Source: Chloroflexota bacterium (GTDB lineage Bacteria > Chloroflexota > UBA6077 > JACCZL01). From it: a stretch of DNA of 64,000 nucleotides. This document shows, in pieces, positions 1 through 64,000 of this stretch. Below the pieces are notes generated by a model. That model did no database searches, had not been told where the DNA came from, and was given only the letters and a program-made list of their open reading frames with translations. The position numbers and the translations under genes were made by a program. Position 1 is the first letter of the stretch, and the number at the start of each line of letters is the position of its first letter. Location: assembly GCA_020850535.1 (NCBI GenBank), contig JADZEM010000141.1, positions 1-64,000 of the forward strand, read 5' to 3'.

Positions 1-151
1 CTCTCCCGCGCACAGGGAGAGGGGGCGCGCTGCGCCGAAGGCGCGCGACTCTACGACCCCCCTCTCCCTGTGCGCGGGAGAGGGGGCCGGGGGGTGAGGG
101 CCTCCAACGGGCTGGGGGGTGAGGGCCTCCAACGGGCCGGGGGTGAGGGCT
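1..151. repeat. Palindromic and tandem intergenic repeat
   Basis: A 21-bp sequence at 1-21 recurs as its exact reverse complement at 62-82. Each arm is itself a small hairpin (CTCTCCC...GGGAGAG). It is followed at about 89-150 by roughly 2.5 tandem copies of a 25-bp unit containing GGTGAGGGCCTCCAACGGGC. The GGGGGTGAGGG core returns at 7016-7043 and 33908-33987. The stretch is non-coding and could act as a terminator for genes off the left edge. Confidence 0.75.
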
Positions 152-239
152 ATTCTGGGGGGGCTGGCAATCGGCAGAACGCCGTGATAAAGTTGCGGCA
201 ACGTTTGCAGCGCACTGCATCCGATCCTTCGGAGGCCGC

Positions 240-2369
240 TTGGACACGAAGATCGACGCGCGCGCAACCGTGGCGAGCGAAGCCGCTCCCGGGGTTGCCG
301 CGTCCACCGCTGGCCCTGCTCCCGCCGACTCGCCCCCCCTCTGGTGGCGTCAGCCGTTCGGCATGTTCCAGACGAACCTGCGCGAGATCGACGCCACGAT
401 GGACGTCGGGGCGGTCCTCGACTTCATCCAGGCCCACGGCGCTGATGCCTGGCTCGTGAACGCCGGCGGCATCCTCTCCTTCTACCCCACGGACCTGCCG
501 TTCCAGACCCGCAACCCATTCCTGGCGCAGCGCCCCGGCGGCGACATGCTGGGCGACGCCGTCACGGCGGCCCACCAGCGCGGCATCCGCCTCGTCGCGC
601 GGATGGACTTCTCGAAGGTCTCCGCGAAGATCGCCGCCGAGCACCCCGAGTGGCTGTACGTCTCGCCGAAGGGCCAGCCGCAGATCTACCAGGGGCTGTA
701 CAGCGTCTGCCCGAGCGCCGGGTACTACCAGGAGAAGTCGTTCCAGGCGCTCGACGAGGTCATCGACCGCTATTCGCCAGACGGATTCTTCTTCAACTGG
801 TTCGGCTTCAACGAGGTCGACTACAGCAAGGTCTACAACGGCGTCTGCCACTGCCTGAGCTGCCTGCGCGCCTTCAAGGCGTACAGCGGGCACGACACCC
901 TGCCCGAGGGGCCGTCCTCCCCGACCTACGGCGTCTGGCGGACGTTCTCGGCCAGCACCGTCGCCACGCTGATGCAGCGTTTGCAGACGCACATCAAGAC
1001 CCGCAAGCCGGGCACCTTCCTGCTCGGGCGGACGGCCGACCTGATCTTCCACGAGGCGAACAACGCGCTCGGGCGCGAGCTGTGGCACCATGCGACTGGC
1101 GAGTCGGTCAGCGCGCCCAAGAGCTTCCGCCCCGAGACGCCCGTCCTGGTCAACGCCGTCTCGTTCATGGACATGCCGTACCGGCTGGCCGGCGAGCAGC
1201 CGGAGCAGTTCGCGCAGTACTTCGTGCAGACGATTGCCCGGGGCGGCAGCCTCTCGACCTACATCATGGGTGCGCCGGGCCTGATCCCGTATCCCAACCT
1301 GCCGGTAGCCGGTGAGATCACACGGTTCCACCGCCGCTGGCGGGACGTCTACACGGACATGCGGCCCACCGCCCGGACCGGACTGGTGCTGCCGAAGCAG
1401 CTTGCCCGCTCGGCCGCCGACCACGACCAGTCCATTGCCGAGTACCGGGGCGTCTACGAGTCGTTGCAGCAGACCCACGTGCCGTTCGACGTCGTGCCCC
1501 AGGAGGGCATCGCGGAGATGGCGGCGAACGGCGGGCTGGGGCGGTACTCGCTGCTGGTGCTGCCGGACCTCGGTCCGCTGGCGGCCGACACGGTCGCGGC
1601 GCTCGACGGGTTCGTGGCCGATGGCGGCCGGCTGCTCAGCACCGGCTCGACGGCGCTGGCCGCCGATGGCAGCGTGCAGCTTGCCAGCCTCGCCGCCAGC
1701 CAGCAGCTTGCCGCCACGCGCGGGCAGGATCTCTGGTCGACCTGCATCGCCCCGGACCAGTCGGGGCGGACCTCGCCGTACCAGTACGTCGGGCCAGTCG
1801 CGCCGGTCTACGGCGCGTACCACTTCTGCTCCTGGAAGGCGGACGCCGAGCGCCACCAGGTGATGCTGGCGCGCTCCGCCTACGGCCCACCCGAGAAAGC
1901 GTACGGCTACGAGCCGGTCGAGCATCCGGGCTACGTCGTGCGGGCGCACGGTAAGGGGCGCACGGCGATGGTTCCCTGGACGGTCGGTCGGTCGTACCGC
2001 GACCTGGGCCTGACCGTCTCGCGGGACATCATCCACAGCCTGGCGCAGGAGCTGCTGGCCGGCGACGAGATCGTCTCGGCAGACCTGCCGGAGCACGTCG
2101 AAGTGACGCTGCACCGGACGGGCAACCGGCTGGTCGTCCACCTGATCAACATGTCGGGCGCGCGCCGGTCCAACTTCGGGCCGCCGCTGCCGATCCGCGA
2201 CGGCGTCCTGCACGTGCGCGGGGCTGCCGCGCAGGCAACGGCCCATGCACTGGTCCACGACACGCCGTGCGACCTGGCCCGGCAGGGCGACACCGCGAGC
2301 ATCGCCCTGCCCGAGATCGACCTGTTTGAAGTGCTTGTCGTGGACCTTTCGGCTGAGGGGAAGCAGTAA
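240..2369 (+). CDS. GHL6-type putative glycoside hydrolase with beta-galactosidase trimerisation-like domain
   Basis: 709 residues from a TTG start with GGAGG at 231-235. Residues about 40-330 look like the hypothetical glycoside hydrolase family GHL6 (TIM-barrel-like; motifs RMDFSK, EHPEWLY, DGFFFNWFGFNEVDY). Residues about 380-480 (TARTGLVLPKQLAR... LLVLPDLGPLAADTVAAL) look like the glutamine-amidotransferase-fold trimerisation domain of family 42 beta-galactosidases. There is no signal peptide, so it is probably cytoplasmic. It opens an operon with a dehydrogenase and sugar-ABC components; the next gene starts directly after its stop. Inferred role: processing of an imported glycoside or sugar derivative. 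The substrate is unknown and the catalytic acids were not assigned. Confidence 0.72.
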   Translation: MDTKIDARATVASEAAPGVAASTAGPAPADSPPLWWRQPFGMFQTNLREIDATMDVGAVLDFIQAHGADAWLVNAGGILSFYPTDLPFQTRNPFLAQRPGGDMLGDAVTAAHQRGIRLVARMDFSKVSAKIAAEHPEWLYVSPKGQPQIYQGLYSVCPSAGYYQEKSFQALDEVIDRYSPDGFFFNWFGFNEVDYSKVYNGVCHCLSCLRAFKAYSGHDTLPEGPSSPTYGVWRTFSASTVATLMQRLQTHIKTRKPGTFLLGRTADLIFHEANNALGRELWHHATGESVSAPKSFRPETPVLVNAVSFMDMPYRLAGEQPEQFAQYFVQTIARGGSLSTYIMGAPGLIPYPNLPVAGEITRFHRRWRDVYTDMRPTARTGLVLPKQLARSAADHDQSIAEYRGVYESLQQTHVPFDVVPQEGIAEMAANGGLGRYSLLVLPDLGPLAADTVAALDGFVADGGRLLSTGSTALAADGSVQLASLAASQQLAATRGQDLWSTCIAPDQSGRTSPYQYVGPVAPVYGAYHFCSWKADAERHQVMLARSAYGPPEKAYGYEPVEHPGYVVRAHGKGRTAMVPWTVGRSYRDLGLTVSRDIIHSLAQELLAGDEIVSADLPEHVEVTLHRTGNRLVVHLINMSGARRSNFGPPLPIRDGVLHVRGAAAQATAHALVHDTPCDLARQGDTASIALPEIDLFEVLVVDLSAEGKQ

Positions 2370-3320
2370 ATGGCTGGCGAGACACACATTCTGGTGACCG
2401 GGCAGTTCTCTGAGGAGAACCAGCAGCACATGCGCGATGCCGCGCCGGAGGCGACGCTCCACTTCGTCAGCAAGCTCGCGGACGCCGGCGACCTCGTCGA
2501 GCGGGCGAAGGCGATTGCCGGCACGGTCAAGGCGGCGGACCTGGCGCGGGCGAAGAACCTGGAATGGGTCCACAGCTGGGCGGCCGGCGCTGACAACGAC
2601 CTGATCCCCGAGATGAAGGCCAGCCCGGTCGTGCTGACCTCGTCGGTGGGCAACGGCGCGATCCCGCTGGCCGAGCACTCGATCCTGCTGATGATCATGC
2701 TGAATCGCGACGTCCCCCGCTGGATGCGCGCGCAGCAGGAGAAGAAGTGGGACCGCTTCACCCACCCTGAGCTGAACGGGATGACGCTGGGCATCTTCGG
2801 CCTCGGCAACTCGGGGGCGGACCTCGCCCTCAAGGCGCAGGCGTTCCACATGCGCGTGGTCGGGCTGCGCCGGCGCTCGGATATCCCGGTCCCGGGCGTG
2901 GACAAGATGTACACCCACGAGCAGTTCCACGAGTTCCTGGCCGAGTCCGACTTCGTGGTGGTGACCGCCCCGAGCACGCCGGCCACGCTGGGCATGTTCG
3001 ACGAGGCCGCCTTCAAGGCGATGAAGCCGTCCGCCTTCTGGATCTGCATCTCGCGCGGCGGCATCGCGGACGACGACGCGCTGCTGAAGGCGTTGCAGGA
3101 AGGGTGGATCGCCGGGGCCGGCCTGGACGCCCACGGCGTGGAGCCGCTCCCATCCGACAGCCCGTTCTGGTCGCTGCCGAACGTCATCGTCACGCCACAC
3201 AACGGCGCGACGAGCTTCGGCACGGCGAAGCGCAGCGTCGAGATCTTCATCGCCAACCTGAAGCGGTACGTCGCTGGCGAGCCGCTCGGCAACATCGTCG
3301 ACAAGGTCAACGGGTACTGA
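2370..3320 (+). CDS. D-isomer-specific 2-hydroxyacid dehydrogenase
   Basis: 316 residues; its ATG directly follows the upstream TAA. The N-terminal part is the catalytic half. A Rossmann nucleotide-binding domain starts near residue 137 (GIFGLGNSGADLAL). The family catalytic residues are visible: Arg in ISRGGIADD, Glu in DAHGVEPLPSDSP, His in VTPHNGAT. The length is normal for the D-2-hydroxyacid dehydrogenase family (NAD(P)H-dependent reduction of 2-oxoacids or the reverse). Its place between a hydrolase and sugar-ABC permeases suggests that it oxidises or reduces an intermediate of the imported compound. The exact substrate cannot be read from sequence. Confidence 0.88.
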   Translation: MAGETHILVTGQFSEENQQHMRDAAPEATLHFVSKLADAGDLVERAKAIAGTVKAADLARAKNLEWVHSWAAGADNDLIPEMKASPVVLTSSVGNGAIPLAEHSILLMIMLNRDVPRWMRAQQEKKWDRFTHPELNGMTLGIFGLGNSGADLALKAQAFHMRVVGLRRRSDIPVPGVDKMYTHEQFHEFLAESDFVVVTAPSTPATLGMFDEAAFKAMKPSAFWICISRGGIADDDALLKALQEGWIAGAGLDAHGVEPLPSDSPFWSLPNVIVTPHNGATSFGTAKRSVEIFIANLKRYVAGEPLGNIVDKVNGY

Positions 3321-3344
3321 GCGAGGCACGGAAGGACACGCATC

Positions 3345-4313
3345 GTGGCAACCCAGCCGGTCGCCAGTCACTCCAGAGAGATCGCCGGTAGCCCAGGCGC
3401 CGCCGCCGTGGGCGCCAGGAAAACGAGCCGCTATCGCCACGGCCTCGCCCCGTGGCTGTTCCTGACGCCGTGGCTCATCGGCCTGATTGCGATCACGCTC
3501 GGGCCGATGCTGGCCTCGCTCTACCTCTCGTTCACGAACTACAACCTGCTCGGGCAGACGCGGTGGGTCGGCCTGAGCAACTACGCCCAGATCCTCACGG
3601 ACGATCCACGGTTCTACGCTGCCGCTGGCGTGACGCTGAAGTACGTCATGGCGGGCGTGCCGTTGCAGTTGATCTTCGCCCTGAGCATCGCCCTGATCCT
3701 GAACCAGGGCCTGACCGGGCTGACGTTCTACCGTTCGCTGTACTACCTGCCGTCGCTGCTCGGGTCGAGCGTGGCCATCGCGCTGTTGTGGCGGCAGATT
3801 TTCGGCTCGACGGGCCTCGTTAACCAGGTGCTGGGGCTGTTCGGCTTCACGAACCTGCCGGCCTGGATCGCCACGCCGGAGTATGCGCTCGACACGATCA
3901 TCCTGCTGCACGTCTGGACGTTCGGCTCGCCGATGATCATCTTCCTGGCGGGCCTGCGGCAGATCCCGCGTGACCTCTACGAAGCGGCCTCGGTGGACGG
4001 GGCCGGGCGCTGGACGCAGTTCTGGCAGATCACCCTGCCGATGCTCAGCCCGGTCATCTTCTTCAACCTCGTGCTCCAGATGATCCACTCGTTCCAGAGC
4101 TTCACGCAGTCGTTCGTGGTGAGCGGCGGCACCGGCGGCCCGGTGGACTCGACGCTGATGTACACGCTGTACATGTACCACCAGGCGTTCACCAACTTCC
4201 GGATGGGGTACGCCTCGGCGATGGCGTGGATCCTGATGCTCGCGATCGGCGTGCTGACAGCCATCGCCTTCGGGACGTCGAAGTACTGGGTTCACTACGC
4301 AGGAGACAAGTAA
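3345..4313 (+). CDS. Sugar ABC transporter permease (MalF/UgpA type)
   Basis: 322 residues from GTG 3345, with GGAAGG about ten bases upstream. About six membrane helices are visible, beginning with GLAPWLFLTPWLIGLIAITL after a basic N-terminus. The cytoplasmic EAA loop that contacts the ATPase is clear (EAASVDGAGRWTQFWQITLP). Family: binding-protein-dependent transport inner membrane component, carbohydrate class 1. It pairs with the next gene, whose ATG overlaps this gene's stop (TAATG). It forms an importer heterodimer with that permease; the binding protein follows. Confidence 0.93.
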   Translation: MATQPVASHSREIAGSPGAAAVGARKTSRYRHGLAPWLFLTPWLIGLIAITLGPMLASLYLSFTNYNLLGQTRWVGLSNYAQILTDDPRFYAAAGVTLKYVMAGVPLQLIFALSIALILNQGLTGLTFYRSLYYLPSLLGSSVAIALLWRQIFGSTGLVNQVLGLFGFTNLPAWIATPEYALDTIILLHVWTFGSPMIIFLAGLRQIPRDLYEAASVDGAGRWTQFWQITLPMLSPVIFFNLVLQMIHSFQSFTQSFVVSGGTGGPVDSTLMYTLYMYHQAFTNFRMGYASAMAWILMLAIGVLTAIAFGTSKYWVHYAGDK

Positions 4314-5191
4314 TGAGCGCCGCGTCCGCGCAGCTCGACGACGACGCCGGGCATCCGAGCAAGCCGCTCACCGTCAAGCACGTCCTGGCCCACATCGCCA
4401 TCATCGCGCTCGGGCTGGTGATGCTCTATCCGGTCCTGTGGATGGTCACCAGCGCGTTCAAACCGAGCCAGTTGATCTTCTCCGAGCCGGGCCTCTGGCC
4501 CCGGCAGATCACCTTGGAGAACTGGGCGCAGGGCTGGATGGCGCTCGGCATCCCGTTCTCGCAGTTCTTCCTGAACTCGACGCTCATCGCCGGGCTGTCG
4601 GTGATCGGCAACCTGTGCTCCTGCTCCATCGCCGCGTACGCGTTCGCGCGGCTGGAGTTCCACCTCAAGCCGCTGCTCTTCGCCTTGATGCTCGGCACCA
4701 TCATGCTGCCGTTCCAGGTCATCATGGTGCCCCAGTACATCCTGTTTCAGGGGCTGGGCTGGACGAATACGCCGCTGCCGCTGGTGGTCCCGAAGTTCCT
4801 GGCGGTGGACTCGTTCTTCGTCTTCCTGCTGGTACAGTTCATCCGGGGGCTGCCCCGTGAGCTGGACGACGCCGCGACGGTGGACGGCTGCGGGCCGCTG
4901 GGCGTGTTCTGGCGGATCATCTTCCCGCTGCTGCGGCCGGCGCTGGCCGTGACCGCCGTCTTCACCTTCATCTGGACCTGGAACGACTTTCTCGGTCCGC
5001 TGATCTACCTGACGGCGACGGAGAACTACACGGTCTCCATCGCGCTGAACGCCTTCCTGGACTCGACGGGCACGTCGAACTGGGGAGCGATGTTCGCGAT
5101 GTCCGTTCTCTCGCTGGTTCCGCTGTTTCTGGTGTTCTTGTTCGCCCAGAAGCAGCTCGTCCAGGGCATCTCCACAACGGGTCTCAAGTGA
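4313..5191 (+). CDS. Sugar ABC transporter permease (MalG/UgpE type)
   Basis: 292 residues. I chose ATG 4313 because it overlaps the upstream TAA as TAATG and follows AGGAGA; the frame is open further upstream but that would run into the first permease. Six hydrophobic helices begin with AHIAIIALGLVMLYPVLWMV. The EAA-type loop is present (LDDAATVDGCGPLGVFWRII). It is a carbohydrate ABC class 2 permease and the partner of the preceding gene. No ATP-binding subunit is encoded in the operon, so the ATPase must come from elsewhere. Confidence 0.93.
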   Translation: MSAASAQLDDDAGHPSKPLTVKHVLAHIAIIALGLVMLYPVLWMVTSAFKPSQLIFSEPGLWPRQITLENWAQGWMALGIPFSQFFLNSTLIAGLSVIGNLCSCSIAAYAFARLEFHLKPLLFALMLGTIMLPFQVIMVPQYILFQGLGWTNTPLPLVVPKFLAVDSFFVFLLVQFIRGLPRELDDAATVDGCGPLGVFWRIIFPLLRPALAVTAVFTFIWTWNDFLGPLIYLTATENYTVSIALNAFLDSTGTSNWGAMFAMSVLSLVPLFLVFLFAQKQLVQGISTTGLK

Positions 5192-5222
5192 GACACCGGG
5201 CCACCGGAAGGAGGGAGGGCAC

Positions 5223-6545
5223 ATGAGTTCACAGTCACGCGGACGGGTCTCGGTCTCCCGTCGCGAGTTCATGGCGCTGAGCGCCGGCGGGCTGGCGCTC
5301 GTAGCTGGCGCCGCTTGCAGCAGCGTCCCCGGGCTTGGCGGCGGCGAGCCGAAGAAGATCAACGTCGGGCAGTGGGGCACGGCCCAGCGCGCCGAGCTGT
5401 ACAAGTCGGCCATCACCAAGTTCCAGGAAGCGAACCCCGGGGTGACGGCAGACCTCCAGTTCGCCGAGCTTGGCGCCTACAACGACCGTCTGACAACGCA
5501 GGCCGCCTCCAAGAGCCTGCCGGACGTGATGTGGATGCGCGACGACCGCATCGCCCGGTACGGCTCATCGAACGCGCTGCTCGATCTGACGCCGTACCTC
5601 AACAAGGGGCTGGACACCAAGAGCCTGAGCAGCGTCGCGACGGCTGACGGCACAGTCGGCAAGGGCGTCTACGCGCTGCCCAGCCACTACGTTGGCCAGT
5701 CGATCGTCGTCAACGCGACGGTCCTGCAAGAGAAGGGCGTCACCTACGACCAGAAGGTCAAGACCTGGGACGATCTGGCGGCGCTCGCCAAGCAGCTCGC
5801 GGATCCCGGGCGCAAGTTCTACGGCATGGCCGATCCGACCCTCGGCACGACGCAGCGCCACCTCCAGGCCTGGATTCGCCAGTCCGGCGAGGAGCTATTC
5901 ACGCCCGACGGGCAGCTTGGCTTCAAGGCCGAGACGTTCGGGACGTGGCTGGAGTTCTGGAACAAGCTGCGGAAGGACGGGGTGATCCCGCCGGCCGACG
6001 TCCAGACCCAGGCCGACGCTGGCAGCTTCGCCACGAACCTGCTCACGCTGGGGCAGGCCGCGATTGGCGCGCAGAGCACCAACCACCTGACGCAGATCCA
6101 GCGGCTGACCAAGACGCCGATGGCCATGTTCAGCGTGCCGGAGATCGCCAACGGCTCGAAGGACTGGTGGTTCTTCCCGCCGATCCTTCTGAGCATCGCG
6201 GCGAACACCAAGAGCCCGCAGCTGTCGGTGTCGTTGATGGACTACTTCATCAACTCGGTGCCGGCCGGCAAGATCACCCGCGTGGACCAGGGTGCACCGT
6301 CGTCGGCCCAGGTGCGCGATGCGCTGGCTCCGGAGCTGGAGGCCGCCGAGGCCGCGTTCGTCAAGCAGATCTCGCGCGAGATGACCTACCCGGCGCGCGG
6401 GCTGCCGGTCCTGCCGGCCGCGTCGGCGGCCGTGATCAAGGCCCAGGCGGACGCCGGGCAGCAGGTTGCCTTCGGGAAGGCATCGGTGTCGCAGGCGGTG
6501 GACGCGTTCATGTCCGAAGCCCGCAAGGCGATCGCGGCATCATGA
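5223..6545 (+). CDS. Extracellular sugar-binding lipoprotein (family 1, Tat signal)
   Basis: 440 residues; ATG 5223 follows GGAGGGAGG. The N-terminus has a twin-arginine motif (SRREFM), a hydrophobic stretch and a lipobox ending at Cys (VAGAAC), so it is likely exported folded and lipid-anchored. The body fits family 1 solute-binding proteins (MalE/UgpB type): KINVGQWGTAQRAELYKSAI, then LPDVMWMRDDR and a C-terminal helical half. It captures the sugar for the two permeases just upstream. Its stop overlaps the start of the HIT gene (ATGA), so the six genes look like one transcription unit. Confidence 0.92.
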   Translation: MSSQSRGRVSVSRREFMALSAGGLALVAGAACSSVPGLGGGEPKKINVGQWGTAQRAELYKSAITKFQEANPGVTADLQFAELGAYNDRLTTQAASKSLPDVMWMRDDRIARYGSSNALLDLTPYLNKGLDTKSLSSVATADGTVGKGVYALPSHYVGQSIVVNATVLQEKGVTYDQKVKTWDDLAALAKQLADPGRKFYGMADPTLGTTQRHLQAWIRQSGEELFTPDGQLGFKAETFGTWLEFWNKLRKDGVIPPADVQTQADAGSFATNLLTLGQAAIGAQSTNHLTQIQRLTKTPMAMFSVPEIANGSKDWWFFPPILLSIAANTKSPQLSVSLMDYFINSVPAGKITRVDQGAPSSAQVRDALAPELEAAEAAFVKQISREMTYPARGLPVLPAASAAVIKAQADAGQQVAFGKASVSQAVDAFMSEARKAIAAS

Positions 6546-7006
6546 GCGCGGCCAACACGAGCAAGGCTGCCGCGTGCCCCATGTGCGAGATCGCCGCCGC
6601 TGGCGGCGACGACGCGAGCATCGTCTACCAGGACGACTACTGGCTGGCGCGGTCGATCTCGCCGACGCCAGCGGTGGCCGGCTGGCTGCTGCTCCAGGCC
6701 AAACGGCACATCGGCGATTCGGCGGACTTCAACGCCGAGGAGGCCGCGACGTTCGGCGCGGCGTTGCAACGGACGGCGCACGCGGTCCGCGCGGCGACGG
6801 GCGCGGTGCGGGTGTACCTGGCGTCCCTGAACGAGGGGACGCCACACTTCCACTCGCACGTGCTGCCACGGCTGCCGGAGATGCCGAACGGCGCTCTCGG
6901 GTTTGACGCATTCGCACTCTCGGCGGCGGCCCGGCGCGGCGAGGTCCGCGCCGACCCTGCAGAGGTCACACGGGTGCTGGCCGCGATCCGCGCGCAGTTG
7001 GCCTGA
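6542..7006 (+). CDS. HIT family protein (histidine triad hydrolase)
   Basis: 154 residues; ATG 6542 overlaps the stop of the binding protein (ATGA), showing translational coupling. The histidine triad is visible as PHFHSHVLPR (H-x-H-x-H) near residue 105. A CPMCE pair near the N-terminus suggests a zinc site as in many HIT proteins. The family hydrolyses nucleoside phosphoramidates or dinucleotides, or transfers nucleotidyl groups. Its last position in a sugar-uptake operon could mean processing of a sugar-nucleotide or dinucleotide; that is inference. Confidence 0.9.
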   Translation: MSAANTSKAAACPMCEIAAAGGDDASIVYQDDYWLARSISPTPAVAGWLLLQAKRHIGDSADFNAEEAATFGAALQRTAHAVRAATGAVRVYLASLNEGTPHFHSHVLPRLPEMPNGALGFDAFALSAAARRGEVRADPAEVTRVLAAIRAQLA

Positions 7007-7015
7007 GTTTTCGAA

Positions 7016-7043
7016 CCCTCACCCCCTGGGCTGGGGGTGAGGG
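7016..7043. terminator. Hairpin between convergent genes
   Basis: Perfect 11-bp arms CCCTCACCCCC / GGGGGTGAGGG with a 6-base loop sit in the 48-base gap between the HIT gene and the converging gene that ends at 7055. There is no long T-run. It may stop transcription from both sides, but the same core is also dispersed as a repeat at 89-150 and 33908-33987. Confidence 0.5.
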
Positions 7044-7054
7044 CCAAGCCGTCC

Positions 7055-7846
7055 TCAATTCGCCGGGACCGGCAGCGCCTGGCTGTAGGCGTCCTGGGCC
7101 GCCTGCTGCCGCTGTTCGCTGTCCTGGCGGTAGGTGGCCCCACGGGCGAGCAGGGACGTGCGTGTGTCAGACGGCTGCACCAGCCGCGCCTGCGCCAGCA
7201 TCTCGGCGGACCCCATCGCCGAGTTGACGGCGGTCACCATCAAGCCGTGGTAGCGGAAGAGTCGGCCGCTCCCGCGCGCGGCTGCGTAGGCGTCGCGCGT
7301 CGCACGGAGGTCGTCGGCCAGGGATCGCAGGCTGGCCGGATCCACAGCGTCAAGCTGGCCGGCTCCGGCCTGCCGCCGAGCCGCATCGAGCCGCCCCTGC
7401 AGCGCCGCGAAGCGAGCCCGGAGCGTCGAGGTCTTGCCAAGATAGTCAGCCTCGGCGGCGGTCGGCTCGGGCGGGGTGACGCTGCTGTTGCGCCAGAGCA
7501 TCAGTTGCCCGTTGACGAGCGCCCAGTGAGTGTTGCCGTTCGTGAAGATGGCCAGGGTGAGTGACGGACGGTAGTAGGCGAGGCCGGTGGAGGTGCGCTG
7601 GACGGTATCGCCGCTGGCCGCATCGACGTGCTCGCACTCGGCCGGGTCGCCCATGGGCGCACCGAGCCGCTCCTTGAGCGCCGCGATGGCGAACACGAAG
7701 CGGGCAGGCTGGCCCGGCGCGCAGAACGGCGCGCCCTGCGCCAGCACGAGTGGGACATCATCGGCGGGCAGGCCGCCAGCGGCCACGAGCGCGCAGAGCA
7801 ACAACGTCACCAACGCCGCCGTCGGCAGGCCAAGCCATCGTCGCAT
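7055..7846 (-). CDS. Exported protein of unknown function
   Basis: 263 residues from ATG 7846; the open frame extends upstream into a MITE copy, so the internal ATG just before a signal sequence was chosen. N-terminus: MRRWLGLP, a hydrophobic core (TAALVTLLLCALVAAG) and a likely cleavage site near VLAQGAP. The mature part has a Cys pair (FCAPG, ECEHV), then a block rich in Ala, Arg and Gln that is probably helical (TSTLRARFAALQGRLDAARR). No family is recognised. It converges on the HIT gene with a shared hairpin between them. Confidence 0.62.
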   Translation of the reverse strand: MRRWLGLPTAALVTLLLCALVAAGGLPADDVPLVLAQGAPFCAPGQPARFVFAIAALKERLGAPMGDPAECEHVDAASGDTVQRTSTGLAYYRPSLTLAIFTNGNTHWALVNGQLMLWRNSSVTPPEPTAAEADYLGKTSTLRARFAALQGRLDAARRQAGAGQLDAVDPASLRSLADDLRATRDAYAAARGSGRLFRYHGLMVTAVNSAMGSAEMLAQARLVQPSDTRTSLLARGATYRQDSEQRQQAAQDAYSQALPVPAN

Positions 7847-7937
7847 CGTCTGTCGCTCCAACCTCGCGCTGGCGCCACACGCTCTCGGAGATGCTACCGG
7901 ATTGTCCGTCCCTGAGGCTCCCGAACGGGGCGGAAGG

Positions 7938-8155
7938 CCAGGGCGATTGCATGTTCGCTGGTGTTCCCGAAGCACGACGAGACGCGCAGTCGGGGGTTGA
8001 AACCCCGCCTACCGTCACAGCGTCGCTGCGCGACGGCCGTCGGGAACAGCGTCGTCCGGTGAGACCGGGGCATCGCGCAGCGACTGCAGGAGCGTAGGCG
8101 GGGCTTTCAAGCCCCGACGCGGCGGCACGACGACATCAACATGCAATCGCTCCGG
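7938..8155 (+). mobile_element. MITE copy 1 (left half of a tandem pair)
   Basis: 218 bp beginning CCAGGGCGATTGCATG and ending with its approximate reverse complement (CATGCAATCGCTCCGG). Inside are four short hairpins: a GGGG/CCCC stem, a CGTCGCTGCGCGACG stem, a CGTCGCGCAGCGA stem and a GCGGGGCTTTCAAGCCCCG stem. The first and last, and the two middle ones, are also complementary to each other, so the whole element can fold into one long hairpin. No transposase is encoded. The 8-bp GCGGAAGG lies immediately left (7930-7937) and recurs right of copy 2. Confidence 0.85.
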
Positions 8156-8163
8156 TTCGTGAC

Positions 8164-8382
8164 TCAGGGCGATGGCATGTTCATTGGTGTCCCCGAAGCA
8201 TCATGGAACGGGCGGTCAGGGACTGAAGTCCCCGCCTACAGTCACACCGTCGCTGCGCGACGGCCGTCGGGAACGGCCGGCACTGGTGCGACTGGAGCGT
8301 CGCGCAGCGACTGCAGGAGCGTAGGCGGGGCTTTCAAGCCCCGACGCGGCGGCACGGCGAGGCCATCATGCAATCGCCCTGG
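8164..8382 (+). mobile_element. MITE copy 2 (right half of a tandem pair)
   Basis: 219 bp with right end CATGCAATCGCCCTGG. It is separated from copy 1 by exactly 8 bp (TTCGTGAC, 8156-8163). It is followed flush by GCGGAAGG (8383-8390), identical to the 8 bp left of copy 1. The pair therefore looks as if it was inserted as a unit with an 8-bp target duplication. Same internal hairpins as the other copies. Confidence 0.87.
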
Positions 8383-8458
8383 GCGGAAGGCACGGTGGCG
8401 GCGGGCAGCGTGGCGGGGGCTGTATCCGTCAGCGCGCCGCCGGAAGGGAGCGGCACCG

Positions 8459-8542
8459 ATGGGTCAGTATTCGATGGGCACGTGGATCGCCATTGGCGGC
8501 GCGATGGGCGCGGCGATGTCGGAGTGGAAGCCCGACGCCTGA
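8459..8542 (+). CDS. Possible 27-residue glycine/alanine-rich membrane peptide
   Basis: A short frame (MGQYSMGTWIAIGGAMGAAM, then seven more residues) preceded by AAGGGAG eight bases before the ATG. The peptide has one short hydrophobic stretch with small-residue spacing (GTWIAIGGAMGAA), as in single-span glycine-zipper peptides. It starts 76 bp right of the MITE pair. It could be a genuine small membrane protein; evidence is only the ribosome-binding site and composition. Confidence 0.35.
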   Translation: MGQYSMGTWIAIGGAMGAAMSEWKPDA

Positions 8543-8582
8543 GGTGTCGGTGTCCGGGTGCGCGGTCGTGGCTTCGGAGCGC

Positions 8583-9467
8583 TTATGCTGGCCGCCTGCG
8601 GTCAACGTACCGCTCGTGCAGCACGTCCGGGTCGAGCCGATAGGTATCGTCCAGGCTGGCGGCGACGTTCGCCTCGGCCTCGGCTGGTGTCCGCATGCCG
8701 ACCAGTGCCACGCTCACCAGCGGGTTCGCCAGCACGAACGCCAGCAGCGCCCGGTGCAGGTCTACCCGATCCTCGAAGCCGGGATCCAGCATGCTGAGCC
8801 AGCGCTGAAACGTCCCGCTCGTCAGCGAGCGCATCGTGATGATGCCCAGGCCACGTTCCGCCGCCTCGAAGATCAGGCCGGCGTGCCGGCTCGGATCATA
8901 CGGGTGCTGGTGGATCAGGTTGTAGCAGAGCTGGATCACGTCGAAGGCGTCCGTCTGGAGCAGCTGACTCGCCTGCCCGTTGACGCCCTCGGTGGTGAAG
9001 CCCAGAAAGCGGACCAGCCCCTCGTCGCGCGCTCGCTGCATGCCCGCCAGCGCGCCGCCCGGCTTGAGGATGTTCGCCACCTGCTCGTCGGTGTACCAGC
9101 CGCCGTGGTACTGGAGCACGTCGATCTGCTCGACGCCGAGCCGCTGCAGGCTGGCCTCAACGCTCCGAAACACGGCATCGGCATCGTCGCCGGTGACCTT
9201 GGTCGCGACGGTCATCCCGGCCCGCCGTCCCCGGAGTGCCCGTCCGACCATCGATTCGCTCAGCCCCTGGCCGTAGCCGGGCGCGGTGTCAAAATAGGTG
9301 ACGCCAAGATCGGCCGCCCGCCGCACGGTCTGGACGATCTGCTCGGCGGCCGCCTCACTGGCGGCATCCCAGCGGCCGAGATAATTCGTGAGGCCGGCCG
9401 GCGCGCCGCCAAACCCGATCTCGGAGACCGTGAGGCCCGTCCGCCCCAGCCGTCGCGTTCGTACCAT
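8583..9467 (-). CDS. Aldo/keto reductase
   Basis: 294 residues from ATG 9467, which has AGGTGAG at the right distance; a GTG nine bases further upstream lacks a ribosome-binding site. The family is clear: RRLGRTGLTVSEIGFGGAP at the N-terminus and the catalytic tetrad Asp (YFDTAPGYG), Tyr (same motif), Lys (VATKVTG) and His (LQYHGGWY). The C-terminal NADPH-binding part contains ALVGMRTPAEAEANV. Family members reduce aldehydes and ketones with NADPH; the subgroup resembles L-fucose or D-threo-aldose dehydrogenases. Monocistronic, divergent from the RNB gene. Confidence 0.92.
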   Translation of the reverse strand: MVRTRRLGRTGLTVSEIGFGGAPAGLTNYLGRWDAASEAAAEQIVQTVRRAADLGVTYFDTAPGYGQGLSESMVGRALRGRRAGMTVATKVTGDDADAVFRSVEASLQRLGVEQIDVLQYHGGWYTDEQVANILKPGGALAGMQRARDEGLVRFLGFTTEGVNGQASQLLQTDAFDVIQLCYNLIHQHPYDPSRHAGLIFEAAERGLGIITMRSLTSGTFQRWLSMLDPGFEDRVDLHRALLAFVLANPLVSVALVGMRTPAEAEANVAASLDDTYRLDPDVLHERYVDRRRPA

Positions 9468-9537
9468 GTCGCTCACCTGTTGGACACAATGGTCCGGAGT
9501 CAGCCGGCCCTATCCGGCTGCGGGTGTGCCGATTCCC

Positions 9538-9567
9538 TTGCCGCGTGGAGCATTCCCTGCATACAGT
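9538..9567 (+). promoter_or_regulatory. Possible promoter for the RNB gene
   Basis: TTGCCG (9538-9543), 18-bp spacer, TACAGT (9562-9567), about 80 bases before the start. Each box matches consensus at four of six positions, so this is a weak call. Confidence 0.3.
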
Positions 9568-9645
9568 GCCGCCAGCACCAGCCTCGTGACAAACTGCCCC
9601 CGCCCCGTGACCGCGTCACCTGGCCGCCCTGCGTGAGGTCTCTTG

Positions 9646-11136
9646 ATGATCGACCCTGGCCACCCGCGCCTCTCCGAGCTTGCCGAGATCGCTCGCCGGG
9701 CCATGCTCGATCATGGGCTCGATCCCGATCTCCCGCCGGCCGTGCTGGAAGCCGTCGCCGCCATCCCCGGGCCGGCCACAGACGCTGACCCCGCGATCCG
9801 CGATCTACGCGCCCTGCCCTGGTGCTCGATTGACGACGACGACTCCGAAGACCTGGATCAGCTGACCGTCGCCCGGGCCGAGGACGATGGCGCCGTGACG
9901 GTGCTCGTCGCCATCGCCGACGTGGACGCGCTGGTCCCGGCCGGCTCGGTCGTGGACCGGCACGCCCAGGTCAACACGCTGACCGTCTACACCCCGGCCA
10001 TCATCTTCCCGATGCTGCCGCTGCGCCTCTCGACGGACCTGACCTCACTGGACCCGGGGCAGGATCGGCTGGCCATCGTCATCGAGATGGGCATGGGTGG
10101 GGACGGCGAGGTCAGCCGCTCGGACGTGTACCGGGCCTGGGTCCACAACCACGCGAAGCTGGGGTATCCAGGGGTCGCGGCGTGGCTGGAGGACGGTGCG
10201 CCGATGCCCGACGCGATGGCTCACGTGCCGGGCCTCGACCAGCAGCTGCGGCTGCAGGACGCTGTCGCGCAGCAGCTCTGCACACGCCGGCATCAGCGCG
10301 GCGCGCTCGATATCCGGACGGTGGAAGCGCGGCCCGTCGTCGAGGATGGCACGGTGGTCGGGCTGGAGGCGGTGCCGAAGAGTCGGTCGCGGCAGCTCAT
10401 CGAGGATTTCATGATCGCGGCGAACGGCGTCACGGCGGCGTTCCTGCAAGAGCGCGGCTTCCCGAGCATCCGGCGTGTCGTCAAGGCCCCGGCCAACTGG
10501 GAGCGCATCCGGAAGATCGCGGCTGACGCTGGCGAACAGCTGCCAGACCAGCCGAACGCCGTGGCCCTCGGCGAGTTCATGGCGCGCCAGCAGGCCGCCG
10601 AGCCGCTGACCTATCCGGACCTGTCGCTCTCCATCGTCAAGCTGATGGGCTCCGGCGACTACGCCGTGGAGCGCCCGGGCGATCCGCCCGGCGGGCACTT
10701 CGGGCTGGCCGTCCGCGACTACGGCCATGCCACTGCCCCGAATCGACGCTACCCGGACATCCTGACCCAGCGGCTGCTCAAAGCGGCGCTGGCCGGAGGG
10801 CCGGTGCCGTACGCCGTCGAAGAGCTGGAGCGGCTGGCGGCCCACTGCACCCGCCAGGAAGACCAGGCCAGACGGGTCGAGCGGCAGGCGCGCAAGGCCG
10901 CCTCGTCGGCGTACCTGGGCGGGCACATCGGCGACCGTTTCAACGCGCTGGTCACGGGCGTCACTGACAAGGGCGTCTGGGTCCGCACGCTGGAGCCGCC
11001 AGTTGAGGGCAAACTGGTGGCTGGCGAGGAGGGGCTGGACGTGGGGGACCACATCAGCGTGCGCCTGGAGTCCGTCGATCCGCTGCGCGGCTTCGTGGAC
11101 TTCGTACGGGCCACGAATGGCCGCACCGGGGCCTGA
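9646..11136 (+). CDS. RNB-domain exoribonuclease (RNase II/R family, short form)
   Basis: 496 residues from ATG 9646 (GAGG upstream; a TTG directly before it is possible). The RNB catalytic block is at about residues 60-130: SIDDDDSEDLDQLTVAR supplies the metal-binding aspartates, followed by VLVAIADVDALVPAGS. The family signatures HNHAKLGY and DYGHATAPNRRYPDI are present. An S1-like beta-barrel lies at the end (FNALVTGVTDKGVWVRTLEP). It lacks the N-terminal cold-shock domains of RNase R and RNase II (about 640-800 residues). Expected role: processive 3'-to-5' RNA degradation. It is upstream of a HAD phosphatase. Confidence 0.88.
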   Translation: MIDPGHPRLSELAEIARRAMLDHGLDPDLPPAVLEAVAAIPGPATDADPAIRDLRALPWCSIDDDDSEDLDQLTVARAEDDGAVTVLVAIADVDALVPAGSVVDRHAQVNTLTVYTPAIIFPMLPLRLSTDLTSLDPGQDRLAIVIEMGMGGDGEVSRSDVYRAWVHNHAKLGYPGVAAWLEDGAPMPDAMAHVPGLDQQLRLQDAVAQQLCTRRHQRGALDIRTVEARPVVEDGTVVGLEAVPKSRSRQLIEDFMIAANGVTAAFLQERGFPSIRRVVKAPANWERIRKIAADAGEQLPDQPNAVALGEFMARQQAAEPLTYPDLSLSIVKLMGSGDYAVERPGDPPGGHFGLAVRDYGHATAPNRRYPDILTQRLLKAALAGGPVPYAVEELERLAAHCTRQEDQARRVERQARKAASSAYLGGHIGDRFNALVTGVTDKGVWVRTLEPPVEGKLVAGEEGLDVGDHISVRLESVDPLRGFVDFVRATNGRTGA

Positions 11137-11153
11137 CGGGGCCGGCTGCCCGC

Positions 11154-11183
11154 TTGCCTTCGAGCGCTGGCGGCCGGTACGCT
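11154..11183 (+). promoter_or_regulatory. Putative promoter giving a nearly leaderless HAD mRNA
   Basis: TTGCCT (11154-11159), 18-bp spacer, TACGCT (11178-11183). The start ATG is only nine bases after the -10 box, so transcription would start at or within two bases of the start codon. Confidence 0.4.
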
Positions 11184-11192
11184 CCCGAGGCC

Positions 11193-11879
11193 ATGACTGC
11201 TGCATCGCTGCCCCTGCGCGCCGTCGCGTTCGACCTCGACGGGACGCTCACCGATTCGGCCCCCGGCATCTGCTCCACGATGACCACGGTGCTCGGGGCG
11301 GCCGGCCATCCGATCCCGCCTACCGCAGAGATCGCCGCGATGATCGGGCTGCCGCTGATCGACATCCTGCGGAAGTACTCGCCGGGCGCGTCCGAGGACG
11401 ACGTGCACCAGCTCGTCGACGCGTACAAGCTCCAGTACGCGGCGTCCGTGATCCCCACCACGCTCCTGTTCCCGCGCGCGTGGTCGCTGCTGCGGGCGTG
11501 CAAGGTGGCCGGGCTGGAGCTGGCGCTCGTCACCGCCAAGACCACCGATGTCGCGCACGCGGTGCTGAATCGCTGCCGGGTGCGCGGCCTGTTCACCAGC
11601 GTGGTGGGCGGCGACCGCGCGGACCGTCCCAAACCGTACCCTGACCTGATGCACGTGGCGCTGCGCGAGCTTCAGGTGCCAGCCGAGCAGACCCTGCTGG
11701 TCGGGGATGGCTCCCACGATGTCGAGATGGGGCGGGGCGCTGGCGCTCGGACGTGCGGCGTCGCCTGGGGCGTCCACGAGACGGAGCGGCTCATCGCAGC
11801 AGGGGCGGACCACGTCGTCCACTCGATGTCCGAGCTGCGGACGCTGATCCTGGGGCCAAGGAGCAGCCACACACGGTAG
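11193..11879 (+). CDS. HAD-superfamily phosphatase (phosphoglycolate phosphatase/PpaX-like)
   Basis: 228 residues from ATG 11193. The four HAD motifs are readable: DLDGTLTDSAPG (nucleophile Asp), LALVTAKTT (motif II Thr), the lysine in RPKPYPDL (motif III) and LLVGDGSHDVEMGRGAG (motif IV acids). A helical cap lies between motifs I and II. This is the Gph/PpaX/beta-phosphoglucomutase subgroup, which hydrolyses small phosphomonoesters or pyrophosphate. It converges on rny. Confidence 0.9.
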   Translation: MTAASLPLRAVAFDLDGTLTDSAPGICSTMTTVLGAAGHPIPPTAEIAAMIGLPLIDILRKYSPGASEDDVHQLVDAYKLQYAASVIPTTLLFPRAWSLLRACKVAGLELALVTAKTTDVAHAVLNRCRVRGLFTSVVGGDRADRPKPYPDLMHVALRELQVPAEQTLLVGDGSHDVEMGRGAGARTCGVAWGVHETERLIAAGADHVVHSMSELRTLILGPRSSHTR

Positions 11880-11880
11880 C

Positions 11881-11901
11881 GCGGGGGCGTGTCTCCCCCG
11901 C
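11881..11901. terminator. G/C hairpin between convergent genes
   Basis: GCGGGGG / CCCCCGC with a 7-base loop, between the HAD stop and the rny stop. No T-run. Its sequence resembles the arm of the perfect inverted repeat at 31686-31754. Confidence 0.4.
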
Positions 11902-11926
11902 TGCGGACGTGCTGAGCGCCTGTGTC

Positions 11927-13462
11927 TTACCGCGCGAAGTCCACCGCGCGCGTCTCCCGGACCACCGTCACCTTGACCTGCCCGGGGTACTGGAGCGTCT
12001 CCTCGATGCGCTTGACGATGTCCCGCGCCAGCCGCACCGCGCCGTGGTCGTCGATCTCGTCCGGCCGCACGATGATGCGGACCTCGCGGCCAGCCTGGAT
12101 CGCGAACGACTTCTCCACGCCCTCGAACGAGTTGGCGACGCTCTCCAGCGCCTCCAGCCGCTTGACGTAGTGCTCCACGCTCTCGCGGCGGGCGCCAGGA
12201 CGCGCGCCGGAGATGGCATCCGCCGCCTGGAGCAGCACCGCCTCGACCGTCTGGTACTCCGGATCGTGGTCGTGGTGGCCGCGAATGGCGTCGCAGACCT
12301 CGGTGCCCTCGCCGAAGCGTGAGACGAAGTCCGCGCCGATGTAGTGGTGCGGCCCTTCGACATCCGAGGTCATCACCTTGCCGATGTCGTGCAGGAAGGA
12401 CGACCGGCGGGTCTGGGCGACGTCCGCGCCGACCTCGGCGGCCATCATCGCGGCGAGGTGCGCCACCTCGATGGAGTGCTGAAGCTGGTTCTGCCCGTAG
12501 CTGGTGCGGAACCGCATCTTCCCCATCATCTTGACGATCTCGGGGTGCAGCCCGTGGACGCCAGCCTCGTAGGCGGCCGTCTCGCCCTCCTGGCGGATGT
12601 GGGCTTCGACCTCCTGCTTCGCCTTCCCGACAATCTCCTCGATGCGGGCCGGGTGGATCCGGCCGTCGGTGACCAGCTTGGTCAGCGCCAGCCGCGCGAT
12701 CTCCCGCCGGACCGGGTCGAAGCCGGACAGCGTCACGGCGTCCGGCGTGTCGTCCACGATCAGATCGACGCCCGTGGCCGCCTCCAGCGCACGGATATTG
12801 CGGCCCTCCCGCCCGATGATGCGCCCCTTCATCTCCTCATTCGGGATATGGACGACGGAGACGGTGGACTCGCTGACCTGGTCGCTGGAGTAGCGCTGAA
12901 TGGCCGTGGCGATGATCCGCCGCGCCCACGGCTCGGCCTGCTCGGCCGCCTCCAGCTCGAGCTCGCGGGTGCGGCGCACGCAAGCGTCGCGCACGTCCTG
13001 CTCGATCTGCGCGACGATGACATCGCGGGCCTCGTCGGTCGTCAGGCCGGAGAGCTGCTCCAGCTCCCTGGTCTGGGCGAGGCGCAGCTCGTCGGCCTGC
13101 CGCTCCTTGGCGTCGATCTCGCGCTCGCGGGCCTGAAAGCCACGCTCGCGCTGTTCAAGCTCTTCCTGCTTGCGGTCGAACTGCTCCTCTTTCTGCTGGA
13201 GCCGTTTCTCCTGGCGCTGGATCTCGACGCGGCGACCACGGTGCTCTTCTTCGGCGGACGTGCGGAGGCGGACCGCCTCGTCCTGCGCCTGGAGCAGGAT
13301 CTCTTTGGCCCTGGTCTCGGCTTCTGCGCGCAGTTGTGCTGACGCGACGTCAGCCGCCTGGACCGGATCGACCTTCATGCGCTGACGCATGACATAGCCG
13401 GCCCAACCCCCGACCGCAGCCGCGACGAGCCCGACGATCACCAGGAGGATCATGGGTTCCAC
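11927..13462 (-). CDS. rny: Ribonuclease Y
   Basis: 511 residues. I chose GTG 13462 because AAGGAGGTGGG lies seven bases upstream; an ATG three codons later has poorer spacing. The architecture matches RNase Y exactly. There is an N-terminal membrane helix (residues 4-22), a long charged coiled coil (about 30-190), a KH RNA-binding domain with [10 protein letters not shown] at 213-222, and an HD phosphohydrolase domain with [10 protein letters not shown] near 328 and FLHDIGK at 356-362. RNase Y is a membrane-anchored endoribonuclease that starts mRNA decay. The length equals the family norm. A putative promoter lies about 200 bases upstream. Confidence 0.98.
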
Positions 13463-13660
13463 GATCCCACCTCCTTGCGTGAGGGTATCGTTCAGGCCCC
13501 TGCCTATTCGTTTGTGTCGGCCGCGCACAGCACAGTTGCAGCAATGCGCCACCGGGAAGAACGAACGCGAGGAGCAGCGTGCGGCGATTCTACAGATGCG
13601 CCTTCGCCCCCGTCAACGGAGGCGAAGGCGTCGCCCGTCAATCACCGTGTCTCACTTTGT

Positions 13661-13689
13661 AGTGTACGGCCCGTCATCGTTCTGGGCAA
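13661..13689 (-). promoter_or_regulatory. Putative rny promoter
   Basis: On the minus strand TTGCCC (13684-13689), 17-bp spacer, TACACT (13661-13666). It would give a leader of roughly 190 bases. That leader contains a 10-bp hairpin (CGCCTTCGCC/GGCGAAGGCG, about 13600-13631). Nothing else was recognised in the 369-base gap 13463-13831. Confidence 0.45.
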
Positions 13690-13831
13690 CGTGTTGGCGC
13701 GCATCGAGTAGTCGATTGCGATGGCGCCGTTGCGCCGCCTCACTCTCTGGTACCCTCCGGAGTGCAGCGTTTCCAGGGCGGACTCTGCTGGCCCGTGCTG
13801 GCTGCTGCTTCCGACATGGGAGGGCACACTC

Positions 13832-14944
13832 ATGGCCGACACCGGCAAGATGGCCTGCTGGATGGGCTACGGCAAGGGCTTCGAGATCCGAGAGTATCCA
13901 GTCCCAGAACCCGAGCCGGGCGCCGTCGTCATCAAGGTCTCCATCGCCAACGTCTGCGGCTCGGACATGCACTACTGGAAGGGCGAGCAGGACTACGCTC
14001 GCATGGGCCGGCCGCTCCCCCTGAACACCGGCCACGAGCACATGGGCACCGTCCACAAGCTCGGGGATGGCATCACCACGGACACGGCTGGGCAGCCGCT
14101 CCAGGTGGGTGACCGCGTCATCTACCGGTACTTCAACCCGTGCGGGCACTGCAAGATGTGCCTGAAGCGCAACTTTATGTCGTGCCCCACCCGGCAGGCG
14201 AACTTCCTGGTCTCCTGCGAGGCCTGGCCGCACTTCCAGGGCGGCTACGGCGAGTACTTCTACCTGCGCCCGAACCACGCCATCTTCAAGCTGCCAGACG
14301 AGATCTCCGACGAGATGGCGGCCGGCATCAACTGCGCCTTCACCCAGGTCTACGCCGGGCTGGCCATCGGCGAGTTGAAGGCCGGCGACAACGTGGTGAT
14401 CCAGGGCGCGGGCGGCCTCGGCGTCTACGCCTGCGCGGTGGCCCGCGAGATGGGGGCCGGCAAGATCATCGTCATCGACGGCGTGGACGAGCGGCTGGAG
14501 CTTGCCAGCGAGTTCGGCGCGGATGAGTTCGTCGATCTGCGCCAGTACCCGACACCGGATGCCCGCGTCGAGCGCGTCAAGGCCCTGACCGACGGCTGGG
14601 GCGGCGAGATCGTCATGGAGCTGGTCGGGCACCCGGGCGTCGTCAGCGAGGGCCTCAAGATGACGGCTCCGGAGGGCACCTACGTCGAGATCGGCAACAT
14701 CAACGTCGGCTGGGAAGCGACCTTCGATCCGTCGTGGATCATCTTCGGGAACCGCCGCATCCAGGGCGTCGCCCACTACGAGGCCGAGCACCTGAAGGGC
14801 GCGCTCGACCTGATGGTGCGAACGAAGTCCAAGTACCCGTACCACAAGATCCTGTCCCACAAGTTCCCGCTGGAGCAGATCAACGAGGCCTTCAAGCAGC
14901 AGGAGGACGGCCACATCACGCGCGGGGCCATCGTGCCGCGCTGA
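13832..14944 (+). CDS. Zinc-dependent alcohol dehydrogenase (MDR family)
   Basis: 370 residues from ATG 13832 with GGGAGG 13 bases before it. The catalytic zinc ligands are in NVCGSDMHYWKG and NTGHEHMGTV. The structural zinc lobe has four Cys (CGHCKMCLKRNFMSCP). The NAD(P)-binding fold starts at IQGAGGLGVYACAVA. This is the medium-chain dehydrogenase/reductase family (alcohol, sorbitol or threonine dehydrogenase type); the substrate is not determinable. An ATG seven codons downstream is an alternative start. Confidence 0.92.
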   Translation: MADTGKMACWMGYGKGFEIREYPVPEPEPGAVVIKVSIANVCGSDMHYWKGEQDYARMGRPLPLNTGHEHMGTVHKLGDGITTDTAGQPLQVGDRVIYRYFNPCGHCKMCLKRNFMSCPTRQANFLVSCEAWPHFQGGYGEYFYLRPNHAIFKLPDEISDEMAAGINCAFTQVYAGLAIGELKAGDNVVIQGAGGLGVYACAVAREMGAGKIIVIDGVDERLELASEFGADEFVDLRQYPTPDARVERVKALTDGWGGEIVMELVGHPGVVSEGLKMTAPEGTYVEIGNINVGWEATFDPSWIIFGNRRIQGVAHYEAEHLKGALDLMVRTKSKYPYHKILSHKFPLEQINEAFKQQEDGHITRGAIVPR

Positions 14945-15022
14945 TAGCGGGCCAGCCGGAGGCGGAGAAAGCCCGCACCCCCGGAGCGACGCGCCCAACG
15001 GGCAATCGCTCCGGTTCGTGAC

Positions 15023-15241
15023 TCAGGACGACTGCATGTTCATTGGTGTCCCCGAAGCATCATGGAACGGGCGGTCGGGGACTGAAGTCCCCGCCTACAG
15101 TCACACCGTCGCTGCGCGACGGTCGCCGGGAACGGCTGGGGCTGGCGAGCCTGGAGCGTCGCGCAGCGACTGCAGGATCGTAGGCGGGGCTTTCAAGCCC
15201 CGACGCGGCGGCACGACACACCCAACATGCAATCGCCCTGG
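15023..15241 (+). mobile_element. MITE copy 3
   Basis: 219 bp, ends TCAGGACGACTGCATG and CATGCAATCGCCCTGG, with the internal hairpins of the family. Flanks: TTCGTGAC left (15015-15022) and TTCCTGAC right (15242-15249), seven of eight identical, consistent with a decayed 8-bp target duplication. The 14 bases before the left flank (15001-15014) are the right-end remnant of another copy, so the left side is the same as the junction between copies 1 and 2. Confidence 0.86.
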
Positions 15242-15258
15242 TTCCTGACCGGGATTGC

Positions 15259-15287
15259 TTGACGGCCACCATTGGGCGGCGTATCCT
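15259..15287 (+). promoter_or_regulatory. Promoter of the zinc-ribbon membrane gene
   Basis: TTGACG (15259-15264), exactly 17 bp, TATCCT (15282-15287). This is close to the vegetative consensus. It begins 17 bp after MITE copy 3 and 52 bp before the GTG start. Confidence 0.65.
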
Positions 15288-15310
15288 GCCGGCGAGAGCG
15301 AGGCGCACCG

Positions 15311-16120
15311 GTGTATCAGGATCCGCACGCCGCAGACGGCTCAGCCCGCCCGCAGCAGGGCCAGCGTTGCGCTGCCTGCGGCCAGCTTGAGGCCGATCCC
15401 TGGGCGCGCTTCTGCGGCGTCTGCGGCGGCGCGCTCGGGACGACCGCTGCGCCCGTCGCCGGCCGCGTTGGCGGCCACGGCCCGTCGGCAGCGCCAGCGC
15501 CGTTTCCCCCGCCGGCACAGTATCCCCCACAGCCGGGGGCTGCCGGCGCGGCCTACCCGCCGATGCAACGGCCCGGGCCGGCCCCGGCGGCGCCGTATGG
15601 CGGCGGCGTCCCCGCAGCGAACGTCCCGGTCGAGTACACCATCCCGTCGATCGGGTTCGGCGGGCCGGCCAGGATCGGGGCGGCCGTCGGGGCCTCGTTT
15701 ATGCTGCTGCCGTGTGTGCTGTTCGCGTTCGGCGGCGTCTGGCTGATCCACTGGTCGCGCGAGCTGCTCGACTCCTGGCGCTCGGCCACCGTGCAGGTGC
15801 CCGTTCCCGTCGTGAGCGTCAACCTGAACATGAACTTCATCGACCTGCTGCGCCTGCACGCGGTGTATGACATGCTGGTCTACTGGGATGGGCATCTCTG
15901 GCTGGCGTTCGGGCTGCTCTGGCTGCTCCCGTGGGTGCTGTGGATCGTGGCCGGCTCGCTGTTCGGCATGCTGATGGCGCTGGTCTACAACATCATCGGG
16001 AAGATCGGCGGCGGCATGCGGGTGACCCTCCGTCCGAGCGACCCGGGCAGCGGCGCTGCTGCCGGTCCCTGGCCCACGCAACAGCAGCCCGCGGCCTGGC
16101 CCGGGCCGCCGCCCCGCTGA
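15311..16120 (+). CDS. Zinc-ribbon protein with membrane domain (DUF3566-like C-terminus)
   Basis: 269 residues from GTG 15311 with GCGAGGCG five bases upstream. The N-terminus has a zinc ribbon of two CxxC pairs (CAACG...FCGVCG), then a Pro/Ala/Gly-rich linker of about 90 residues. Two hydrophobic blocks follow (ASFMLLPCVLFAFGGVWLIH and FGLLWLLPWVLWIVAGSLFG), and the protein ends in a soluble tail. The second block with YNIIGKIGGGMRVTLRP resembles the DUF3566 membrane family. A possible role is a membrane-tethered adaptor; the function is unknown. Confidence 0.72.
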   Translation: MYQDPHAADGSARPQQGQRCAACGQLEADPWARFCGVCGGALGTTAAPVAGRVGGHGPSAAPAPFPPPAQYPPQPGAAGAAYPPMQRPGPAPAAPYGGGVPAANVPVEYTIPSIGFGGPARIGAAVGASFMLLPCVLFAFGGVWLIHWSRELLDSWRSATVQVPVPVVSVNLNMNFIDLLRLHAVYDMLVYWDGHLWLAFGLLWLLPWVLWIVAGSLFGMLMALVYNIIGKIGGGMRVTLRPSDPGSGAAAGPWPTQQQPAAWPGPPPR

Positions 16121-16264
16121 GAGCTGTACGCCGTACCCGTGCCTGGCGCGAAAACCCGCGTCTGGCGTGACATGCCGCGAGCTCTGCCCGGCCGCCCATC
16201 TGTTCTGTCCGGAACATGACGGCTCCTCTGCTCGTCAGAACGCTATTCGCGCACTCCATCTCGT

Positions 16265-16273
16265 TGCTATACT
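16265..16273 (+). promoter_or_regulatory. Extended -10 promoter element
   Basis: TGCTATACT: an extended -10 (TG-n-TATACT) with no good -35. It lies about 105 bases before the gene at 16381. Confidence 0.4.
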
Positions 16274-16380
16274 GACTCTACGGAAGACAGCGGCGGGCGT
16301 GTGCTGTCCGTCCGCGCGCCCGCCTGCTCCCTGACCGGCAGCCTTGCGCGGTCACGCTGGACGGTGGCCAGGAGGGCGCA

Positions 16381-17262
16381 ATGCACACGAAAAGGCTGCT
16401 CCGTCAGCTCGTGTCGCATGGCGGGCTGGCCTACGCACTGCTCGGGTTCTTCGGCGGCCTGCTCTGGCTCAGCCTCACCGCCGCCTCAGGCGGCCTGACC
16501 GTCACGCCGCAGCCGCTCGCGGCCCCGAGTGACGGCCGCGTCAGCTTGCAGGAAGCCATCGACAGCGTCCGCCGCTTTGTCGGCCAGCCGACGCTCGTGC
16601 TCGAAGGCGGCATGCAGGCCGACGCCGAAGCCGGCCGCCGAGGCGACCTCTTCTACCTGGAAGGCGTCTCCCCGACGCGCGGCGAGGACTTCTTCAAAGT
16701 GGACGCTCGGACGGGCGAGGTCGTGGAAGCCACGATCCGCTCGCGGGTTGCCCCCGGCGAGCAGACGGCCAACCTCAGTCAGCCAGCGGCCCAGGCCCGC
16801 GCCGAGCGGTTTGCCCGCACCCACTTCTGGGGCTTCGACGGGCTGACCCTGGTGGACCGCTCGGTCCGCACCAGCCCGGACGGCACCGTCTACAGCTTCA
16901 AATGGACAGCCCTCGCGCCGCAGTCGCGGGCAGAGCTGCCAACGTCGGTCTCGCTGGCCGTGGCCGGCCGCAGCGGCGAGGTCTTCTGGTACCTGAGCCA
17001 GCGCGACCCGATCCAGATCGACACCCTGCCGGCCGTCGAGCAGGCGCGCGCGGTGGACGTGGCGCGCGGCTGGCTCCAGACGCGAGACCAGCGGTGGGAT
17101 CTGACCACGCCAACGGCCGTCCGGCTGCAGGTGCTCTACGACGACGATGACCGCCAGCAGCTGGTGTGGAGCGTGCAGTACCGCTCGGCCACGGACGGCG
17201 CGCGCTCGTCTGTGCGGCTGCTGATCGATGCCCAGACCGGCGCGGTGATCCAGACCGGCTGA
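16381..17262 (+). CDS. Membrane-anchored or exported PepSY/YcdB-like protein
   Basis: 293 residues; ATG 16381 follows CAGGAGGG. One N-terminal hydrophobic segment (LAYALLGFFGGLLWLSLTAA) acts as signal or anchor. The rest looks like repeated PepSY/YcdB units: SLQEAIDSVRRFVG... FFKVDARTGEVVEATI, then VSLAVAGRSGEVFWYLSQRD and a last SSVRLLIDAQTGAVIQ. PepSY-type domains are often protease inhibitors or surface modules. The assignment rests on the beta-strand-turn pattern with D-A-(R/Q)-TG-(E/A)-V, so it is moderate. Confidence 0.6.
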   Translation: MHTKRLLRQLVSHGGLAYALLGFFGGLLWLSLTAASGGLTVTPQPLAAPSDGRVSLQEAIDSVRRFVGQPTLVLEGGMQADAEAGRRGDLFYLEGVSPTRGEDFFKVDARTGEVVEATIRSRVAPGEQTANLSQPAAQARAERFARTHFWGFDGLTLVDRSVRTSPDGTVYSFKWTALAPQSRAELPTSVSLAVAGRSGEVFWYLSQRDPIQIDTLPAVEQARAVDVARGWLQTRDQRWDLTTPTAVRLQVLYDDDDRQQLVWSVQYRSATDGARSSVRLLIDAQTGAVIQTG

Positions 17263-17289
17263 GCGAGCCGGCCCTCCGTAGGCGACACG

Positions 17290-17604
17290 CTAGCCGAGCG
17301 AAGGCTGCTGCTGGCGCGTGCGTGACCGCCGCTTGCGACGGTACGCCTCGACCTGCGCGACCGGCAGGAAGTGGATCCGCCCGAGCCGCTGCGACTGCAG
17401 CCGCCCCTCTTCGATCAGGTAGCGGACACTGCGCGGCTGCAACCCGAGCCGCTCGGCGGCGGCCTGCACGGACAGGAAGCCCGGCGCGCCGACAGCCGTG
17501 CGCGTGGCGGCCAGCTTCCGCCCGCGCATCGGGATCAGCCGACCGTTCTGCGTCGGCGGCTTGGTGTCGATGTTCTCCAACGGGAGCAATGCAAGTTGAT
17601 TCAC
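17290..17604 (-). CDS. Helix-turn-helix DNA-binding protein (excisionase/MerR-like)
   Basis: 104 residues from GTG 17604, chosen for GGGAGG five bases upstream. Residues 42-92 form the small winged HTH of the excisionase family: FLSVQAAAERLGLQPRSVRYLIEEGR, then RIHFLPVAQVEAYRR. The N-terminal 40 residues are unstructured and the tail is very basic (KRRSRTRQQQ). No integrase lies nearby, so it is more likely a small regulator than a phage excisionase. It converges on the PepSY-like gene. Confidence 0.8.
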   Translation of the reverse strand: MNQLALLPLENIDTKPPTQNGRLIPMRGRKLAATRTAVGAPGFLSVQAAAERLGLQPRSVRYLIEEGRLQSQRLGRIHFLPVAQVEAYRRKRRSRTRQQQPSLG

Positions 17605-17982
17605 GGTGCCTCCCGAAACCGCTGCGCTGTCGCGGCGGCTCGTCTGGCGATTGCCCGGTTCGACCCTCCAACGGGCAGGTAACTCTCTGCTGTAACCTGC
17701 ACAAGTATACCCGATATGGGCATGTTTTTGCCTGCCCCCGGGAGCCCTTCGACCAGATAGAACGGGCACACTTCCGGCACAGGGGACGGCCCGCCGCCAG
17801 CACGCCCGCGAGACGCCCCATACTGGGCGAGCCTGAGGCGCATACAGGGCGTCGTCGGGCCTCCGGCAGCCCGACGAACAGTCGGCACCCGAAGCCGACT
17901 TCGGGAACCCAAACGCCCCCGTAGGCGTCTCCATGATCTACCCGTGTACACGATCATCCTGTCACCAGGAGGCGCTTCCGCT
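17605..17982. other. Intergenic region with no clear gene
   Basis: 378 bases between the divergent HTH and SIMPL genes. The only signals I can support are the TATACT box and the palindrome at 17675-17709 on the HTH side. AGGAGG at 17970-17975 serves the SIMPL gene. Confidence 0.6.
17675..17709 (-). promoter_or_regulatory. Possible -10 box with overlapping operator for the HTH gene
   Basis: On the minus strand TATACT (17704-17709) is followed by an imperfect palindrome, GCAGGT...ACCTGC (17675-17700), which also contains the direct repeat GTTAC. The predicted transcription start would lie inside the palindrome, as in autoregulated small HTH genes. There is no good -35 box. Confidence 0.35.
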
Positions 17983-18723
17983 ATGCGTCACCGCACGTTC
18001 CTTGCACTGGCCGCCGCTGCCGCGCTGGCAGCCGGCAGCCTCGTCACCGTCACCCGGCCAGCAGCGGTCTCTGCTGCCCCCACGGCCGCCGACGATCTCC
18101 GCTCCACCGTCGCCGTCGTCGGCGACGGCCGCGTCACCGTCCAGCCGGATCTCGCGACGGTGACGTTCGGCGTCGAGGCGACCGGCCAGACGCTGGCCGC
18201 CGTCCAGGCGGACGCCTCCACCCGCATGCAGGCCGTCATCGACGGGCTGGTGGGGCTGGGCATGCCCCGCGAGGACATCAAGACCAGCCGCATCTCGGCC
18301 AGCCCCGTCTACGACCAGCGGGACAACACCCAGATTCGCGGCTACCGGGCGAGCAACTCCGTCCAGGTGAAGCTGCGCGAGCTTGACCGCGTCGGCCAGA
18401 TCGTGGACGCGATCACGGCGGCTGGCGCGAACCGCGTTGAGGGGCTGGCGTTCTCCGTTGAGAAGATCGAGGAGCCGAAGAACCAGGCCCGCGCCCAGGC
18501 CATGCAGAACGCGCGCGTCAAGGCCGATCAGCTAGCCGCCCTGGCCGGCATGCGGATTACCGGCATCAAGGCGATCCAGGAGTCCGACGCGTCGTCCTCG
18601 CCGGTCCAGTACGCGCAGCCCGCGGCCGCCCGCGCCGAGGGGGCGGTTGCTGCCCCGCCACCGATCGAGCCGGGCACGCAGGAGATTCGGACCCAGGTCA
18701 CCGTCACGTACATCATGGAATAG
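17983..18723 (+). CDS. Exported SIMPL-domain (DUF541) protein
   Basis: 246 residues from ATG 17983 with AGGAGG upstream. Residues 1-33 form a signal peptide (RHRTFLALAAAAALAAGSL, cleavage near AVSAAP). The rest is one SIMPL/DUF541 domain: VVGDGRVTVQPDLATVTFGV, LGMPREDIKTSRISASPVYD, RGYRASNSVQVKLRELDRVG and KADQLAALAGM. The family forms periplasmic or surface beta-rich oligomers, some linked to oxidative stress. It converges with the histidine kinase gene eight bases away. Confidence 0.92.
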   Translation: MRHRTFLALAAAAALAAGSLVTVTRPAAVSAAPTAADDLRSTVAVVGDGRVTVQPDLATVTFGVEATGQTLAAVQADASTRMQAVIDGLVGLGMPREDIKTSRISASPVYDQRDNTQIRGYRASNSVQVKLRELDRVGQIVDAITAAGANRVEGLAFSVEKIEEPKNQARAQAMQNARVKADQLAALAGMRITGIKAIQESDASSSPVQYAQPAAARAEGAVAAPPPIEPGTQEIRTQVTVTYIME

Positions 18724-18730
18724 CTGCCGC

Positions 18731-19939
18731 CTACTCGCCCGTCGGCAGCTCCAGCCGCACCCGCGTCCCGCGTCCGGGCGCCGAGTCCAGGATCAGCCGG
18801 CCGCCCACCAGCCCGGCCCGCTCGTGCATCCCGAACAGCCCCAGGCTTCGCTGCCGACTGTCGAGCGCCGTCTCCAACTGGAAGCCTCGGCCGTCGTCGG
18901 CGATGCTGATCGTCAGGATTGACGGGCCGGCCCCCAGCCGGATCTCGGCGCGGCTGGCCCCGCTGTGGCGGGCCACGTTTGAGAGCGCTTCCTGAATCAC
19001 CCGGAACGCCACCAGCTCGACGTCCGGTGGCAACCGCTCCGGACGGCGGGTCATCCGCACATCGACGGGGATGCCCGTGCGGTGAGAGAACTGCCGGGCG
19101 AACGCCTCGACGGCCGCCACCAGCCCGAGGTCGTCGAGCATCGTCGGGCGGAGTTCGAGGGCCATGCGGCGGACCCCTTCGAGCGCTTCGGAGGTCAGCA
19201 CGCGCAGGTCGGCCATCGTCCGCTGCAGGGACTCGGGGTCCGGCGAGCGCTCGGCCACCCGCTGGCGCACCAGCAACGAGGCCAGGGCCTGGGCCGTCTC
19301 GTCGTGCAGCTCGCGGGAGATGCGGAGACGCTCCTCCTCCTGCGCGTTGATGATCTGCGAGGAGAGCGCCCGCAGCCGCGCCCCGTGCTCGTCCAGCCGG
19401 TCGAGCATCGCATTCATCGTCTCGCGGAGCGTCTCGATCTGCGGATCGCTGAACGGATCGCGCTCGACGCGCGCGCGGAGGTTCCCCTTACGGACCTTCT
19501 CGACGGTCCGGGTGATGCCGTCGAGCGGGCGGAGCGCCAGCTTCAGCACGATCCAGTTCACCATCACGCTCAGCAGGGCGCCAATCGCCGCGAAGACGAA
19601 CGCCAGCTCCAGCGGCGTCCCCGCCGACTCGCTCCTGACGGTGTGGGTGGTGACGTAGGTGCCGACGACTGCCCCGAAGATCACCACGCCGGCGTTGCCG
19701 ACCATCACCTTGGTGAAGATCGGGAGGGCGGCGACGGTCGAGAACAACTGGCGACCGCGCACAGCCCAGCCGCCTGGCTCGGGCGACAGGGGGTCGGCGG
19801 AAACGGCCTCGGCGGGCGTAGCGTCAGCGGCAGCGGCGGCTGGCAGCTCACCGCCCTGCCGGGAGCCAGCCGGTTCGGGCGTGTGGCTGTCAGGCGTGGT
19901 GGTAGCCAGCGTCGGCCTCCTCAGGACGCCTGCCAGCAT
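18731..19939 (-). CDS. Sensor histidine kinase (HisKA_3/NarX-LiaS type)
   Basis: 402 residues using ATG 19939; a GTG six codons upstream is possible, while anything longer would read into a short MITE copy. Residues 1-70 are a low-complexity cytoplasmic tail. Two membrane helices are at about 73-97 and 111-136, with almost no extracellular sensor between them. HAMP is at 137-185 and the HisKA_3 phospho-accepting His is H212 (ISRELHDETAQA). The ATPase has N, G1 and G2 boxes (QEALSNVARHSG, ISIADDGRGF, LGLFGMHERAGLVGG). It would phosphorylate a NarL-type regulator; none is adjacent. Confidence 0.9.
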   Translation of the reverse strand: MLAGVLRRPTLATTTPDSHTPEPAGSRQGGELPAAAAADATPAEAVSADPLSPEPGGWAVRGRQLFSTVAALPIFTKVMVGNAGVVIFGAVVGTYVTTHTVRSESAGTPLELAFVFAAIGALLSVMVNWIVLKLALRPLDGITRTVEKVRKGNLRARVERDPFSDPQIETLRETMNAMLDRLDEHGARLRALSSQIINAQEEERLRISRELHDETAQALASLLVRQRVAERSPDPESLQRTMADLRVLTSEALEGVRRMALELRPTMLDDLGLVAAVEAFARQFSHRTGIPVDVRMTRRPERLPPDVELVAFRVIQEALSNVARHSGASRAEIRLGAGPSILTISIADDGRGFQLETALDSRQRSLGLFGMHERAGLVGGRLILDSAPGRGTRVRLELPTGE

Positions 19940-20023
19940 CCGCGGCGTCCCTGTCACATTGTACCGCCGCCACGCGCGCGGCACGGATGGGTCCTGCCCC
20001 TGGGAGCACCGCTCCTTCCCGCC

Positions 20024-20132
20024 CCACGGGGATCGCATGTTCGTTGGTGTACCCAGTACGTGGTAAGACGCGCAGTCGGGGCTAAAGCCCCGACGACGAC
20101 GCACGACGCGCCCAACCTGCAAGTACCCTGCG
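20024..20132 (+). mobile_element. Short MITE derivative
   Basis: 109 bp with degenerate family ends (CCACGGGGATCGCATG and CCTGCAAGTACCCTG) around a single GTCGGGGCTAAAGCCCCGAC hairpin. It lacks the two CGTCGC hairpins of the 219-bp form. No convincing target duplication. It sits in the 328-base divergent gap between the kinase and MFS genes (19940-20267), where nothing else was recognised. Confidence 0.7.
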
Positions 20133-20267
20133 TCCTGCCCTGCATTTCAATCGCGATTTTCACCGGCGTGGCATCATCGTAAGCTGGCCGGGCGATGACG
20201 ATGCCCGCCGGGGCCGTTCGCTGACGCTGGCCGGGTTTGCACGACGGCCAACGCCTGGCCGGCGACC

Positions 20268-21884
20268 GTGAAGGGGATGGGGTTGGCACAACAGACGGCG
20301 GCAGCAGCGCGCCCCCAGCAGGGAGCACCGCACGCGGGGGGAGCCGCGCCGGCGGCAGACGAGCGGGCGTTCCCGCCCGGCCGCGCCCGGCAGATCATCA
20401 CGGCCGGCCTGGTGCTGGCGATGGCCGTGGTGGCGCTCGAAACCACGGTGGTCGTCACGGCCCTGCCGACCATCGCCGGCGAGCTGGACCGGCTCGACCT
20501 CTACCCCTGGGTCTTCACGGCGTACCTGCTGACCTCGACGGTCACGGTGCCGCTCTACGGCAAGCTGGCGGATGTCTACGGCCGCCGGAGCGTCTTCCTG
20601 TTCGGGATCGTGCTGTTCCTGATCGGCTCGGTGCTGTGCGGCCTGGCCAGCGGCATGACGCAGCTGATCGTCTTCCGGGCGTTGCAGGGCCTGGGCGCCG
20701 GCGCGCTGATGCCCTCGATCTTCACCGTCGTGGCGGACCTCTACCGCCTGCAAGAGCGCGCAAAGGTCCAGGGCGCGTTCAGCACGCTCTGGGGCGTGAC
20801 CTCTCTGGTTGGCCCGGGGCTGGGCGCGTACCTGACGGTTCACTGGTCGTGGCGGTCGGTCTTCTTCATCGGCGTGCCGTTCGGGCTGGCGGCGGCCATC
20901 TTCTTTATCTGCTTCTTCAAGGAGAAGGTGCAGGCGCGGCAGGTCTCCCTCGACGTGGCCGGCTCGGTCCTGCTGATGGGCAGCCTGACCACGCTCCTGC
21001 TGGCGCTCACCCAGGGCGCGGAGGGTGTCGGGTGGGCCTCCCCCTGGGTCATCGGGCTGCTGGTCGCCTGCGTCGTGATGACGGTCGGCCTGATCGTGGT
21101 GGAGCGGCGCGCGCCGGATCCCGTCGTGCCGCTGGCGATGTTCAAGCTGCGGGTGATGTCCGTGTCGTCGGCCGCCAACTTCCTGTCTGGCGCGGTGCTC
21201 TTCGGCGTGACCTCGTATGTGCCGCTGTTCGTGCAGGGCGCGCGCGGCGAGGGGGCAGCCGGCGCGGGCGTGGCGCTCACCCCGATGCTGGTCGCGTGGT
21301 CGATGAGCGGCTTCATGGGGCCGCGCCTGCTGCTCCGGTTCGGGTTCCGACCGCTGGCCATCGGCGCGACGACGATGATCGCCCTGGGGATGGCCGGGCT
21401 GCTGCTGGTGCGGCTGGACACGCCGTCGCTCTGGCTCTGGATCTCGATGGCGCTGCTCGGCCTCGGGTTCGGCCCGAGCATGGCCGCCTTCCTGATGACG
21501 CTGCAAGAGGCCGTGCCCTGGCGTCAGCGCGGCGTCGCGACCTCCTCCACCCAGCTGTTCCGGAGCCTGGGCGGCACCATCGGCGTGGCCCTGCTCGGCT
21601 CGATCCTCCACGTCAACCTGATGGCGCAGGTCGCGGCGGCCGGCTACGATGCCTCGGCCATCAGCGGCCTGCTCGACCCGGCCGGCGGCGGGGCCGTCGA
21701 GGCCAGCCTGCGCGCCGCCCTCGGCGCAGCCTTGCAGCCCGTCTTCTGGCTCACGTTCCTGTGCGCCGCCGCCACCGTCGCGATGGTGCTGGTCTTCGCG
21801 CGGGAGGACAAGCTGCCCGCGCCGGCGGCCGGCGAGATCGTGCCGGCCGCCCTTGACAGATCGGTGAGCGGTGGCATGGAGTAG
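20268..21884 (+). CDS. MFS multidrug exporter, DHA2 (EmrB/QacA) family
   Basis: 538 residues from GTG 20268; ATG 20277 or a TTG at 20283 with AAGGGG upstream are also possible. About 14 membrane helices, as usual for DHA2. Motif A after helix 2 is GKLADVYGRRSVFL. Motif C in helix 5 is WGVTSLVGPGLGAYL. Family motif D1 is seen at LDLYPWVFTAYLLTSTVTVPL. It exports drugs or other hydrophobic compounds by proton antiport. It is monocistronic and converges on the large membrane proteins. Confidence 0.92.
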   Translation: MKGMGLAQQTAAAARPQQGAPHAGGAAPAADERAFPPGRARQIITAGLVLAMAVVALETTVVVTALPTIAGELDRLDLYPWVFTAYLLTSTVTVPLYGKLADVYGRRSVFLFGIVLFLIGSVLCGLASGMTQLIVFRALQGLGAGALMPSIFTVVADLYRLQERAKVQGAFSTLWGVTSLVGPGLGAYLTVHWSWRSVFFIGVPFGLAAAIFFICFFKEKVQARQVSLDVAGSVLLMGSLTTLLLALTQGAEGVGWASPWVIGLLVACVVMTVGLIVVERRAPDPVVPLAMFKLRVMSVSSAANFLSGAVLFGVTSYVPLFVQGARGEGAAGAGVALTPMLVAWSMSGFMGPRLLLRFGFRPLAIGATTMIALGMAGLLLVRLDTPSLWLWISMALLGLGFGPSMAAFLMTLQEAVPWRQRGVATSSTQLFRSLGGTIGVALLGSILHVNLMAQVAAAGYDASAISGLLDPAGGGAVEASLRAALGAALQPVFWLTFLCAAATVAMVLVFAREDKLPAPAAGEIVPAALDRSVSGGME

Positions 21885-21943
21885 GCCGGGTCCGGAGCAT
21901 CAGGCGAGCCGGGGCCGCGCCCGCTGGTTTCCCCTGCATGAAG

Positions 21944-24253
21944 TCAGTCACACCGCTCAGCCAGGAATCCTGACAGGAATGTCAGATGCGCCCCATACCA
22001 GGGCGCGTATCGCAGCCGGATGGCATGATCCCCGGGAGGCACGAGCAAGCCCATCTGCGCATGATTCGCTCGCACGAGCGCCGCTGGCACACCATCAATG
22101 GTCGCCACCCACGCGGGGTTCCACGTATTTCCGACCACAAGAAAGGTAGCGCCATCGGCTGAAGAGGAGAGCGCAATACCATCCGGCGCGTAGCACGTCA
22201 CCCTCATGTTTCCGACCGTCAGCGCACCAGCCGCATTCGCAAGAGCATTCGCCGTGTCGGATGCGCGTTCTACGATCGCACTACTGCGCAACTCCTCAAG
22301 CGTCATGGCCTCAAGGCGGTCGAGCACGCCTTTTCCAGAGGGCAACACTTCTATGCGGGATACAGCACGAAAACGTGGGAGGACATTCCTGTTCTCATAG
22401 ATGTAGAGATCCTTGCCTTCACGCTTGCGCTCGATCGCCTGGAGGCCGTCTGCAACGACCCGCCCCGGTATCTCTGTCAACACCACACGCTCGAAGCGTG
22501 TCGTCGGAGCATTGACCAATCCCGTCGCATAGTCATGATTGTCAATCAGCCTCGGTGGCCGCGCCGGTGCATGCACGAGTTGCAGCCCTTCACCCTGGAG
22601 CGGAAAGCGAGAGAACACGTATTTCACATTGAGCATCGAGAGGAGCCGCACGTTGAATCGAGCATCGAAGTCGAAGCCTGCTTGGAGCGCCGCTATCGGA
22701 TCCTCACCGGGCAACAGGCCGATCGGGGCGAGGCCGAGGCTGAGACCCAGGAAGATATAGTGGTCCTGAGGACGTCCGTCCGGCGGATCGAAGACGGCCC
22801 GTGTGGCAGGCACCTTCTCCATGAGCGGCGCAATGATCCGCAGCCACACGTCTCGGTACACCGATGGATAGAGGTTCGACCAGCCATCGGCAGTTTCGAA
22901 GCCCTGACCATACGCATAGGCGGGCTGAAGATCGAGGACGCTCGCGACGCGGTAGATCGAGGTGTCAGAGCGTCGCAGCTCCTCAAGAGCAGGCGCCTGA
23001 TAGTGCTTCTCGCCCCAGCCATCCACCATCAATGGGTAGTAGAGACTCGCCTTCGGCCAGATGAGCAGCACGGCAACGGCACCCACGAGGGCCACGAGTG
23101 GCGCGCGACGGAGCAGCGCTGGACGCATTTCGTGGACGAGCACGTTCGCCGCGAGCGCCGTCAGCACCGAGATCATGAACGCAGCCGGCAGCGTGTAGAA
23201 CCGCCCCATGTAGAGGCCAGCAACCCAGGGCAGCGCCATCATCGTCAGCGCCTGCGCCGCGATCCACGCCACCTTGAGCGACAGCAACAGGTAGAGCAAA
23301 GCGATCCGCAGCAGGAGCGTGGCTTCGCGCTTCGACGATCGTCGAAGCAGCACGATGCCAACGCCACCGACCAGTGCGGCTGGCGCCAGGGCGATGGCGA
23401 TGCCGCGCAGCAGTTTGTCCTGATCGAGAAAGTCAAACTGTAGCTGGTAGTAGAACAGTCCGGGGATCGACACTGACACCGGCTCCAGCGCGAATGCAGC
23501 ACGGTGTGAGAACGGTGCATTTGCCAGGGCGGCGAGGGTTTGGGGCAGCTCGACGACGGTCAGGCCAACAAAGAACAGCCCGATCACGAGGTAGGGACGT
23601 CCGTGGCGTCGAGCGAGCACCAGTGCGGACCAGCCGACGGCAAACACAAACAAGTAGGGGGCGCTCTGGCTAAAAGTCACAAGCGTCGAGAAGAGCGCTC
23701 CCGCGGCGGGCGCCAGAAGCCACCAGCGCCGCCGTGCGTCGATCCACGAGAGCAGCCAGATCAACAGCGGCACACTGGCGAAGGCGAACATCTCCCCCAC
23801 GGTGAAATAGCCGAGGCCAGCATGCACAAGCGCTGCCAGCACACACCATCGCTTCGACAACCGCAGTTGATCGGCACAGACGCGGGCGGTGAAGTACACG
23901 GCCACAACGCGCTGGGCGAAGACATGCAGACCGTTCGCCAGCCAGGTTGGCAGGAACGTAAAGAGCAGCGGCTCAACGTTGAACGGATCGGCGTTGCCCC
24001 AGAACGAGAGACGATCGAGCCCACCCGCGACGAACGGGGCCCAGAGCGACCATGTACTGCCTGACCGAGCGAGTCCCAGGTGAACCGGAATCGTCTCCAG
24101 GCTCGCGCCGTAGCCGTACATCCAGGAGTATGGCCCGAGCAGGAGATACTCGAAGCTGAGCCACGCGGCAGTGAGCACTGCCACGGACAGGAACAGGCGG
24201 TCACGCCCCCAGACCAGTGCCCGAGTGCGCATGTTCACGGCGCGATGCGTCAT
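21944..24253 (-). CDS. Large polytopic membrane protein, YfhO/GT-C type
   Basis: 769 residues, ATG 24253, only 16 bases after the preceding gene's stop, so cotranscribed with it. The first 400 residues hold about ten to twelve membrane helices. A large extracytoplasmic C-terminal half follows (DGWGEKHYQAP... DPPDGRPQDHYIFLGL) and a last beta-rich block (LVVGNTWNPAWVATIDGVPA) before a short terminal tail. This layout matches the YfhO family, GT-C-fold proteins that glycosylate cell-surface polymers using lipid-linked sugars. The catalytic acid was not assigned. Lower G+C than its surroundings. Confidence 0.72.
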   Translation of the reverse strand: MTHRAVNMRTRALVWGRDRLFLSVAVLTAAWLSFEYLLLGPYSWMYGYGASLETIPVHLGLARSGSTWSLWAPFVAGGLDRLSFWGNADPFNVEPLLFTFLPTWLANGLHVFAQRVVAVYFTARVCADQLRLSKRWCVLAALVHAGLGYFTVGEMFAFASVPLLIWLLSWIDARRRWWLLAPAAGALFSTLVTFSQSAPYLFVFAVGWSALVLARRHGRPYLVIGLFFVGLTVVELPQTLAALANAPFSHRAAFALEPVSVSIPGLFYYQLQFDFLDQDKLLRGIAIALAPAALVGGVGIVLLRRSSKREATLLLRIALLYLLLSLKVAWIAAQALTMMALPWVAGLYMGRFYTLPAAFMISVLTALAANVLVHEMRPALLRRAPLVALVGAVAVLLIWPKASLYYPLMVDGWGEKHYQAPALEELRRSDTSIYRVASVLDLQPAYAYGQGFETADGWSNLYPSVYRDVWLRIIAPLMEKVPATRAVFDPPDGRPQDHYIFLGLSLGLAPIGLLPGEDPIAALQAGFDFDARFNVRLLSMLNVKYVFSRFPLQGEGLQLVHAPARPPRLIDNHDYATGLVNAPTTRFERVVLTEIPGRVVADGLQAIERKREGKDLYIYENRNVLPRFRAVSRIEVLPSGKGVLDRLEAMTLEELRSSAIVERASDTANALANAAGALTVGNMRVTCYAPDGIALSSSADGATFLVVGNTWNPAWVATIDGVPAALVRANHAQMGLLVPPGDHAIRLRYAPWYGAHLTFLSGFLAERCD

Positions 24254-24269
24254 CCCTCAGAGACTGGCA

Positions 24270-27200
24270 TCAGACACTGGTCCGACTGTCGGGCAGCCTG
24301 AGCCGGCTCGTCCAGGCTGGCGCCTGTAGCAGGCCCGATTCGTACCGTCTCAGCCCCCACACGCCGCCGAGCATCAGCACAGCACCAGCCGTCAGAAAAA
24401 GCGCGATCATCGAGGGGCGCGCAACGGGCTCGAAACGAAGCGTGGCGTGCGTCGCCCCCGGCGGGATCAGGAGGCCACGCATCACCAGATTGGTGGGGTA
24501 GAGCTTCGTCGGTTCTCCCTGAACTTCGGCTCGCCAGAGCGGATGAAACAGCTCATTCAGCACAAGGAAGCGCGGCCTGTTCGAAGGTGACAACTCGATC
24601 TGGACCGTGTCATCGCCGTAGCGGGCTGAGATCGCGCCCTCAGCTGCCAGATCAAGCGGTCCGTCGTACTGCTCGACCACGCTCCGTCGAGCGACATCTA
24701 GGACCGGCGTAGCGCCACTGGGAAACAACACGGCGCCTGCGGCGTTGATGTCGAGCACTGGTTGTATCGACGCCGCAAAGAACTCCCGTGGGACCGGAAC
24801 GGTCGGGTTCTCAACGATCTGCACGTCACTCGGACGAACATCTCGGGCAGTCCGGTCCGGAGGCACGTTTGTATACAGGTCAGGTGTCACGTGAACGGCA
24901 TGTTTGACGCCCAGGAATGCGAGCAGTGGCCAGGGCAGCGCATCAAATGACGTGAAGGAGATCGTGCGCAGCCCGAGCGCATCGTCCGGCCAGGGGAGCC
25001 GGGTGACACGGCGCGGAATCAGGCTGCTGTAGCCATCGACCTGTCGCCAGTGCCAGAACGCGGACACATGCGCTGCGCAGAGCGGTGTTACTTCCTTCGG
25101 CGGACACACACTGACCGTACGATACCGGTCGACCTCCAAGACGTCGTGAAACGCCTGTCGCGCTTCACGTCCCGGCATCCTGAAGGCCCAGGGGTCAGCC
25201 TGAACGAAATCGCCCTGCGCGAACGGCACTGGTGAGTGGTTCTGCGGCCCGTTCACCTGCGCATCGGCATACGTCAGCGATTCGGCGACCATCGCCGCGC
25301 CAAGGGCGACCACCAGCACCATGCGAACGTTCGGGGAACCCCGCGTCAGCGCCGCCACAACCAGGACGAGCCCCAGAATGACCAGTGCGGCTTCAATCCT
25401 CAGGACGCTGCGCACGGCCACGAACCACAGCTCACCAGCGGGAGATTCAGGCAGTGGCGGCAGCGCGGCAGGCGCCACGATCTCTGTAGGCGGAGACGCT
25501 GGCGAGCACTCGTCTGAGACGCACGCACGGTAGCGAACGAGCATCACGGTGTCAGGACTCACCGGCAACACCGCCGTCGTTTGACCGTGTGCGCGGCTCA
25601 CCTCGACGAACTCCGGTGACATCTCATCATTCACTTCAAGCGCATAGAGGTCAGCGCCCGCCACCGGCTGCCAGTCGATCGTCAGTTCCGTTGGTGACAG
25701 CGCGATCCGCCGGGGGGCAACAGGCGGTGGCGACAACCGCCGCGTTGGGGACACGCCTGGGAGGGAGCCGGTCGAGCCGCCATCCTCGACCGTGACTTCG
25801 TCGCCGAACGGCGAGCACAGGCCACCGACACAGGCGCGCACACGCACCGTGTACCGCGAGGCCGACCGAGGGCCGTCGATTTCACGAGCGGTCTCGCCAG
25901 GCCTAAGCGTTGCCACCTCACGAAATCGATCGCTCCCACGTGGCCGAGCCTCGACATGGTACGTTGCCTGACCCACATGCTCCTGCCACTGGATACGGAG
26001 TTTCCGCGATCCCGTAAGCTCCACCAGCGGCCTGGGAGGGGGCGACGGCGGCGTAACCGGAAGCGCGAGCCGAGGGGGCATCCGGACGTCAACCGGCGGC
26101 GAAGGCTCAGAACAGGTCACATCAGCCGACGCCGAGCCACACGACTTCACGCGGACCTGGTACGTCTCCCCCACCGCGAGGTCACCCAGGCGATAGGCGA
26201 GTTGATTGCCCTGAACGCGGCCGACCTCCGTGAGGTGTTGAAACATCTGGCCGAAGATTTCAATGCGATAGCTCACGGCGCCATCTACGGCCGCCCAGCT
26301 CACATCGATCTGGGTACGACTGGCAGGGACAGCACGCACCGTCGCGGGCGCCTGTACCTCAGAAGATACAACGCCAGCCGTGAGGAGCTGCGCGTTCATT
26401 CGACCAAGGCGCTGAAGCGAGGTGGTGCTCGGTACCGTTGCATCTTGACCAAGATTCGTCGCCAGGGACATGGCGCCGTACAGAACCGCCCCGAGACCGA
26501 GGCCGGCGACGATGTGGAGGGGCTTGAACGTCAGCCTGCCCACAGAAGAGGAACGCGCCAACGCATCCAGGGCGACCGTCGTGAGGGCCACTTGCACGAT
26601 GAGGCCAGCAACGACAATCCTCGCATGCGTAAAATCCATGCTCCCAAACATCACGTAGAGCACCCAGAGAGCGTCCTTCGATACAAAGAGGCAGCATATG
26701 AGCAACATAAACGCGACAAAGAAGGGGACATCCTCATCAAGTCCAGGCGGCCAGAATATCTTTCCAGGACGTATGTTTCGAAGATATACTATGGCGTACA
26801 CCATATATACCGTTACGAATAGTGCCGCCAGCGATGAACTCCCAAGCAGCATGCCTTCGTGTACATTGACATTGTTTCCGAATGCCACTACCTCACTCAT
26901 GCTCCGACCGAATATCTCTGCATCAAACCAGCGAAGCATCTCCCTTGGCAGAACGTTCTGAAACGTGTAGACCTCATCAAATGTTCTCGGCTGCAGACTG
27001 TCGCGCTGTCGGTCAAGGAGCCGGAGCTCATCAGCGATAGAAACAATCCGAGGCAACGCTCCGACCAGCGCGATGCCCAGCGAAGCGGCCGTGACAACCA
27101 TCGGCCTGAAGGAACGGCGGAGCGCCGAGCGGTATGCTGCGTAGAGCCCCAGAATCATGCAGGCATAGGCAGCCTTCTGAAGGAAGGTGAAGAGGAGTAA

Positions 27201-27839
27201 GGACGCCAGGATCACACTCAGAGCAATCAGTGATATCCAGAGTTTATGACGTCCTATCCTTCGAATGACCAGGAGCATCAATGGTATATGGATAGCCACG
27301 GCAAAGCTCATATCATTTTGACTGACCTTCAGAACGGAAAATGCAGAGAGTTGATAGAGGGCTGCGCCAACACATGCCACGAGGCGAGATGTCGATAGCT
27401 CTCGGAGAAATACATAGGCTGACCATCCGGCGATAACCGCCAACGCCGTGGAGATGTAGGCAGATACCTGAAACAAGCTCTCCACAGGAAAGAGCGCCGC
27501 CAACACGGTCAGAGGGTTCGGAAAGGTGTAGGGCAGAGCGAGCGTGTTCAGGCCTACAAGGCTGGCATCGCTCCAGGCCAACAGATGCGCACGCTGCAAA
27601 CCATCAACGTGATGCCTCACGATGTTCAAGAAGCTGCTGAGTCGGTCGAAGTCGCCGATGAAGGTGGCGCTGCCCGTCAGCCCGCGGCGAAACACGAAGA
27701 CAACCACGAGGGCGAGCGCGCCTAACGCGACGAGATCGCGCCAGAACACGCGTCCCAGACCGTGCAACACCGTATCCCGAGGACGAGGCGCCTGAGCGGG
27801 CGTCGTCCCTGTCGCCCTGGTCTCCGATCTGGTCACCAC
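24270..27839 (-). CDS. Giant YfhO/GT-C-like membrane protein with three fibronectin type III domains
   Basis: 1189 residues from GTG 27839 (AGGGGAC upstream; a second GTG follows at once). Residues 1-480: about twelve membrane helices (LVALGALALVVVFVFRRG and others) with a periplasmic loop GDFDRLSSFLNIVRHH. Residues about 495-795: three fibronectin type III-like repeats, seen as TQIDVSWAAVDGAVSYRIEI, KLRIQWQEHVGQATYHVEAR and ELTIDWQPVAGADLYALEVN, with paired Cys in the last strands. After another helix comes a YfhO-like extracytoplasmic part ending in a C-terminal helix. It leads a two-gene operon. In 26761-26820 only 23 of 60 bases are G or C, suggesting foreign origin. Confidence 0.75.
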   Translation of the reverse strand: MVTRSETRATGTTPAQAPRPRDTVLHGLGRVFWRDLVALGALALVVVFVFRRGLTGSATFIGDFDRLSSFLNIVRHHVDGLQRAHLLAWSDASLVGLNTLALPYTFPNPLTVLAALFPVESLFQVSAYISTALAVIAGWSAYVFLRELSTSRLVACVGAALYQLSAFSVLKVSQNDMSFAVAIHIPLMLLVIRRIGRHKLWISLIALSVILASLLLFTFLQKAAYACMILGLYAAYRSALRRSFRPMVVTAASLGIALVGALPRIVSIADELRLLDRQRDSLQPRTFDEVYTFQNVLPREMLRWFDAEIFGRSMSEVVAFGNNVNVHEGMLLGSSSLAALFVTVYMVYAIVYLRNIRPGKIFWPPGLDEDVPFFVAFMLLICCLFVSKDALWVLYVMFGSMDFTHARIVVAGLIVQVALTTVALDALARSSSVGRLTFKPLHIVAGLGLGAVLYGAMSLATNLGQDATVPSTTSLQRLGRMNAQLLTAGVVSSEVQAPATVRAVPASRTQIDVSWAAVDGAVSYRIEIFGQMFQHLTEVGRVQGNQLAYRLGDLAVGETYQVRVKSCGSASADVTCSEPSPPVDVRMPPRLALPVTPPSPPPRPLVELTGSRKLRIQWQEHVGQATYHVEARPRGSDRFREVATLRPGETAREIDGPRSASRYTVRVRACVGGLCSPFGDEVTVEDGGSTGSLPGVSPTRRLSPPPVAPRRIALSPTELTIDWQPVAGADLYALEVNDEMSPEFVEVSRAHGQTTAVLPVSPDTVMLVRYRACVSDECSPASPPTEIVAPAALPPLPESPAGELWFVAVRSVLRIEAALVILGLVLVVAALTRGSPNVRMVLVVALGAAMVAESLTYADAQVNGPQNHSPVPFAQGDFVQADPWAFRMPGREARQAFHDVLEVDRYRTVSVCPPKEVTPLCAAHVSAFWHWRQVDGYSSLIPRRVTRLPWPDDALGLRTISFTSFDALPWPLLAFLGVKHAVHVTPDLYTNVPPDRTARDVRPSDVQIVENPTVPVPREFFAASIQPVLDINAAGAVLFPSGATPVLDVARRSVVEQYDGPLDLAAEGAISARYGDDTVQIELSPSNRPRFLVLNELFHPLWRAEVQGEPTKLYPTNLVMRGLLIPPGATHATLRFEPVARPSMIALFLTAGAVLMLGGVWGLRRYESGLLQAPAWTSRLRLPDSRTSV

Positions 27840-28239
27840 GTCTGTCCCCTGATGCTCCCCCAGGACTGCGCCGCGCTGGACGTGAGGGGATGACGGACAG
27901 GCCCATCACCTTCATCAAGGTCGAGCATGAGCTATGCCGCGAGTGGCTCAGCGCACGCCTCTTCCGCCCGCCACCCCGGCAGCGCTCGGGATTCGCGATA
28001 CTGAGACCCCTGAAGCGTCTGGATGCGTCCAGTTCTGTATCTTAGGCAACGCGGCGATGAGTATCCACTCTGGACTGCGACCGGATGCGATGGCGATGCT
28101 CGGCGGATCTGGCGCTTCGTCGACGACAGGAGCGGTTCGCCACTCATGAAGGCGGGTCTTTGGCGGTGGTCACCTGCCCACCCCTCTCCGGGCCAGCGAC
28201 GAAACCGGTACCATCACTCTCCAGGAGGATCATCAGGCC
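27840..28239. other. Divergent intergenic region, tyrS leader
   Basis: 400 bases. AGGAGG at 28223-28228 serves tyrS. I found no convincing promoter, T-box or terminator; the GGTGGTCACC near 28170 does not fit the T-box core. Confidence 0.5.
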
Positions 28240-29481
28240 ATGGAGAGCGGATTTGACCTGCTCGTGGAGCGGGGCTTCGTCTATCAGTCGTCGAACGACC
28301 AGGCGTTGCGCGCGGCGCTCGCGCGTCCCCTCACGCTCTATTGTGGCTACGATCCGACCGCCAACAGCCTGACCGTCGGCCACCTCGTCCCGATCATGAT
28401 GCTGGCCCACCTTCAGCGGGCCGGCCACCACCCCATCGCGCTCGTCGGCGGCGGCACCACCATGGTCGGCGACCCGACCGGCAAGGCCGAGGCACGGGTC
28501 ATGATGACCAAAGAGCAGATCGCCACCAACCAGGAAGCGATCAAGGGGCAGTTGGCACACTACCTCGACTTCTCCCCCGCATCACCCGTGCAGGCCAGGA
28601 TGGTCAACAACGCCGACTGGCTCATGAAGCTCGGCTACATCGACTTCCTGCGGGAGATCGGCCGGCACTTCAGCGTCAACCAGATGCTCCAGCACGAGAC
28701 CTATCGCGACCGGCTCCAGGGCTCCGGCCTGAGCTTTATCGAGATGAACTACGTGCTGCTCCAGGCGTACGACTTCCTGCACCTGTACCGCGAGTACGGC
28801 TGCACGCTTCAGGTCGGCGGCACCGACCAGTGGTTCAACATCCTGGCCGGCGCCGAGCTGATCCGCCGGGCTGACGGCGGCGAGGCGTTCGCGCTGGTGG
28901 CCCCGCTGATCACCACCGCGTCTGGGGCCAAGATGGGGAAGACGGAGGCCGGGGCGGTCTGGCTCTCGCCGGAGCGGACCACGCCGTACGCCTTCTACCA
29001 GTTCTGGGTCAACACCGAGGACGCCGACGTCGGGCGGTTCCTCCGCCTGTTCACGTTCTTCGCAGCGGACGAGATCGCGCGGCTGGCCGACCTCGGCGGG
29101 GCCGAGCTGCGCACGGCCAAGGAGATCCTGGCGTTCGAGGTCACCCGCATCGTGCACGGCGAGGCGGCGGCCACCGAGGCGCAGCAGGCCGCGCGCGCCC
29201 TCTTCGGCGGCGAGGGCGGCTCGCTGGAGCATGTCCCCACCACGGCGCTCCCCTCGGACCGCCTGGCCGAGGGCATCGAGGTGGTCGAGCTGCTGGTGCT
29301 CGGCGCGCTGGCAAGCTCCAAGAGCAGCGCACGACAGCTCATCAAGCAGGGCGGCGTCTCGTTGGGCGATCGCCGCGTTGAGACGCCGGACGTTCGCATC
29401 ACGCGCGAGCAGATCGGCGAGCAGGGCATCCTGCTGCGGGCCGGGAAGAAGCGCTTCCACCGGTTTGTGTCCAGTGTGTAG
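28240..29481 (+). CDS. tyrS: Tyrosyl-tRNA synthetase
   Basis: 413 residues, ATG 28240. This is a class I synthetase of the Escherichia coli TyrRS type. The HIGH-like motif is GHLV at residues 47-50, the KMSKS-like loop is KMGKT at 231-235, and the tyrosine pocket carries YCGYDPT and QVGGTDQWFN. An S4 RNA-binding domain closes the protein (SSKSSARQLIKQGGVSLGDR, about 345-410). It charges tRNA-Tyr in the cytoplasm. A strong intrinsic terminator follows. Confidence 0.98.
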   Translation: MESGFDLLVERGFVYQSSNDQALRAALARPLTLYCGYDPTANSLTVGHLVPIMMLAHLQRAGHHPIALVGGGTTMVGDPTGKAEARVMMTKEQIATNQEAIKGQLAHYLDFSPASPVQARMVNNADWLMKLGYIDFLREIGRHFSVNQMLQHETYRDRLQGSGLSFIEMNYVLLQAYDFLHLYREYGCTLQVGGTDQWFNILAGAELIRRADGGEAFALVAPLITTASGAKMGKTEAGAVWLSPERTTPYAFYQFWVNTEDADVGRFLRLFTFFAADEIARLADLGGAELRTAKEILAFEVTRIVHGEAAATEAQQAARALFGGEGGSLEHVPTTALPSDRLAEGIEVVELLVLGALASSKSSARQLIKQGGVSLGDRRVETPDVRITREQIGEQGILLRAGKKRFHRFVSSV

Positions 29482-29520
29482 CCCGGCCGCAACACGCGCG
29501 GGGCGGGGGAGAAGGACTGA

Positions 29521-29568
29521 GGAGGGCTGGCCGCGCCACCGCGCGGCCAGCCCTCCTTCATCTTTCTG
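29521..29568 (+). terminator. Intrinsic terminator of tyrS
   Basis: Perfect 15-bp stem GGAGGGCTGGCCGCG / CGCGGCCAGCCCTCC (29521-29535 and 29542-29556) with a 6-base loop, followed by TTCATCTTTCT. It lies 40 bases after the tyrS stop. Confidence 0.8.
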
Positions 29569-29633
29569 CAATGCGCGGCCAGGGTCACACCAGCGGAGAA
29601 ACCACCGGGAGTCCGGCGGCTACAGGTCAGCAC

Positions 29634-29661
29634 GGTGACGTTTCAGGCGCAGCGCGTCACC
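29634..29661. promoter_or_regulatory. Inverted repeat upstream of the first Asp/Asn-rich gene
   Basis: GGTGACG / CGTCACC (29634-29640 and 29655-29661), 14-base loop, about 50 bp upstream of the putative -35 box. A half-site-like ACGTGAC follows. Possible operator. Confidence 0.3.
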
Positions 29662-29710
29662 AAAAACGTGACAGAACGATTGTTCATGATGACGACGACA
29701 GACCAACCTG

Positions 29711-29739
29711 TTGGCGAATGAACAAAATCCTGCTATTGT
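29711..29739 (+). promoter_or_regulatory. Promoter of the first Asp/Asn-rich gene
   Basis: TTGGCG (29711-29716), 17-bp A/T-richer spacer, TATTGT (29734-29739), about 64 bases before the ATG. It lies in a locally A/T-rich patch after the tyrS terminator. Confidence 0.55.
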
Positions 29740-29803
29740 TAGCCCGAATCTGCCCAATGTCCCCTTTCCGGGGGTAGCTGGGTCCGCATCGGAGGTGCGG
29801 CGT

Positions 29804-30616
29804 ATGGCTGCGGTTCGCGCGGTCTTGATCGCCATCATGATCCTGGCGATGGCGGTAACGCCGTTGCTCGTTCCGTCGTTTGGCGGCGGCTCGGACAGTT
29901 CCACCGCGTACGCTTCGTTCGCTGGTGGCACACGCACAGGTGACCGGTCTGTTGCTCCGCAGCAGAACGGGAACAATAACGACAACGACGACGACGACGA
30001 CGACAACGACGACGGCGATAACGACGACGACGATAACGACGACGGCGATAACGACGACGACGACAATAACGACAACGACAGCGACGATAACGACAACGGC
30101 GACGACGGCGATGACAACGACAACGACAGCGACGGCAATGACAACGTCCGAATCGTTGTGCAGTCACCGCGTGACAGCGTCAATCGGCCGACCAAGTGCT
30201 TCGACACGCGCGAGGTCAGCACGATCCAGCTCGGCACTGGCAGCTACGATGTGACCGTCCAGGTCATGCCGCACTCCAGCTTCGGCCAGACGACCCGGAT
30301 GACGCTCCGTGCGCTCGATCCGTCGTCGGTGCCTGGCCCGGGCTCGGCAGGCACGCTCGTGGACAGCGTGGTCTTCCAGCTCGACGCGCAGGCTGGCTGC
30401 GACGGCGCTGCCATCGGCACCCTGCCGAACGCCGTCAACCTCGGGATTGTCTACAACGTGACCAGCTCGGTCGACAAGGCCAAGCTGCAGATCGTCAAGC
30501 TCGACGGCAGCTCCTGGACCAACGTCGCGACGGTTCCGGACCCAACCGCGGGCAACCCGTACGTCTCGGCGACGATCTCGAGCGCTGGCACCTACGCGCT
30601 GATCCAGAAGCCGTAA
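29804..30616 (+). CDS. Exported Asp/Asn-rich repeat protein, paralogue 1
   Basis: 270 residues from ATG 29804 with GGAGGT seven bases upstream. Residues 5-25 are a signal or anchor (AVLIAIMILAMAVTPLLVP). Residues 55-114 are almost only Asp, Asn and Gly, with an internal repeat NDDGDNDDDD. Residues 120-270 form a beta-rich domain with two Cys (C132, C199) and the ending LPNAVNLGIVYN... SATISSAGTYALIQKP, which resembles the strand pattern of ZU5-like and bacterial surface modules. The acidic tract could bind calcium or other cations at the cell surface. No function is known. First of three paralogues in a row. Confidence 0.82.
   Translation: MAAVRAVLIAIMILAMAVTPLLVPSFGGGSDSSTAYASFAGGTRTGDRSVAPQQNGNNNDNDDDDDDNDDGDNDDDDNDDGDNDDDDNNDNDSDDNDNGDDGDDNDNDSDGNDNVRIVVQSPRDSVNRPTKCFDTREVSTIQLGTGSYDVTVQVMPHSSFGQTTRMTLRALDPSSVPGPGSAGTLVDSVVFQLDAQAGCDGAAIGTLPNAVNLGIVYNVTSSVDKAKLQIVKLDGSSWTNVATVPDPTAGNPYVSATISSAGTYALIQKP
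29966..30146 (+). repeat. GAC/AAC trinucleotide repeat tract in paralogue 1
   Basis: About 180 bp of near-uninterrupted GAC, GAT, AAC, AAT and GGC codons. It is in frame and codes the Asp/Asn tract. Prone to slippage by whole codons. Confidence 0.9.
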
Positions 30617-30680
30617 GCGTTCCGCACGGCACGTCGTCCCTGCCTCGGCAGGGGCGACGCTCCAGAGTTTGGGCAGAAGC

Positions 30681-30706
30681 GCCGATGCTGGGAAACCAGC
30701 ATCGGC
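30681..30706 (+). terminator. Terminator after paralogue 1
   Basis: 11-bp stem GCCGATGCTGG / CCAGCATCGGC with a GAAA loop, followed by GTCTTGCTGT. A second hairpin precedes it at 30632-30659 (13-bp arms, one G-U pair). Confidence 0.65.
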
Positions 30707-30811
30707 GTCTTGCTGTCGTGTGTGGGTACGGCGTCTCCGTCGTGGAATGCTTCTTGCGTCGGGGCGATCCTGAGCCACCTGCTGGCTCCAGCTCCAGGAG
30801 GATCCCGTCAC

Positions 30812-31612
30812 ATGTCCAGACTTCGTGCGCTCCTCATCTCCCTCACGATCCTGGCAATGGCCGTGGCGCCGTTGCTCGTGCCGACGTTGACCGCTGGCGG
30901 CCCCAGCAGCAGCCGGGCCTATGCCGCCACGGCGGGCGCGCCCGTGAGCCAGGACAACGACGATGAAGACAACGATGATGATGATGACGAGGACAACGAC
31001 GACAGCGACAATGACGACGCCGACAACGATGATGACGGCGACAACCAGGACGACGACGACAACCAGGACGACGACGACAACGACGACAGCGACAACGACG
31101 ATGGCGATGACAACGGGAACGGCAACGCCAACGACAATGGCGACGACGGGGATGTCGCGCCGGCGCCGGTCACCGCGGCCCCAGCAGCGCCGTCAGCCTC
31201 GGCCTGCACCACGCCCGGGCAGGAGACCGCTGTCAGCTCGGCAGATGGCCGCGTGTCGGCCCGCGTCTTCAGCAGCATGACGCAGTCGATCAAGCTCACC
31301 ATCGCCAGCCCCATCGATCCGGCCTCGGTGCCGCCGGCCCCCGGCGCAGTGGTTGGCGGTCAACTGTTCCAGATCGTCGCGCAGACCTGTGATGGCGCTC
31401 CGATCGCCGCGCTGCCCGCCGAGATCAACGTCGGGGTCAGCTACTCGGATGCGGACGCCGCTGGCCTGAACGAGTCGAACTTTACGCTCTCCCGCCTGGA
31501 CACCTCGGCCAACCAGTGGCGCGCCACCCCGAAGCAGGCCGCCGACCCGGCCGGCAACTTCACCTCGGCCACCATCACCGAGATGGGCTACTACGTCCTG
31601 CACCAGCGGTAA
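30812..31612 (+). CDS. Exported Asp/Asn-rich repeat protein, paralogue 2
   Basis: 266 residues from ATG 30812; AGGAGG lies ten bases upstream. The N-terminal segment (ALLISLTILAMAVAPLLVP) is nearly the same as in paralogue 1. Residues 47-114 are Asp/Asn-rich with Gln-Asp blocks (DNQDDDD twice). A Pro/Ala linker follows, then the conserved beta domain with Cys at 132, the same position as in paralogue 1, and Cys at 193. It ends LPAEINVGVSYSDADAAG... TSATITEMGYYVLHQR. The Cys pair probably forms a disulfide. Separate hairpins flank it, so it may be its own transcript. Confidence 0.82.
   Translation: MSRLRALLISLTILAMAVAPLLVPTLTAGGPSSSRAYAATAGAPVSQDNDDEDNDDDDDEDNDDSDNDDADNDDDGDNQDDDDNQDDDDNDDSDNDDGDDNGNGNANDNGDDGDVAPAPVTAAPAAPSASACTTPGQETAVSSADGRVSARVFSSMTQSIKLTIASPIDPASVPPAPGAVVGGQLFQIVAQTCDGAPIAALPAEINVGVSYSDADAAGLNESNFTLSRLDTSANQWRATPKQAADPAGNFTSATITEMGYYVLHQR
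30951..31158 (+). repeat. Trinucleotide repeat tract in paralogue 2
   Basis: About 205 bp of GAC/GAT/AAC codons, in frame. It codes the Asp/Asn tract of residues 47-114. Confidence 0.9.
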
Positions 31613-32063
31613 GCGACTCGCTCATTTTGGCGGACGCTGTCGCGCGGGGCTCGTCCCCCACCCTGCATGCGCGAGAACGGCTGAATGCAGCGCGGGGGCA
31701 TGTCCCCCGCCCGTTCTTCTCAGGAACGGGCGGGGGACATGCCCCCGCGCTGCAGCGTTCGTCGATCTGCGATCATCTTCCACCTGGCCGCGCGCAGCCG
31801 TAGAAAGCTCACCCCGCCGACAACATGCGCACGCCCGCTCACGGTTGCACGATTGAGAGGGCGGGGCGGGCAACCGGCCCGGCCCGCCATTCGTGTTATA
31901 CGGTGAGACGCCGCGCACCGCCTGCGCTGGCATCCCCGTGCGTACGCTGGCAGCCGTGTCTGGCGGAAGGCCCAGCGTCGTCGGATGGCATCCCTGACTC
32001 ACTCGTGATCCTGGCCGCCCTCGGCAGCACCGAGCTGCGCCAGCACTGGAGGCTGAAAAGACG
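31613..32063. other. Intergenic region between paralogues 2 and 3
   Basis: 451 bases with no credible gene. Apart from the perfect inverted repeat at 31686-31754, it shows only G+C-rich sequence and a GGAGG at 32048-32052 that serves paralogue 3. Confidence 0.6.
31686..31754. repeat. Perfect 31-bp inverted repeat
   Basis: Arms 31686-31716 and 31724-31754 are exact reverse complements, starting TGCAGCGCGGGGGCATGTCC, with a 7-base loop TTCTCAG. Each arm also contains its own GGGGGCATGTCCCCC palindrome, so alternative cruciform folds exist. A related core occurs at 11881-11901. No T-run follows. Confidence 0.92.
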
Positions 32064-32840
32064 ATGACCCTCTTCCGTCTGCTGCAAGTCAGCGTAGTGA
32101 TCGTGCTGCTGTTCGGCAGCACCTGGGTCGTCCGCGTGCTGGGGATGGCCGCCGAGCCGCCCGGCAGCTCTCCAACGTGGCTGGCCAGCAGCACGGCGCT
32201 GGCCGGGGTCTTGTCGCAGAACAACAATGACAACAGCGATAACAGCGACAATAGCAGCGGCGACGATAACAGCGACAACAGCGACAACGACGGCGGCGGC
32301 GACAATAACAGCGACAACAATGACAATGAGAGCAACGGCAATGACAACGGCTATGACGACAACGACAACTTCAACATCGATCTGCCGCCGATCCCGACCG
32401 GCCCGGTCCGCCCGCCCGAGCCAGAGTGCGCCCAGCCGGGACAGGACACGACCTTCACCTCGCGTGATGGCAAGGCGACCGTCCGCGTCTTCGCCTCGAC
32501 GCCGCGCCCGGTCCGCATCGAGATCTATCAGGTGATCGACTTCCTCTCCGCGCCGCTGCCGCCGGGGAACCTTGTTGGCCTGCTGGCCTACGAGATCCGC
32601 GCCAGCTACTGCGACTCGAACCCGCTCTCCGAGTTGCCGGCCGAGGTCAATCTGGGCATCCGCTACAGCGACCTTGAGGCCACGGGCCTGGACGAGAGCC
32701 GCTTTGTGATCGGCCGGCTGGACGTGCCGTCTGGCGTCTGGACGCCGGTCGAAAAACGCGGCAACGATCCGTCGAGCAACTTCGTCTCTGCGACCATCAG
32801 CCAGACCGGGTTCTACATGGTCTGGGAGCTGCGCCCCTGA
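32064..32840 (+). CDS. Exported Asp/Asn-rich repeat protein, paralogue 3
   Basis: 258 residues from ATG 32064 (GGAGG 11 bases upstream). It has a longer N-terminal hydrophobic segment (FRLLQVSVVIVLLFGSTWVV). Residues 52-102 are rich in Asn, Asp and Ser rather than Asp alone. After a Pro-rich linker comes the shared beta domain (Cys 122 and Cys 183): CAQPGQDTTFTSRDGKATVR, then LPAEVNLGIRYSDLEATGLD, ending SATISQTGFYMVWELRP. This is closer to paralogue 2 than to 1. A clear terminator follows. Confidence 0.82.
   Translation: MTLFRLLQVSVVIVLLFGSTWVVRVLGMAAEPPGSSPTWLASSTALAGVLSQNNNDNSDNSDNSSGDDNSDNSDNDGGGDNNSDNNDNESNGNDNGYDDNDNFNIDLPPIPTGPVRPPEPECAQPGQDTTFTSRDGKATVRVFASTPRPVRIEIYQVIDFLSAPLPPGNLVGLLAYEIRASYCDSNPLSELPAEVNLGIRYSDLEATGLDESRFVIGRLDVPSGVWTPVEKRGNDPSSNFVSATISQTGFYMVWELRP
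32217..32371 (+). repeat. Trinucleotide repeat tract in paralogue 3
   Basis: About 150 bp dominated by AAC/AAT, GAC/GAT and AGC codons, in frame. It codes the Asn/Asp/Ser tract. Confidence 0.85.
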
Positions 32841-32888
32841 CACGGCGCCCCCAACGGCGCCGCACCCCGGCTCACCTTGCGCGCTCAG

Positions 32889-32922
32889 CGTGGCGTACCA
32901 TGAGGGTACGCCACGTTTGTTT
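32889..32922 (+). terminator. Intrinsic terminator of paralogue 3
   Basis: 11-bp perfect stem CGTGGCGTACC / GGTACGCCACG (32889-32899 and 32905-32915), 5-base loop, then TTTGTTTG. Confidence 0.8.
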
Positions 32923-32955
32923 GCCGGTCCACGAGAGACCTGGGAGGAGCGCACC

Positions 32956-33861
32956 ATGTCGCAGCGACGTTTTCACGGGGTCGTGCCGCCGACGATCACC
33001 GCCCTCGACACCGATGAGAACCTTGACCGTGCGGCGATGTCCCGCCTCGTCGAGTATCAGATCAGCGGCGGGGTGAACGGTATCTTCGTGCTGGGCACCA
33101 ACGGCGAGGGGCCGTGCCTGCGCGACGCCGTCCGTCAGGGCGCCTGCGAGGTCGCCGTGGAGACCGCCAACGGGCGCGTTCCGGTCATCGCAGGGGTGCT
33201 ACAGCCGAGCACGGCCCGCATCATCGACGACGTCAAGCTGCTGGAGAGGACGGGCATCGCGGCAGTGGTCGTGACCACCCCGTACTACTTCGGCGGCTAC
33301 AACGACGACGAGCTGGTCAACCACTACCGTCGCGTGGCCGATGCCACAGATCTGCCCGTCCTGGTCTACAACATCCCGCAGAACACGAAGGTTCCGGTCT
33401 CGGCGGGCGCCCTGTTCAAGATCGCCGAGGATCCCCGCATCGCCGGCGTCAAGGACAGCTCCGGCAACTGGGCGGAAGTCCAGCGGATGATCCTCGAGCG
33501 CCCGCGTGAGGACTTCACCATCCTCCAGGGCAACCAGCAGATGGGCGCCATCTCGCTGGTGCTCGGCGCAGACGGGCTGGTGCCGGGCTTTGCCAACGTT
33601 CACCCGCGCCTGCTCTCGGACCTGTACGCGGCGGCGCAGCGCGGCGACACGGCCGAGGCGTTCGCCATTCAGAAGAGGGTGGACGCGTTCCTCCGTATCC
33701 GGGGCCGGGCCTCGCTGCACTGCACCAAGCTGCTGGCCGCGCACCTCGGGCTGATCGAGCCGACGGTGACCGCGCCGCTGCCGCGCATGAACCCCGACGA
33801 GGCGAAACGGTACATCGACGCCTGCCTCGCGGCCGGCTTCCCCACCCGCGCCACAGTCTGA
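32956..33861 (+). CDS. Dihydrodipicolinate synthase/N-acetylneuraminate lyase family protein
   Basis: 301 residues from ATG 32956 with GGGAGGAG seven bases upstream; the frame extends upstream through the terminator, so the internal start is favoured. A TIM-barrel class I aldolase: GTNGEG is the equivalent of the GTTGE pyruvate-binding motif, the Tyr is in VYNIP, and the Schiff-base Lys is in GVKDSSGN. Members include DapA, sialic-acid lyase, 2-keto-3-deoxy sugar aldolases and 5-keto-4-deoxyglucarate dehydratase. There is no lysine operon here, so a sugar-acid aldolase is at least as likely as DapA. Confidence 0.9.
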   Translation: MSQRRFHGVVPPTITALDTDENLDRAAMSRLVEYQISGGVNGIFVLGTNGEGPCLRDAVRQGACEVAVETANGRVPVIAGVLQPSTARIIDDVKLLERTGIAAVVVTTPYYFGGYNDDELVNHYRRVADATDLPVLVYNIPQNTKVPVSAGALFKIAEDPRIAGVKDSSGNWAEVQRMILERPREDFTILQGNQQMGAISLVLGADGLVPGFANVHPRLLSDLYAAAQRGDTAEAFAIQKRVDAFLRIRGRASLHCTKLLAAHLGLIEPTVTAPLPRMNPDEAKRYIDACLAAGFPTRATV

Positions 33862-33907
33862 ACCACATCCGACCTGAGAACCGCGGGCGTCCAGCGCCCA
33901 GGTGTAT

Positions 33908-33987
33908 CTCACCCCCAGCCCCGCTCCGCGCCGGAGGATGATGTCGGCGAGGCCGATAGTCGCGCCGCGCGGCAGGCTGGGGGTGAG
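33908..33987. repeat. Intergenic inverted repeat
   Basis: 13-bp arms CTCACCCCCAGCC / GGCTGGGGGTGAG (33908-33920 and 33975-33987) around 54 bases. It shares the CTCACCCCC core with 7016-7043 and 89-150. Confidence 0.7.
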
Positions 33988-34124
33988 GCAATCCTGGGGC
34001 CGCGCAACTTGTGTGGACCGCATCATCTCCAGAAATGCAGGACATCTGTCCCGCTGACTGGTGCCGCTTGTCCCTCCCCAATCTGAGAGGCTCACGTTAC
34101 CCTTCCAGTATCGCGAGCACTCGG

Positions 34125-34589
34125 ATGGATGTGCCTGAAGGGGTCGGACCAGAGATGGATGCCAGCCGCTCGGATCCGGCGTGGCAAGTGGCTACGCAAA
34201 GCTCTCCACACAATGGCGCGGCGAGCCAGACGCCTCGGGCGCGGCTGATCGTGCCGCGAGGCAGCCAGACGAACGGTACCGCGTCGCACGGCACGCTGAC
34301 CGATGATGACGGCGTGGTGTCGTGTGTCGCGCACGCCCCTGAACGGCCACATCCGCTGGATGCGCTCCGGGCACGGCTGCCCAACCAGCTTACACGGCGC
34401 GAGCGTGAGATCGCCGCGCTCATCGGCGAAGGGATGACCAGCCGGCAGATCGCCGAGCGGCTCATCATCTCGCTACGAACAGTCGACGCGCACGCCGAGC
34501 ATATTCGGAGCAAGTTCGGGCTGCACTCGCGGGCGCAGATCGCCGCGTGGGCCGTCGATCAGGGCATCGTGGAGCGGCCCCCCAGGTAG
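34125..34589 (+). CDS. LuxR-type helix-turn-helix protein
   Basis: About 154 residues if ATG 34125 is used; ATG 34155 is an alternative and neither has a strong ribosome-binding site. The last 65 residues are a GerE/LuxR HTH: LTRREREIAALIGEGMTSRQ, IAERLIISLRTVDAHAEHIR. The N-terminal 85 residues are low-complexity with no receiver or PAS domain. It is either a stand-alone transcription factor of the LuxR/FixJ type or a degenerate response regulator. Confidence 0.75.
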   Translation: MDVPEGVGPEMDASRSDPAWQVATQSSPHNGAASQTPRARLIVPRGSQTNGTASHGTLTDDDGVVSCVAHAPERPHPLDALRARLPNQLTRREREIAALIGEGMTSRQIAERLIISLRTVDAHAEHIRSKFGLHSRAQIAAWAVDQGIVERPPR

Positions 34590-34721
34590 GCAGCGTCCGT
34601 CGCGCTCCGCACCAGAGCTGCACCCAGAGGCCACGGGAGATCCCGTGGCCCGGGCGGCGTCTGGGCGTTTCCCGCGCAGATAGGTTATTCAACCGATGCC
34701 GGGCGGGCGTCCTGTCGGCTT

Positions 34722-35117
34722 ATGGTGAGCGACATGTCGGCAATGGCTGCCGCGTTGCCCGTGCTGGACACGGACCGCCAGCGCTGCACAGGTGCAGCAG
34801 GCATGCGGCACAGCCACACGCAGACGACGCGCTGGCCGACAATTTCGCCACCAGGGGGTCGTGCCTTGCTGTCGCTGAACGCGCTGCCGATGTTGCTCGG
34901 GATGGTCGGCGCCCTGCTGTACGTCGCGCTGGTGATCGCGATCCCGGTCTGCCGGTTCCTGGACTGGCTCGATACGTCGGATCCAGCCGACCGCCCTGCG
35001 CCACGGCCGCTGCCGTCGTGGCTGGCGCGGAGCATCGCCGTCGTGGACCGCGCACTGGCGATCCTCTCGTTCACGCCAGCGCCGAAGCCCGCCGAGCGCC
35101 AGCGCGAGCTGTCGTAG
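34722..35117 (+). CDS. Hypothetical single-span membrane protein
   Basis: 131 residues at most (ATG 34722; ATG 34734 also possible). A polar N-terminus precedes one good membrane segment (LPMLLGMVGALLYVALVIAI) and a short Pro-rich tail. No family is recognised. It ends at the edge of a MITE remnant. The opposite strand is also open, so this call is tentative. Confidence 0.4.
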   Translation: MVSDMSAMAAALPVLDTDRQRCTGAAGMRHSHTQTTRWPTISPPGGRALLSLNALPMLLGMVGALLYVALVIAIPVCRFLDWLDTSDPADRPAPRPLPSWLARSIAVVDRALAILSFTPAPKPAERQRELS

Positions 35118-35118
35118 C

Positions 35119-35196
35119 CTCGTCGGGGCTTGAAAGCCCCGACCGCTCGTTTCATGGCGTTACGCGAACACCAGCCAGCATGCAATCGCCCCGCGG
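35119..35196 (-). mobile_element. Truncated MITE derivative
   Basis: In reverse orientation: one family end (CATGCAATCGCCCC on the plus strand), the spacer with CACCAG and CATG, and the single CGGGGCTTGAAAGCCCCG hairpin. The other end and the CGTCGC hairpins are missing. Confidence 0.7.
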
Positions 35197-35233
35197 TCTC
35201 GGATCCGAAACAGGCGGAGGCGGGCGCTGCACC

Positions 35234-36304
35234 CTATCGGGCGACGGCGACCCGCGCCTCGCGCCGCGAGCGCACGGCGGCTGCCAGCTCTCGAATCACC
35301 GGGACCGTCATGTCCCAGCCCATGCACGCGTCCGTGATGCTCTGGCCGTAGACAAGGCTCTCGCGGTCCACCAGATCCTGCCGGCCGTCCACGATGAAGC
35401 TCTCCAGCAGGATGCCGACGATGCCGCGCTCGCCGTCCGCGATCTGGCCGGCCACGTCCCGGGCCACGACGGGCTGGCGTCCGTGATCCTTGCCGCTGTT
35501 GCCATGGCTGGTGTCGATCATGATGCGGCGTGGCAGACGGGCGCGTTCGAGCGCCGCCAGGGCATCCTGCACGCTGTCCCGGTCGTAGTTGGTGCCACGG
35601 TCCCCGCCGCGCAGGATAACGTGCGTGTCCGCGTTGCCGCGCGTGGTGACGATGGCCGCCAGCCCCTGCTCGGTGACGCCCAGGAAGCTGTGCGGGTGCG
35701 CCGCCGCCCGCAACGCGTCGATGGCCGCCTGCACCCGGCCGTCGGTGCCGTTCTTGAAGCCGACCGGCACCGACAGGCCCGAGGCCAGTTGCCGATGCAC
35801 CTGGCTCTCGGTGGTCCGTGCGCCGATCGCGCCCCAGACCATCAGGTCAGAGATGAACTGCGGCGAGATCGGGTCCAGGAACTCGCAGCCGGCCGGCATC
35901 CCGATCTCCAGCAGGTCGAGCAGCAGCTTCCGCCCGAGCCGCAGCCCCTCGTTCGAGCGGCAGGTGCCGTCCAGGTGCGGGTCGTTGATGAAGCCCTTCC
36001 AGCCGACCGTCGTACGGGGCTTCTCGAAGTAGACCCGCATCACGACGCAGAGATCGTCTTTCAGCTCGTCGGCCAGGGCCTTGAGTCGCCGGCCGTAGTC
36101 CATGCCGGCCTCGGGATCGTGGATCGAGCACGGCCCGACGACGACCAGCAGCCGGTCATCCTCGCCGTCCATGATGCTGACGACCTCGTCGCGCGTCTGG
36201 GATACGACGACGGACTCAGCCTCGGTGAGGGGCAGCTCCTCCAGCAAAATGGCGGGCGAGATCAACGGACGGATGCTCTCGATGCGAAGATCGCGGGTCT
36301 TCAT
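35234..36304 (-). CDS. aroG: 3-deoxy-7-phosphoheptulonate (DAHP) synthase, class I AroG/F/H type
   Basis: 356 residues, ATG 36304, AGGAA upstream. It condenses phosphoenolpyruvate and erythrose 4-phosphate, the first step of the shikimate pathway. Family signatures: VVVGPCSIHDPEAG, MRVYFEKPRTTVGWKG (the KPRT substrate motif), DPISPQFISDLMVWGAIGAR, GFKNGTDG and IMIDTSHGNSGKDH. The length equals E. coli AroG and AroF. The metal ligands (Cys in GPCS, His in TSHGN) are present. The leader carries a Phe/Tyr attenuator (36451-36643), so expression probably responds to Phe/Tyr-tRNA charging. The isozyme letter is nominal. Confidence 0.96.
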   Translation of the reverse strand: MKTRDLRIESIRPLISPAILLEELPLTEAESVVVSQTRDEVVSIMDGEDDRLLVVVGPCSIHDPEAGMDYGRRLKALADELKDDLCVVMRVYFEKPRTTVGWKGFINDPHLDGTCRSNEGLRLGRKLLLDLLEIGMPAGCEFLDPISPQFISDLMVWGAIGARTTESQVHRQLASGLSVPVGFKNGTDGRVQAAIDALRAAAHPHSFLGVTEQGLAAIVTTRGNADTHVILRGGDRGTNYDRDSVQDALAALERARLPRRIMIDTSHGNSGKDHGRQPVVARDVAGQIADGERGIVGILLESFIVDGRQDLVDRESLVYGQSITDACMGWDMTVPVIRELAAAVRSRREARVAVAR

Positions 36305-36450
36305 GGCGCTGTTCCTGTTCGCTCCACTGCTCGTGGCGCCTGGGCCTCACGTCGGCGGCGCTGCTCGCATTGACGACGCTCGCGTTGACGACCGGGGGTT
36401 CCTGGCTCCTGCTTCGACATCGGACCCTCGCACCGGCGAGCCCGGTCCGA

Positions 36451-36485
36451 CACAACAAAAAAGCAGAGGGCGGTCCCTCTGCTTT
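36451..36485 (-). terminator. Attenuator terminator ahead of the DAHP synthase
   Basis: On the minus strand: AAGCAGAGGG, ACCG loop, CCCTCTGCTT, then a run of T (TTTTTTGTTGTG). The 10-bp stem is perfect (36461-36470 and 36475-36484). It lies between the leader peptide and aroG, about 150 bases before the aroG ATG, so it must be read through for aroG to be expressed. Confidence 0.88.
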
Positions 36486-36541
36486 CGGCACGACGGGGCA
36501 TCGGAGCCTGCTACTGAGCGATCAGTAGCTCCGTCGTGCCG
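36486..36541 (-). promoter_or_regulatory. Leader RNA hairpin overlapping the leader-peptide stop
   Basis: An outer 11-bp stem (36531-36541 with 36486-36496, CGGCACGACGG/CCGTCGTGCCG) encloses an inner 8-bp stem (GCTACTGA/TCAGTAGC, 36510-36517 with 36522-36529). The leader-peptide codons 10-19 and the stop lie in its 5' half. A ribosome at the stop codon or stalled at the Phe/Tyr codons would disrupt it differently. The exact antiterminator pairing could not be resolved by eye. Confidence 0.65.
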
Positions 36542-36570
36542 CCGCTAAAGTAGTAAAACGCTGTATGCAT
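36511..36570 (-). CDS. Phe/Tyr-rich leader peptide of the DAHP synthase attenuator
   Basis: 19 codons: MHTAFYYFSGGTTELLIAQ, stop TAG. Residues 5-8 are Phe-Tyr-Tyr-Phe, the end products of the branch this DAHP synthase feeds. It lies between a consensus promoter (36615-36643) and an intrinsic terminator (36451-36485), with an alternative hairpin beginning inside its coding sequence. This is the standard layout of ribosome-mediated attenuation. No strong Shine-Dalgarno precedes the ATG. The peptide is probably a regulatory cis element without function of its own. Confidence 0.82.
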   Translation of the reverse strand: MHTAFYYFSGGTTELLIAQ

Positions 36571-36614
36571 GGTGTTTTGGGGGGCGCAGGGCACGGATGC
36601 CCGCAGCCTTCGGG

Positions 36615-36643
36615 AGTATAGGCCGGCATCCGGCACGTGTCAA
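36615..36643 (-). promoter_or_regulatory. Consensus promoter of the aroG leader
   Basis: On the minus strand: TTGACA (36638-36643), exactly 17 bp, TATACT (36615-36620). This is the best match to the vegetative consensus in the window. Transcription would start near 36608, about 38 bases before the leader-peptide ATG. Confidence 0.85.
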
Positions 36644-36696
36644 GCGCAGCCGCAACGCGCGCTCGGCGCATCCGTGGAACTCGACGGGGAGTACCA

Positions 36697-38052
36697 ATGA
36701 CGAGACAGATGGCCCTGGTGGGCTTCATGCAGGCGCAGAACTGCACCACACTGCCGGCCGCGTGGCGGCATCCGGAGGCGCGCCCGGACTTCACCTCCCC
36801 GGACTACTATCAGCACATCGCGCGCGTCCTGGAGGCGGGCAAGCTCGATCTCGCGTTCTTCGACGACCGTTTGGCGATGCCTGACCTCTATCTTGGCGAC
36901 CACGCCCACACCGTGGCCCACGGCATCCGCTGTGTCAAAATGGACCCCGTCGTCACGTTGATGACAATGGCCATGGCGACCGAGCGGCTCGGGCTTGGCG
37001 CCACCTACTCGACCACCTACTACCAGCCGTTCCACATTGCTCGCGTGTTCGCCACCCTCGATCTGATGTCGAAAGGGCGGGCAGCCTGGAACGTCGTCAC
37101 CTCGGTCAACGACAACGAGGCCCGCAACATGGGGCTTGACGGGGTGACCGACCACGACACGCGCTACGACCGCGCCGACGAGTTGATGGAGATCGTGCAC
37201 GGCCATTGGGACACCTGGGAAGACGACGCCATCGTCGTAGACAAGCGCACAGGCCAGTTCGCGGAGCCGTCAAAGGTGCATCGGCTCGATCATGTCGGCC
37301 CGTACTTCAAGTCACGTGGGCCGTTCACCGTGCCGCGCTCGGCACAGGGCCATCCAGTCGTCATCCAGGCCGGCCAGAGCGCACGGGGGAGCCGATTCGC
37401 TGCGCAGTGGGCGGAGCTGGTCTTTGTGAGCTATCGGAGCCTGGAAACAGGGCAGGTATCGTACGCGGACCTCAAGAACGCTGCTGCCAGACGCGGCCGC
37501 GATCCAGACAGCATGAAGATCACGACCCTGATCTACCCGATCATCGGCGAGACCCTCGCAGAGGCCGAGGACAAGCGGGCGCTCTACGACACCTTGCCGA
37601 ACGACGTCGATGCGCTGTCCCTGCTCTCCGAGGCGCTCAACTTCGACTTCGCCCGGAAAGGTCTGGACGAGCCGTTCACCGACGAGGAGATCGCGGGCAT
37701 CGCCGGGATGCAGGGCATGCGCGACCGCGTCTTGCAGGTGACCGGCAACCCGAACCCGACCCCGCGCGACTTCATGCAGGCGACGGGCCGTGGCAAGCTG
37801 GAGCACCCCTGGGTGGGCGGCCCCAGGGAGCTTGCGGACCAGTTGGAGGCGTGGTTCGAGGGACGGGCCTGCGACGGCTTCGTGATCGGCCCGACCCACC
37901 TGCCGGGCACGTTCGAGGACTTCGTTCGCCTGGTGATCCCCGAGCTCCAACGGCGCGGTCTGTTCCGCACCGAGTACACGGGCGTCACCCTGCGCGACCA
38001 TCTGGGGTTGGCCCGCCCCGACATCGGCTCCTGGCGGCACGCGGCAGAGTGA
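36697..38052 (+). CDS. LLM-class flavin-dependent monooxygenase (NtaA/SnaA/DszA family)
   Basis: 451 residues from ATG 36697 with GGGGAG upstream. It belongs to the nitrilotriacetate monooxygenase-like branch of the bacterial luciferase family: LDLAFFDDRLAM, ATERLGLGATYSTTYYQPFH, SKGRAAWNVVTSVNDNEARN and HPVVIQAGQSARGSRFAAQW are characteristic. These are FMNH2-dependent two-component enzymes that hydroxylate or cleave C-N and C-S bonds; a flavin reductase partner is needed (the FMN reductase at 61420 is a distant candidate). Divergent from the aroG leader. Confidence 0.93.
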   Translation: MTRQMALVGFMQAQNCTTLPAAWRHPEARPDFTSPDYYQHIARVLEAGKLDLAFFDDRLAMPDLYLGDHAHTVAHGIRCVKMDPVVTLMTMAMATERLGLGATYSTTYYQPFHIARVFATLDLMSKGRAAWNVVTSVNDNEARNMGLDGVTDHDTRYDRADELMEIVHGHWDTWEDDAIVVDKRTGQFAEPSKVHRLDHVGPYFKSRGPFTVPRSAQGHPVVIQAGQSARGSRFAAQWAELVFVSYRSLETGQVSYADLKNAAARRGRDPDSMKITTLIYPIIGETLAEAEDKRALYDTLPNDVDALSLLSEALNFDFARKGLDEPFTDEEIAGIAGMQGMRDRVLQVTGNPNPTPRDFMQATGRGKLEHPWVGGPRELADQLEAWFEGRACDGFVIGPTHLPGTFEDFVRLVIPELQRRGLFRTEYTGVTLRDHLGLARPDIGSWRHAAE

Positions 38053-38088
38053 GGAGACGTTGCTGCCGAAGTCCGCGCCGAAGGCGAC

Positions 38089-38811
38089 TCAGAAGTCCCG
38101 GCCGGCCGTCGCCAGGTAGGTCTGCATGACCAGCGTGTACAGGTCGTAGACCGGCAGGCCCGTCGCGCGGCGCATCGCCTGGCTGTACGGCACGAAGTTC
38201 GTGCACTCCAGCACGAACGCGCCGACCTCCGGGTGCTCCCGCGCCACGCGCTCGGCCAGCGTGACCATCTCCCGTTCCAGGATGGCCGTGTCCGACTCCA
38301 GCCCGTTGTCGATGAAGACCGTCGGGAAGACGGCGTCTGGCGGCAGCGATGCAACCACGACCGGGGTGGTCTCCGGGGACCAGCCGACGCCCTTGAAGTG
38401 GCGCTCGGTCAGGTGGGGGCGCTCGGTGAGCACGCCGACTTTCTGATCCGGCCGCAGCAGGCGCGAGACGAGCGGCACCTGGAGCAGCGACGACGTGAGG
38501 ACCGGCACCGAGACGGCCGCCGCCAGCTCCTGGTGGAACGCCGCCAGGAAGCCACAGCTCGTGGTGATCGTGCCGACGCCGTGCGCCTCCAGGTCGCGGG
38601 CGGCCTCCAGGAACGGCGTCAGCAGTGTCGGGTCAGGCTCCGAGCCCATGATGCGGCTCTGGTGCGCCCCTTTCACGATGCGATACTGGGTCGGGAAGGG
38701 CCAGGTGAGCGCGTTGCCGACATCCCCCGGCGGGCGCGGAAAGCGCGTGTCGAGCATGAGGATGCCGAGCGCCTGGCCGTAGACGGTGCGCCCGCCGCGC
38801 AGGATCGCCAT
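38089..38811 (-). CDS. Aspartate/glutamate racemase family protein
   Basis: 240 residues; ATG 38811 has GGAGG seven bases upstream. Two catalytic-type Cys are visible: ITTSCGFLAAF in the N-terminal half and FVLECTNFVPYS in the C-terminal half, as in racemases of the Asp/Glu/hydantoin superfamily. The superfamily includes maleate isomerase and arylmalonate decarboxylase, so racemisation of an amino acid is not assured. It converges with the LLM monooxygenase gene and lies 85 bases downstream of the membrane glycosyltransferase gene on the same strand. Confidence 0.82.
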   Translation of the reverse strand: MAILRGGRTVYGQALGILMLDTRFPRPPGDVGNALTWPFPTQYRIVKGAHQSRIMGSEPDPTLLTPFLEAARDLEAHGVGTITTSCGFLAAFHQELAAAVSVPVLTSSLLQVPLVSRLLRPDQKVGVLTERPHLTERHFKGVGWSPETTPVVVASLPPDAVFPTVFIDNGLESDTAILEREMVTLAERVAREHPEVGAFVLECTNFVPYSQAMRRATGLPVYDLYTLVMQTYLATAGRDF

Positions 38812-38896
38812 GAGTGAGCCTCCGAAAGGTCAGAAGTCAGGCCGCCGCACGCCCGCCGGCACGCTGGTACGCGGCCCTACGCACTCGCATGCGGAG

Positions 38897-40297
38897 CTAC
38901 GCGCTGGCGTGCTTGCCGAGGGTCGGCGTCGGCAGCCGCGAGCGCGCTGCGCCAGCCAGCAGATGCCGCCCCATGCCCCAGGCCAGTTGCACCGACCAGC
39001 CGACGGCCAGCCCCGACAGGAAGATCGCGACCACCGCCGTGGGCACGAAATAGTGCTGGAGCAGGAACCCGAGGCCGAGCGACACGCCCAGCCAGAGGAT
39101 CGCCAGCCACAGAAACACCAGCAGCTCCACGCTCTGCGGCCCGACGCCGTTCCGGGCGGAGCGGAACGCCAGCACGGCCAGCCAGACCGTCCCGATGACC
39201 GTCAACACCGCCTCGAACGGCTTCCCGAAGCGCGAAGGACCGAAGGCGTCGTTCCAGACGCTGCGGTCCCACACCAGCCACGCCCGGTCCGAGACGGCGT
39301 AGACGGCCCGCGAGGGCACGTCGATCTGCTGCTGCGCCATCTCGATCCGCCGGTTCTCGAACAGCAGCCACGTCCGCTGCACCGGGTTGGCCCAGGTGAA
39401 CGGGTTGCTCGCCAGGAACACCGCCATCGTCGTGACCAGGACGGCGGTCGGCCAGATCCAGGGCAGGCCCTGCCGGTTCTGGGTTCCAGGCTCTGGGTTC
39501 TGGGGGCCAACGCCGCCGATCCGCCGGCCAACCCAGGACGGCAGACGGCGGGTCCACGGCCCGAAGCGGTCGTCCAGGCAGGCCGCCGCGCCCCACAGCG
39601 CGATGGCCACCATCACCAGGACCGTCGTCAGCTTCACGCCGAACGCCAGCCCCACGAACAGCCCGGTCAGGATGCCCCACCAGACGTTCGGCCAGTGCGG
39701 CGCAGAGCGGCGCAGGCTGAGGATGGCGCAGAACATGGCTGAGAACAGGAAAACTACCAGGGTTGACTCGGCCTTGGCGCGGATCAGGTGCTCTTGCAGG
39801 TACGGGCTGCCCGTCGCCATGGTCGCGGCCACCAGCCCGCCGAGAACGCCGCCGACCGGGCCGCCCAGCAGCCGCACCACCAGGTAGAGCATCGTCACGG
39901 CCAGGGCGGACATCGTCCGCGTGACCATCCGGGCGTCGTCCAGCACGGCGTCGGGCGGCGCGAGGCCCAGGCGGCGGTTCGCCTGGATGCCCCGCGTGAA
40001 GTCGTAGTGGGGGTTGAGCGGCTCCAGATCGTGCCCGCGCCACCAGAGCCAGCTGCCGATGACGTAGCGGAAGACCATCGGCTGGGTGCGGGTCCAGTAG
40101 CCGTCTGCCCAGGTGGTCTGGGAGAAGTCCCGGTCCACGAAGAACGCCACGAAGTAGCGGGTCGTCCCGATCCAGTTGCCTTCGTCGGAATCGATCTTCG
40201 CCTTCGCGCCCCAGAAGACGCTGAGCGAGGCCACGAACAGGCAGACCGGCAGCAGGATCTCCAGCGCCCAGCGTGTTCGATGCGCCATTCGTGTCAT
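38897..40297 (-). CDS. Glycosyltransferase family 39-like (PMT/ArnT type) membrane protein
   Basis: 466 residues from ATG 40297; a Met three codons later is also possible. About ten to twelve membrane helices. The first periplasmic loop holds an acidic motif (KAKIDSDEGNWIGTTRYF) as in GT-C dolichyl- or polyprenyl-phosphate mannosyltransferases. Loop segments RAKAESTLVVFLFSAMF and NPFTWANPVQRT follow. It probably transfers a sugar from a polyprenyl carrier at the outer face of the membrane. A stretch PQNPEPGTQNRQ in a cytoplasmic loop matches a dispersed GAACCCAGAACC micro-repeat and looks like an insertion. Confidence 0.75.
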   Translation of the reverse strand: MTRMAHRTRWALEILLPVCLFVASLSVFWGAKAKIDSDEGNWIGTTRYFVAFFVDRDFSQTTWADGYWTRTQPMVFRYVIGSWLWWRGHDLEPLNPHYDFTRGIQANRRLGLAPPDAVLDDARMVTRTMSALAVTMLYLVVRLLGGPVGGVLGGLVAATMATGSPYLQEHLIRAKAESTLVVFLFSAMFCAILSLRRSAPHWPNVWWGILTGLFVGLAFGVKLTTVLVMVAIALWGAAACLDDRFGPWTRRLPSWVGRRIGGVGPQNPEPGTQNRQGLPWIWPTAVLVTTMAVFLASNPFTWANPVQRTWLLFENRRIEMAQQQIDVPSRAVYAVSDRAWLVWDRSVWNDAFGPSRFGKPFEAVLTVIGTVWLAVLAFRSARNGVGPQSVELLVFLWLAILWLGVSLGLGFLLQHYFVPTAVVAIFLSGLAVGWSVQLAWGMGRHLLAGAARSRLPTPTLGKHASA

Positions 40298-40377
40298 GAC
40301 TGCTCTCGCCCGGTAACGGTTTCCCGGCGGACCATAGGCGGTTCGCAACCCGATCGTCAAGCGGTCGAGCGGCGTTC

Positions 40378-40596
40378 GCAGGGCGATTGCATGTTGATGT
40401 CGTCGTGCCGCCGCGTCGGGGCTTGAAAGCCCCGCCTACCATCCTGCAGTCGCTGCGCGACGCGCCAGTCGCACCAGTGCCGGCCGTTCCCAACGGCCGT
40501 CGCGCAGCGACGGCATGACTGTAGGCGGGGACGTCAGTCCCCGACCGCCCGTTCCATGATGCTTCGGGTACACCAGCGAACATGCAATCGCCCTGA
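40378..40596 (-). mobile_element. MITE copy 4 (reverse orientation)
   Basis: 219 bp, same family with both ends (CAGGGCGATTGCATG and CATGCAATCGCCCTG) and all four internal hairpins, inverted relative to copies 1-3. The flanks do not show an obvious 8-bp duplication. It occupies most of the divergent gap between the glycosyltransferase and nucleoside hydrolase genes. Confidence 0.85.
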
Positions 40597-40683
40597 CGTA
40601 GGCAGGCCTGGGCAGGGCGAGCGCTGGCGGCGGGGCGGGCGCTCGGGCATGATCTCGCGGTAGCTCGACGAGGAGTGCCTGCC

Positions 40684-41661
40684 GTGTCCGCTGCCGCCGC
40701 CGCCAATGACCGCCCGACGCGCGTCATCATCGACACCGATCCTGGCCTGGACGATACCGCCGCGATCCTCTTCACGCTGGCCTGCCCCGAGCTGGTGACG
40801 GTGGAGCTGTTCACCACCGTCTTCGGGAACACGGCCATCGAGCATGTGACGCGCAACCTGCTCTCGATCCTGACCGTGGCCGGACGGACGGATATCCCCG
40901 TCTACCAGGGCGCGGACCGCCCGCTGCTCCGCGAGCCGCGCTACGCCCCGCACATTCACAGTGAGGACGGGCTGGGCGGGCTGTCAGGACAGTTCCCACC
41001 ATCGGGGCAGGTGCAACAGGGCATCGCCGCCGAGAAGATCGTCCAGCACATCATGGCCTCGCCCGGCGACATGACGCTGATCGCGCTCGGGCCGCTCACG
41101 AACGTGGCGCTGGCGCTGCGCCTGGAGCCGAGGCTCGCGACGAGCGTCAAGCAGATCGTGCTGATGGGCGGCGCGGTGCGCGTGCCGGGCAACGTCTCGG
41201 CGGTGGCGAGCGCCAACATGCTGAACGATCCGGACGCCGCCGCCCTGGTCTACAACTCCGGCGCACCGCTGGTGCAGGCCGGGCTGGACGTGGCCCGCCC
41301 GACGATCATCAGCCCGGCCCACCTCGCGCGCATCGCCGCCGCCAACACGCCGGCCGCACGGATGCTCAGCGCCGTTGCGAAGGCGAACATCGCCTCCTAC
41401 ATGCGAAGCTTCGGGGACGAGGGCGGCGCGCGCTTCAACGACCTGCCGACGGTCGGCTACGTCGTGGCCCCGGAGCTGTACCACGTCGAGCGCTACCCAG
41501 TGGTCATCGAGACGACCGGCACCTACACCACCGGCATGACGGTGGTAGATTGGCGCGGGCAGCTCGGGCTGCCGGCCAACACGGACGTGCTGTTGGGGAT
41601 CGACTCGGCCGGGCTGGTGGAGCTGTTTACCGAGCGCCTGTCGTCAGGGTACAGGCCATAG
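40684..41661 (+). CDS. Inosine-uridine preferring nucleoside hydrolase family
   Basis: 325 residues from GTG 40684, which has GAGGAG eight bases upstream; a GTG nine bases earlier overlaps that site. The calcium-binding fingerprint is intact: RVIIDTDPGLDDTAAILF. Further family motifs: TTVFGNTAIEHVTRNLL, GPLTNVALAL, IVLMGGAV, then NMLNDPDAAALVYNSG. It hydrolyses N-glycosidic bonds of nucleosides to free base and ribose in purine and pyrimidine salvage. Base preference cannot be read off. Confidence 0.93.
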   Translation: MSAAAAANDRPTRVIIDTDPGLDDTAAILFTLACPELVTVELFTTVFGNTAIEHVTRNLLSILTVAGRTDIPVYQGADRPLLREPRYAPHIHSEDGLGGLSGQFPPSGQVQQGIAAEKIVQHIMASPGDMTLIALGPLTNVALALRLEPRLATSVKQIVLMGGAVRVPGNVSAVASANMLNDPDAAALVYNSGAPLVQAGLDVARPTIISPAHLARIAAANTPAARMLSAVAKANIASYMRSFGDEGGARFNDLPTVGYVVAPELYHVERYPVVIETTGTYTTGMTVVDWRGQLGLPANTDVLLGIDSAGLVELFTERLSSGYRP

Positions 41662-41750
41662 GGGACAGGGGATAGGTTACGAGGGACAGGTTACAGAGGG
41701 CTGAAACGTACCCCTGTCACCTGTCCCCTCTTCCCTGAGACCTTTCCCTG
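41661..41750. repeat. Intergenic inverted repeat
   Basis: GGGGACAGG / CCTGTCCCC (41661-41669 and 41720-41728) with further CCTGTCAC and GGGACAGG copies between. It lies between convergent genes and overlaps the last base of the nucleoside hydrolase stop. Could terminate both. Confidence 0.6.
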
Positions 41751-41758
41751 TGGCCTCG

Positions 41759-42697
41759 TCAGGCGCTGACGGGCGACCGGGCGATGGCCACGCGGTTCCG
41801 GCCGGCCGCCTTCGCGTCGTAGAGGGCGCCCTCGGCCTCGGCGATCAGCGCCTCGTAGGTGTTGCCGGTGGACTGGTCGAACGCCGCGATCCCGACGCTG
41901 ACCGTCACCAGGCCGTGTGGGCGGTTGGCCGGGTGATCCAGGGCCGCGCCGGCAACCGCCCGCCGCAGCCGCTCGCCGGCCAGCTCGGCCGAGGCCAGCG
42001 TCTGCTCTGGCAGCGCGATCAACAGCTCCTCGCCGCCGTAGCGGTAGACGCTGTCCGTGTTGCGGGTGGTCTGGGTCAGGATCTCGGCCACGCGCTTCAG
42101 CATCTCGTCGCCGGCCTCATGTCCGCGCAGATCGTTGAACGCCTTGAAGCGGTCGAGGTCGCAGAGGGCGATGGCGTACGAATGATCGTAGCGCTCGGCG
42201 CGGGCGTGGAGCGTCGCCAGGACTTCCGTCATCTGCAGGCGATTGCCCAGGCCGGTCAGTGCATCGGTGCGGGTCAGCGAGAAGAGCTGCCGATTGGCCT
42301 GCTCCAGCTCCCTGCCCTGCGCATCCAGCTTCTGGTGCAGCGCGACCACGCGCTCGGCGGCGAGCATGCGTGCCCGCAGCTCCTGACCGCTGAGCGGATC
42401 GGCAAGGTAGTCATCAGCGCCGCCGGCCAGGGCGTCCAGCCCCACCGGCCCCTCGGCCATCAGCATGACGTAGGTGTACGGCGTGTCCGAATGCTCGCGG
42501 ACGTGACGGCTCAGGTCGAGACCGTTCAGGCCGTCCGGACGAAGCCCGGCGATCAGCACGTCAACGCCAGCCTGTTGGACCTGCCGCAAGGCCTCGTCGC
42601 CGTCCGCAGCGACAAGGCACTGATGCCCCATCGTGAGCAGCGCCTCGCGGAGACGCTCCCGCAACAGCGCGCTGTCATCGGCCACTAGCACCCGCAC
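41759..42697 (-). CDS. Diguanylate cyclase with degenerate receiver domain
   Basis: 312 residues from GTG 42697 (GGGAGGGG upstream; a second GTG two codons on is possible). Residues 1-115 have receiver topology (MRVLVADDSALLRERLREAL). However, the phospho-acceptor position is Gly51 (DVLIAGLRPDGLNG), the conserved Lys is Asp100 (DDYLADPLS) and the switch Thr is Met, so it cannot be a normal phosphorelay target. Residues 135-300 are a GGDEF domain with LTGLGNRLQ, CDLDRFKAFND, an inhibitory RxxD site (RNTD, 212-215) and the signature GGEEL (221-225). It likely makes cyclic di-GMP. A flagellar cluster is nearby. Confidence 0.9.
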   Translation of the reverse strand: MRVLVADDSALLRERLREALLTMGHQCLVAADGDEALRQVQQAGVDVLIAGLRPDGLNGLDLSRHVREHSDTPYTYVMLMAEGPVGLDALAGGADDYLADPLSGQELRARMLAAERVVALHQKLDAQGRELEQANRQLFSLTRTDALTGLGNRLQMTEVLATLHARAERYDHSYAIALCDLDRFKAFNDLRGHEAGDEMLKRVAEILTQTTRNTDSVYRYGGEELLIALPEQTLASAELAGERLRRAVAGAALDHPANRPHGLVTVSVGIAAFDQSTGNTYEALIAEAEGALYDAKAAGRNRVAIARSPVSA

Positions 42698-43016
42698 GGC
42701 CCCTCCCAGGTTCCTCTGGCTCCGCGACCCGCATCCAGCTTGAGACGCCTGGGCCGCTCCGAAGCCGCACACACCTGTGGCGCACCACACGGGGTGTGCC
42801 GGATGTCTTCCTACTCGTGACACACAACGTGAAGATGGCACGATTGGGGTCGGGTCTGAGGGCGAGTTCTGCAAATCTGTTGGCGAGATCGCCCACAGCG
42901 CGGCGGATTGATACCCTGTGTGTTCGTGAGAACGGTGTGCGCCCAGACGCGACCCTGCCAACATTGGCAGCCTGGCAACCTGGGGCCAGCGCTGCCGGCT
43001 GCGCGGGAGGCCGCGT
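42698..43016. other. Divergent intergenic region
   Basis: 319 bases between the cyclase and the EamA transporter. I see a weak GGCGCACC/GGTGTGCC palindrome near 42780-42801 and GGGAGG for the transporter at 43005-43010. No convincing promoter or RNA. Confidence 0.5.
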
Positions 43017-43880
43017 ATGAGTAGCGCGGCCCTGGGTCTGGTGCTGCTGGCGGCGGTCGCACACGCCAGCTGGAACTTGCTCGCGCGGCGCGCCGAGGAG
43101 AAGCTGGCGTTCCTCTGGTGCGGCACGCTGGCGACGACGGTTCTCTTCCTGCCGCTCGGTGGCTGGCTGCTGCTGACGACGCCGCTGCCACCGGCCGCCT
43201 GGGGCGTCGTGGCGGTGAGCGCGCTGCTGGAGGCGCTGTACTACTGGACGCTGGCGCAGGCGTACCGCTACGGCGACCTGTCGCTGGTGTATCCGATCGC
43301 CCGGGGCACTGCGCCGGTCATCGTGCCGCTGCTGGCCGCCGTCTTCCTGGGCGAGCGGCTCTCCTGGCTGGCAGCCGGCGGCATCGGGCTGGTGGTCGTG
43401 GGCACGGTCGTGATCCACACTCGGCGGCTCGGCTGGCCGAGCCTGGGCGGCGTGGCCCACGTCTTCGGGCAGTTGGGGACGCGCTACGCCCTGCTGACCG
43501 GGGTGGTGATCGCATCCTACTCGTCGTTGGACAAGTACGGCGTGACCCTCGCGCCACCGCTGCTCTACGGCTACCTGCTGTTCGCCGGGTTGACGGTCGC
43601 GCTGATCCCGCTGATCCGTCCGCGGTGGCGGGCGGTGGAGCTGGAGTGGCGGAAGCGGCGAGGCAGCATCGTGCTGGTGGGCGTGCTGGCCCCGGGCAGC
43701 TACGGTCTGGTGCTCCTGGCGCTGACGCTCGCGCCGGTCAGCTACGTAGCCGCCGCCCGCGAGATCTCGGTGGTGCTGGCGGCGATCCTCGGGGCGGTGG
43801 TGCTGCGCGAGGGGTACGGGCCGCAGCGGCTGCTCGGGTCGGCGGCCATCGCCGCCGGGCTGATGCTGCTGGTGGGGTAG
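43017..43880 (+). CDS. EamA/DMT-family transporter
   Basis: 287 residues; ATG 43017 has GGGAGG six bases upstream. Ten hydrophobic segments form two EamA repeats: SAALGLVLLAAVAHASWNLL... TWVIH-type end near residue 140, then TRYALLTGVVIASYSSLDKY... LAPVSYVAAAREISVVLAAI. The drug/metabolite transporter superfamily exports amino acids, purines or other metabolites. Substrate unknown. Confidence 0.9.
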   Translation: MSSAALGLVLLAAVAHASWNLLARRAEEKLAFLWCGTLATTVLFLPLGGWLLLTTPLPPAAWGVVAVSALLEALYYWTLAQAYRYGDLSLVYPIARGTAPVIVPLLAAVFLGERLSWLAAGGIGLVVVGTVVIHTRRLGWPSLGGVAHVFGQLGTRYALLTGVVIASYSSLDKYGVTLAPPLLYGYLLFAGLTVALIPLIRPRWRAVELEWRKRRGSIVLVGVLAPGSYGLVLLALTLAPVSYVAAAREISVVLAAILGAVVLREGYGPQRLLGSAAIAAGLMLLVG

Positions 43881-43913
43881 TTGTCAGTCGTCAGTTCTCA
43901 GAGGCATACACAA

Positions 43914-43938
43914 CCCCCTCTCCGCGTCGGAGAGGGGG
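43914..43938. repeat. Hairpin repeat
   Basis: CCCCCTCTCC / GGAGAGGGGG with a 5-base loop, followed by CTGGGGGTGAGG. Same class as 1-151. It is flanked by AGTCGTCAGT and ACTGACGACT, another inverted pair. It lies between convergent EamA and flgE genes and may terminate both. Confidence 0.65.
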
Positions 43939-43999
43939 CTGGGGGTGAGGTCTCTGTCAGCCTGCGGAAGACTGACGACTGGTTACTGACGACTTACCC

Positions 44000-44779
44000 T
44001 TAGCGCTTGATGTTCACCAGGTCCTGCAGGATCTCGTCGGACGCCGTGATCACGCGCGAGTTCGCCTGGAAGCCGCGCTGCGCGATGATCATGTTGGTGA
44101 ACTGGGCCGCGAGGTCCACGTTCGACATCTCGAGGAAGCCAGACTGGATGGTCCCGAGGCCGCTGGTGCCCGGGTTGCCGACCACTGCCGGGCCTGAGTT
44201 GTTGCTGACCTGGAACATGTTGTTCCCCATGCGGGTCAGGCCAGTCGGGTTGGCAAAGTTCGCCATGGTGATGATCGGGCCTGTGGTGACCGTCGCGCCG
44301 ACGGTCCAGGTCACCTGACCGTTCTGCGCGATGTTGACGTTCGTCGCGCCCGCCGGGATGGTGACGGCCGGCGTCAGGCGCAGGCCCGTCGAAGCGTGGA
44401 TGAACTGGCCGGCGCTGTCCACGGTGAAGTTTCCATCACGGGTGTAGAAGGTGTTGGTGCCGTCCGTGATCTGGAAGAAGCCGTCGCCCTGGACCGCGAG
44501 GTCCGTCGTCTTGCCGGTGCTCTGGAGATTTCCCTGGGTGTTGATCATGTCCAGGGAGCCCGTCTGCATGCCGAGGCCGACCTGCATCGGGTTCAAGCCG
44601 CCCTGGGTCGCGCTGGGAGCCTGTGCACCACGGAGCGTCTGGCTGATGATGTCCTGGAAGGTGACGCGGCCACTCTTGAAGGCCGTCGTGTTGACGTTCG
44701 CGATGTTGTTCCCAACGACGTCCATCATCGTCTGATGGCCCTTGAGGCCCGAGATGGCGGAGAAGAGTGAACGCATCAT
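44000..44779 (-). CDS. flgE: Flagellar hook protein FlgE (short form)
   Basis: 259 residues from ATG 44779 (a second ATG follows). The N-terminus is the rod/hook signature (MRSLFSAISGLKGHQTMMDV, then NNIANVNTTAFKSGRVTFQD). The C-terminus is the matching helix (SNVDLAAQFTNMIIAQRGFQ ANSRVITASD). A central SGLGTIQSG... and VQGDGFFQIT are as in FlgE/FlgG. The length is near Bacillus FlgE (about 264 residues), far shorter than the enterobacterial hook protein. It builds the flexible hook outside the cell. Position after flgD supports FlgE over FlgG or FlgF. Confidence 0.9.
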   Translation of the reverse strand: MMRSLFSAISGLKGHQTMMDVVGNNIANVNTTAFKSGRVTFQDIISQTLRGAQAPSATQGGLNPMQVGLGMQTGSLDMINTQGNLQSTGKTTDLAVQGDGFFQITDGTNTFYTRDGNFTVDSAGQFIHASTGLRLTPAVTIPAGATNVNIAQNGQVTWTVGATVTTGPIITMANFANPTGLTRMGNNMFQVSNNSGPAVVGNPGTSGLGTIQSGFLEMSNVDLAAQFTNMIIAQRGFQANSRVITASDEILQDLVNIKR

Positions 44780-44894
44780 GGCGAGGGGTTCTCCTTCGTC
44801 TTGTGCACCGGGCGTGTGCCCGTGATGCTGGAGCGAGGCGCTGGTGCGCCCGTGCGGATGACTCGCGAGGCCGAGACTGCCTTCGAGGGTGGCC

Positions 44895-45413
44895 TCAGCG
44901 GGCCGTAACTGTCGGAGTCGTGGTGGTCGTCGTCGCGGCGGCGCGGGTGGCCGCGCCGGTGGTCGTTGCGGCGCTTGTCGTGGTCGTCGAGCTGCCGGTC
45001 AGGACCGTGATGAGCGAGGTATCGACCTCCTGGCCGTTGATGATCGCCGTGGGCTGGCCGCTGATCATGCGGACCTCGCTGATGACGCCGGTGACGGTCT
45101 CGCCGCTCTCCAGCTTGGCGGTCGCCTGCTTCCCGATCAGCGTCGCGGCCTGCACGAGGGACTGCGAGCCGAGCAGCTCGTCCAGCTGGGTGTTGAGCTT
45201 CTCGGTGGCTTCCAGCGAGCTGAACTGCGCCAGCTGGGTGATGAACTCCTTGTCCTCCATCGGCTTCATGGGATCCTGGTTCTTTAGCTGGGCGATCAGC
45301 AGCTGCATGAAGTCGTCCTTGCCGAGCCCGGCTGCCTCGCCGAGGCTCGAGGTCGTGCTGCTGCTGCTCGTGCTGGACGTACTGCTCGTCGAGGCGACGC
45401 TCACCATCGTCAT
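44895..45413 (-). CDS. flgD: Flagellar hook assembly protein FlgD
   Basis: 172 residues from ATG 45413, with AAAGGGAG just before it. The conserved N-terminal region is clear: GKDDFMQLLIAQLKNQDPMK, then DKEFITQLAQFSSLEATEKL. A shortened beta domain with GQPTAIINGQEVDTSLITVL follows, and the C-terminus is a Thr/Ala tail. FlgD caps the growing hook and guides FlgE polymerisation; it is dismantled when the hook is complete. It lies 10 bases after fliK and before flgE, the usual order. Confidence 0.95.
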   Translation of the reverse strand: MTMVSVASTSSTSSTSSSSTTSSLGEAAGLGKDDFMQLLIAQLKNQDPMKPMEDKEFITQLAQFSSLEATEKLNTQLDELLGSQSLVQAATLIGKQATAKLESGETVTGVISEVRMISGQPTAIINGQEVDTSLITVLTGSSTTTTSAATTTGAATRAAATTTTTTPTVTAR

Positions 45414-45423
45414 GCGCTCCCTT

Positions 45424-47268
45424 TTAGATCCGATAGTCGACGCGGGAGGCCGTCCCAACGCCGGTGGATGGTCGAAGTGGCTCGTCCGTGCCGTCGACGG
45501 CGACGGTGGCGCGGCGGTCGCCGGCGGATGATCCGCCGCGCGCCTGCTGTCCGAACTGGCCGGACTGGCCCGCGAAGCCCTGCTGCTGGTTGGCGAACTG
45601 CTGGAACGCCTGGAACTGATCGCTGTTGCCGCGCCCGCTGTTCGAGAGGTCGAGCTGAAGCGACTGGACGGTCAGGCCGCGCTGTTCGAGCGCGTGCTGG
45701 AGCTGCGGCCAGCTGTTCTGCACCAGCTCGCGGCCCTGCGGGTTGTCAACGGCGAGGTGGACGGCGATGCCGCCACGCTCGGCGGTCACCTTGATGGTGA
45801 CGGTCCCCAGCCCTTCCGGCTGCAGGATCATCTGGACGCTCTGACCGGTCGTGCGGGCCGCCAGCACCGCGCCGTCCGCAACCTGCGCGGCGACGGGCGG
45901 CGCAACCGGCGCGTCGGCCGGCGTGGCGCTCGCGGCGGCGGCCTGCCCAACCTGCTGGTTGGTCAGCGCGGCGAGGTTGAAGGCGGGATTGGTATCGCCG
46001 CTGGCCTGTGCGCGAGCGGCGGTCGCCGACGTTGCTTCGCCGACCTCGCCGGCCCCGGAGGTCTCCAGGGAGACGCCCTGCCCTGTGGCTGTCGTGGCGC
46101 CAGCGGCGGCAACGGCCTGGCCGGGCAAGGTCACGGGCGCGGCTGACGTCGCCCCGGCGGCCTGGGCGGTCGTTCCGGCAGCGAGCACCTGCCCCGCCTC
46201 AAGCTGGATGGCCGGTCCGCTGGTCTGGCTGCTCGCACTGGCTGGCCGGGCGGCGGTTCCGGTGCTGGTCGAGACGATCTGCGCGCCGAAGCTGGCTGCA
46301 AGATCGGCCCAGGTGGGCGACGATGCGGCGGGCGCGACGGTTGGAGCCGTGGAGGGAGCGCTGCGCGCGGAGGACGCAGCGGCGTTCCCAGCGCTCGGCT
46401 GGGCAGTTGGCAGTTCCTCGGTGGCAGCCGGCTGCCCGCCGCCCTGCGTGAGCGTCTGGGCCGTCGCCACGGCAGCCTGGGCCAGCGCATCGACGGTGGG
46501 CGCGCCGGTCGGCGGGAGCGGCGCGGCAGTGGCCGTGGTCGAAGCTGCTGTTGCGCCAGTGGCGGGGGCGGTCTGCGGCGGCGTCTGCGCTGCGACGGTC
46601 GTCGTGGCGGCCTGGGTGGTCGGCTCGGTGATGGTCTGGTCTGTCGCCTCGGCAGCAGCCTGCGAAGCCGGTGCGGAGCCAGTCACCGGCCCAGACCGCG
46701 GCGAGAGCACAGACGCCGAGGCGTTCGGCGTCGGCACGGCTGCTGCTGTCGCGGCCGCGGCGCTGGCCGCCGTGGCCGGCTGCGCGCCGTCTGCATCCTG
46801 CAAGGCTGCGCTGAACGCCTCGCCGGTTGCCACTCCCTGGTCAGTCATGCTGGGGCCGGCGATTGACGCGGTCGTGCTGGCTGCCTGGGTGGTGGCAGCG
46901 CCGAGCGGCGCAGGGGCGACGGTCGCAGGAATGCCGGGCGTCCGCGGGGCGGCTGGCGGCTGGGGGGCGACCACCATCGGCAGCAGGGCGGCCAGGGCGT
47001 CAGCGCTGATCTGCTCGTCGTCGGGGCGGTCAAGCTCGTCCGCGACGGGCTGTGCATCGGCGGGTGCGGTGCTGCTGCCGGCACTGTGCTTCGTGCCGGC
47101 GCGGCCGCTCGACCGCTCGGCGGCGCCGCGTGCGTTCTGGTTGGCGGCGCTCAGCGCTGCCTGGAACGCGTCGGCGTTGGCCGGATCGTAGGCCGGACGG
47201 GCATCGGCCACCGAGGACTCGGCGGCGCTCGGCGCGCCGAGCCGGGTGGTGGCGTCGAAGAGCTGCAT
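45424..47268 (-). CDS. fliK: Flagellar hook-length control protein FliK
   Basis: 614 residues from ATG 47268. The first 480 residues are an Ala/Thr/Pro/Gln-rich, low-complexity ruler region. The C-terminal domain (about 500-575) has the FliK/Flg_hook signature: MILQPEGLGTVTIKVTAERG, then LVQNSWPQLQHALEQRGLTV. The ruler measures the hook and switches the export gate from hook to filament substrates. Gene order peptidase-like, fliK, flgD, flgE fits a hook operon. Confidence 0.9.
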   Translation of the reverse strand: MQLFDATTRLGAPSAAESSVADARPAYDPANADAFQAALSAANQNARGAAERSSGRAGTKHSAGSSTAPADAQPVADELDRPDDEQISADALAALLPMVVAPQPPAAPRTPGIPATVAPAPLGAATTQAASTTASIAGPSMTDQGVATGEAFSAALQDADGAQPATAASAAAATAAAVPTPNASASVLSPRSGPVTGSAPASQAAAEATDQTITEPTTQAATTTVAAQTPPQTAPATGATAASTTATAAPLPPTGAPTVDALAQAAVATAQTLTQGGGQPAATEELPTAQPSAGNAAASSARSAPSTAPTVAPAASSPTWADLAASFGAQIVSTSTGTAARPASASSQTSGPAIQLEAGQVLAAGTTAQAAGATSAAPVTLPGQAVAAAGATTATGQGVSLETSGAGEVGEATSATAARAQASGDTNPAFNLAALTNQQVGQAAAASATPADAPVAPPVAAQVADGAVLAARTTGQSVQMILQPEGLGTVTIKVTAERGGIAVHLAVDNPQGRELVQNSWPQLQHALEQRGLTVQSLQLDLSNSGRGNSDQFQAFQQFANQQQGFAGQSGQFGQQARGGSSAGDRRATVAVDGTDEPLRPSTGVGTASRVDYRI

Positions 47269-47291
47269 GGTGACTCGTCCGTCCTTCCTGA

Positions 47292-48266
47292 TCAGCCCCG
47301 GACCGAGGGCTTTGGCGTGGTCGAAATGGTCTGGGTGGGCTTTGGCGTGAGGCCTTCGAGGCGGATGCCCCGGCTGCTCCACGAGCGCATGAACTCGCCC
47401 TTGGGGATCGTGGTCAGGTCGTAGCGGGAGCTGTCGGCGCAGCGGATGCCGCTCTCGTCCACGCCCGTCACCACGATCCAGTGGCCTTCAGGGAACTTGC
47501 CGTTGCGGATGTCCACCAGGACCGGCTGGCCGCTGTCAGTGGCCGCCTTCAGCGACTCGTAGCTGGTCACGTCGTCGGTGGCCTTCGCACCGAAGTGGTT
47601 GGCCGCGTTCACCAATGAGGGCCGCGAGACCAGCCCGAGCTTGATGGTCATGCCGCCGGGCATCTCGCGCATCACGTCGGCGATCTTCACGTCCTGGCCG
47701 GCCGCGCGCAGCACCGCCGTCAGCGAGGCGGCGGAACAGGTCGAGTAGCCCCAGGCGCGCGCCTGCGCCGCGTTCTCGTACTCGTCGGCCTTCGTCTGGT
47801 CTGAGCCCTTGATGGACCGCAGGAACGCCTGGGCCTGCTCCGCTCGCATGGCGGGCGTGACCGCCTGGACGGCCGGCTCGGCGGGCTGGGTGGCGGACAT
47901 AGCGACGACCTGTGTCGGCTGGCCGGCGGTGGCGGCGACAGGCAGGCCCGTCAGCGGCGTGCCGCGTACCAGGCTCTCCCAGAGGCGGGCATCCACGCCG
48001 GGCGGTGGCGACATCGCATCCACCAGCGGAGCGTTCGAACCGTCAGCAGTCGGGGCTGCGATCCTGGCGGCCGAGGGATTGGCGACGCCCGAGTTCGCCA
48101 GCATCGCAAGCTGGGTTGTCCGGGCCTCGTTGACCGCTGCCTGCAACGCACCCGTGAAGCTCGTGCCGGGCACCGGCCGATACGGCGTCCGCGACGGCTG
48201 CGGCTTCTGTGGCGCAGCGGCCGGCTTCGCCGTGAGTGGGATGGTGGGTGCATTGGTCTGGGTCAT
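47292..48266 (-). CDS. Papain-like/C39-type cysteine peptidase domain protein in the flagellar hook cluster
   Basis: 324 residues from ATG 48266. Residues 1-165 are Pro/Ala/Gln-rich without a signal peptide (MTQTNAPTIPLTAKPAAAPQ), similar in composition to FliK and FlgD N-termini and perhaps recognised by the flagellar export gate. Residues 167-300 resemble C39-like peptidases: catalytic Cys177 (GYSTCSAASLTAVLRAAG), His262 (EGHWIVVTGVD) and an Asp in IRCADSSRYD. Its gene ends 23 bases before fliK begins. It occupies the place where other bacteria encode wall hydrolases such as FlgJ; a wall-opening or processing role is inference. Confidence 0.75.
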   Translation of the reverse strand: MTQTNAPTIPLTAKPAAAPQKPQPSRTPYRPVPGTSFTGALQAAVNEARTTQLAMLANSGVANPSAARIAAPTADGSNAPLVDAMSPPPGVDARLWESLVRGTPLTGLPVAATAGQPTQVVAMSATQPAEPAVQAVTPAMRAEQAQAFLRSIKGSDQTKADEYENAAQARAWGYSTCSAASLTAVLRAAGQDVKIADVMREMPGGMTIKLGLVSRPSLVNAANHFGAKATDDVTSYESLKAATDSGQPVLVDIRNGKFPEGHWIVVTGVDESGIRCADSSRYDLTTIPKGEFMRSWSSRGIRLEGLTPKPTQTISTTPKPSVRG

Positions 48267-48782
48267 GATGGAGCGTCCCCTTCGGCGGAGCGGGCGGACA
48301 CCTGAGCTGCGCGCGCCACCTGGGACACAGCGCCCGCGTCGGTGTCATTGCGGTCCTCGATAGCCCTAGCAGTCCGAGCATCCTTGCCAGCGAGGTCGCG
48401 CCGCAGCCCGAACGAGATCGACGGCTGCCCGACCTACACTGCTGTTGCATGGGTAACGGCAGGGGACGGGCAGCGCGATATGGGTCAAAAGGACTGACGC
48501 AGGCACCCAGAAGTACCGCCGAAAGGCAGCCACATGGATACGCCTCTGCACGCATCGAGGCGACACCATGCAAGCAGATGGCGAAGTTCGACGCGCCAGC
48601 ACGAGATAGCACGGCGTGAGAGCGCACGACTTGCCCATAGAAAGCAAGGCCCCCTGGGAGCGAGGCGGTCAATGGCGTGGCGTCTCGCCGGGCCAGCAGC
48701 CCCTGCTTCACCTCCAGCGTCGGCGGCCAGCGCGCCCGTGGCGATCCGCGGCAGCGCGGGCTTGCCGGCGCCATGCACGCAC
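48267..48782. other. Intergenic region upstream of the flagellar cluster
   Basis: About 515 bases. No convincing gene or sigma-28 promoter was seen. A frame of about 55 codons without a start codon ends in an ATGA overlap with the gene at 48266 and may be a gene remnant. Minus-strand TTGACC near 48485 has no clear -10 partner. Confidence 0.45.
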
Positions 48783-48813
48783 AAGGCCGGCGGAGCGTGA
48801 CTCCGCCGGCCTT
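48783..48813 (-). terminator. Hairpin downstream of the 116-residue gene
   Basis: Perfect 13-bp arms AAGGCCGGCGGAG / CTCCGCCGGCCTT with a 5-base loop, 30 bases after the stop of the minus-strand gene at 48844. The T-run is weak on both strands. Confidence 0.6.
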
Positions 48814-48843
48814 GAGACTGTTCCGTGGACGGGCTGCGTGGGG

Positions 48844-49194
48844 CTAGCGCCAGTACTTGACCTCGGTGAGGCGCTCGCCGGAGCCGCCGGGGCCACGGTC
48901 GAGCCCCGGCTGAACCAGCCGGCCGGACGGGCGGCGCGCCGTCATGACATTGGTGCTCGGCTCGGCCTCGAGGGCCAGGACGGTGGCGTGCTCTGGCGGG
49001 GTGAACCAGAAGAACTCGGAGGGCGGCTCGCTGCCGGGATCGCACGACCCCATGTACGTGACCATCGCCCTGAACGCCTGCCAGTCGAAGGCGTTCTCCC
49101 CCCGGCGGTGGCGCTCCGTCTGCCAGTCCCGCAACTGCTGCTCAAGCGTCGGGTTCGCCTCGATCAGCTCAGACATGCGCACATCACGGAACAT
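48844..49194 (-). CDS. Conserved-looking small protein of unknown function
   Basis: 116 residues from ATG 49194, chosen because AAGGAG lies six bases upstream (inside a longer frame starting at GTG 49209). Helical and acidic N-terminus (MFRDVRMSELIEANPTLEQQ, then LRDWQTERHRRGENAFDWQA); a C-terminal half rich in Pro and Gly. Soluble, no known family. An unusually A/T-rich stretch (49250-49400) lies upstream. The RBS and downstream hairpin support it as real. Confidence 0.6.
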   Translation of the reverse strand: MFRDVRMSELIEANPTLEQQLRDWQTERHRRGENAFDWQAFRAMVTYMGSCDPGSEPPSEFFWFTPPEHATVLALEAEPSTNVMTARRPSGRLVQPGLDRGPGGSGERLTEVKYWR

Positions 49195-49362
49195 GTCGGG
49201 CTCCTTCACGGGGGGCCAGCGCGCAGGGCGCGGGTAGAGAAGGGGGACTCAATCACTTCATCAAGTGTATCACAACACCATCACGACAGCGTTGTGCCGG
49301 GTAGACAAAATCAAACATTTTGCTAACGGACCATCAACGATATCACTCGCAATGTTGCAGTA

Positions 49363-50127
49363 TTACACCGTTCCAATATGCAATGTTACCGACCCGAAAC
49401 CGAGTCGCCGCCAGCGAATCTGTCGGAGACCCCCGTGCGCCATCGCGGCGGCAACACCCTCCGGTCGCAAAAACGCAGCAACTGACTCTGGCAGATACGT
49501 ATATGCGCCGGAATCACCGGCCACCAGCGTGCCGATCAGCGGGACCACCTTCCCGAAATAGATCGAGAACAGTGGTCCCCACAACCGCATTCGCGGCTGC
49601 GTCAGCTCCAGGCAGACCACCCGGCCGCCCGGACGGACCACCCGCCGAAGCTCCCGGAACGCCGCCTGCACGTCCGAGACGTTGCGGATCATGAACGCCG
49701 TCGTGGCGCAGTCAAACGTGTTGTCCTCGAAGGGCAATGCCAGGGCGTCGGCCAGGGCCAGGCTGACGCGAGTGGCCGCCTCGTCCGGACCGGCCGCGGG
49801 GAGCGCCTGCCGCAGCATCGGTTCGGCCACATCCACCCCCACCACGCGCCCGTCGGGCATGGCCCGGGCCAGCGCCAGCGCCAGTTTGGCCGTGCCCGTG
49901 CCCACATCCAGCGCCCGGCCGTTGCGCGGCGGGCGAGCGTGGCGCACGGCCAGCCGTCGCCAGAGGGCGTCCTGCCCCCCGGTCATCAGCGTGTTCATCA
50001 GGTCGTACCGCTCGGCGATCCGCCCGAACATGGCGGCCACCCGGGCGCGGTGCTCCGGCGGACGGGGGCCGCTCGGGGTCGGCAGGATCGGGGAGGTCTG
50101 GGCCGGCGAGCTTGACGCGACAGTCAT
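49363..50127 (-). CDS. menG: Demethylmenaquinone methyltransferase (MenG/UbiE)
   Basis: 254 residues; ATG 50127 overlaps the menA stop by four bases (ATGA). UbiE/COQ5 family: VAAMFGRIAERYDLMNTLMT, SAM motif I ALDVGTGTAKLAL (about 72-84), GVDVAEPML, ADALALPFEDNTFDCATTAF and ELRRVVRPGGRVVCLEL. It methylates demethylmenaquinone to menaquinone. The coupling to menA makes the menaquinone role firm. The gene ends in a locally A/T-rich region. Confidence 0.95.
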   Translation of the reverse strand: MTVASSSPAQTSPILPTPSGPRPPEHRARVAAMFGRIAERYDLMNTLMTGGQDALWRRLAVRHARPPRNGRALDVGTGTAKLALALARAMPDGRVVGVDVAEPMLRQALPAAGPDEAATRVSLALADALALPFEDNTFDCATTAFMIRNVSDVQAAFRELRRVVRPGGRVVCLELTQPRMRLWGPLFSIYFGKVVPLIGTLVAGDSGAYTYLPESVAAFLRPEGVAAAMAHGGLRQIRWRRLGFGSVTLHIGTV

Positions 50128-51029
50128 AGGATGATTCCCACGGTCCAGAGCAGACCGAACAGCAAGTGGAGGCGGCCCGTCCCCGCCAGGGCAACGTTGA
50201 GCGGGCGGCCTTCCTGGGTCAGTACCGTGCGCGCCAGCATGACGGCGAGCGGTGCCGTCAGCCAGGGCAGCAGCAGCCAGAGCGAGCCGCCGAGCAGACC
50301 CCACGCGACGACCGGCACGAGGTACGCGCCGACGACCAGGAGCAGGTACTCCGCGCGCGCACCAGCCGGGCCGATCCGCACCGCCAGCGTGTACTTGCCC
50401 GTTCGGCGGTCGGTGGGGATGTCTCGCAGGTTGTTGACGACGAGGATCGCCGTCACCAGCGCCGCGACGGGCAGCGCGTAGAGCAGGGCCAGCGAAGTCA
50501 GCGCGCCGGTCTGCAGGAAGTACGTCCCCAGCACGGCTACCAGCCCGAAGAAGATGAAGACGGTGATGTCTCCCAGGCCGTTGTAGGCCAGCGGGAACGG
50601 GCCGCCGGTGTAGAGGATGCCCGCCGCGATGGAGCACAGCCCGATGACGAGGATCGGCAGGCCGCCGACGATGGACAGGTAGACTCCGATCAGCGCCGCC
50701 AGCCCGAAGACCAGCATCGTGGCGCGCTTGACCGTCTCCGGCGGGACCAGACCGCTCTGGGTGATCCGGACCGGGCCAAGCCGCTCGGCCGTGTCAGCGC
50801 CCTTGCGGAAGTCGAAGTAGTCGTTGGCGAAGTTGGTGCCGACCTGGATCAGCAGCGAGGCTGCCAGCGCCCCGAGAAACGGCCCGAAGCGGAAGTGGCC
50901 GGCGGCCCAGGCGGCGGCGGTCCCCACCAGCACCGGCACGATGGCGGCTGGCAGCGTTGGCGGGCGGGCGGCCAGCACCCAGGTCTGGAGCGGGCCGGGC
51001 CGGCTGGCGAGGTGGTCGGCCTGCATCAT
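50124..51029 (-). CDS. menA: 1,4-dihydroxy-2-naphthoate polyprenyltransferase MenA
   Basis: 301 residues from ATG 51029 (a second ATG follows). UbiA-superfamily membrane prenyltransferase with about eight to nine helices. Both Asp-rich prenyl-diphosphate motifs are visible: NFANDYFDFRKGAD (about 67-80) and VNNLRDIPTDRRTGKYTLAV (about 198). ARPPTLPAAIVPVLVGTA is the usual N-terminal helix. It attaches the isoprenoid tail to dihydroxynaphthoate. Translationally coupled to menG downstream. Confidence 0.96.
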   Translation of the reverse strand: MMQADHLASRPGPLQTWVLAARPPTLPAAIVPVLVGTAAAWAAGHFRFGPFLGALAASLLIQVGTNFANDYFDFRKGADTAERLGPVRITQSGLVPPETVKRATMLVFGLAALIGVYLSIVGGLPILVIGLCSIAAGILYTGGPFPLAYNGLGDITVFIFFGLVAVLGTYFLQTGALTSLALLYALPVAALVTAILVVNNLRDIPTDRRTGKYTLAVRIGPAGARAEYLLLVVGAYLVPVVAWGLLGGSLWLLLPWLTAPLAVMLARTVLTQEGRPLNVALAGTGRLHLLFGLLWTVGIIL

Positions 51030-51066
51030 GGGCGCGACCCCACCGAGGGACGCTGGGCGCGCCGCG

Positions 51067-51122
51067 TCATGGCGTGCTGTCCACAGTCATGGCGTGCTGT
51101 CCACAGTCATGGCGTGTTGACC
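51067..51122. repeat. 20-bp tandem repeat
   Basis: Two exact copies and a diverged third copy of TCATGGCGTGCTGTCCACAG between menA and the promoter at 51163. Function unknown. Confidence 0.85.
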
Positions 51123-51162
51123 ATAGCGGTTCGTTCCTGCTCCTGCGCGCGGCGCATCGGTG

Positions 51163-51191
51163 TTGTCCCGGCCACCGGCTGGCGATATGAT
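51163..51191 (+). promoter_or_regulatory. Promoter of the riboswitch-MFS transcript
   Basis: TTGTCC (51163-51168), exactly 17 bp, TATGAT (51186-51191). Transcription would start near 51198, just before the ykkC-like aptamer. This places the RNA at the very 5' end of the mRNA, as expected for a riboswitch. Confidence 0.7.
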
Positions 51192-51197
51192 GGAGCC

Positions 51198-51361
51198 AGT
51201 CGAAGAGCGGAAGCAGCGTCTAGGGTTCCGCCCGTGCGAATTGTTGCGGGGTCTGGACCGAGCGGCGCCAGCGTTGCCCCCAGAATGATGCAGATGCTTC
51301 GGGCAGCGTACACCTGACGGGAGAAAAACCAGGAGGGCGCGCGGGAGCATACCCGACGCGC
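51198..51361 (+). ncRNA. ykkC-family-like riboswitch (guanidine-I or related subtype)
   Basis: The landmark blocks of ykkC RNAs occur in order: CTAGGGTTCCG (51220-51230, exact), GTCTGGACCGAGCG (51251-51264, like GNCUGGUCCGAGAG), and TACACC...GGGAGAAAAACC...GGAGG (51309-51335). Helices fit: GCGTC/GGCGC (51216-51220 with 51336-51340) closes the aptamer, and CGTTGCCC/GGGCAGCG (51272-51279 with 51301-51308) forms the arm after CCGAG. A hairpin GCGCGCGGG/CCCGACGCGC (51337-51345 with 51352-51361) overlaps the closing helix and could be the switch. No T-run follows, so control may be translational or Rho-based. The ligand subtype is unresolved. Confidence 0.75.
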
Positions 51362-51449
51362 ACCCTGCCGGCGAGCCAGCCCGACTGCATGGGCCAGCGT
51401 TCCGTCATGGTGTCGGTGGGAGTGCTCCGCGCGGGGAAGGCCCCGGTCT

Positions 51450-52787
51450 ATGCCCGATCCTGGCGCACGGTCAGCGGTTGGCCGTTCTTCTGGGCCACGC
51501 TGGTTCCGTTGGTCCGGCCCCTCGTGGCCGCACGCCGCCCTGCCGCCGCTGGTGCTGGTGGTGGGCGCGGTGATGTCGCTGGCGTTGCTCGGCGACTCGC
51601 TCCTCTACGTGGCGCTGCCGGCCCACGCCGCCGAGCTGGGCCTGCCGTTGTGGGCGGTCGGCATCCTCCTCGGCGCGAACCGGATCGTCCGGCTGGCGAC
51701 GAACGTGCTGGCCGGGCGGCTGTTCACGCGGGTTGGCGGGCGGCGGCCGGTGATCGCGGCGGCGGTGGCCTCGGCAGTCAGCACGGCGATGTACGGGCTG
51801 ACGCCGGCCTTCGTGCCGTTCGTGGCTGCCCGGATGATCTGGGGCACCTGCTTCTCGATCTTGCGGCTCGGGTCGTTCACGGTGGTGCTGGCAGCCTCGA
51901 CGGCCGCCACCCGTGGCCGGATGATCGGGGTGTACCAGTCGGTGTCGCGGATCGGGTCGGTGGCGTCGCTGCTGCTCGGCAGCTTGCTGGTCGAGGTGAT
52001 CGGCTACCACGCGACGTTCATCCTGCTGGGCATCGCCACCACGCCAGCGATTCTGCTGACGCTGCTGGTGCCGGAGCGGGCCTACCACTCGGCCCCGTCC
52101 CAGGCATCGCCGCCCCTCCACGCAACGTCACCCGCGCACCCGGCGGCCACTCCTGCTTCCGCGCACGCGCCCGCGCACCTGGGCTGGCGCGACCGCTGGC
52201 TCGGCAGTCCTCGGATGGTGGCCGTCAAGTGCGGCATGCTGGCGAACGGGTTCGCCTCGCAGGGCGTCGTGCTGGCGACGCTGACGCTGGCCCTCTCGGA
52301 GGTCGCCGGCTCCACGGAAGGCGCGGCGGCGCTCGGCGGCCTGCTGGTAGCCTGTCGCTGGGGATCGGACCTGCTGCTCGCGCCGTGGTTCGGCCACCTC
52401 TCGGACCGCATCGGGCGCGGGCGGATGATCCCCTGCATGCTGGCGCTGGAAGCCCTCGCCGTCTTCGGGCTGATGCTGGCGGGCGACAGGACGATGGTGA
52501 TCGTGGCGACGCTCGCGATGTTCTTGACGTCCACGGCGATGACGGCTGCCAGCGACGCAGCGGCTGGCGACCTTGCGCCGCCGGACCGCCGCGCCGAGGC
52601 GATGAGCGGCTACGCCGACTGGATCGACATCGGGTCGGCGTTGGGGCCGCCGCTGGCGTTCCTGCTGGCCGAGTGGCTGGGGTTGTTCCCGAGCTACGGC
52701 TGCACGGCGGCGTTGCTGCTGGCCGTGTCCGGGTGGTTCGCCCTGACGTGGCAGCGCGCAGGAGCGCCGGCGGCAGCGACAGCATAG
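51450..52787 (+). CDS. MFS transporter, probably under riboswitch control
   Basis: 445 residues; ATG 51450. Twelve membrane helices in two halves. Motif A copies: GRLFTRVGGRRPVIAA after helix 2 and GHLSDRIGRGRMIPCM in the second half. A Pro/Ala/His-rich loop (about 212-245) separates the halves. It is the first gene after the promoter and ykkC-like RNA, with a leader of about 250 bases. If the RNA senses guanidine, this would be a guanidine exporter of a family not usually linked with it; that is inference. A different MFS gene follows with a possible operator between. Confidence 0.88.
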   Translation: MPDPGARSAVGRSSGPRWFRWSGPSWPHAALPPLVLVVGAVMSLALLGDSLLYVALPAHAAELGLPLWAVGILLGANRIVRLATNVLAGRLFTRVGGRRPVIAAAVASAVSTAMYGLTPAFVPFVAARMIWGTCFSILRLGSFTVVLAASTAATRGRMIGVYQSVSRIGSVASLLLGSLLVEVIGYHATFILLGIATTPAILLTLLVPERAYHSAPSQASPPLHATSPAHPAATPASAHAPAHLGWRDRWLGSPRMVAVKCGMLANGFASQGVVLATLTLALSEVAGSTEGAAALGGLLVACRWGSDLLLAPWFGHLSDRIGRGRMIPCMLALEALAVFGLMLAGDRTMVIVATLAMFLTSTAMTAASDAAAGDLAPPDRRAEAMSGYADWIDIGSALGPPLAFLLAEWLGLFPSYGCTAALLLAVSGWFALTWQRAGAPAAATA

Positions 52788-52846
52788 CGCGAGGATATGC
52801 CCCCCTGGGAGCGCGGCGGTCGGCCACGTCGGCCCGCGCAGCGACG

Positions 52847-52866
52847 TAGCACGCGGACGCGTGCTA
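52847..52866. promoter_or_regulatory. Perfect 9-bp palindrome ahead of the second MFS gene
   Basis: TAGCACGCG-GA-CGCGTGCTA, about 46 bases before the GTG start. The size and symmetry resemble a TetR- or MarR-type operator. No such regulator is encoded nearby. Confidence 0.4.
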
Positions 52867-52912
52867 TCGTCCTGCCCGCTGGCGCGGCGTTGGGGCTGCG
52901 CGTGGGAGGGCT

Positions 52913-54172
52913 GTGGCAAACCCGATGGTGCTGGGGCGTGTGTCGATGCCCGCCGCCTTTCGCATCCCCGGCTTTGCCGGCCTGTGGGTCAGCGGATCGC
53001 TGGCCTCGTTCTCGCGCGTCGTCATCCAGATCGCGCTGAGCTGGATCACCCTGGAGGTGACCGGCTCGCCGTTCATGGTGGGCGTGGTGGGGGCGGCGCG
53101 CATGGCCCCGCAACTGGTGTTCGGGATCCCGGCCGGGGCGCTCGCCGACTCGATGGACCGCCGCTTGATGATCGTGCTGGCCAATGGCTCGTGCGTCGGG
53201 TTGCTGCTGGCGAGCATCGCGCTGGCCCTGGGCGGCCTGCTCTCCGCCCCGATGCTGATCCTGATGAGTGCGCTGTTCGGCATCGTGGACACCGTGCGGA
53301 TGTCGGCCTCGCAGGCGTACGCCTACGACCTCGTGCGGAGCACCCGCGCCACCAGTGGCATGGCCCTCTCCAACCTGGGCGGCCAGTTGTTCAGCATGCT
53401 GGGCGGGCTGGCCGGCGGGTACGCGCTGGCCGGGCTTGGCGGGCCGGTCACGCTGGCCGGGGTGGCCGTGGCCGTGCTGGTGGCGATAGCGGCGCTGTAC
53501 CTGGGGGGCGCGGCTGCCCCGGTCGAGAAGGTTGTTCGGGACGGGGCGCCCGCCGAGGGCCGACCGGCTGGCCGGCGCACCGGGGTCGATCTGCGGCGCG
53601 CCCTGACGCTCGTCACTCGCAAGCCGATCCTCGCGATCCTGGCGCTCAGCATCATCCTGGCGGAGATCTTCGGGTTCGCCACCCAGACGCTGCTGCCGAC
53701 CTTCGCCCGGGACGTGTTCGAGGTGGGCGCGGCCGGCCTCGGCGTGATGATGGCGACGCGTGCGGCGGGTGGTTCGCTGGGTCTGCTGGTGCTCTCGCGC
53801 CTGGGCGCGGAGGGGCGCTCGGGGGTGATCTTCGTCAGCACGGCCGGCCTGTTCGGGCTGGCGCTGCTGCTGTTCACCCTCAGCCCAACCTACGAGCTGG
53901 CCCTGGTGCTGCTGGCGATCTCCGGCTTCGGAGCGTCGGTGATGGACACCCTGGGGCAGACGCTGCTCCAGCGCAACGCCGACGAGCGCGAGCGCGGCGC
54001 AGCGATGGGCCTCTGGGTCTTCAGCGTCGGGTTCGGGCCGGTCGGGCACCTGGCGCTGGGCGCGGGGGCCGACGCCTTCGGCGCGCCGGCCACCCAGGCC
54101 GTCAGCGGGGTGATGCTGATGATCGTCGCCGCTGGCATGGCGCTGCACGCCCCGCTGCGTCGCGCACGGTGA
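52913..54172 (+). CDS. MFS exporter (EntS/MFS_3-like)
   Basis: 419 residues from GTG 52913 with GGGAGG three bases upstream. Twelve helices; the first is FRIPGFAGLWVSGSLASFSR, typical for the MFS_3 (enterobactin or macrolide exporter-like) subgroup, with GIPAGALADSMDRRLMIVLA as motif A. It probably exports a small molecule. It is followed by MITE copy 5. Confidence 0.9.
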   Translation: MANPMVLGRVSMPAAFRIPGFAGLWVSGSLASFSRVVIQIALSWITLEVTGSPFMVGVVGAARMAPQLVFGIPAGALADSMDRRLMIVLANGSCVGLLLASIALALGGLLSAPMLILMSALFGIVDTVRMSASQAYAYDLVRSTRATSGMALSNLGGQLFSMLGGLAGGYALAGLGGPVTLAGVAVAVLVAIAALYLGGAAAPVEKVVRDGAPAEGRPAGRRTGVDLRRALTLVTRKPILAILALSIILAEIFGFATQTLLPTFARDVFEVGAAGLGVMMATRAAGGSLGLLVLSRLGAEGRSGVIFVSTAGLFGLALLLFTLSPTYELALVLLAISGFGASVMDTLGQTLLQRNADERERGAAMGLWVFSVGFGPVGHLALGAGADAFGAPATQAVSGVMLMIVAAGMALHAPLRRAR

Positions 54173-54212
54173 CCCGGAGGCCTCAGCCCGAGGACCGTGC
54201 CATGATGATGCC

Positions 54213-54431
54213 CCAGGGCGATGGCATGTTCATTGGTGTACCCGAAGCATCTTGGAACGGTCGGTCGGGGGTTGAAACCCCCGCCTACAGTCACGCCGTC
54301 GCTGCGCGACGGCCACCGGGAACAGCAGCAACAGGCGAGACTGGAGCGTCGCGCAGCGACTGCAGGATGGTAGGCGGGGCTTTCAAGCCCCGACGCGGCG
54401 GCACGACGACATCAACATGCAATCGCCCTGG
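54213..54431 (+). mobile_element. MITE copy 5 with exact 8-bp target duplication
   Basis: 219 bp from CCAGGGCGATGGCATG to CATGCAATCGCCCTGG, with all four internal hairpins. Flanked flush on both sides by ATGATGCC (54205-54212 and 54432-54439). This is the cleanest insertion in the window and defines the element ends. It sits in the 313-base gap between the MFS gene and the glycerol-1-phosphate dehydrogenase-like gene. Confidence 0.92.
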
Positions 54432-54472
54432 ATGATGCCAGCCCGCGGCGGCCGGCCGCTGCGGCGGCACGC

Positions 54473-54478
54473 TACACT
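54473..54478 (+). promoter_or_regulatory. -10 box of a probable leaderless transcript
   Basis: TACACT seven bases before ATG 54486, which has no Shine-Dalgarno sequence. Transcription would start at the ATG itself. Confidence 0.45.
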
Positions 54479-54485
54479 CGCCTGC

Positions 54486-55931
54486 ATGAGCAGCTACGCC
54501 GCCGCCCCTCTGCCAGACGACTTGCCCGCTCTTCGCCAGTGGCTCGCCGCCCGCCCGGACGCCGCCGAGCTTGCCGAGTTGCCGATCCGCGAGATCGTGG
54601 TGCGCTCGAACGCGCTGGCCGGTCTGCCGGATCTGCTCTCGCAACTTGACGCGCCCACGCGCCTGCTGCTGATCCAGGATGACCGGCCCTACCAGCGTGG
54701 CGGCGCGAGCCTCAAGCCGCTGGTCCACGATCTGCTGGCGGGCGCAGGCCGGGCCGTCACCACGCTGACGCTCCCGCCCGGGCGCGAGGGAACGGTCCTG
54801 GCCGACCTGGAGAACGTCGAGCGGGGCCGCGCGGCCATCGGCGGCCAGCCCACGACGGTGGTGGCGCTCGGCTCGGGGACCGTCTGCGACGTGGCGAAGC
54901 ACGCCTGCTTCCTGGCCGAGCGCGAGGACGGCGCGCGGACCACCCTGGTGCTGGTCCCAACGGCGGCCTCGGTGACGGCGTTCACGTCGAGTCTCGCGGT
55001 GCTGCTGGTGGACGGCGTCAAGCGAACCCGTCCGTCACGCTTCCCTGACGTCGTCCTCTGCGACCTGGAGACCATCGCCGAAGCGCCCGCCGCCATGACC
55101 CGGGCCGGCCTGGGCGACTGTGTGGCCCGCTTCATCTCCTATGGCGACTGGTACCTGGCGCATCAGTTGGGGCTGGTGGACCGCTACAGCGAGACGCCGC
55201 TCGACCTGATGGGCGAAGACCTGGACGACGTGTACCTGGAGCATGCGCCGCTGGTGGCCCAGGGCACGCCCGAGGGGCTGACGTTCCTGGTCAGACAGGT
55301 CTTGATGGCCGGACTCGCGCAGTCCATCGTGCGGATCTCGACGCCCCTCTCCGGCACCGAGCACGTCGTCTCCCACCTGCTCGACATGGGCTCGCACGCC
55401 TGGGGCCGCCAGACGGCGCTGCACGGCGCACAGGTCGGCGTGGCGACGCCGCTGGCCGCCCGCGCCTACGAGTTGCTCCACGAGCGGTTCGACCCCGGCC
55501 GCCCCCGCCCAACGCCGCCGTCACCAGGGGCCGTCGAGACGCTCATCACCCAGACGTTCGGGCCGCTCGACCCGAGCGGACGGATGGCCGCCGAGTGCTG
55601 GCGCGACTATCAGCGCAAGCTGGCGCTCTGGACGGCGGCCGGCCGGCGCTTCGACGCCCTCCGCGAGCGCTGGGACGGCGAGGTCGGGCCGAGGCTGCGC
55701 GAGCTGGTGCGGCCGTCCGCCACCATCCGCGACATCTTACGATTGGCCGGCCACGCCCTCAGCTTCGAGGAGCTGGACCTGCCGATCCCAGCCGAGCAGG
55801 CCCGCTTCGCCCTCGGCAACGCCCACCTGATCCGCGAGCGGTTCGTGATCGGGGATCTGCTCTGGTGGCTCGACCTGGCCGGCCCAGCCTTCGCCGACGA
55901 CTTGCTCGCCGCCGGCAGAGGCCGTTCGTAG
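54486..55931 (+). CDS. sn-Glycerol-1-phosphate dehydrogenase family (EgsA/AraM-like)
   Basis: 481 residues from ATG 54486. Iron-dependent alcohol dehydrogenase fold. The NAD-binding part has VVALGSGTVCDVAKH. The metal ligands are Asp in GLGDCVARF and His in GTEHVVSHLLD and ALHGAQVGVAT. The C-terminal helical part is extended, about 80 residues longer than Bacillus AraM. Members make glycerol-1-phosphate or reduce sugar phosphates. In bacteria this can supply heptaprenylglyceryl phosphate or unusual lipids. Probably leaderless. Confidence 0.85.
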   Translation: MSSYAAAPLPDDLPALRQWLAARPDAAELAELPIREIVVRSNALAGLPDLLSQLDAPTRLLLIQDDRPYQRGGASLKPLVHDLLAGAGRAVTTLTLPPGREGTVLADLENVERGRAAIGGQPTTVVALGSGTVCDVAKHACFLAEREDGARTTLVLVPTAASVTAFTSSLAVLLVDGVKRTRPSRFPDVVLCDLETIAEAPAAMTRAGLGDCVARFISYGDWYLAHQLGLVDRYSETPLDLMGEDLDDVYLEHAPLVAQGTPEGLTFLVRQVLMAGLAQSIVRISTPLSGTEHVVSHLLDMGSHAWGRQTALHGAQVGVATPLAARAYELLHERFDPGRPRPTPPSPGAVETLITQTFGPLDPSGRMAAECWRDYQRKLALWTAAGRRFDALRERWDGEVGPRLRELVRPSATIRDILRLAGHALSFEELDLPIPAEQARFALGNAHLIRERFVIGDLLWWLDLAGPAFADDLLAAGRGRS

Positions 55932-55943
55932 TCCGCCACGGTC

Positions 55944-56180
55944 AACATGCACAGCCTGTCATCCCGACCCCATTCGGCACGCTCAGGGCAAGCCACGCGG
56001 GGCACGACCACCCCTCCGTCATCCCGACCGCGGCGAGGCACGACCACCCCTCCGTCATCCCGACCGCGGCGAGGCACGAGCGAAGTGGAGGGATCTTCCC
56101 CAGACACGGGAGCGAGGAAGATCCCTCGACTGCGTTCGCAAGCTCACTCCGCTCGGGATGACGGGCAGGGTTCGCAAGCT
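55944..56180. repeat. Intergenic direct and inverted repeats
   Basis: Two near-identical copies of a 36-bp unit built on CCACCCCTCCGTCATCCCGACCG... with GCGGCGAGGCACGA, then an inverted GAGGGATCTTCC/GGAAGATCCCTC pair and two GTTCGCAAGCTCAC(T/C)CCGCTCGGGAT units. Non-coding. The 310-base gap before the next gene holds nothing else. Confidence 0.75.
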
Positions 56181-56241
56181 CACCCCGCTCGGGATAACGG
56201 GACGTGCCTTCGCCTCTGCACGGTGGGACACGGGCTGTAGC

Positions 56242-57459
56242 ATGGCCACGCCCTCCGTGCGGGCGGATACGGCGGCTGGCGTCGCTGCGCCGCCCGGTTT
56301 CTGGATGCTGGCGGCCGTCTGCCTCGCGCCGTTCGTCACCCAGCTGGCGACGTTCGCGCTCAGCCCGTTCCTGCCGTTCGTCGCCGCCGATCTCGGCACG
56401 ACCGTCTCGGTACTGGGGCAGATCCCGGCGCTGGCCCTGCTGACGGCGGCCATCCTGGGGCTGGTGGTCGGGCCGCTGGCGGACCGGTTCGGGCACCGGC
56501 CGACGCTGCTGGCCGGTGTGCTGGCCTCGTCGGTCGGGGCCGTCGCGACCGCCGCCGCGCCGAGCCTGCTCGTGCTGATCCCCGTCGCGCTGATCGGGGC
56601 CGGCGGGCGCTCGGTCGGGCTGCCGGTCGCGCAGGCCGTCGTCGGGACGCTGTTCACCGGCGCGGCCATGCGGCGGGGCATCGGCATGGTTCAGGCGACG
56701 GGCACCCTCGCCCCGATCCTCGGGATCCCGCTGGTGACGGCAGTCGGGGCGGCGGCCGGCTGGCGGGTCGCCTTCCTGGCGCTTGGCGCGCTCGGGTTCG
56801 TGGCGGCCGGGCTGATGCTCTGGCTGCTCCCGCATGGCCGCCACGCGGAGCAGTCCGGGACGCGCCTTTCCCTGACGGTCTTCACCCCCCTCTTCCGCGA
56901 TCCGCCGACGCTCTGGATGTACGCCTCCACCCTGACGCGCAATCTGGGCGTCTGGGCGCTGACCACCTACCTCGGGGCGTTCCTGGTGCAGACTCAGGGC
57001 CTCAGCACGGCGGAAGTCGGCTGGGCGTTCACGGCGACGGGCGTCGGCAACTTCCTGGGCAGCCTCGCCACCAGCGGCCCGCTCGGGCGGTTCAGCCTGC
57101 GCGGGCTGGCGATCTGGTCGCCGGTCGCGATTGGCCTGGCGCTCGGGCTGGTGACGATGCTGCCGCTCTCGCTGGCCTCGGTCATCGCCATGCTGGTGCT
57201 GGGGTTCATGGCGAACGGCGTGGGGATCGTGTCGCAGAACACGATGCTGATGGACCTCTCGCCGGCCGGTCGCGCCACCACGACCTCGCTGAACCAGACC
57301 TGCATGAGCCTGGGCGGCGCGATTGGCAGCTCGGTGGGCGGGCTGCTGCTGGCGACGGGCGGCTTCCCGGCCCTGGGACTGCTGACGCTGGTCTGCAACG
57401 TGGCGTCAGCCGTCTGCCTGCTGCCGGCCCGGCGGCCGGGCGTGCGTCTCTGGTTCTGA
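56242..57459 (+). CDS. MFS transporter
   Basis: 405 residues from ATG 56242; the frame extends upstream into repeats. Twelve helices with motif A GPLADRFGHRPTLLAGVLAS after helix 2. FWMLAAVCLAPFVTQLATFA begins helix 1. Belongs to the DHA1-like group. Substrate unknown. Its end is eight bases from the converging gene at 57467. Confidence 0.9.
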   Translation: MATPSVRADTAAGVAAPPGFWMLAAVCLAPFVTQLATFALSPFLPFVAADLGTTVSVLGQIPALALLTAAILGLVVGPLADRFGHRPTLLAGVLASSVGAVATAAAPSLLVLIPVALIGAGGRSVGLPVAQAVVGTLFTGAAMRRGIGMVQATGTLAPILGIPLVTAVGAAAGWRVAFLALGALGFVAAGLMLWLLPHGRHAEQSGTRLSLTVFTPLFRDPPTLWMYASTLTRNLGVWALTTYLGAFLVQTQGLSTAEVGWAFTATGVGNFLGSLATSGPLGRFSLRGLAIWSPVAIGLALGLVTMLPLSLASVIAMLVLGFMANGVGIVSQNTMLMDLSPAGRATTTSLNQTCMSLGGAIGSSVGGLLLATGGFPALGLLTLVCNVASAVCLLPARRPGVRLWF

Positions 57460-57466
57460 GCCGCGC

Positions 57467-57796
57467 TCACAGCTCGAAGCGGCGGTCCTCGTCGCGCTGG
57501 ATATACCGGTCGACCGTCGCTTCGAGCTGCTCGACCTGCTCCGTCAGTTGGGCGTTCTCGCGCTCAAGCTCCGTGATGCGCTGCCGACTTGCGATAACGT
57601 CCAGCGCCAGCGTCCGCTGCACGATCAGCGCGCCGACGCCGCCGGCCAGCAGCCCGATCACCGCCGGCCAGGTTGAGATCGCCAGCACCAGCGAGATGCC
57701 GCCCCAGAGAATCGTCGGGACGATGAAGAACGCCGCGATCACCAGCCCGGCGACTTCTGCACCGGTCAGGGGCCGTTGTGGGAGCCAGCTACGCAT
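57467..57796 (-). CDS. Small two-helix membrane protein with C-terminal coiled coil
   Basis: 109 residues, ATG 57796 (no clear Shine-Dalgarno). Two membrane helices (EVAGLVIAAFFIVPTILWGG and AISTWPAVIGLLAGGVGALI) and then a heptad-like coiled coil (ASRQRITELERENAQLTEQV EQLEATVDR). No family. It could be an assembly or adaptor protein. The regular TM-coil plan supports it as a real gene. Confidence 0.65.
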   Translation of the reverse strand: MRSWLPQRPLTGAEVAGLVIAAFFIVPTILWGGISLVLAISTWPAVIGLLAGGVGALIVQRTLALDVIASRQRITELERENAQLTEQVEQLEATVDRYIQRDEDRRFEL

Positions 57797-58007
57797 AGGA
57801 TCAACTCGCGACGGTCAGGTCGGGCGCGTGCATCACGCTCGCAGCGCACCGATTCTAGAGGCTGGCGGCGGCCAGGGGCACACGCCGTCCACACCGCGTT
57901 GCCTCAGGACTGCGAGCAGGCGCGCGACGGCGGCCGGCGCGGCTACCATGTACCTCCAGAGCCCGGGCCACGGCTGAACCTCTTCGGCCCGGATGGAGGT
58001 GCCCTCC

Positions 58008-58970
58008 GTGGCCAGCACGCCGATCACCGCGACCGTTACCGGCAAGCTCCACCACCTCGACGCCAGCATCCGCCACTACGTCTGGGACAACAGCATCCAG
58101 CCGCGCCTGGAGATCGACTCTGGCGACACCGTCGTCGTCGAGTGCCGGGACGCCGGCGACAACTTCTACACCTGGGACTCGACGGTCGAGGACATGTTCC
58201 GTCGGCCGAAGCGGGGCCACGCGCTGACCGGCCCGATCCGCGTGCGCGGCGCGAAGCCCGGCGACATCCTCCAGGTCGAGATCCTCGATCTGGTGCCCGG
58301 CGAGATGGGCTTCACCTCGTTCCGCCCGGACGCCGGCCTGCTCCCCGAGGATTTCCCCGAGCCGTACCTCCACATCTGGGACTTGCGGAACGGCCAGTAT
58401 GGCGAGCTGAAGCCCGGCGTGCGCGTCCCGTTCGAGCCGTTCCTGGGCGTCATGGGCGTGGCCCTCGACGAGGCCGGCGAGTTCAACACCGCGCCGCCCC
58501 GCAAGAACGGCGGCAACGCCGACGTGAAGCAGTTGACCAAGGGAACGACCCTCTACCTGCCGGTCTGGGTAGACGGCGCGCTGTTCTCTTGCGGCGACGG
58601 CCACGCCGCCCAGGGCGACGGCGAGGTCTGCATCAGCGCCATCGAGACCAGCATGACGGCCACACTCCGCTTCACCCTCCGCCAGGACTTCCAGCTTGAG
58701 GAGCCGGAGTTCATGACGGGCGGCCCGCTCTCCCCCAGGACGAACGTCGGGCCGTACTACGCGGTCATGGGCATCGCGCCGGACCTGATGGAGGCGACCA
58801 AGAAGGCGATCCGCAAGATGATCGCCTACCTGGTGCGGGCGCACGGGCTGACCCGCGAGGAGGCGTACATCCTCTGCAGCGTGGCCGTGGACCTGAAGGT
58901 CAGCGAGGTGGTGGATGCGCCGAACTGGGTCGTGAGCGCGTTCGTGCCGCTGAGCGTGTTCGTGGACTGA
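58008..58970 (+). CDS. Acetamidase/formamidase family protein
   Basis: 320 residues from GTG 58008, chosen because GGAGGTG lies six bases upstream (an ATG five codons earlier overlaps that site). FmdA/AmdA family: GDTVVVECRDAGDNFYTWDS, TGPIRVRGAKPGDILQVEIL, CGDGHAAQGDGEVCISAIET and the C-terminal EAYILCSVAVDLKVSEVVDA. Members hydrolyse formamide or acetamide to ammonia and the acid. It is followed by two genes on the same strand at short spacing. Confidence 0.92.
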   Translation: MASTPITATVTGKLHHLDASIRHYVWDNSIQPRLEIDSGDTVVVECRDAGDNFYTWDSTVEDMFRRPKRGHALTGPIRVRGAKPGDILQVEILDLVPGEMGFTSFRPDAGLLPEDFPEPYLHIWDLRNGQYGELKPGVRVPFEPFLGVMGVALDEAGEFNTAPPRKNGGNADVKQLTKGTTLYLPVWVDGALFSCGDGHAAQGDGEVCISAIETSMTATLRFTLRQDFQLEEPEFMTGGPLSPRTNVGPYYAVMGIAPDLMEATKKAIRKMIAYLVRAHGLTREEAYILCSVAVDLKVSEVVDAPNWVVSAFVPLSVFVD

Positions 58971-59039
58971 GCCGCTCCGCGCTACGAATCGTGGCTCTGG
59001 TGAGGCCGGCCAGGCGGCCGGCCGCGAAGAGGGGGAGCA

Positions 59040-60188
59040 ATGAAGCGGAGCACCGAGCGCATCCTGACCACCCACACCGGCAGCCTGCCGCGCCCAGATG
59101 ACCTGCTCGCCATGATCCAGGTGCGCGAGGCTGGCGAGGCTGTAGATGCCGCGCAGTTTGCGGCGCGTGTCCGCTCGGCGGTCACGGAGATCGTGCGGCA
59201 GCAGGTGGCGGCCGGCATCGACATCGTCAGCGACGGCGAGCTTGGCAAGCCGAGCTTCGCAAGCTACGTCAGCCGCCGCATCCAGGGATTTGGGGGCGAG
59301 AACCCAGAACCGCGCCCGTTCCTCGACGCGACGACCTTCCCCGGGTGGGGCGAGACCATCGCCGTGATCCCGCGTGGGCTCCCGATGAAGCGGCAATTCT
59401 GCGTCGGAGATCTCGCGTATGCGGATGCCGACGCCGTGCAGGCCGACGTGGACAACCTTGCTCGCGCCGTCTCGGCCAACGGGGCGCTCGAAGGATTCAT
59501 GCCGGCGGCCTCGCTGGGGATCATCGCCGACATCATGGTCAACCAGCACTACCCGAGCGAGACGGCGTACCTCTACGCGCTGGCCGACGCCATGAAGACC
59601 GAGTACGAGGCCATCGCGCGGGCCGGGCTGGTTGTCCAGATCGACGCGCCAGACGCCGCGATGGGCCGGCACGGCCAGTTCCGCCACGAGTCGCTGGAGA
59701 CGTTCCGTCGGGCGACGGCCGAGCGCGTCGAGGCCTTGAATCATGCACTGGCGGGCATCCCCGAAGAGCAGATTCGGTATCACATCTGCTGGGGCAACTA
59801 CGAGGGGCCACACGTCCACGACGTGCCGTTGGCGGACGTAGCCGACCTGCTGCTGGCCGTGCGGGCGGGCGCCTACTCGGTGGAGGCGGCGAACCCACGC
59901 CACGCCCACGAATGGCAGGCCTGGGAGCAGGTCACGCTGCCAGAGGACAAGGTGCTGATCCCCGGCGTCATCGACTCCACGACCAACTTCGTGGAGCACC
60001 CCGAGGTGGTGGCGCAGCGCATCGAGCAGTACGCGCGGATCGTGGGGCGGGAGCGCGTCATCGCAGGGACAGACTGCGGCTTCGGCACGACGGCCGGCCG
60101 GGCAACGGTGCACCCGGAGATCGTCTGGGCCAAGCTGGCAGCCCTGGCCGAGGGGGCGGCGCTGGCGTCGGCGCGGCTGTGGCGCTAA
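59040..60188 (+). CDS. MetE-like cobalamin-independent methionine synthase family protein
   Basis: 382 residues; ATG 59040, GAGGGGGAGC upstream. It contains only the C-terminal catalytic half of MetE (full enzyme about 750 residues): TTHTGSLPRP, VSDGELGK, then zinc ligands His and Cys in YHICWGNYEGPH and Cys in GTDCGFGT. Such single-domain proteins transfer methyl or alkyl groups between thiols, for example epoxyalkane:CoM transferase. A GENPEPRP stretch near residue 85 is coded by the dispersed GAACCCAGAACC micro-repeat. Confidence 0.88.
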   Translation: MKRSTERILTTHTGSLPRPDDLLAMIQVREAGEAVDAAQFAARVRSAVTEIVRQQVAAGIDIVSDGELGKPSFASYVSRRIQGFGGENPEPRPFLDATTFPGWGETIAVIPRGLPMKRQFCVGDLAYADADAVQADVDNLARAVSANGALEGFMPAASLGIIADIMVNQHYPSETAYLYALADAMKTEYEAIARAGLVVQIDAPDAAMGRHGQFRHESLETFRRATAERVEALNHALAGIPEEQIRYHICWGNYEGPHVHDVPLADVADLLLAVRAGAYSVEAANPRHAHEWQAWEQVTLPEDKVLIPGVIDSTTNFVEHPEVVAQRIEQYARIVGRERVIAGTDCGFGTTAGRATVHPEIVWAKLAALAEGAALASARLWR

Positions 60189-60231
60189 AACTCGACGGCA
60201 TCGCCGCACATGCAGAGGAGCAGGCAACCGC

Positions 60232-61371
60232 ATGAGCCAGGAGCTCGGCCTACGTTACGGGATGAACCCTCACCAGGCGCCGGCCCGCATCTACGTCACG
60301 GACGGCGAGCTGCCGCTCTCGGTGCTGAACGGCGCGCCGGGCTTCATCAACCTGCTGGACGCTCTGAACGCCTGGCAGCTGGTCCGCGAGGCTGACGCGG
60401 CGACGGGTCTCCCCGCTGCCACCTCGTTCAAGCACACCGCGCCGGCCGGCGTCGGGCTGGGTCTGCCGCTCTCGCCGGAGCTGGCGCAAGCCTGCCGGGT
60501 GGACGATCTGGAGCTGTCGCCGCTCGCCGACGCCTACGCCCGCGCACGGGGGGCCGACCGGCTGGCCTCGTTTGGAGACTTCGCAGCGTTCAGCCGGACC
60601 GTCGATCTGCCTGCGGCGCGCATCCTCTCGCGCGAGGTCTCCGACGGCGTCATCGCGCCCGGCTACGATGCGGACGCGCTGGCCGTCCTCCAGCGCAAGA
60701 AGGCCGGCAAGTATCTCGTCCTCCAGATCGATCCGGACTGGACGCCGCCGGCCACCGAGCGCCGCGAGGTCTTCGGGATCACGTTCGAGCAGCCGCGCAA
60801 CACGGCGACGGTCACGCTCGGGGAGACGGTGACCAGGAAGACGGAGATCTCCGAGGCGGCGCGCCTCGATCTCCTGCTGGCCGCCGTGACGCTCAAGTAC
60901 ACGCCGTCCAACAGCATCGTGCTGGCCGTGGACGGGCAGGCCATCGGCATCGGGGCGGGGCAGCAGTCGCGCATCCTCTGCACGCGCATCGCCTGCCAGA
61001 AGGCGGAGCTGTGGTGGCTGCGCCAGCATCCGCGTGCGCTCTCGCTCCAGTATGAGGCGGGCGTCTCGCGCTCGGAGCGCGACAACGCCGTGGAAGCCTG
61101 GCTGCGCGACGAGCCGACGACGGCCCTGGTCAACCCGCCGGTGTCCCTCACCGAGGCCGAGCGCGGCCACTGGATCAAGCTGCTCCAGCGGGTGGCCCTC
61201 GCCAGCGACGGGCTGATCCCCTTCCGGGACAACATCGACCGCGCGGCCCAGACGGGCGTGCGCTACGTCTGGCAGCCGGGCGGCTCGATCCGCCTGAACG
61301 AGGTGCAGGCCGCCGCCGACGAGCACGGCATGGTGATGACGTACTCAGGACTGCGCCTGTTTCACCACTGA
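60232..61371 (+). CDS. Stand-alone AICAR transformylase (PurH C-terminal domain)
   Basis: 379 residues; ATG 60232, 43 bases after the previous stop. The protein starts at the point where the formyltransferase half of bifunctional PurH begins (LGLRYGMNPHQAPA). It keeps the catalytic Lys-His (TSFKHTAPAGVG), the KYTPSNSIVLAVDGQAIGIG block and RDNIDRAAQTGVRYVWQPGG. The N-terminal IMP cyclohydrolase half is absent. It would formylate AICAR with 10-formyl-tetrahydrofolate; a separate cyclohydrolase is needed for IMP. Confidence 0.9.
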   Translation: MSQELGLRYGMNPHQAPARIYVTDGELPLSVLNGAPGFINLLDALNAWQLVREADAATGLPAATSFKHTAPAGVGLGLPLSPELAQACRVDDLELSPLADAYARARGADRLASFGDFAAFSRTVDLPAARILSREVSDGVIAPGYDADALAVLQRKKAGKYLVLQIDPDWTPPATERREVFGITFEQPRNTATVTLGETVTRKTEISEAARLDLLLAAVTLKYTPSNSIVLAVDGQAIGIGAGQQSRILCTRIACQKAELWWLRQHPRALSLQYEAGVSRSERDNAVEAWLRDEPTTALVNPPVSLTEAERGHWIKLLQRVALASDGLIPFRDNIDRAAQTGVRYVWQPGGSIRLNEVQAAADEHGMVMTYSGLRLFHH

Positions 61372-61419
61372 GCGCGGGTCGCGTGTCTTCGCCGAATCAT
61401 CCCCACGATCCACGACCCA

Positions 61420-61959
61420 CTATTGGAGGAGGCGCTTCAGCACGCTGGCGTTCGGGGCCAGCCAGCGCGAGACCACGTCCGCAAGATCGTCCAGATCGGT
61501 CTCGACGATGAAGAGGCCGCGCGTCGGACAGCATGCCCCGACCTCCTGAAGCAGCGGCGTCAGGTGGGTGTCCATGGCCAGGAAGTGCAGCGGCGAGCCG
61601 CCCATCATCAGCGGGATCGCCACGACGCCTGTCAGCGAGCCAGCGGCGATCCGGTCGAAGAACGACTTGAGCAGGCCGGTATACGTCGCCTTGTAGGTCG
61701 GCGTGGCGACGACCAGCACGTCGGAGCCTTTGGCGACCGCGACGGCCCTGTCAACGGCATCGCTTGGGAAGGCAAATAGCTCGCCGGCCAGCTCGGCCAG
61801 CTCGACGGCCTGACGCAGCGTAGAGCGGCCGGCCGCCTGGGCCAGCGCGTCGATGCTGTCAGCCACGGCGTCGGCTGCCAGCCGCGTCCGCGATCCGACC
61901 CGCGGATTCCCGACGATCGTCGTGATCCTGAGGGGCGCGCTGTGATGCTGGGCTGTCAT
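61420..61959 (-). CDS. NADPH-dependent FMN reductase (SsuE-type)
   Basis: 179 residues; ATG 61959 has AGGAGG five bases upstream. Flavodoxin-like fold: TTIVGNPRVGSRTRLAADAV, then VATPTYKATYTGLLKSFFDRI (the PTY/K flavin-binding loop) and GVVAIPLMMGGSPLHFLAMD. Members supply reduced FMN to two-component monooxygenases; the LLM enzyme at 36697 is a possible but distant client. It converges on the PurH-like gene. Confidence 0.93.
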   Translation of the reverse strand: MTAQHHSAPLRITTIVGNPRVGSRTRLAADAVADSIDALAQAAGRSTLRQAVELAELAGELFAFPSDAVDRAVAVAKGSDVLVVATPTYKATYTGLLKSFFDRIAAGSLTGVVAIPLMMGGSPLHFLAMDTHLTPLLQEVGACCPTRGLFIVETDLDDLADVVSRWLAPNASVLKRLLQ

Positions 61960-62090
61960 CCCGTCCGTCCTCCTGGGCTCTGCGTGCGACTGTCAGGCAC
62001 GATCAGACATATGCTAGGGGCAATAACCATCCGGGAGTCAGACGCGCCGCTGCGTCGAGTCCACGAGTGTAGGAGCATCGGCGTACCGCC

Positions 62091-62096
62091 TACAAT
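62091..62096 (+). promoter_or_regulatory. -10 box of a probable leaderless transcript
   Basis: TACAAT six bases before ATG 62103; there is no Shine-Dalgarno sequence. No -35 box is evident. Confidence 0.5.
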
Positions 62097-62102
62097 GCTG
62101 GC

Positions 62103-62459
62103 ATGTCCGGAAACCGCGTCGTGTACGACACTGATGTTGGCCGCATGGACCGCTGCGCCCGCTGCAATCGGCGGACCGAGGCCTGCATCTGCCAACCCGT
62201 CCGCCAGGGGCCGCGCGGCGACGGCATCGTGCGGGTCTCGCGGGAGCGCGGGGGCCGCAAGGGCAAGACGGTGACCGTGGTGACCGGCCTGCCCGGCGAC
62301 GCAGCCGCCCTCGCGCAGATCGCCACGACGCTCAAGAAACTGTGCGGCTCTGGTGGGACCGTCGCCGGAGACAACGTCGAGATCCAGGGCGACCACCGCG
62401 AGAAGGTGGCGGCCAGGTTGACCGAGCTGGGGCACAAGGTCAAGCTGGCCGGCGGCTGA
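62103..62459 (+). CDS. yciH: SUI1/YciH translation-factor-like protein
   Basis: 118 residues from ATG 62103. A short N-terminal CxxC pair with two further Cys (DRCARCNRRTEACICQ) is followed by an eIF1/SUI1 domain: GIVRVSRERGGRKGKTVTVV TGLPGD, then LKKLCGSGGTVAGDNVEIQG and HREKVAARLTELGHKVKLAG. YciH-type proteins influence start-codon selection. It converges with the decarboxylase gene. Confidence 0.93.
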   Translation: MSGNRVVYDTDVGRMDRCARCNRRTEACICQPVRQGPRGDGIVRVSRERGGRKGKTVTVVTGLPGDAAALAQIATTLKKLCGSGGTVAGDNVEIQGDHREKVAARLTELGHKVKLAGG

Positions 62460-62487
62460 CGCCAGCCGCCCACGCCGGCCGCGCTCC

Positions 62488-63735
62488 CTACGCGATCTCG
62501 TTCTGCCAGACGGCCGCTGGCTCCTGGCGCTTTCGCAGCAGCCGAAACGAGCCGTCCGTCTCCAGCATCACCTCGGGCGCCTGCGGGTACGAGTTGTAGT
62601 TGATGGTGGACATCGCGGCGCAGTAGGCCCCGGCCCCGCCCACGACGACCAGATCCCCGATCCGCGGCAGCGGCACGGTGCGCGGCGCGAGCGCCTCCGG
62701 ATCGCCAGGGGCCGGCGTCAGGATGTCGCCGGACTCGCAGCAGGGGCCGGAGAAGATGACCGGGGCGACGTCTGTGCGGTCCGTCATCACGGTGATCGGG
62801 TGCTGCGCGCCGTAGAGGGCCGGTCGGGTGACCTCGGTCATGCCGGTGTCGAGCTTGGCGAAGGTGTAGCCGTCCTGGCCGGTGTTGACCACGTCGATCA
62901 CGCTGGCGACGACGGCCCCGGCCCGCGCCACCAGGAACGTGCCCGGCTCGACCTCCAGGCTCAGCTTGCGGCCCTCCCGCTCCTGGAACTCGATCAGTTC
63001 CCGCTCGACGTGGTAGCCGATGTCCTGCAGGTCCGTGCTGACCTCGCCAGGCATCCGCCCGACCTTGAAGCCGCCGCCGAGGTTGACCGTCTTGACGTCC
63101 GTGAGCTGGGCCGCCAGGTCGAGCGTCATCCGGGTGACCCGCTTCCAGACCTCCGGGTCGGAGCCGGAGCCGATGTGGCTGTGGACCCGGTCGATGGTCA
63201 GGTTGTGCTGCTGGGCGATCCGCTTGATATCGTCCAGGTACTCGTGCCAGATGCCGAAGCTGGAGGCTGGCCCGCCGGTGTTGGTGCGGTTGGTGCCGCC
63301 GCTGCCGAGGCCGGGGTTGACCCGCACCGACAGGCCGCGGCCGGGCGCGACCTTCCCGAACTGCTCCAACTGGTAGAGCGAGCAGGCGTTGTAGAGAACG
63401 CCCTTCTCCACGAACTCGGCGAGGCGGCGTGAGGGGGCCTGCGAGGTGAGCTGGATCTGGCCCGGTGCGAAGCCGGCCCGCATCGCCCGCTCAACCTCGT
63501 AGTCGCTGGAGGCGTCGATGTTCAGGCCAAGCTCGCGGAACAGCTTGAGGATGCCGATGCTCGGATTCGCCTTCATGGCGTAGCGGAGCGTGAAGCCGAA
63601 CGGGGCCGGGAAGCTCCGGGCGGCCTTCGCCGTCGCCTCCAGGGTGCGGCGGTCATACACGTAGCAGGGGGTTCCGAACTGCTCGCGCACGGCGGCGGCC
63701 TGCGCCGTGGTCAAAAAGGTCTCAGGGCTGCTCAC
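62488..63735 (-). CDS. lysA: Diaminopimelate decarboxylase-like PLP enzyme
   Basis: 415 residues from GTG 63735. Fold-type III decarboxylase: the PLP lysine is in LRYAMKANPS, the phosphate-binding part is HSHIGSGSDPE and NLGGGFKVG, the substrate Cys is in SGPCCESGDI, and DTGMTEVTRPALYGAQHP and the C-terminal Tyr (GAGAYCAAMS) match LysA. It would decarboxylate meso-diaminopimelate to lysine. One departure: the usual EPGR motif reads EPGTFLVA, so a relative with another substrate is possible. Follows an amidohydrolase gene on the same strand. Confidence 0.82.
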   Translation of the reverse strand: MSSPETFLTTAQAAAVREQFGTPCYVYDRRTLEATAKAARSFPAPFGFTLRYAMKANPSIGILKLFRELGLNIDASSDYEVERAMRAGFAPGQIQLTSQAPSRRLAEFVEKGVLYNACSLYQLEQFGKVAPGRGLSVRVNPGLGSGGTNRTNTGGPASSFGIWHEYLDDIKRIAQQHNLTIDRVHSHIGSGSDPEVWKRVTRMTLDLAAQLTDVKTVNLGGGFKVGRMPGEVSTDLQDIGYHVERELIEFQEREGRKLSLEVEPGTFLVARAGAVVASVIDVVNTGQDGYTFAKLDTGMTEVTRPALYGAQHPITVMTDRTDVAPVIFSGPCCESGDILTPAPGDPEALAPRTVPLPRIGDLVVVGGAGAYCAAMSTINYNSYPQAPEVMLETDGSFRLLRKRQEPAAVWQNEIA

Positions 63736-63898
63736 GCGTCCATCTCCCTCGCGGCTGCTGACTCGCGGCGCGGGGGGTTGAGGCCAGCGGCGGCCACCCC
63801 ACTCCCACCCCCGACGAGCGCATCGGCATGTGCGGGGAATGATACCCAGGTTCGATACCGGCCCCACGCCACCCGGTGTGCCCCCGCCGCCCCCGACC

Positions 63899-64000
63899 TT
63901 ATGGCCGGCGCATCCTCACCGCGTGTCCGGGCGTTGCGCCCGTGTGCTGGCCGCCGTCGAGCACCAGCGTGCCGTTGACGGCCACGTACGAGAAGCCGCT
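63899..64000 (-). CDS. C-terminal end of an amidohydrolase (D-aminoacylase-like), partial
   Basis: 33 residues before the stop TAA (63899-63901); the gene continues past the right edge. The end SGFSYVAVNGTLVLDGGQHT, GATPGHAVRMRRP is the typical closing beta-hairpin of N-acyl-D-amino-acid deacylases and related amidohydrolases (VxVNGxxVxxxGxxTGxxPG). Too short for a substrate call. It lies 163 bases upstream of the decarboxylase gene on the same strand. Confidence 0.75.
   Translation of the reverse strand, partial: SGFSYVAVNGTLVLDGGQHTGATPGHAVRMRRP

Follow-up and report, generated by a model that had tools for sequence, protein, structure and literature searches.

The window analyzed here, a stretch of 64,000 nucleotides of Chloroflexota DNA, harbors upstream of a DAHP synthase gene an element that, judged against Rfam 15 and the searchable literature, belongs to a Chloroflexota RNA family that has not been described before and that mainly controls DAHP synthase genes. 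The element is very likely a ribosome-mediated transcription attenuator that senses the charging of tRNA-Phe (and tRNA-Tyr). Comparison among family members supports the leader peptide, its codon specificity, the nested hairpin (H1), the terminator, the geometry of these parts and the lack of a detectable antiterminator; the response of the element to starvation is what we infer. An earlier note on this DNA had proposed a Phe/Tyr leader attenuator that controls DAHP synthase in a Chloroflexota-like genome. This proposal is supported and the locus is real, although the note understated its scope: the element belongs to a phylum-wide RNA family found on several aromatic genes.

All parts of the attenuator reside on the minus strand. 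The sigma-70-type promoter (TTGACA-17-TATACT, 36615..36643), located where the note had placed it and matching the consensus at 11 of 12 positions, is the single such match in 3 kb (0.2 expected) according to a promoter scan, which found none downstream of the terminator; both the -35 and the -10 elements are also kept in a second copy of the attenuator in the same genome (see below). A 5'-UTR hairpin, GGCTGCGGGC...GCCCTGCGCC, with a fold of about -14.7 kcal/mol, maps to 36583..36608, at the predicted transcript start; the GGCTGCGGGC segment is common to the second copy and similar in another attenuator of this kind, L004. The leader peptide MHTAFYYFSGGTTELLIAQ (36511..36570, ATG at 36570, stop codon included) consists of 19 codons, has homologous leaders in relatives and shows no clear Shine-Dalgarno sequence. 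Its residues 5-8, FYYF, are encoded by the control codons TTT TAC TAC TTT (36547..36558), of which the last TTT (36549-36547) is the conserved control codon. The hairpin H1, with the base CGGCACGACGG/CCGTCGTGCCG, begins within the peptide, 5 nt past the last control codon, and spans 36486..36541. Flush against it is the intrinsic terminator hairpin AAAGCAGAGGG-ACCG-CCCTCTGCTTT (36460..36485) with a U-tract of six T (36457..36462). The regulated gene (35234..36304) encodes an AroAI-alpha DAHP synthase (PF00793 / TIGR00034 aroFGH). Thus, the 19-codon leader with FYYF, the hairpin starting inside it, the terminator with its T-run and the class I DAHP synthase downstream were all recovered as the note had described them. 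The folding energy of the leader RNA in the window is -82.5 kcal/mol (z=-6.35), a value that none of 200 shuffled sequences equaled.

The same genome encodes a second, beta-type DAHP synthase with aroA downstream, and the second copy of the attenuator (L174:1318-1414, that is, G000:C217:101138-101234), with the leader MTNFWFYYFSGGTTELLTTQ, precedes these genes. In a local alignment, the two copies are 84% identical from the promoter to the U-tract and divergent beyond, and the differences within the element fall in loops and the spacer. The attenuator in the window thus belongs to a cassette that occurs twice in the genome. With the covariance model described below, exactly two attenuator sites were detected in this genome, an antisense echo aside, both before DAHP synthase genes; no aromatic leader was found upstream of pheA or trpE.

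We collected the sequences upstream of 138 alpha-type DAHP synthase genes. In 12 of these, a terminator follows an aromatic leader, whereas dinucleotide shuffling predicts 0.13 such cases and the antisense strand yields 0. The 12 matches are scattered: besides the window and L004, which is from a different class of the phylum, they come from Anaerolineae and several Proteobacteria (L049, L081, L092, L095, L097, L098 and L107). The alpha gene itself is rare in the class to which the window belongs (3 of 29 genomes). L004 is the only other alpha gene that was found with the same attenuator element. Its attenuator scores 108-110 against the beta attenuators of its own family and 45 against the attenuator in the window, which scores 250 against the beta copy of its own genome. 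The closer affinity of L004 to the beta attenuators of its own family points to two independent captures: judging by these alignment scores, the two alpha genes, which belong to unrelated families, appear to have each taken up the local beta attenuator. Common ancestry of the two attenuators as alpha-gene leaders, which was also considered, was dropped for the same reason. Of the proteobacterial DAHP synthase genes, those of Bordetella, Stenotrophomonas, Devosia, Rugamonas and others (L049, L092, L095, L097, L098 and L107) are preceded by Phe/Tyr leaders and terminators with no Rfam match.

Beta-type DAHP synthase genes are present in 355 of the 400 Chloroflexota genomes. In the order that includes the window, nearly all beta-type genes that were inspected are preceded by a leader (for example, MIRRLYGYAYYFSPRHGEVPAVR and MLGSANWYYYFRCGMKELR) and a terminator; both the codons and the terminator are conserved in relatives, as the check proposed in the earlier note had required, so that the lack of codon conservation that the note had named as a refutation is not seen. 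An alignment of 13 elements was used for the covariation analysis and to build a covariance model. In this alignment, changes on both sides occur in 13 of 20 base pairs, amounting to 36 cells compared to 9 expected, and the covariation score is 0.461 against 0.181+-0.023 in shuffled alignments, no measure being matched by any of 500 shuffles. Compensatory changes are found in 5 of 11 pairs of H1 and in 8 of the 9 terminator pairs counted. This first model retrieved matches outside the training set, in other classes, located before beta-type genes and each with an in-frame aromatic leader, and a second model (R2) identified the element in 120 of the 400 Chloroflexota genomes (about 30%) at E<=1e-4. 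The window scores 88-89 bits with the family models (R1/R2), but it was part of the training set, so that independent support comes from the held-out members. Among the inspected cases, the element almost always stands before a DAHP synthase gene; the model matches L276, L304 and L305 are probably false, and for L261 and L254 the missing DAHP synthase call is explained by an artefact of ORF picking and by a contig end. In L204 (family f10, in the same class as the window), which is unmatched by the models, a divergent leader, CAYYFYRFFWYYAA, and a strong terminator precede a beta-type gene.

No family in Rfam 15, RF01859 included, reaches the gathering threshold on the element, and a search of mainly open-access literature found no report of an attenuator of this kind in Chloroflexota. 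The small RNA Atu_C8 was a candidate relative, with a sub-threshold match only (E=0.078). This weak match is the one point in favor of the possibility that the hairpins terminate a neighboring transcript or belong to some non-regulatory element, for instance a small RNA. We consider this extremely improbable, given the linkage to DAHP synthase in nearly every inspected case and the Rfam result; furthermore, the upstream neighbor, a luciferase-like monooxygenase gene (36637-38052), is divergent, so that no other gene ends at the terminator.

Strong comparative evidence for the sensing of tRNA charging, and the best that we have, is that the codon nearest H1 tracks the controlled gene. We read the downstream gene for 40 further model matches, most of which precede beta-type DAHP synthase genes, the leaders of which carry Phe/Tyr codons. 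The non-DAHPS genes with the element, in other families of the phylum, are two tyrS, two pheS and one tyrA (L280, L282, L275, L284 and L297). The two tyrS leaders (..GDYPYLIPV and ..GGYSYRIPV) contain Tyr and no Phe, one of the pheS leaders, MIRVHAPFSFATST, contains Phe only and the other ends with HHVHF, and the tyrA leader is TYAYWFYF. It is these swaps, Tyr alone before tyrS and Phe before pheS among them, that indicate that the codon nearest H1 follows the gene. In the DAHP synthase leaders of family f45 (L291, L306, L308 and L309), the final aromatic codon specifies Trp or Tyr, as in QYYYWWLCPPA; control in this family may have shifted from Phe to Trp/Tyr.

Each of the 64 members contains 2-8 aromatic codons. 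The last of these is TTT in 53 members and TTC in 1, often followed by AG, compared to a ratio of TTC to TTT of 80 to 7 in seven genes of the window. TTT might have been retained as a slow codon that makes a sharper sensor, or equally possibly by a constraint on the RNA. In a rival reading of the whole element, the promoter and a partially effective terminator would simply set a basal level of expression, the aromatic peptide being incidental. Many alpha genes indeed lack any leader, but a constitutive arrangement of this kind is highly improbable in view of the fixed place of the aromatic codons across families, the different amino acids before tyrS and pheS, and the preservation of paired bases by compensation.

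The geometry of the element is tightly constrained in the 64 members, as estimated partly from predicted folds and with the model anchoring the codon columns: the median distance from the last control codon to H1 is 5 nt (interquartile range 4-5), and that from H1 to the terminator is 0 nt (0-1). The linear distance varies from 49 to 83 nt, and in every member the stop codon is located within H1, 4-42 nt from its start. The control codons, unlike those of attenuators defined by the trp/phe/his-type criterion, do not overlap the 5' strand of H1. The earlier note had recognized in the window the textbook plan of attenuation; the aromatic leader and the terminator conform to this plan, whereas H1, starting past the control codons, does not, and an antiterminator, which the note had expected RNA folding to define, is undetectable in the 64 members. 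We compared the 5' region, the control codons, and the 5' strand, interior and 3' strand of H1 with each arm of the terminator against a null of shuffled segments, and no segment pair was favored over the shuffles (Fisher p 0.74-1). The same test detected the antiterminators of E. coli trp and phe, each taken singly, with p=0.012 and 0.020.

These results bear on a canonical, trp/phe-type mechanism, in which stalling of the ribosome would unwind H1 and leave its 3' strand free to act as a weak antiterminator by pairing with the 5' arm of the terminator. In the window, masking of the 5' strand of H1 allows CCCCGUCGUGC to pair with GCAGAGGG (about -8 kcal/mol), and canonical antiterminators do occur before other DAHP synthase genes (L030, L049 and L097, p=0.002-0.004). 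Across the 64 members, however, the pairing of the H1 3' strand is no better than that of shuffled strands (Fisher p=0.996 and 0.998), all other upstream segments are null against either terminator arm under a test that the E. coli controls pass, and most of H1 stays paired when a ribosome occupies the control codon. We therefore regard the canonical mechanism as unlikely, while giving it appreciable weight. Two specific candidates were rejected: for the window pairing just described, 40% of shuffled strands pair equally well and the family-wide test is negative, and the control codons CUACUUU can pair with the terminator arm in 77% of cells, but no better than shuffles do (Fisher 0.999). Weak or transient pairings other than H1 and the terminator may nevertheless form.

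The mechanism that we favor dispenses with the antiterminator. In the default state, transcription would terminate at 36460. When Phe and Tyr are ample, the ribosome would run to the stop codon within H1 and open this hairpin, ending at least 26 nt before the end of H1, so that the terminator would fold and transcription would stop. When Phe-tRNA is scarce, the ribosome would stall with UUU (36549-36547) in the A site, and H1, starting 5 nt on, would fold against the mRNA entry of the stalled ribosome; ribosome structures indicate that, with the codon in the A site, a hairpin that begins after a spacer of about 5 nt sits at the mRNA entry. With the terminator 0-1 nt past H1, its base would come to lie next to the stalled ribosome, which would sterically hinder terminator folding, allowing RNA polymerase to read into the gene. 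The steric step taken by itself, with the ribosome blocking the terminator, is a tentative proposal modeled on the geometry, and we know of no precedent for such a block of a terminator by a stalled ribosome via a hairpin. With somewhat less than even confidence, we put forward the more general reading that this is an antiterminator-free, phylum-wide family of attenuators, in which H1, set flush between ribosome and terminator, would remove about 45-75 nt of distance such that the ribosome itself blocks the terminator, and that the cassette passes from one isozyme gene to another, a change of control codon (Phe, Tyr or Trp) serving to re-tune it.

The closest known counterpart in plan is the aroR-aroF attenuator of Corynebacterium glutamicum (Neshat et al. 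2014), which bears out the statement of the earlier note that a Phe/Tyr leader before a DAHP synthase gene is known in Corynebacterium. There, a Phe-Tyr-Phe leader precedes aroF, and the attenuator is reported to respond to limitation for Phe and not for Tyr (PMC11802643, PMC4046766). The likeness, attenuation of a DAHP synthase gene by way of an aromatic leader, appears to be one of plan only, in a different phylum; the Phe-only response reported there is what the UUU control codon would predict for the Chloroflexota element. The candidate motif uORFC-13-1, reported before aroF only from Acholeplasma and environmental sequences, shares, by its description, the promoter, a short uORF with a Phe codon, a structure and a terminator before a DAHP synthase gene (PMC8632094). 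The E. coli pheL-pheA and pheS attenuators (Rfam Phe_leader, RF01859) resemble the element in their Phe codons, hairpin and terminator and control Phe biosynthesis and pheST; pheL, however, has an antiterminator (p=0.020), in contrast to the Chloroflexota element, which has no detectable one and no gathering-level Rfam match. Within the same phylum, the alpha-type DAHP synthase genes of Anaerolineae family f35 (L018-L021, L023, L147 and L149-L153) are preceded by a well-conserved aromatic leader (GYFWFSYFAVGKG.LLARGFETTGR) and a terminator, with a sequence unrelated to that of the element. There, H1 and the control codons overlap, and an antiterminator is predicted for the consensus, single members not being significant; this attenuator is apparently canonical.

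For Chloroflexota, a deep phylum in which little RNA regulation is known, these observations add a conserved, codon-programmed aromatic regulon (DAHP synthase, pheS, tyrS and tyrA) and a regulatory cassette that appears to have been captured twice, independently, by alpha isozyme genes. Should the steric step prove true, attenuation would be possible without competition between two RNA folds, and the module would be simple to evolve and to engineer. Elsewhere in the window, three consecutive proteins (29711-30616, 30710-31612 and 32064-32840) contain long Asp/Asn-rich tracts and similar C-terminal parts and are apparently tandem paralogues.
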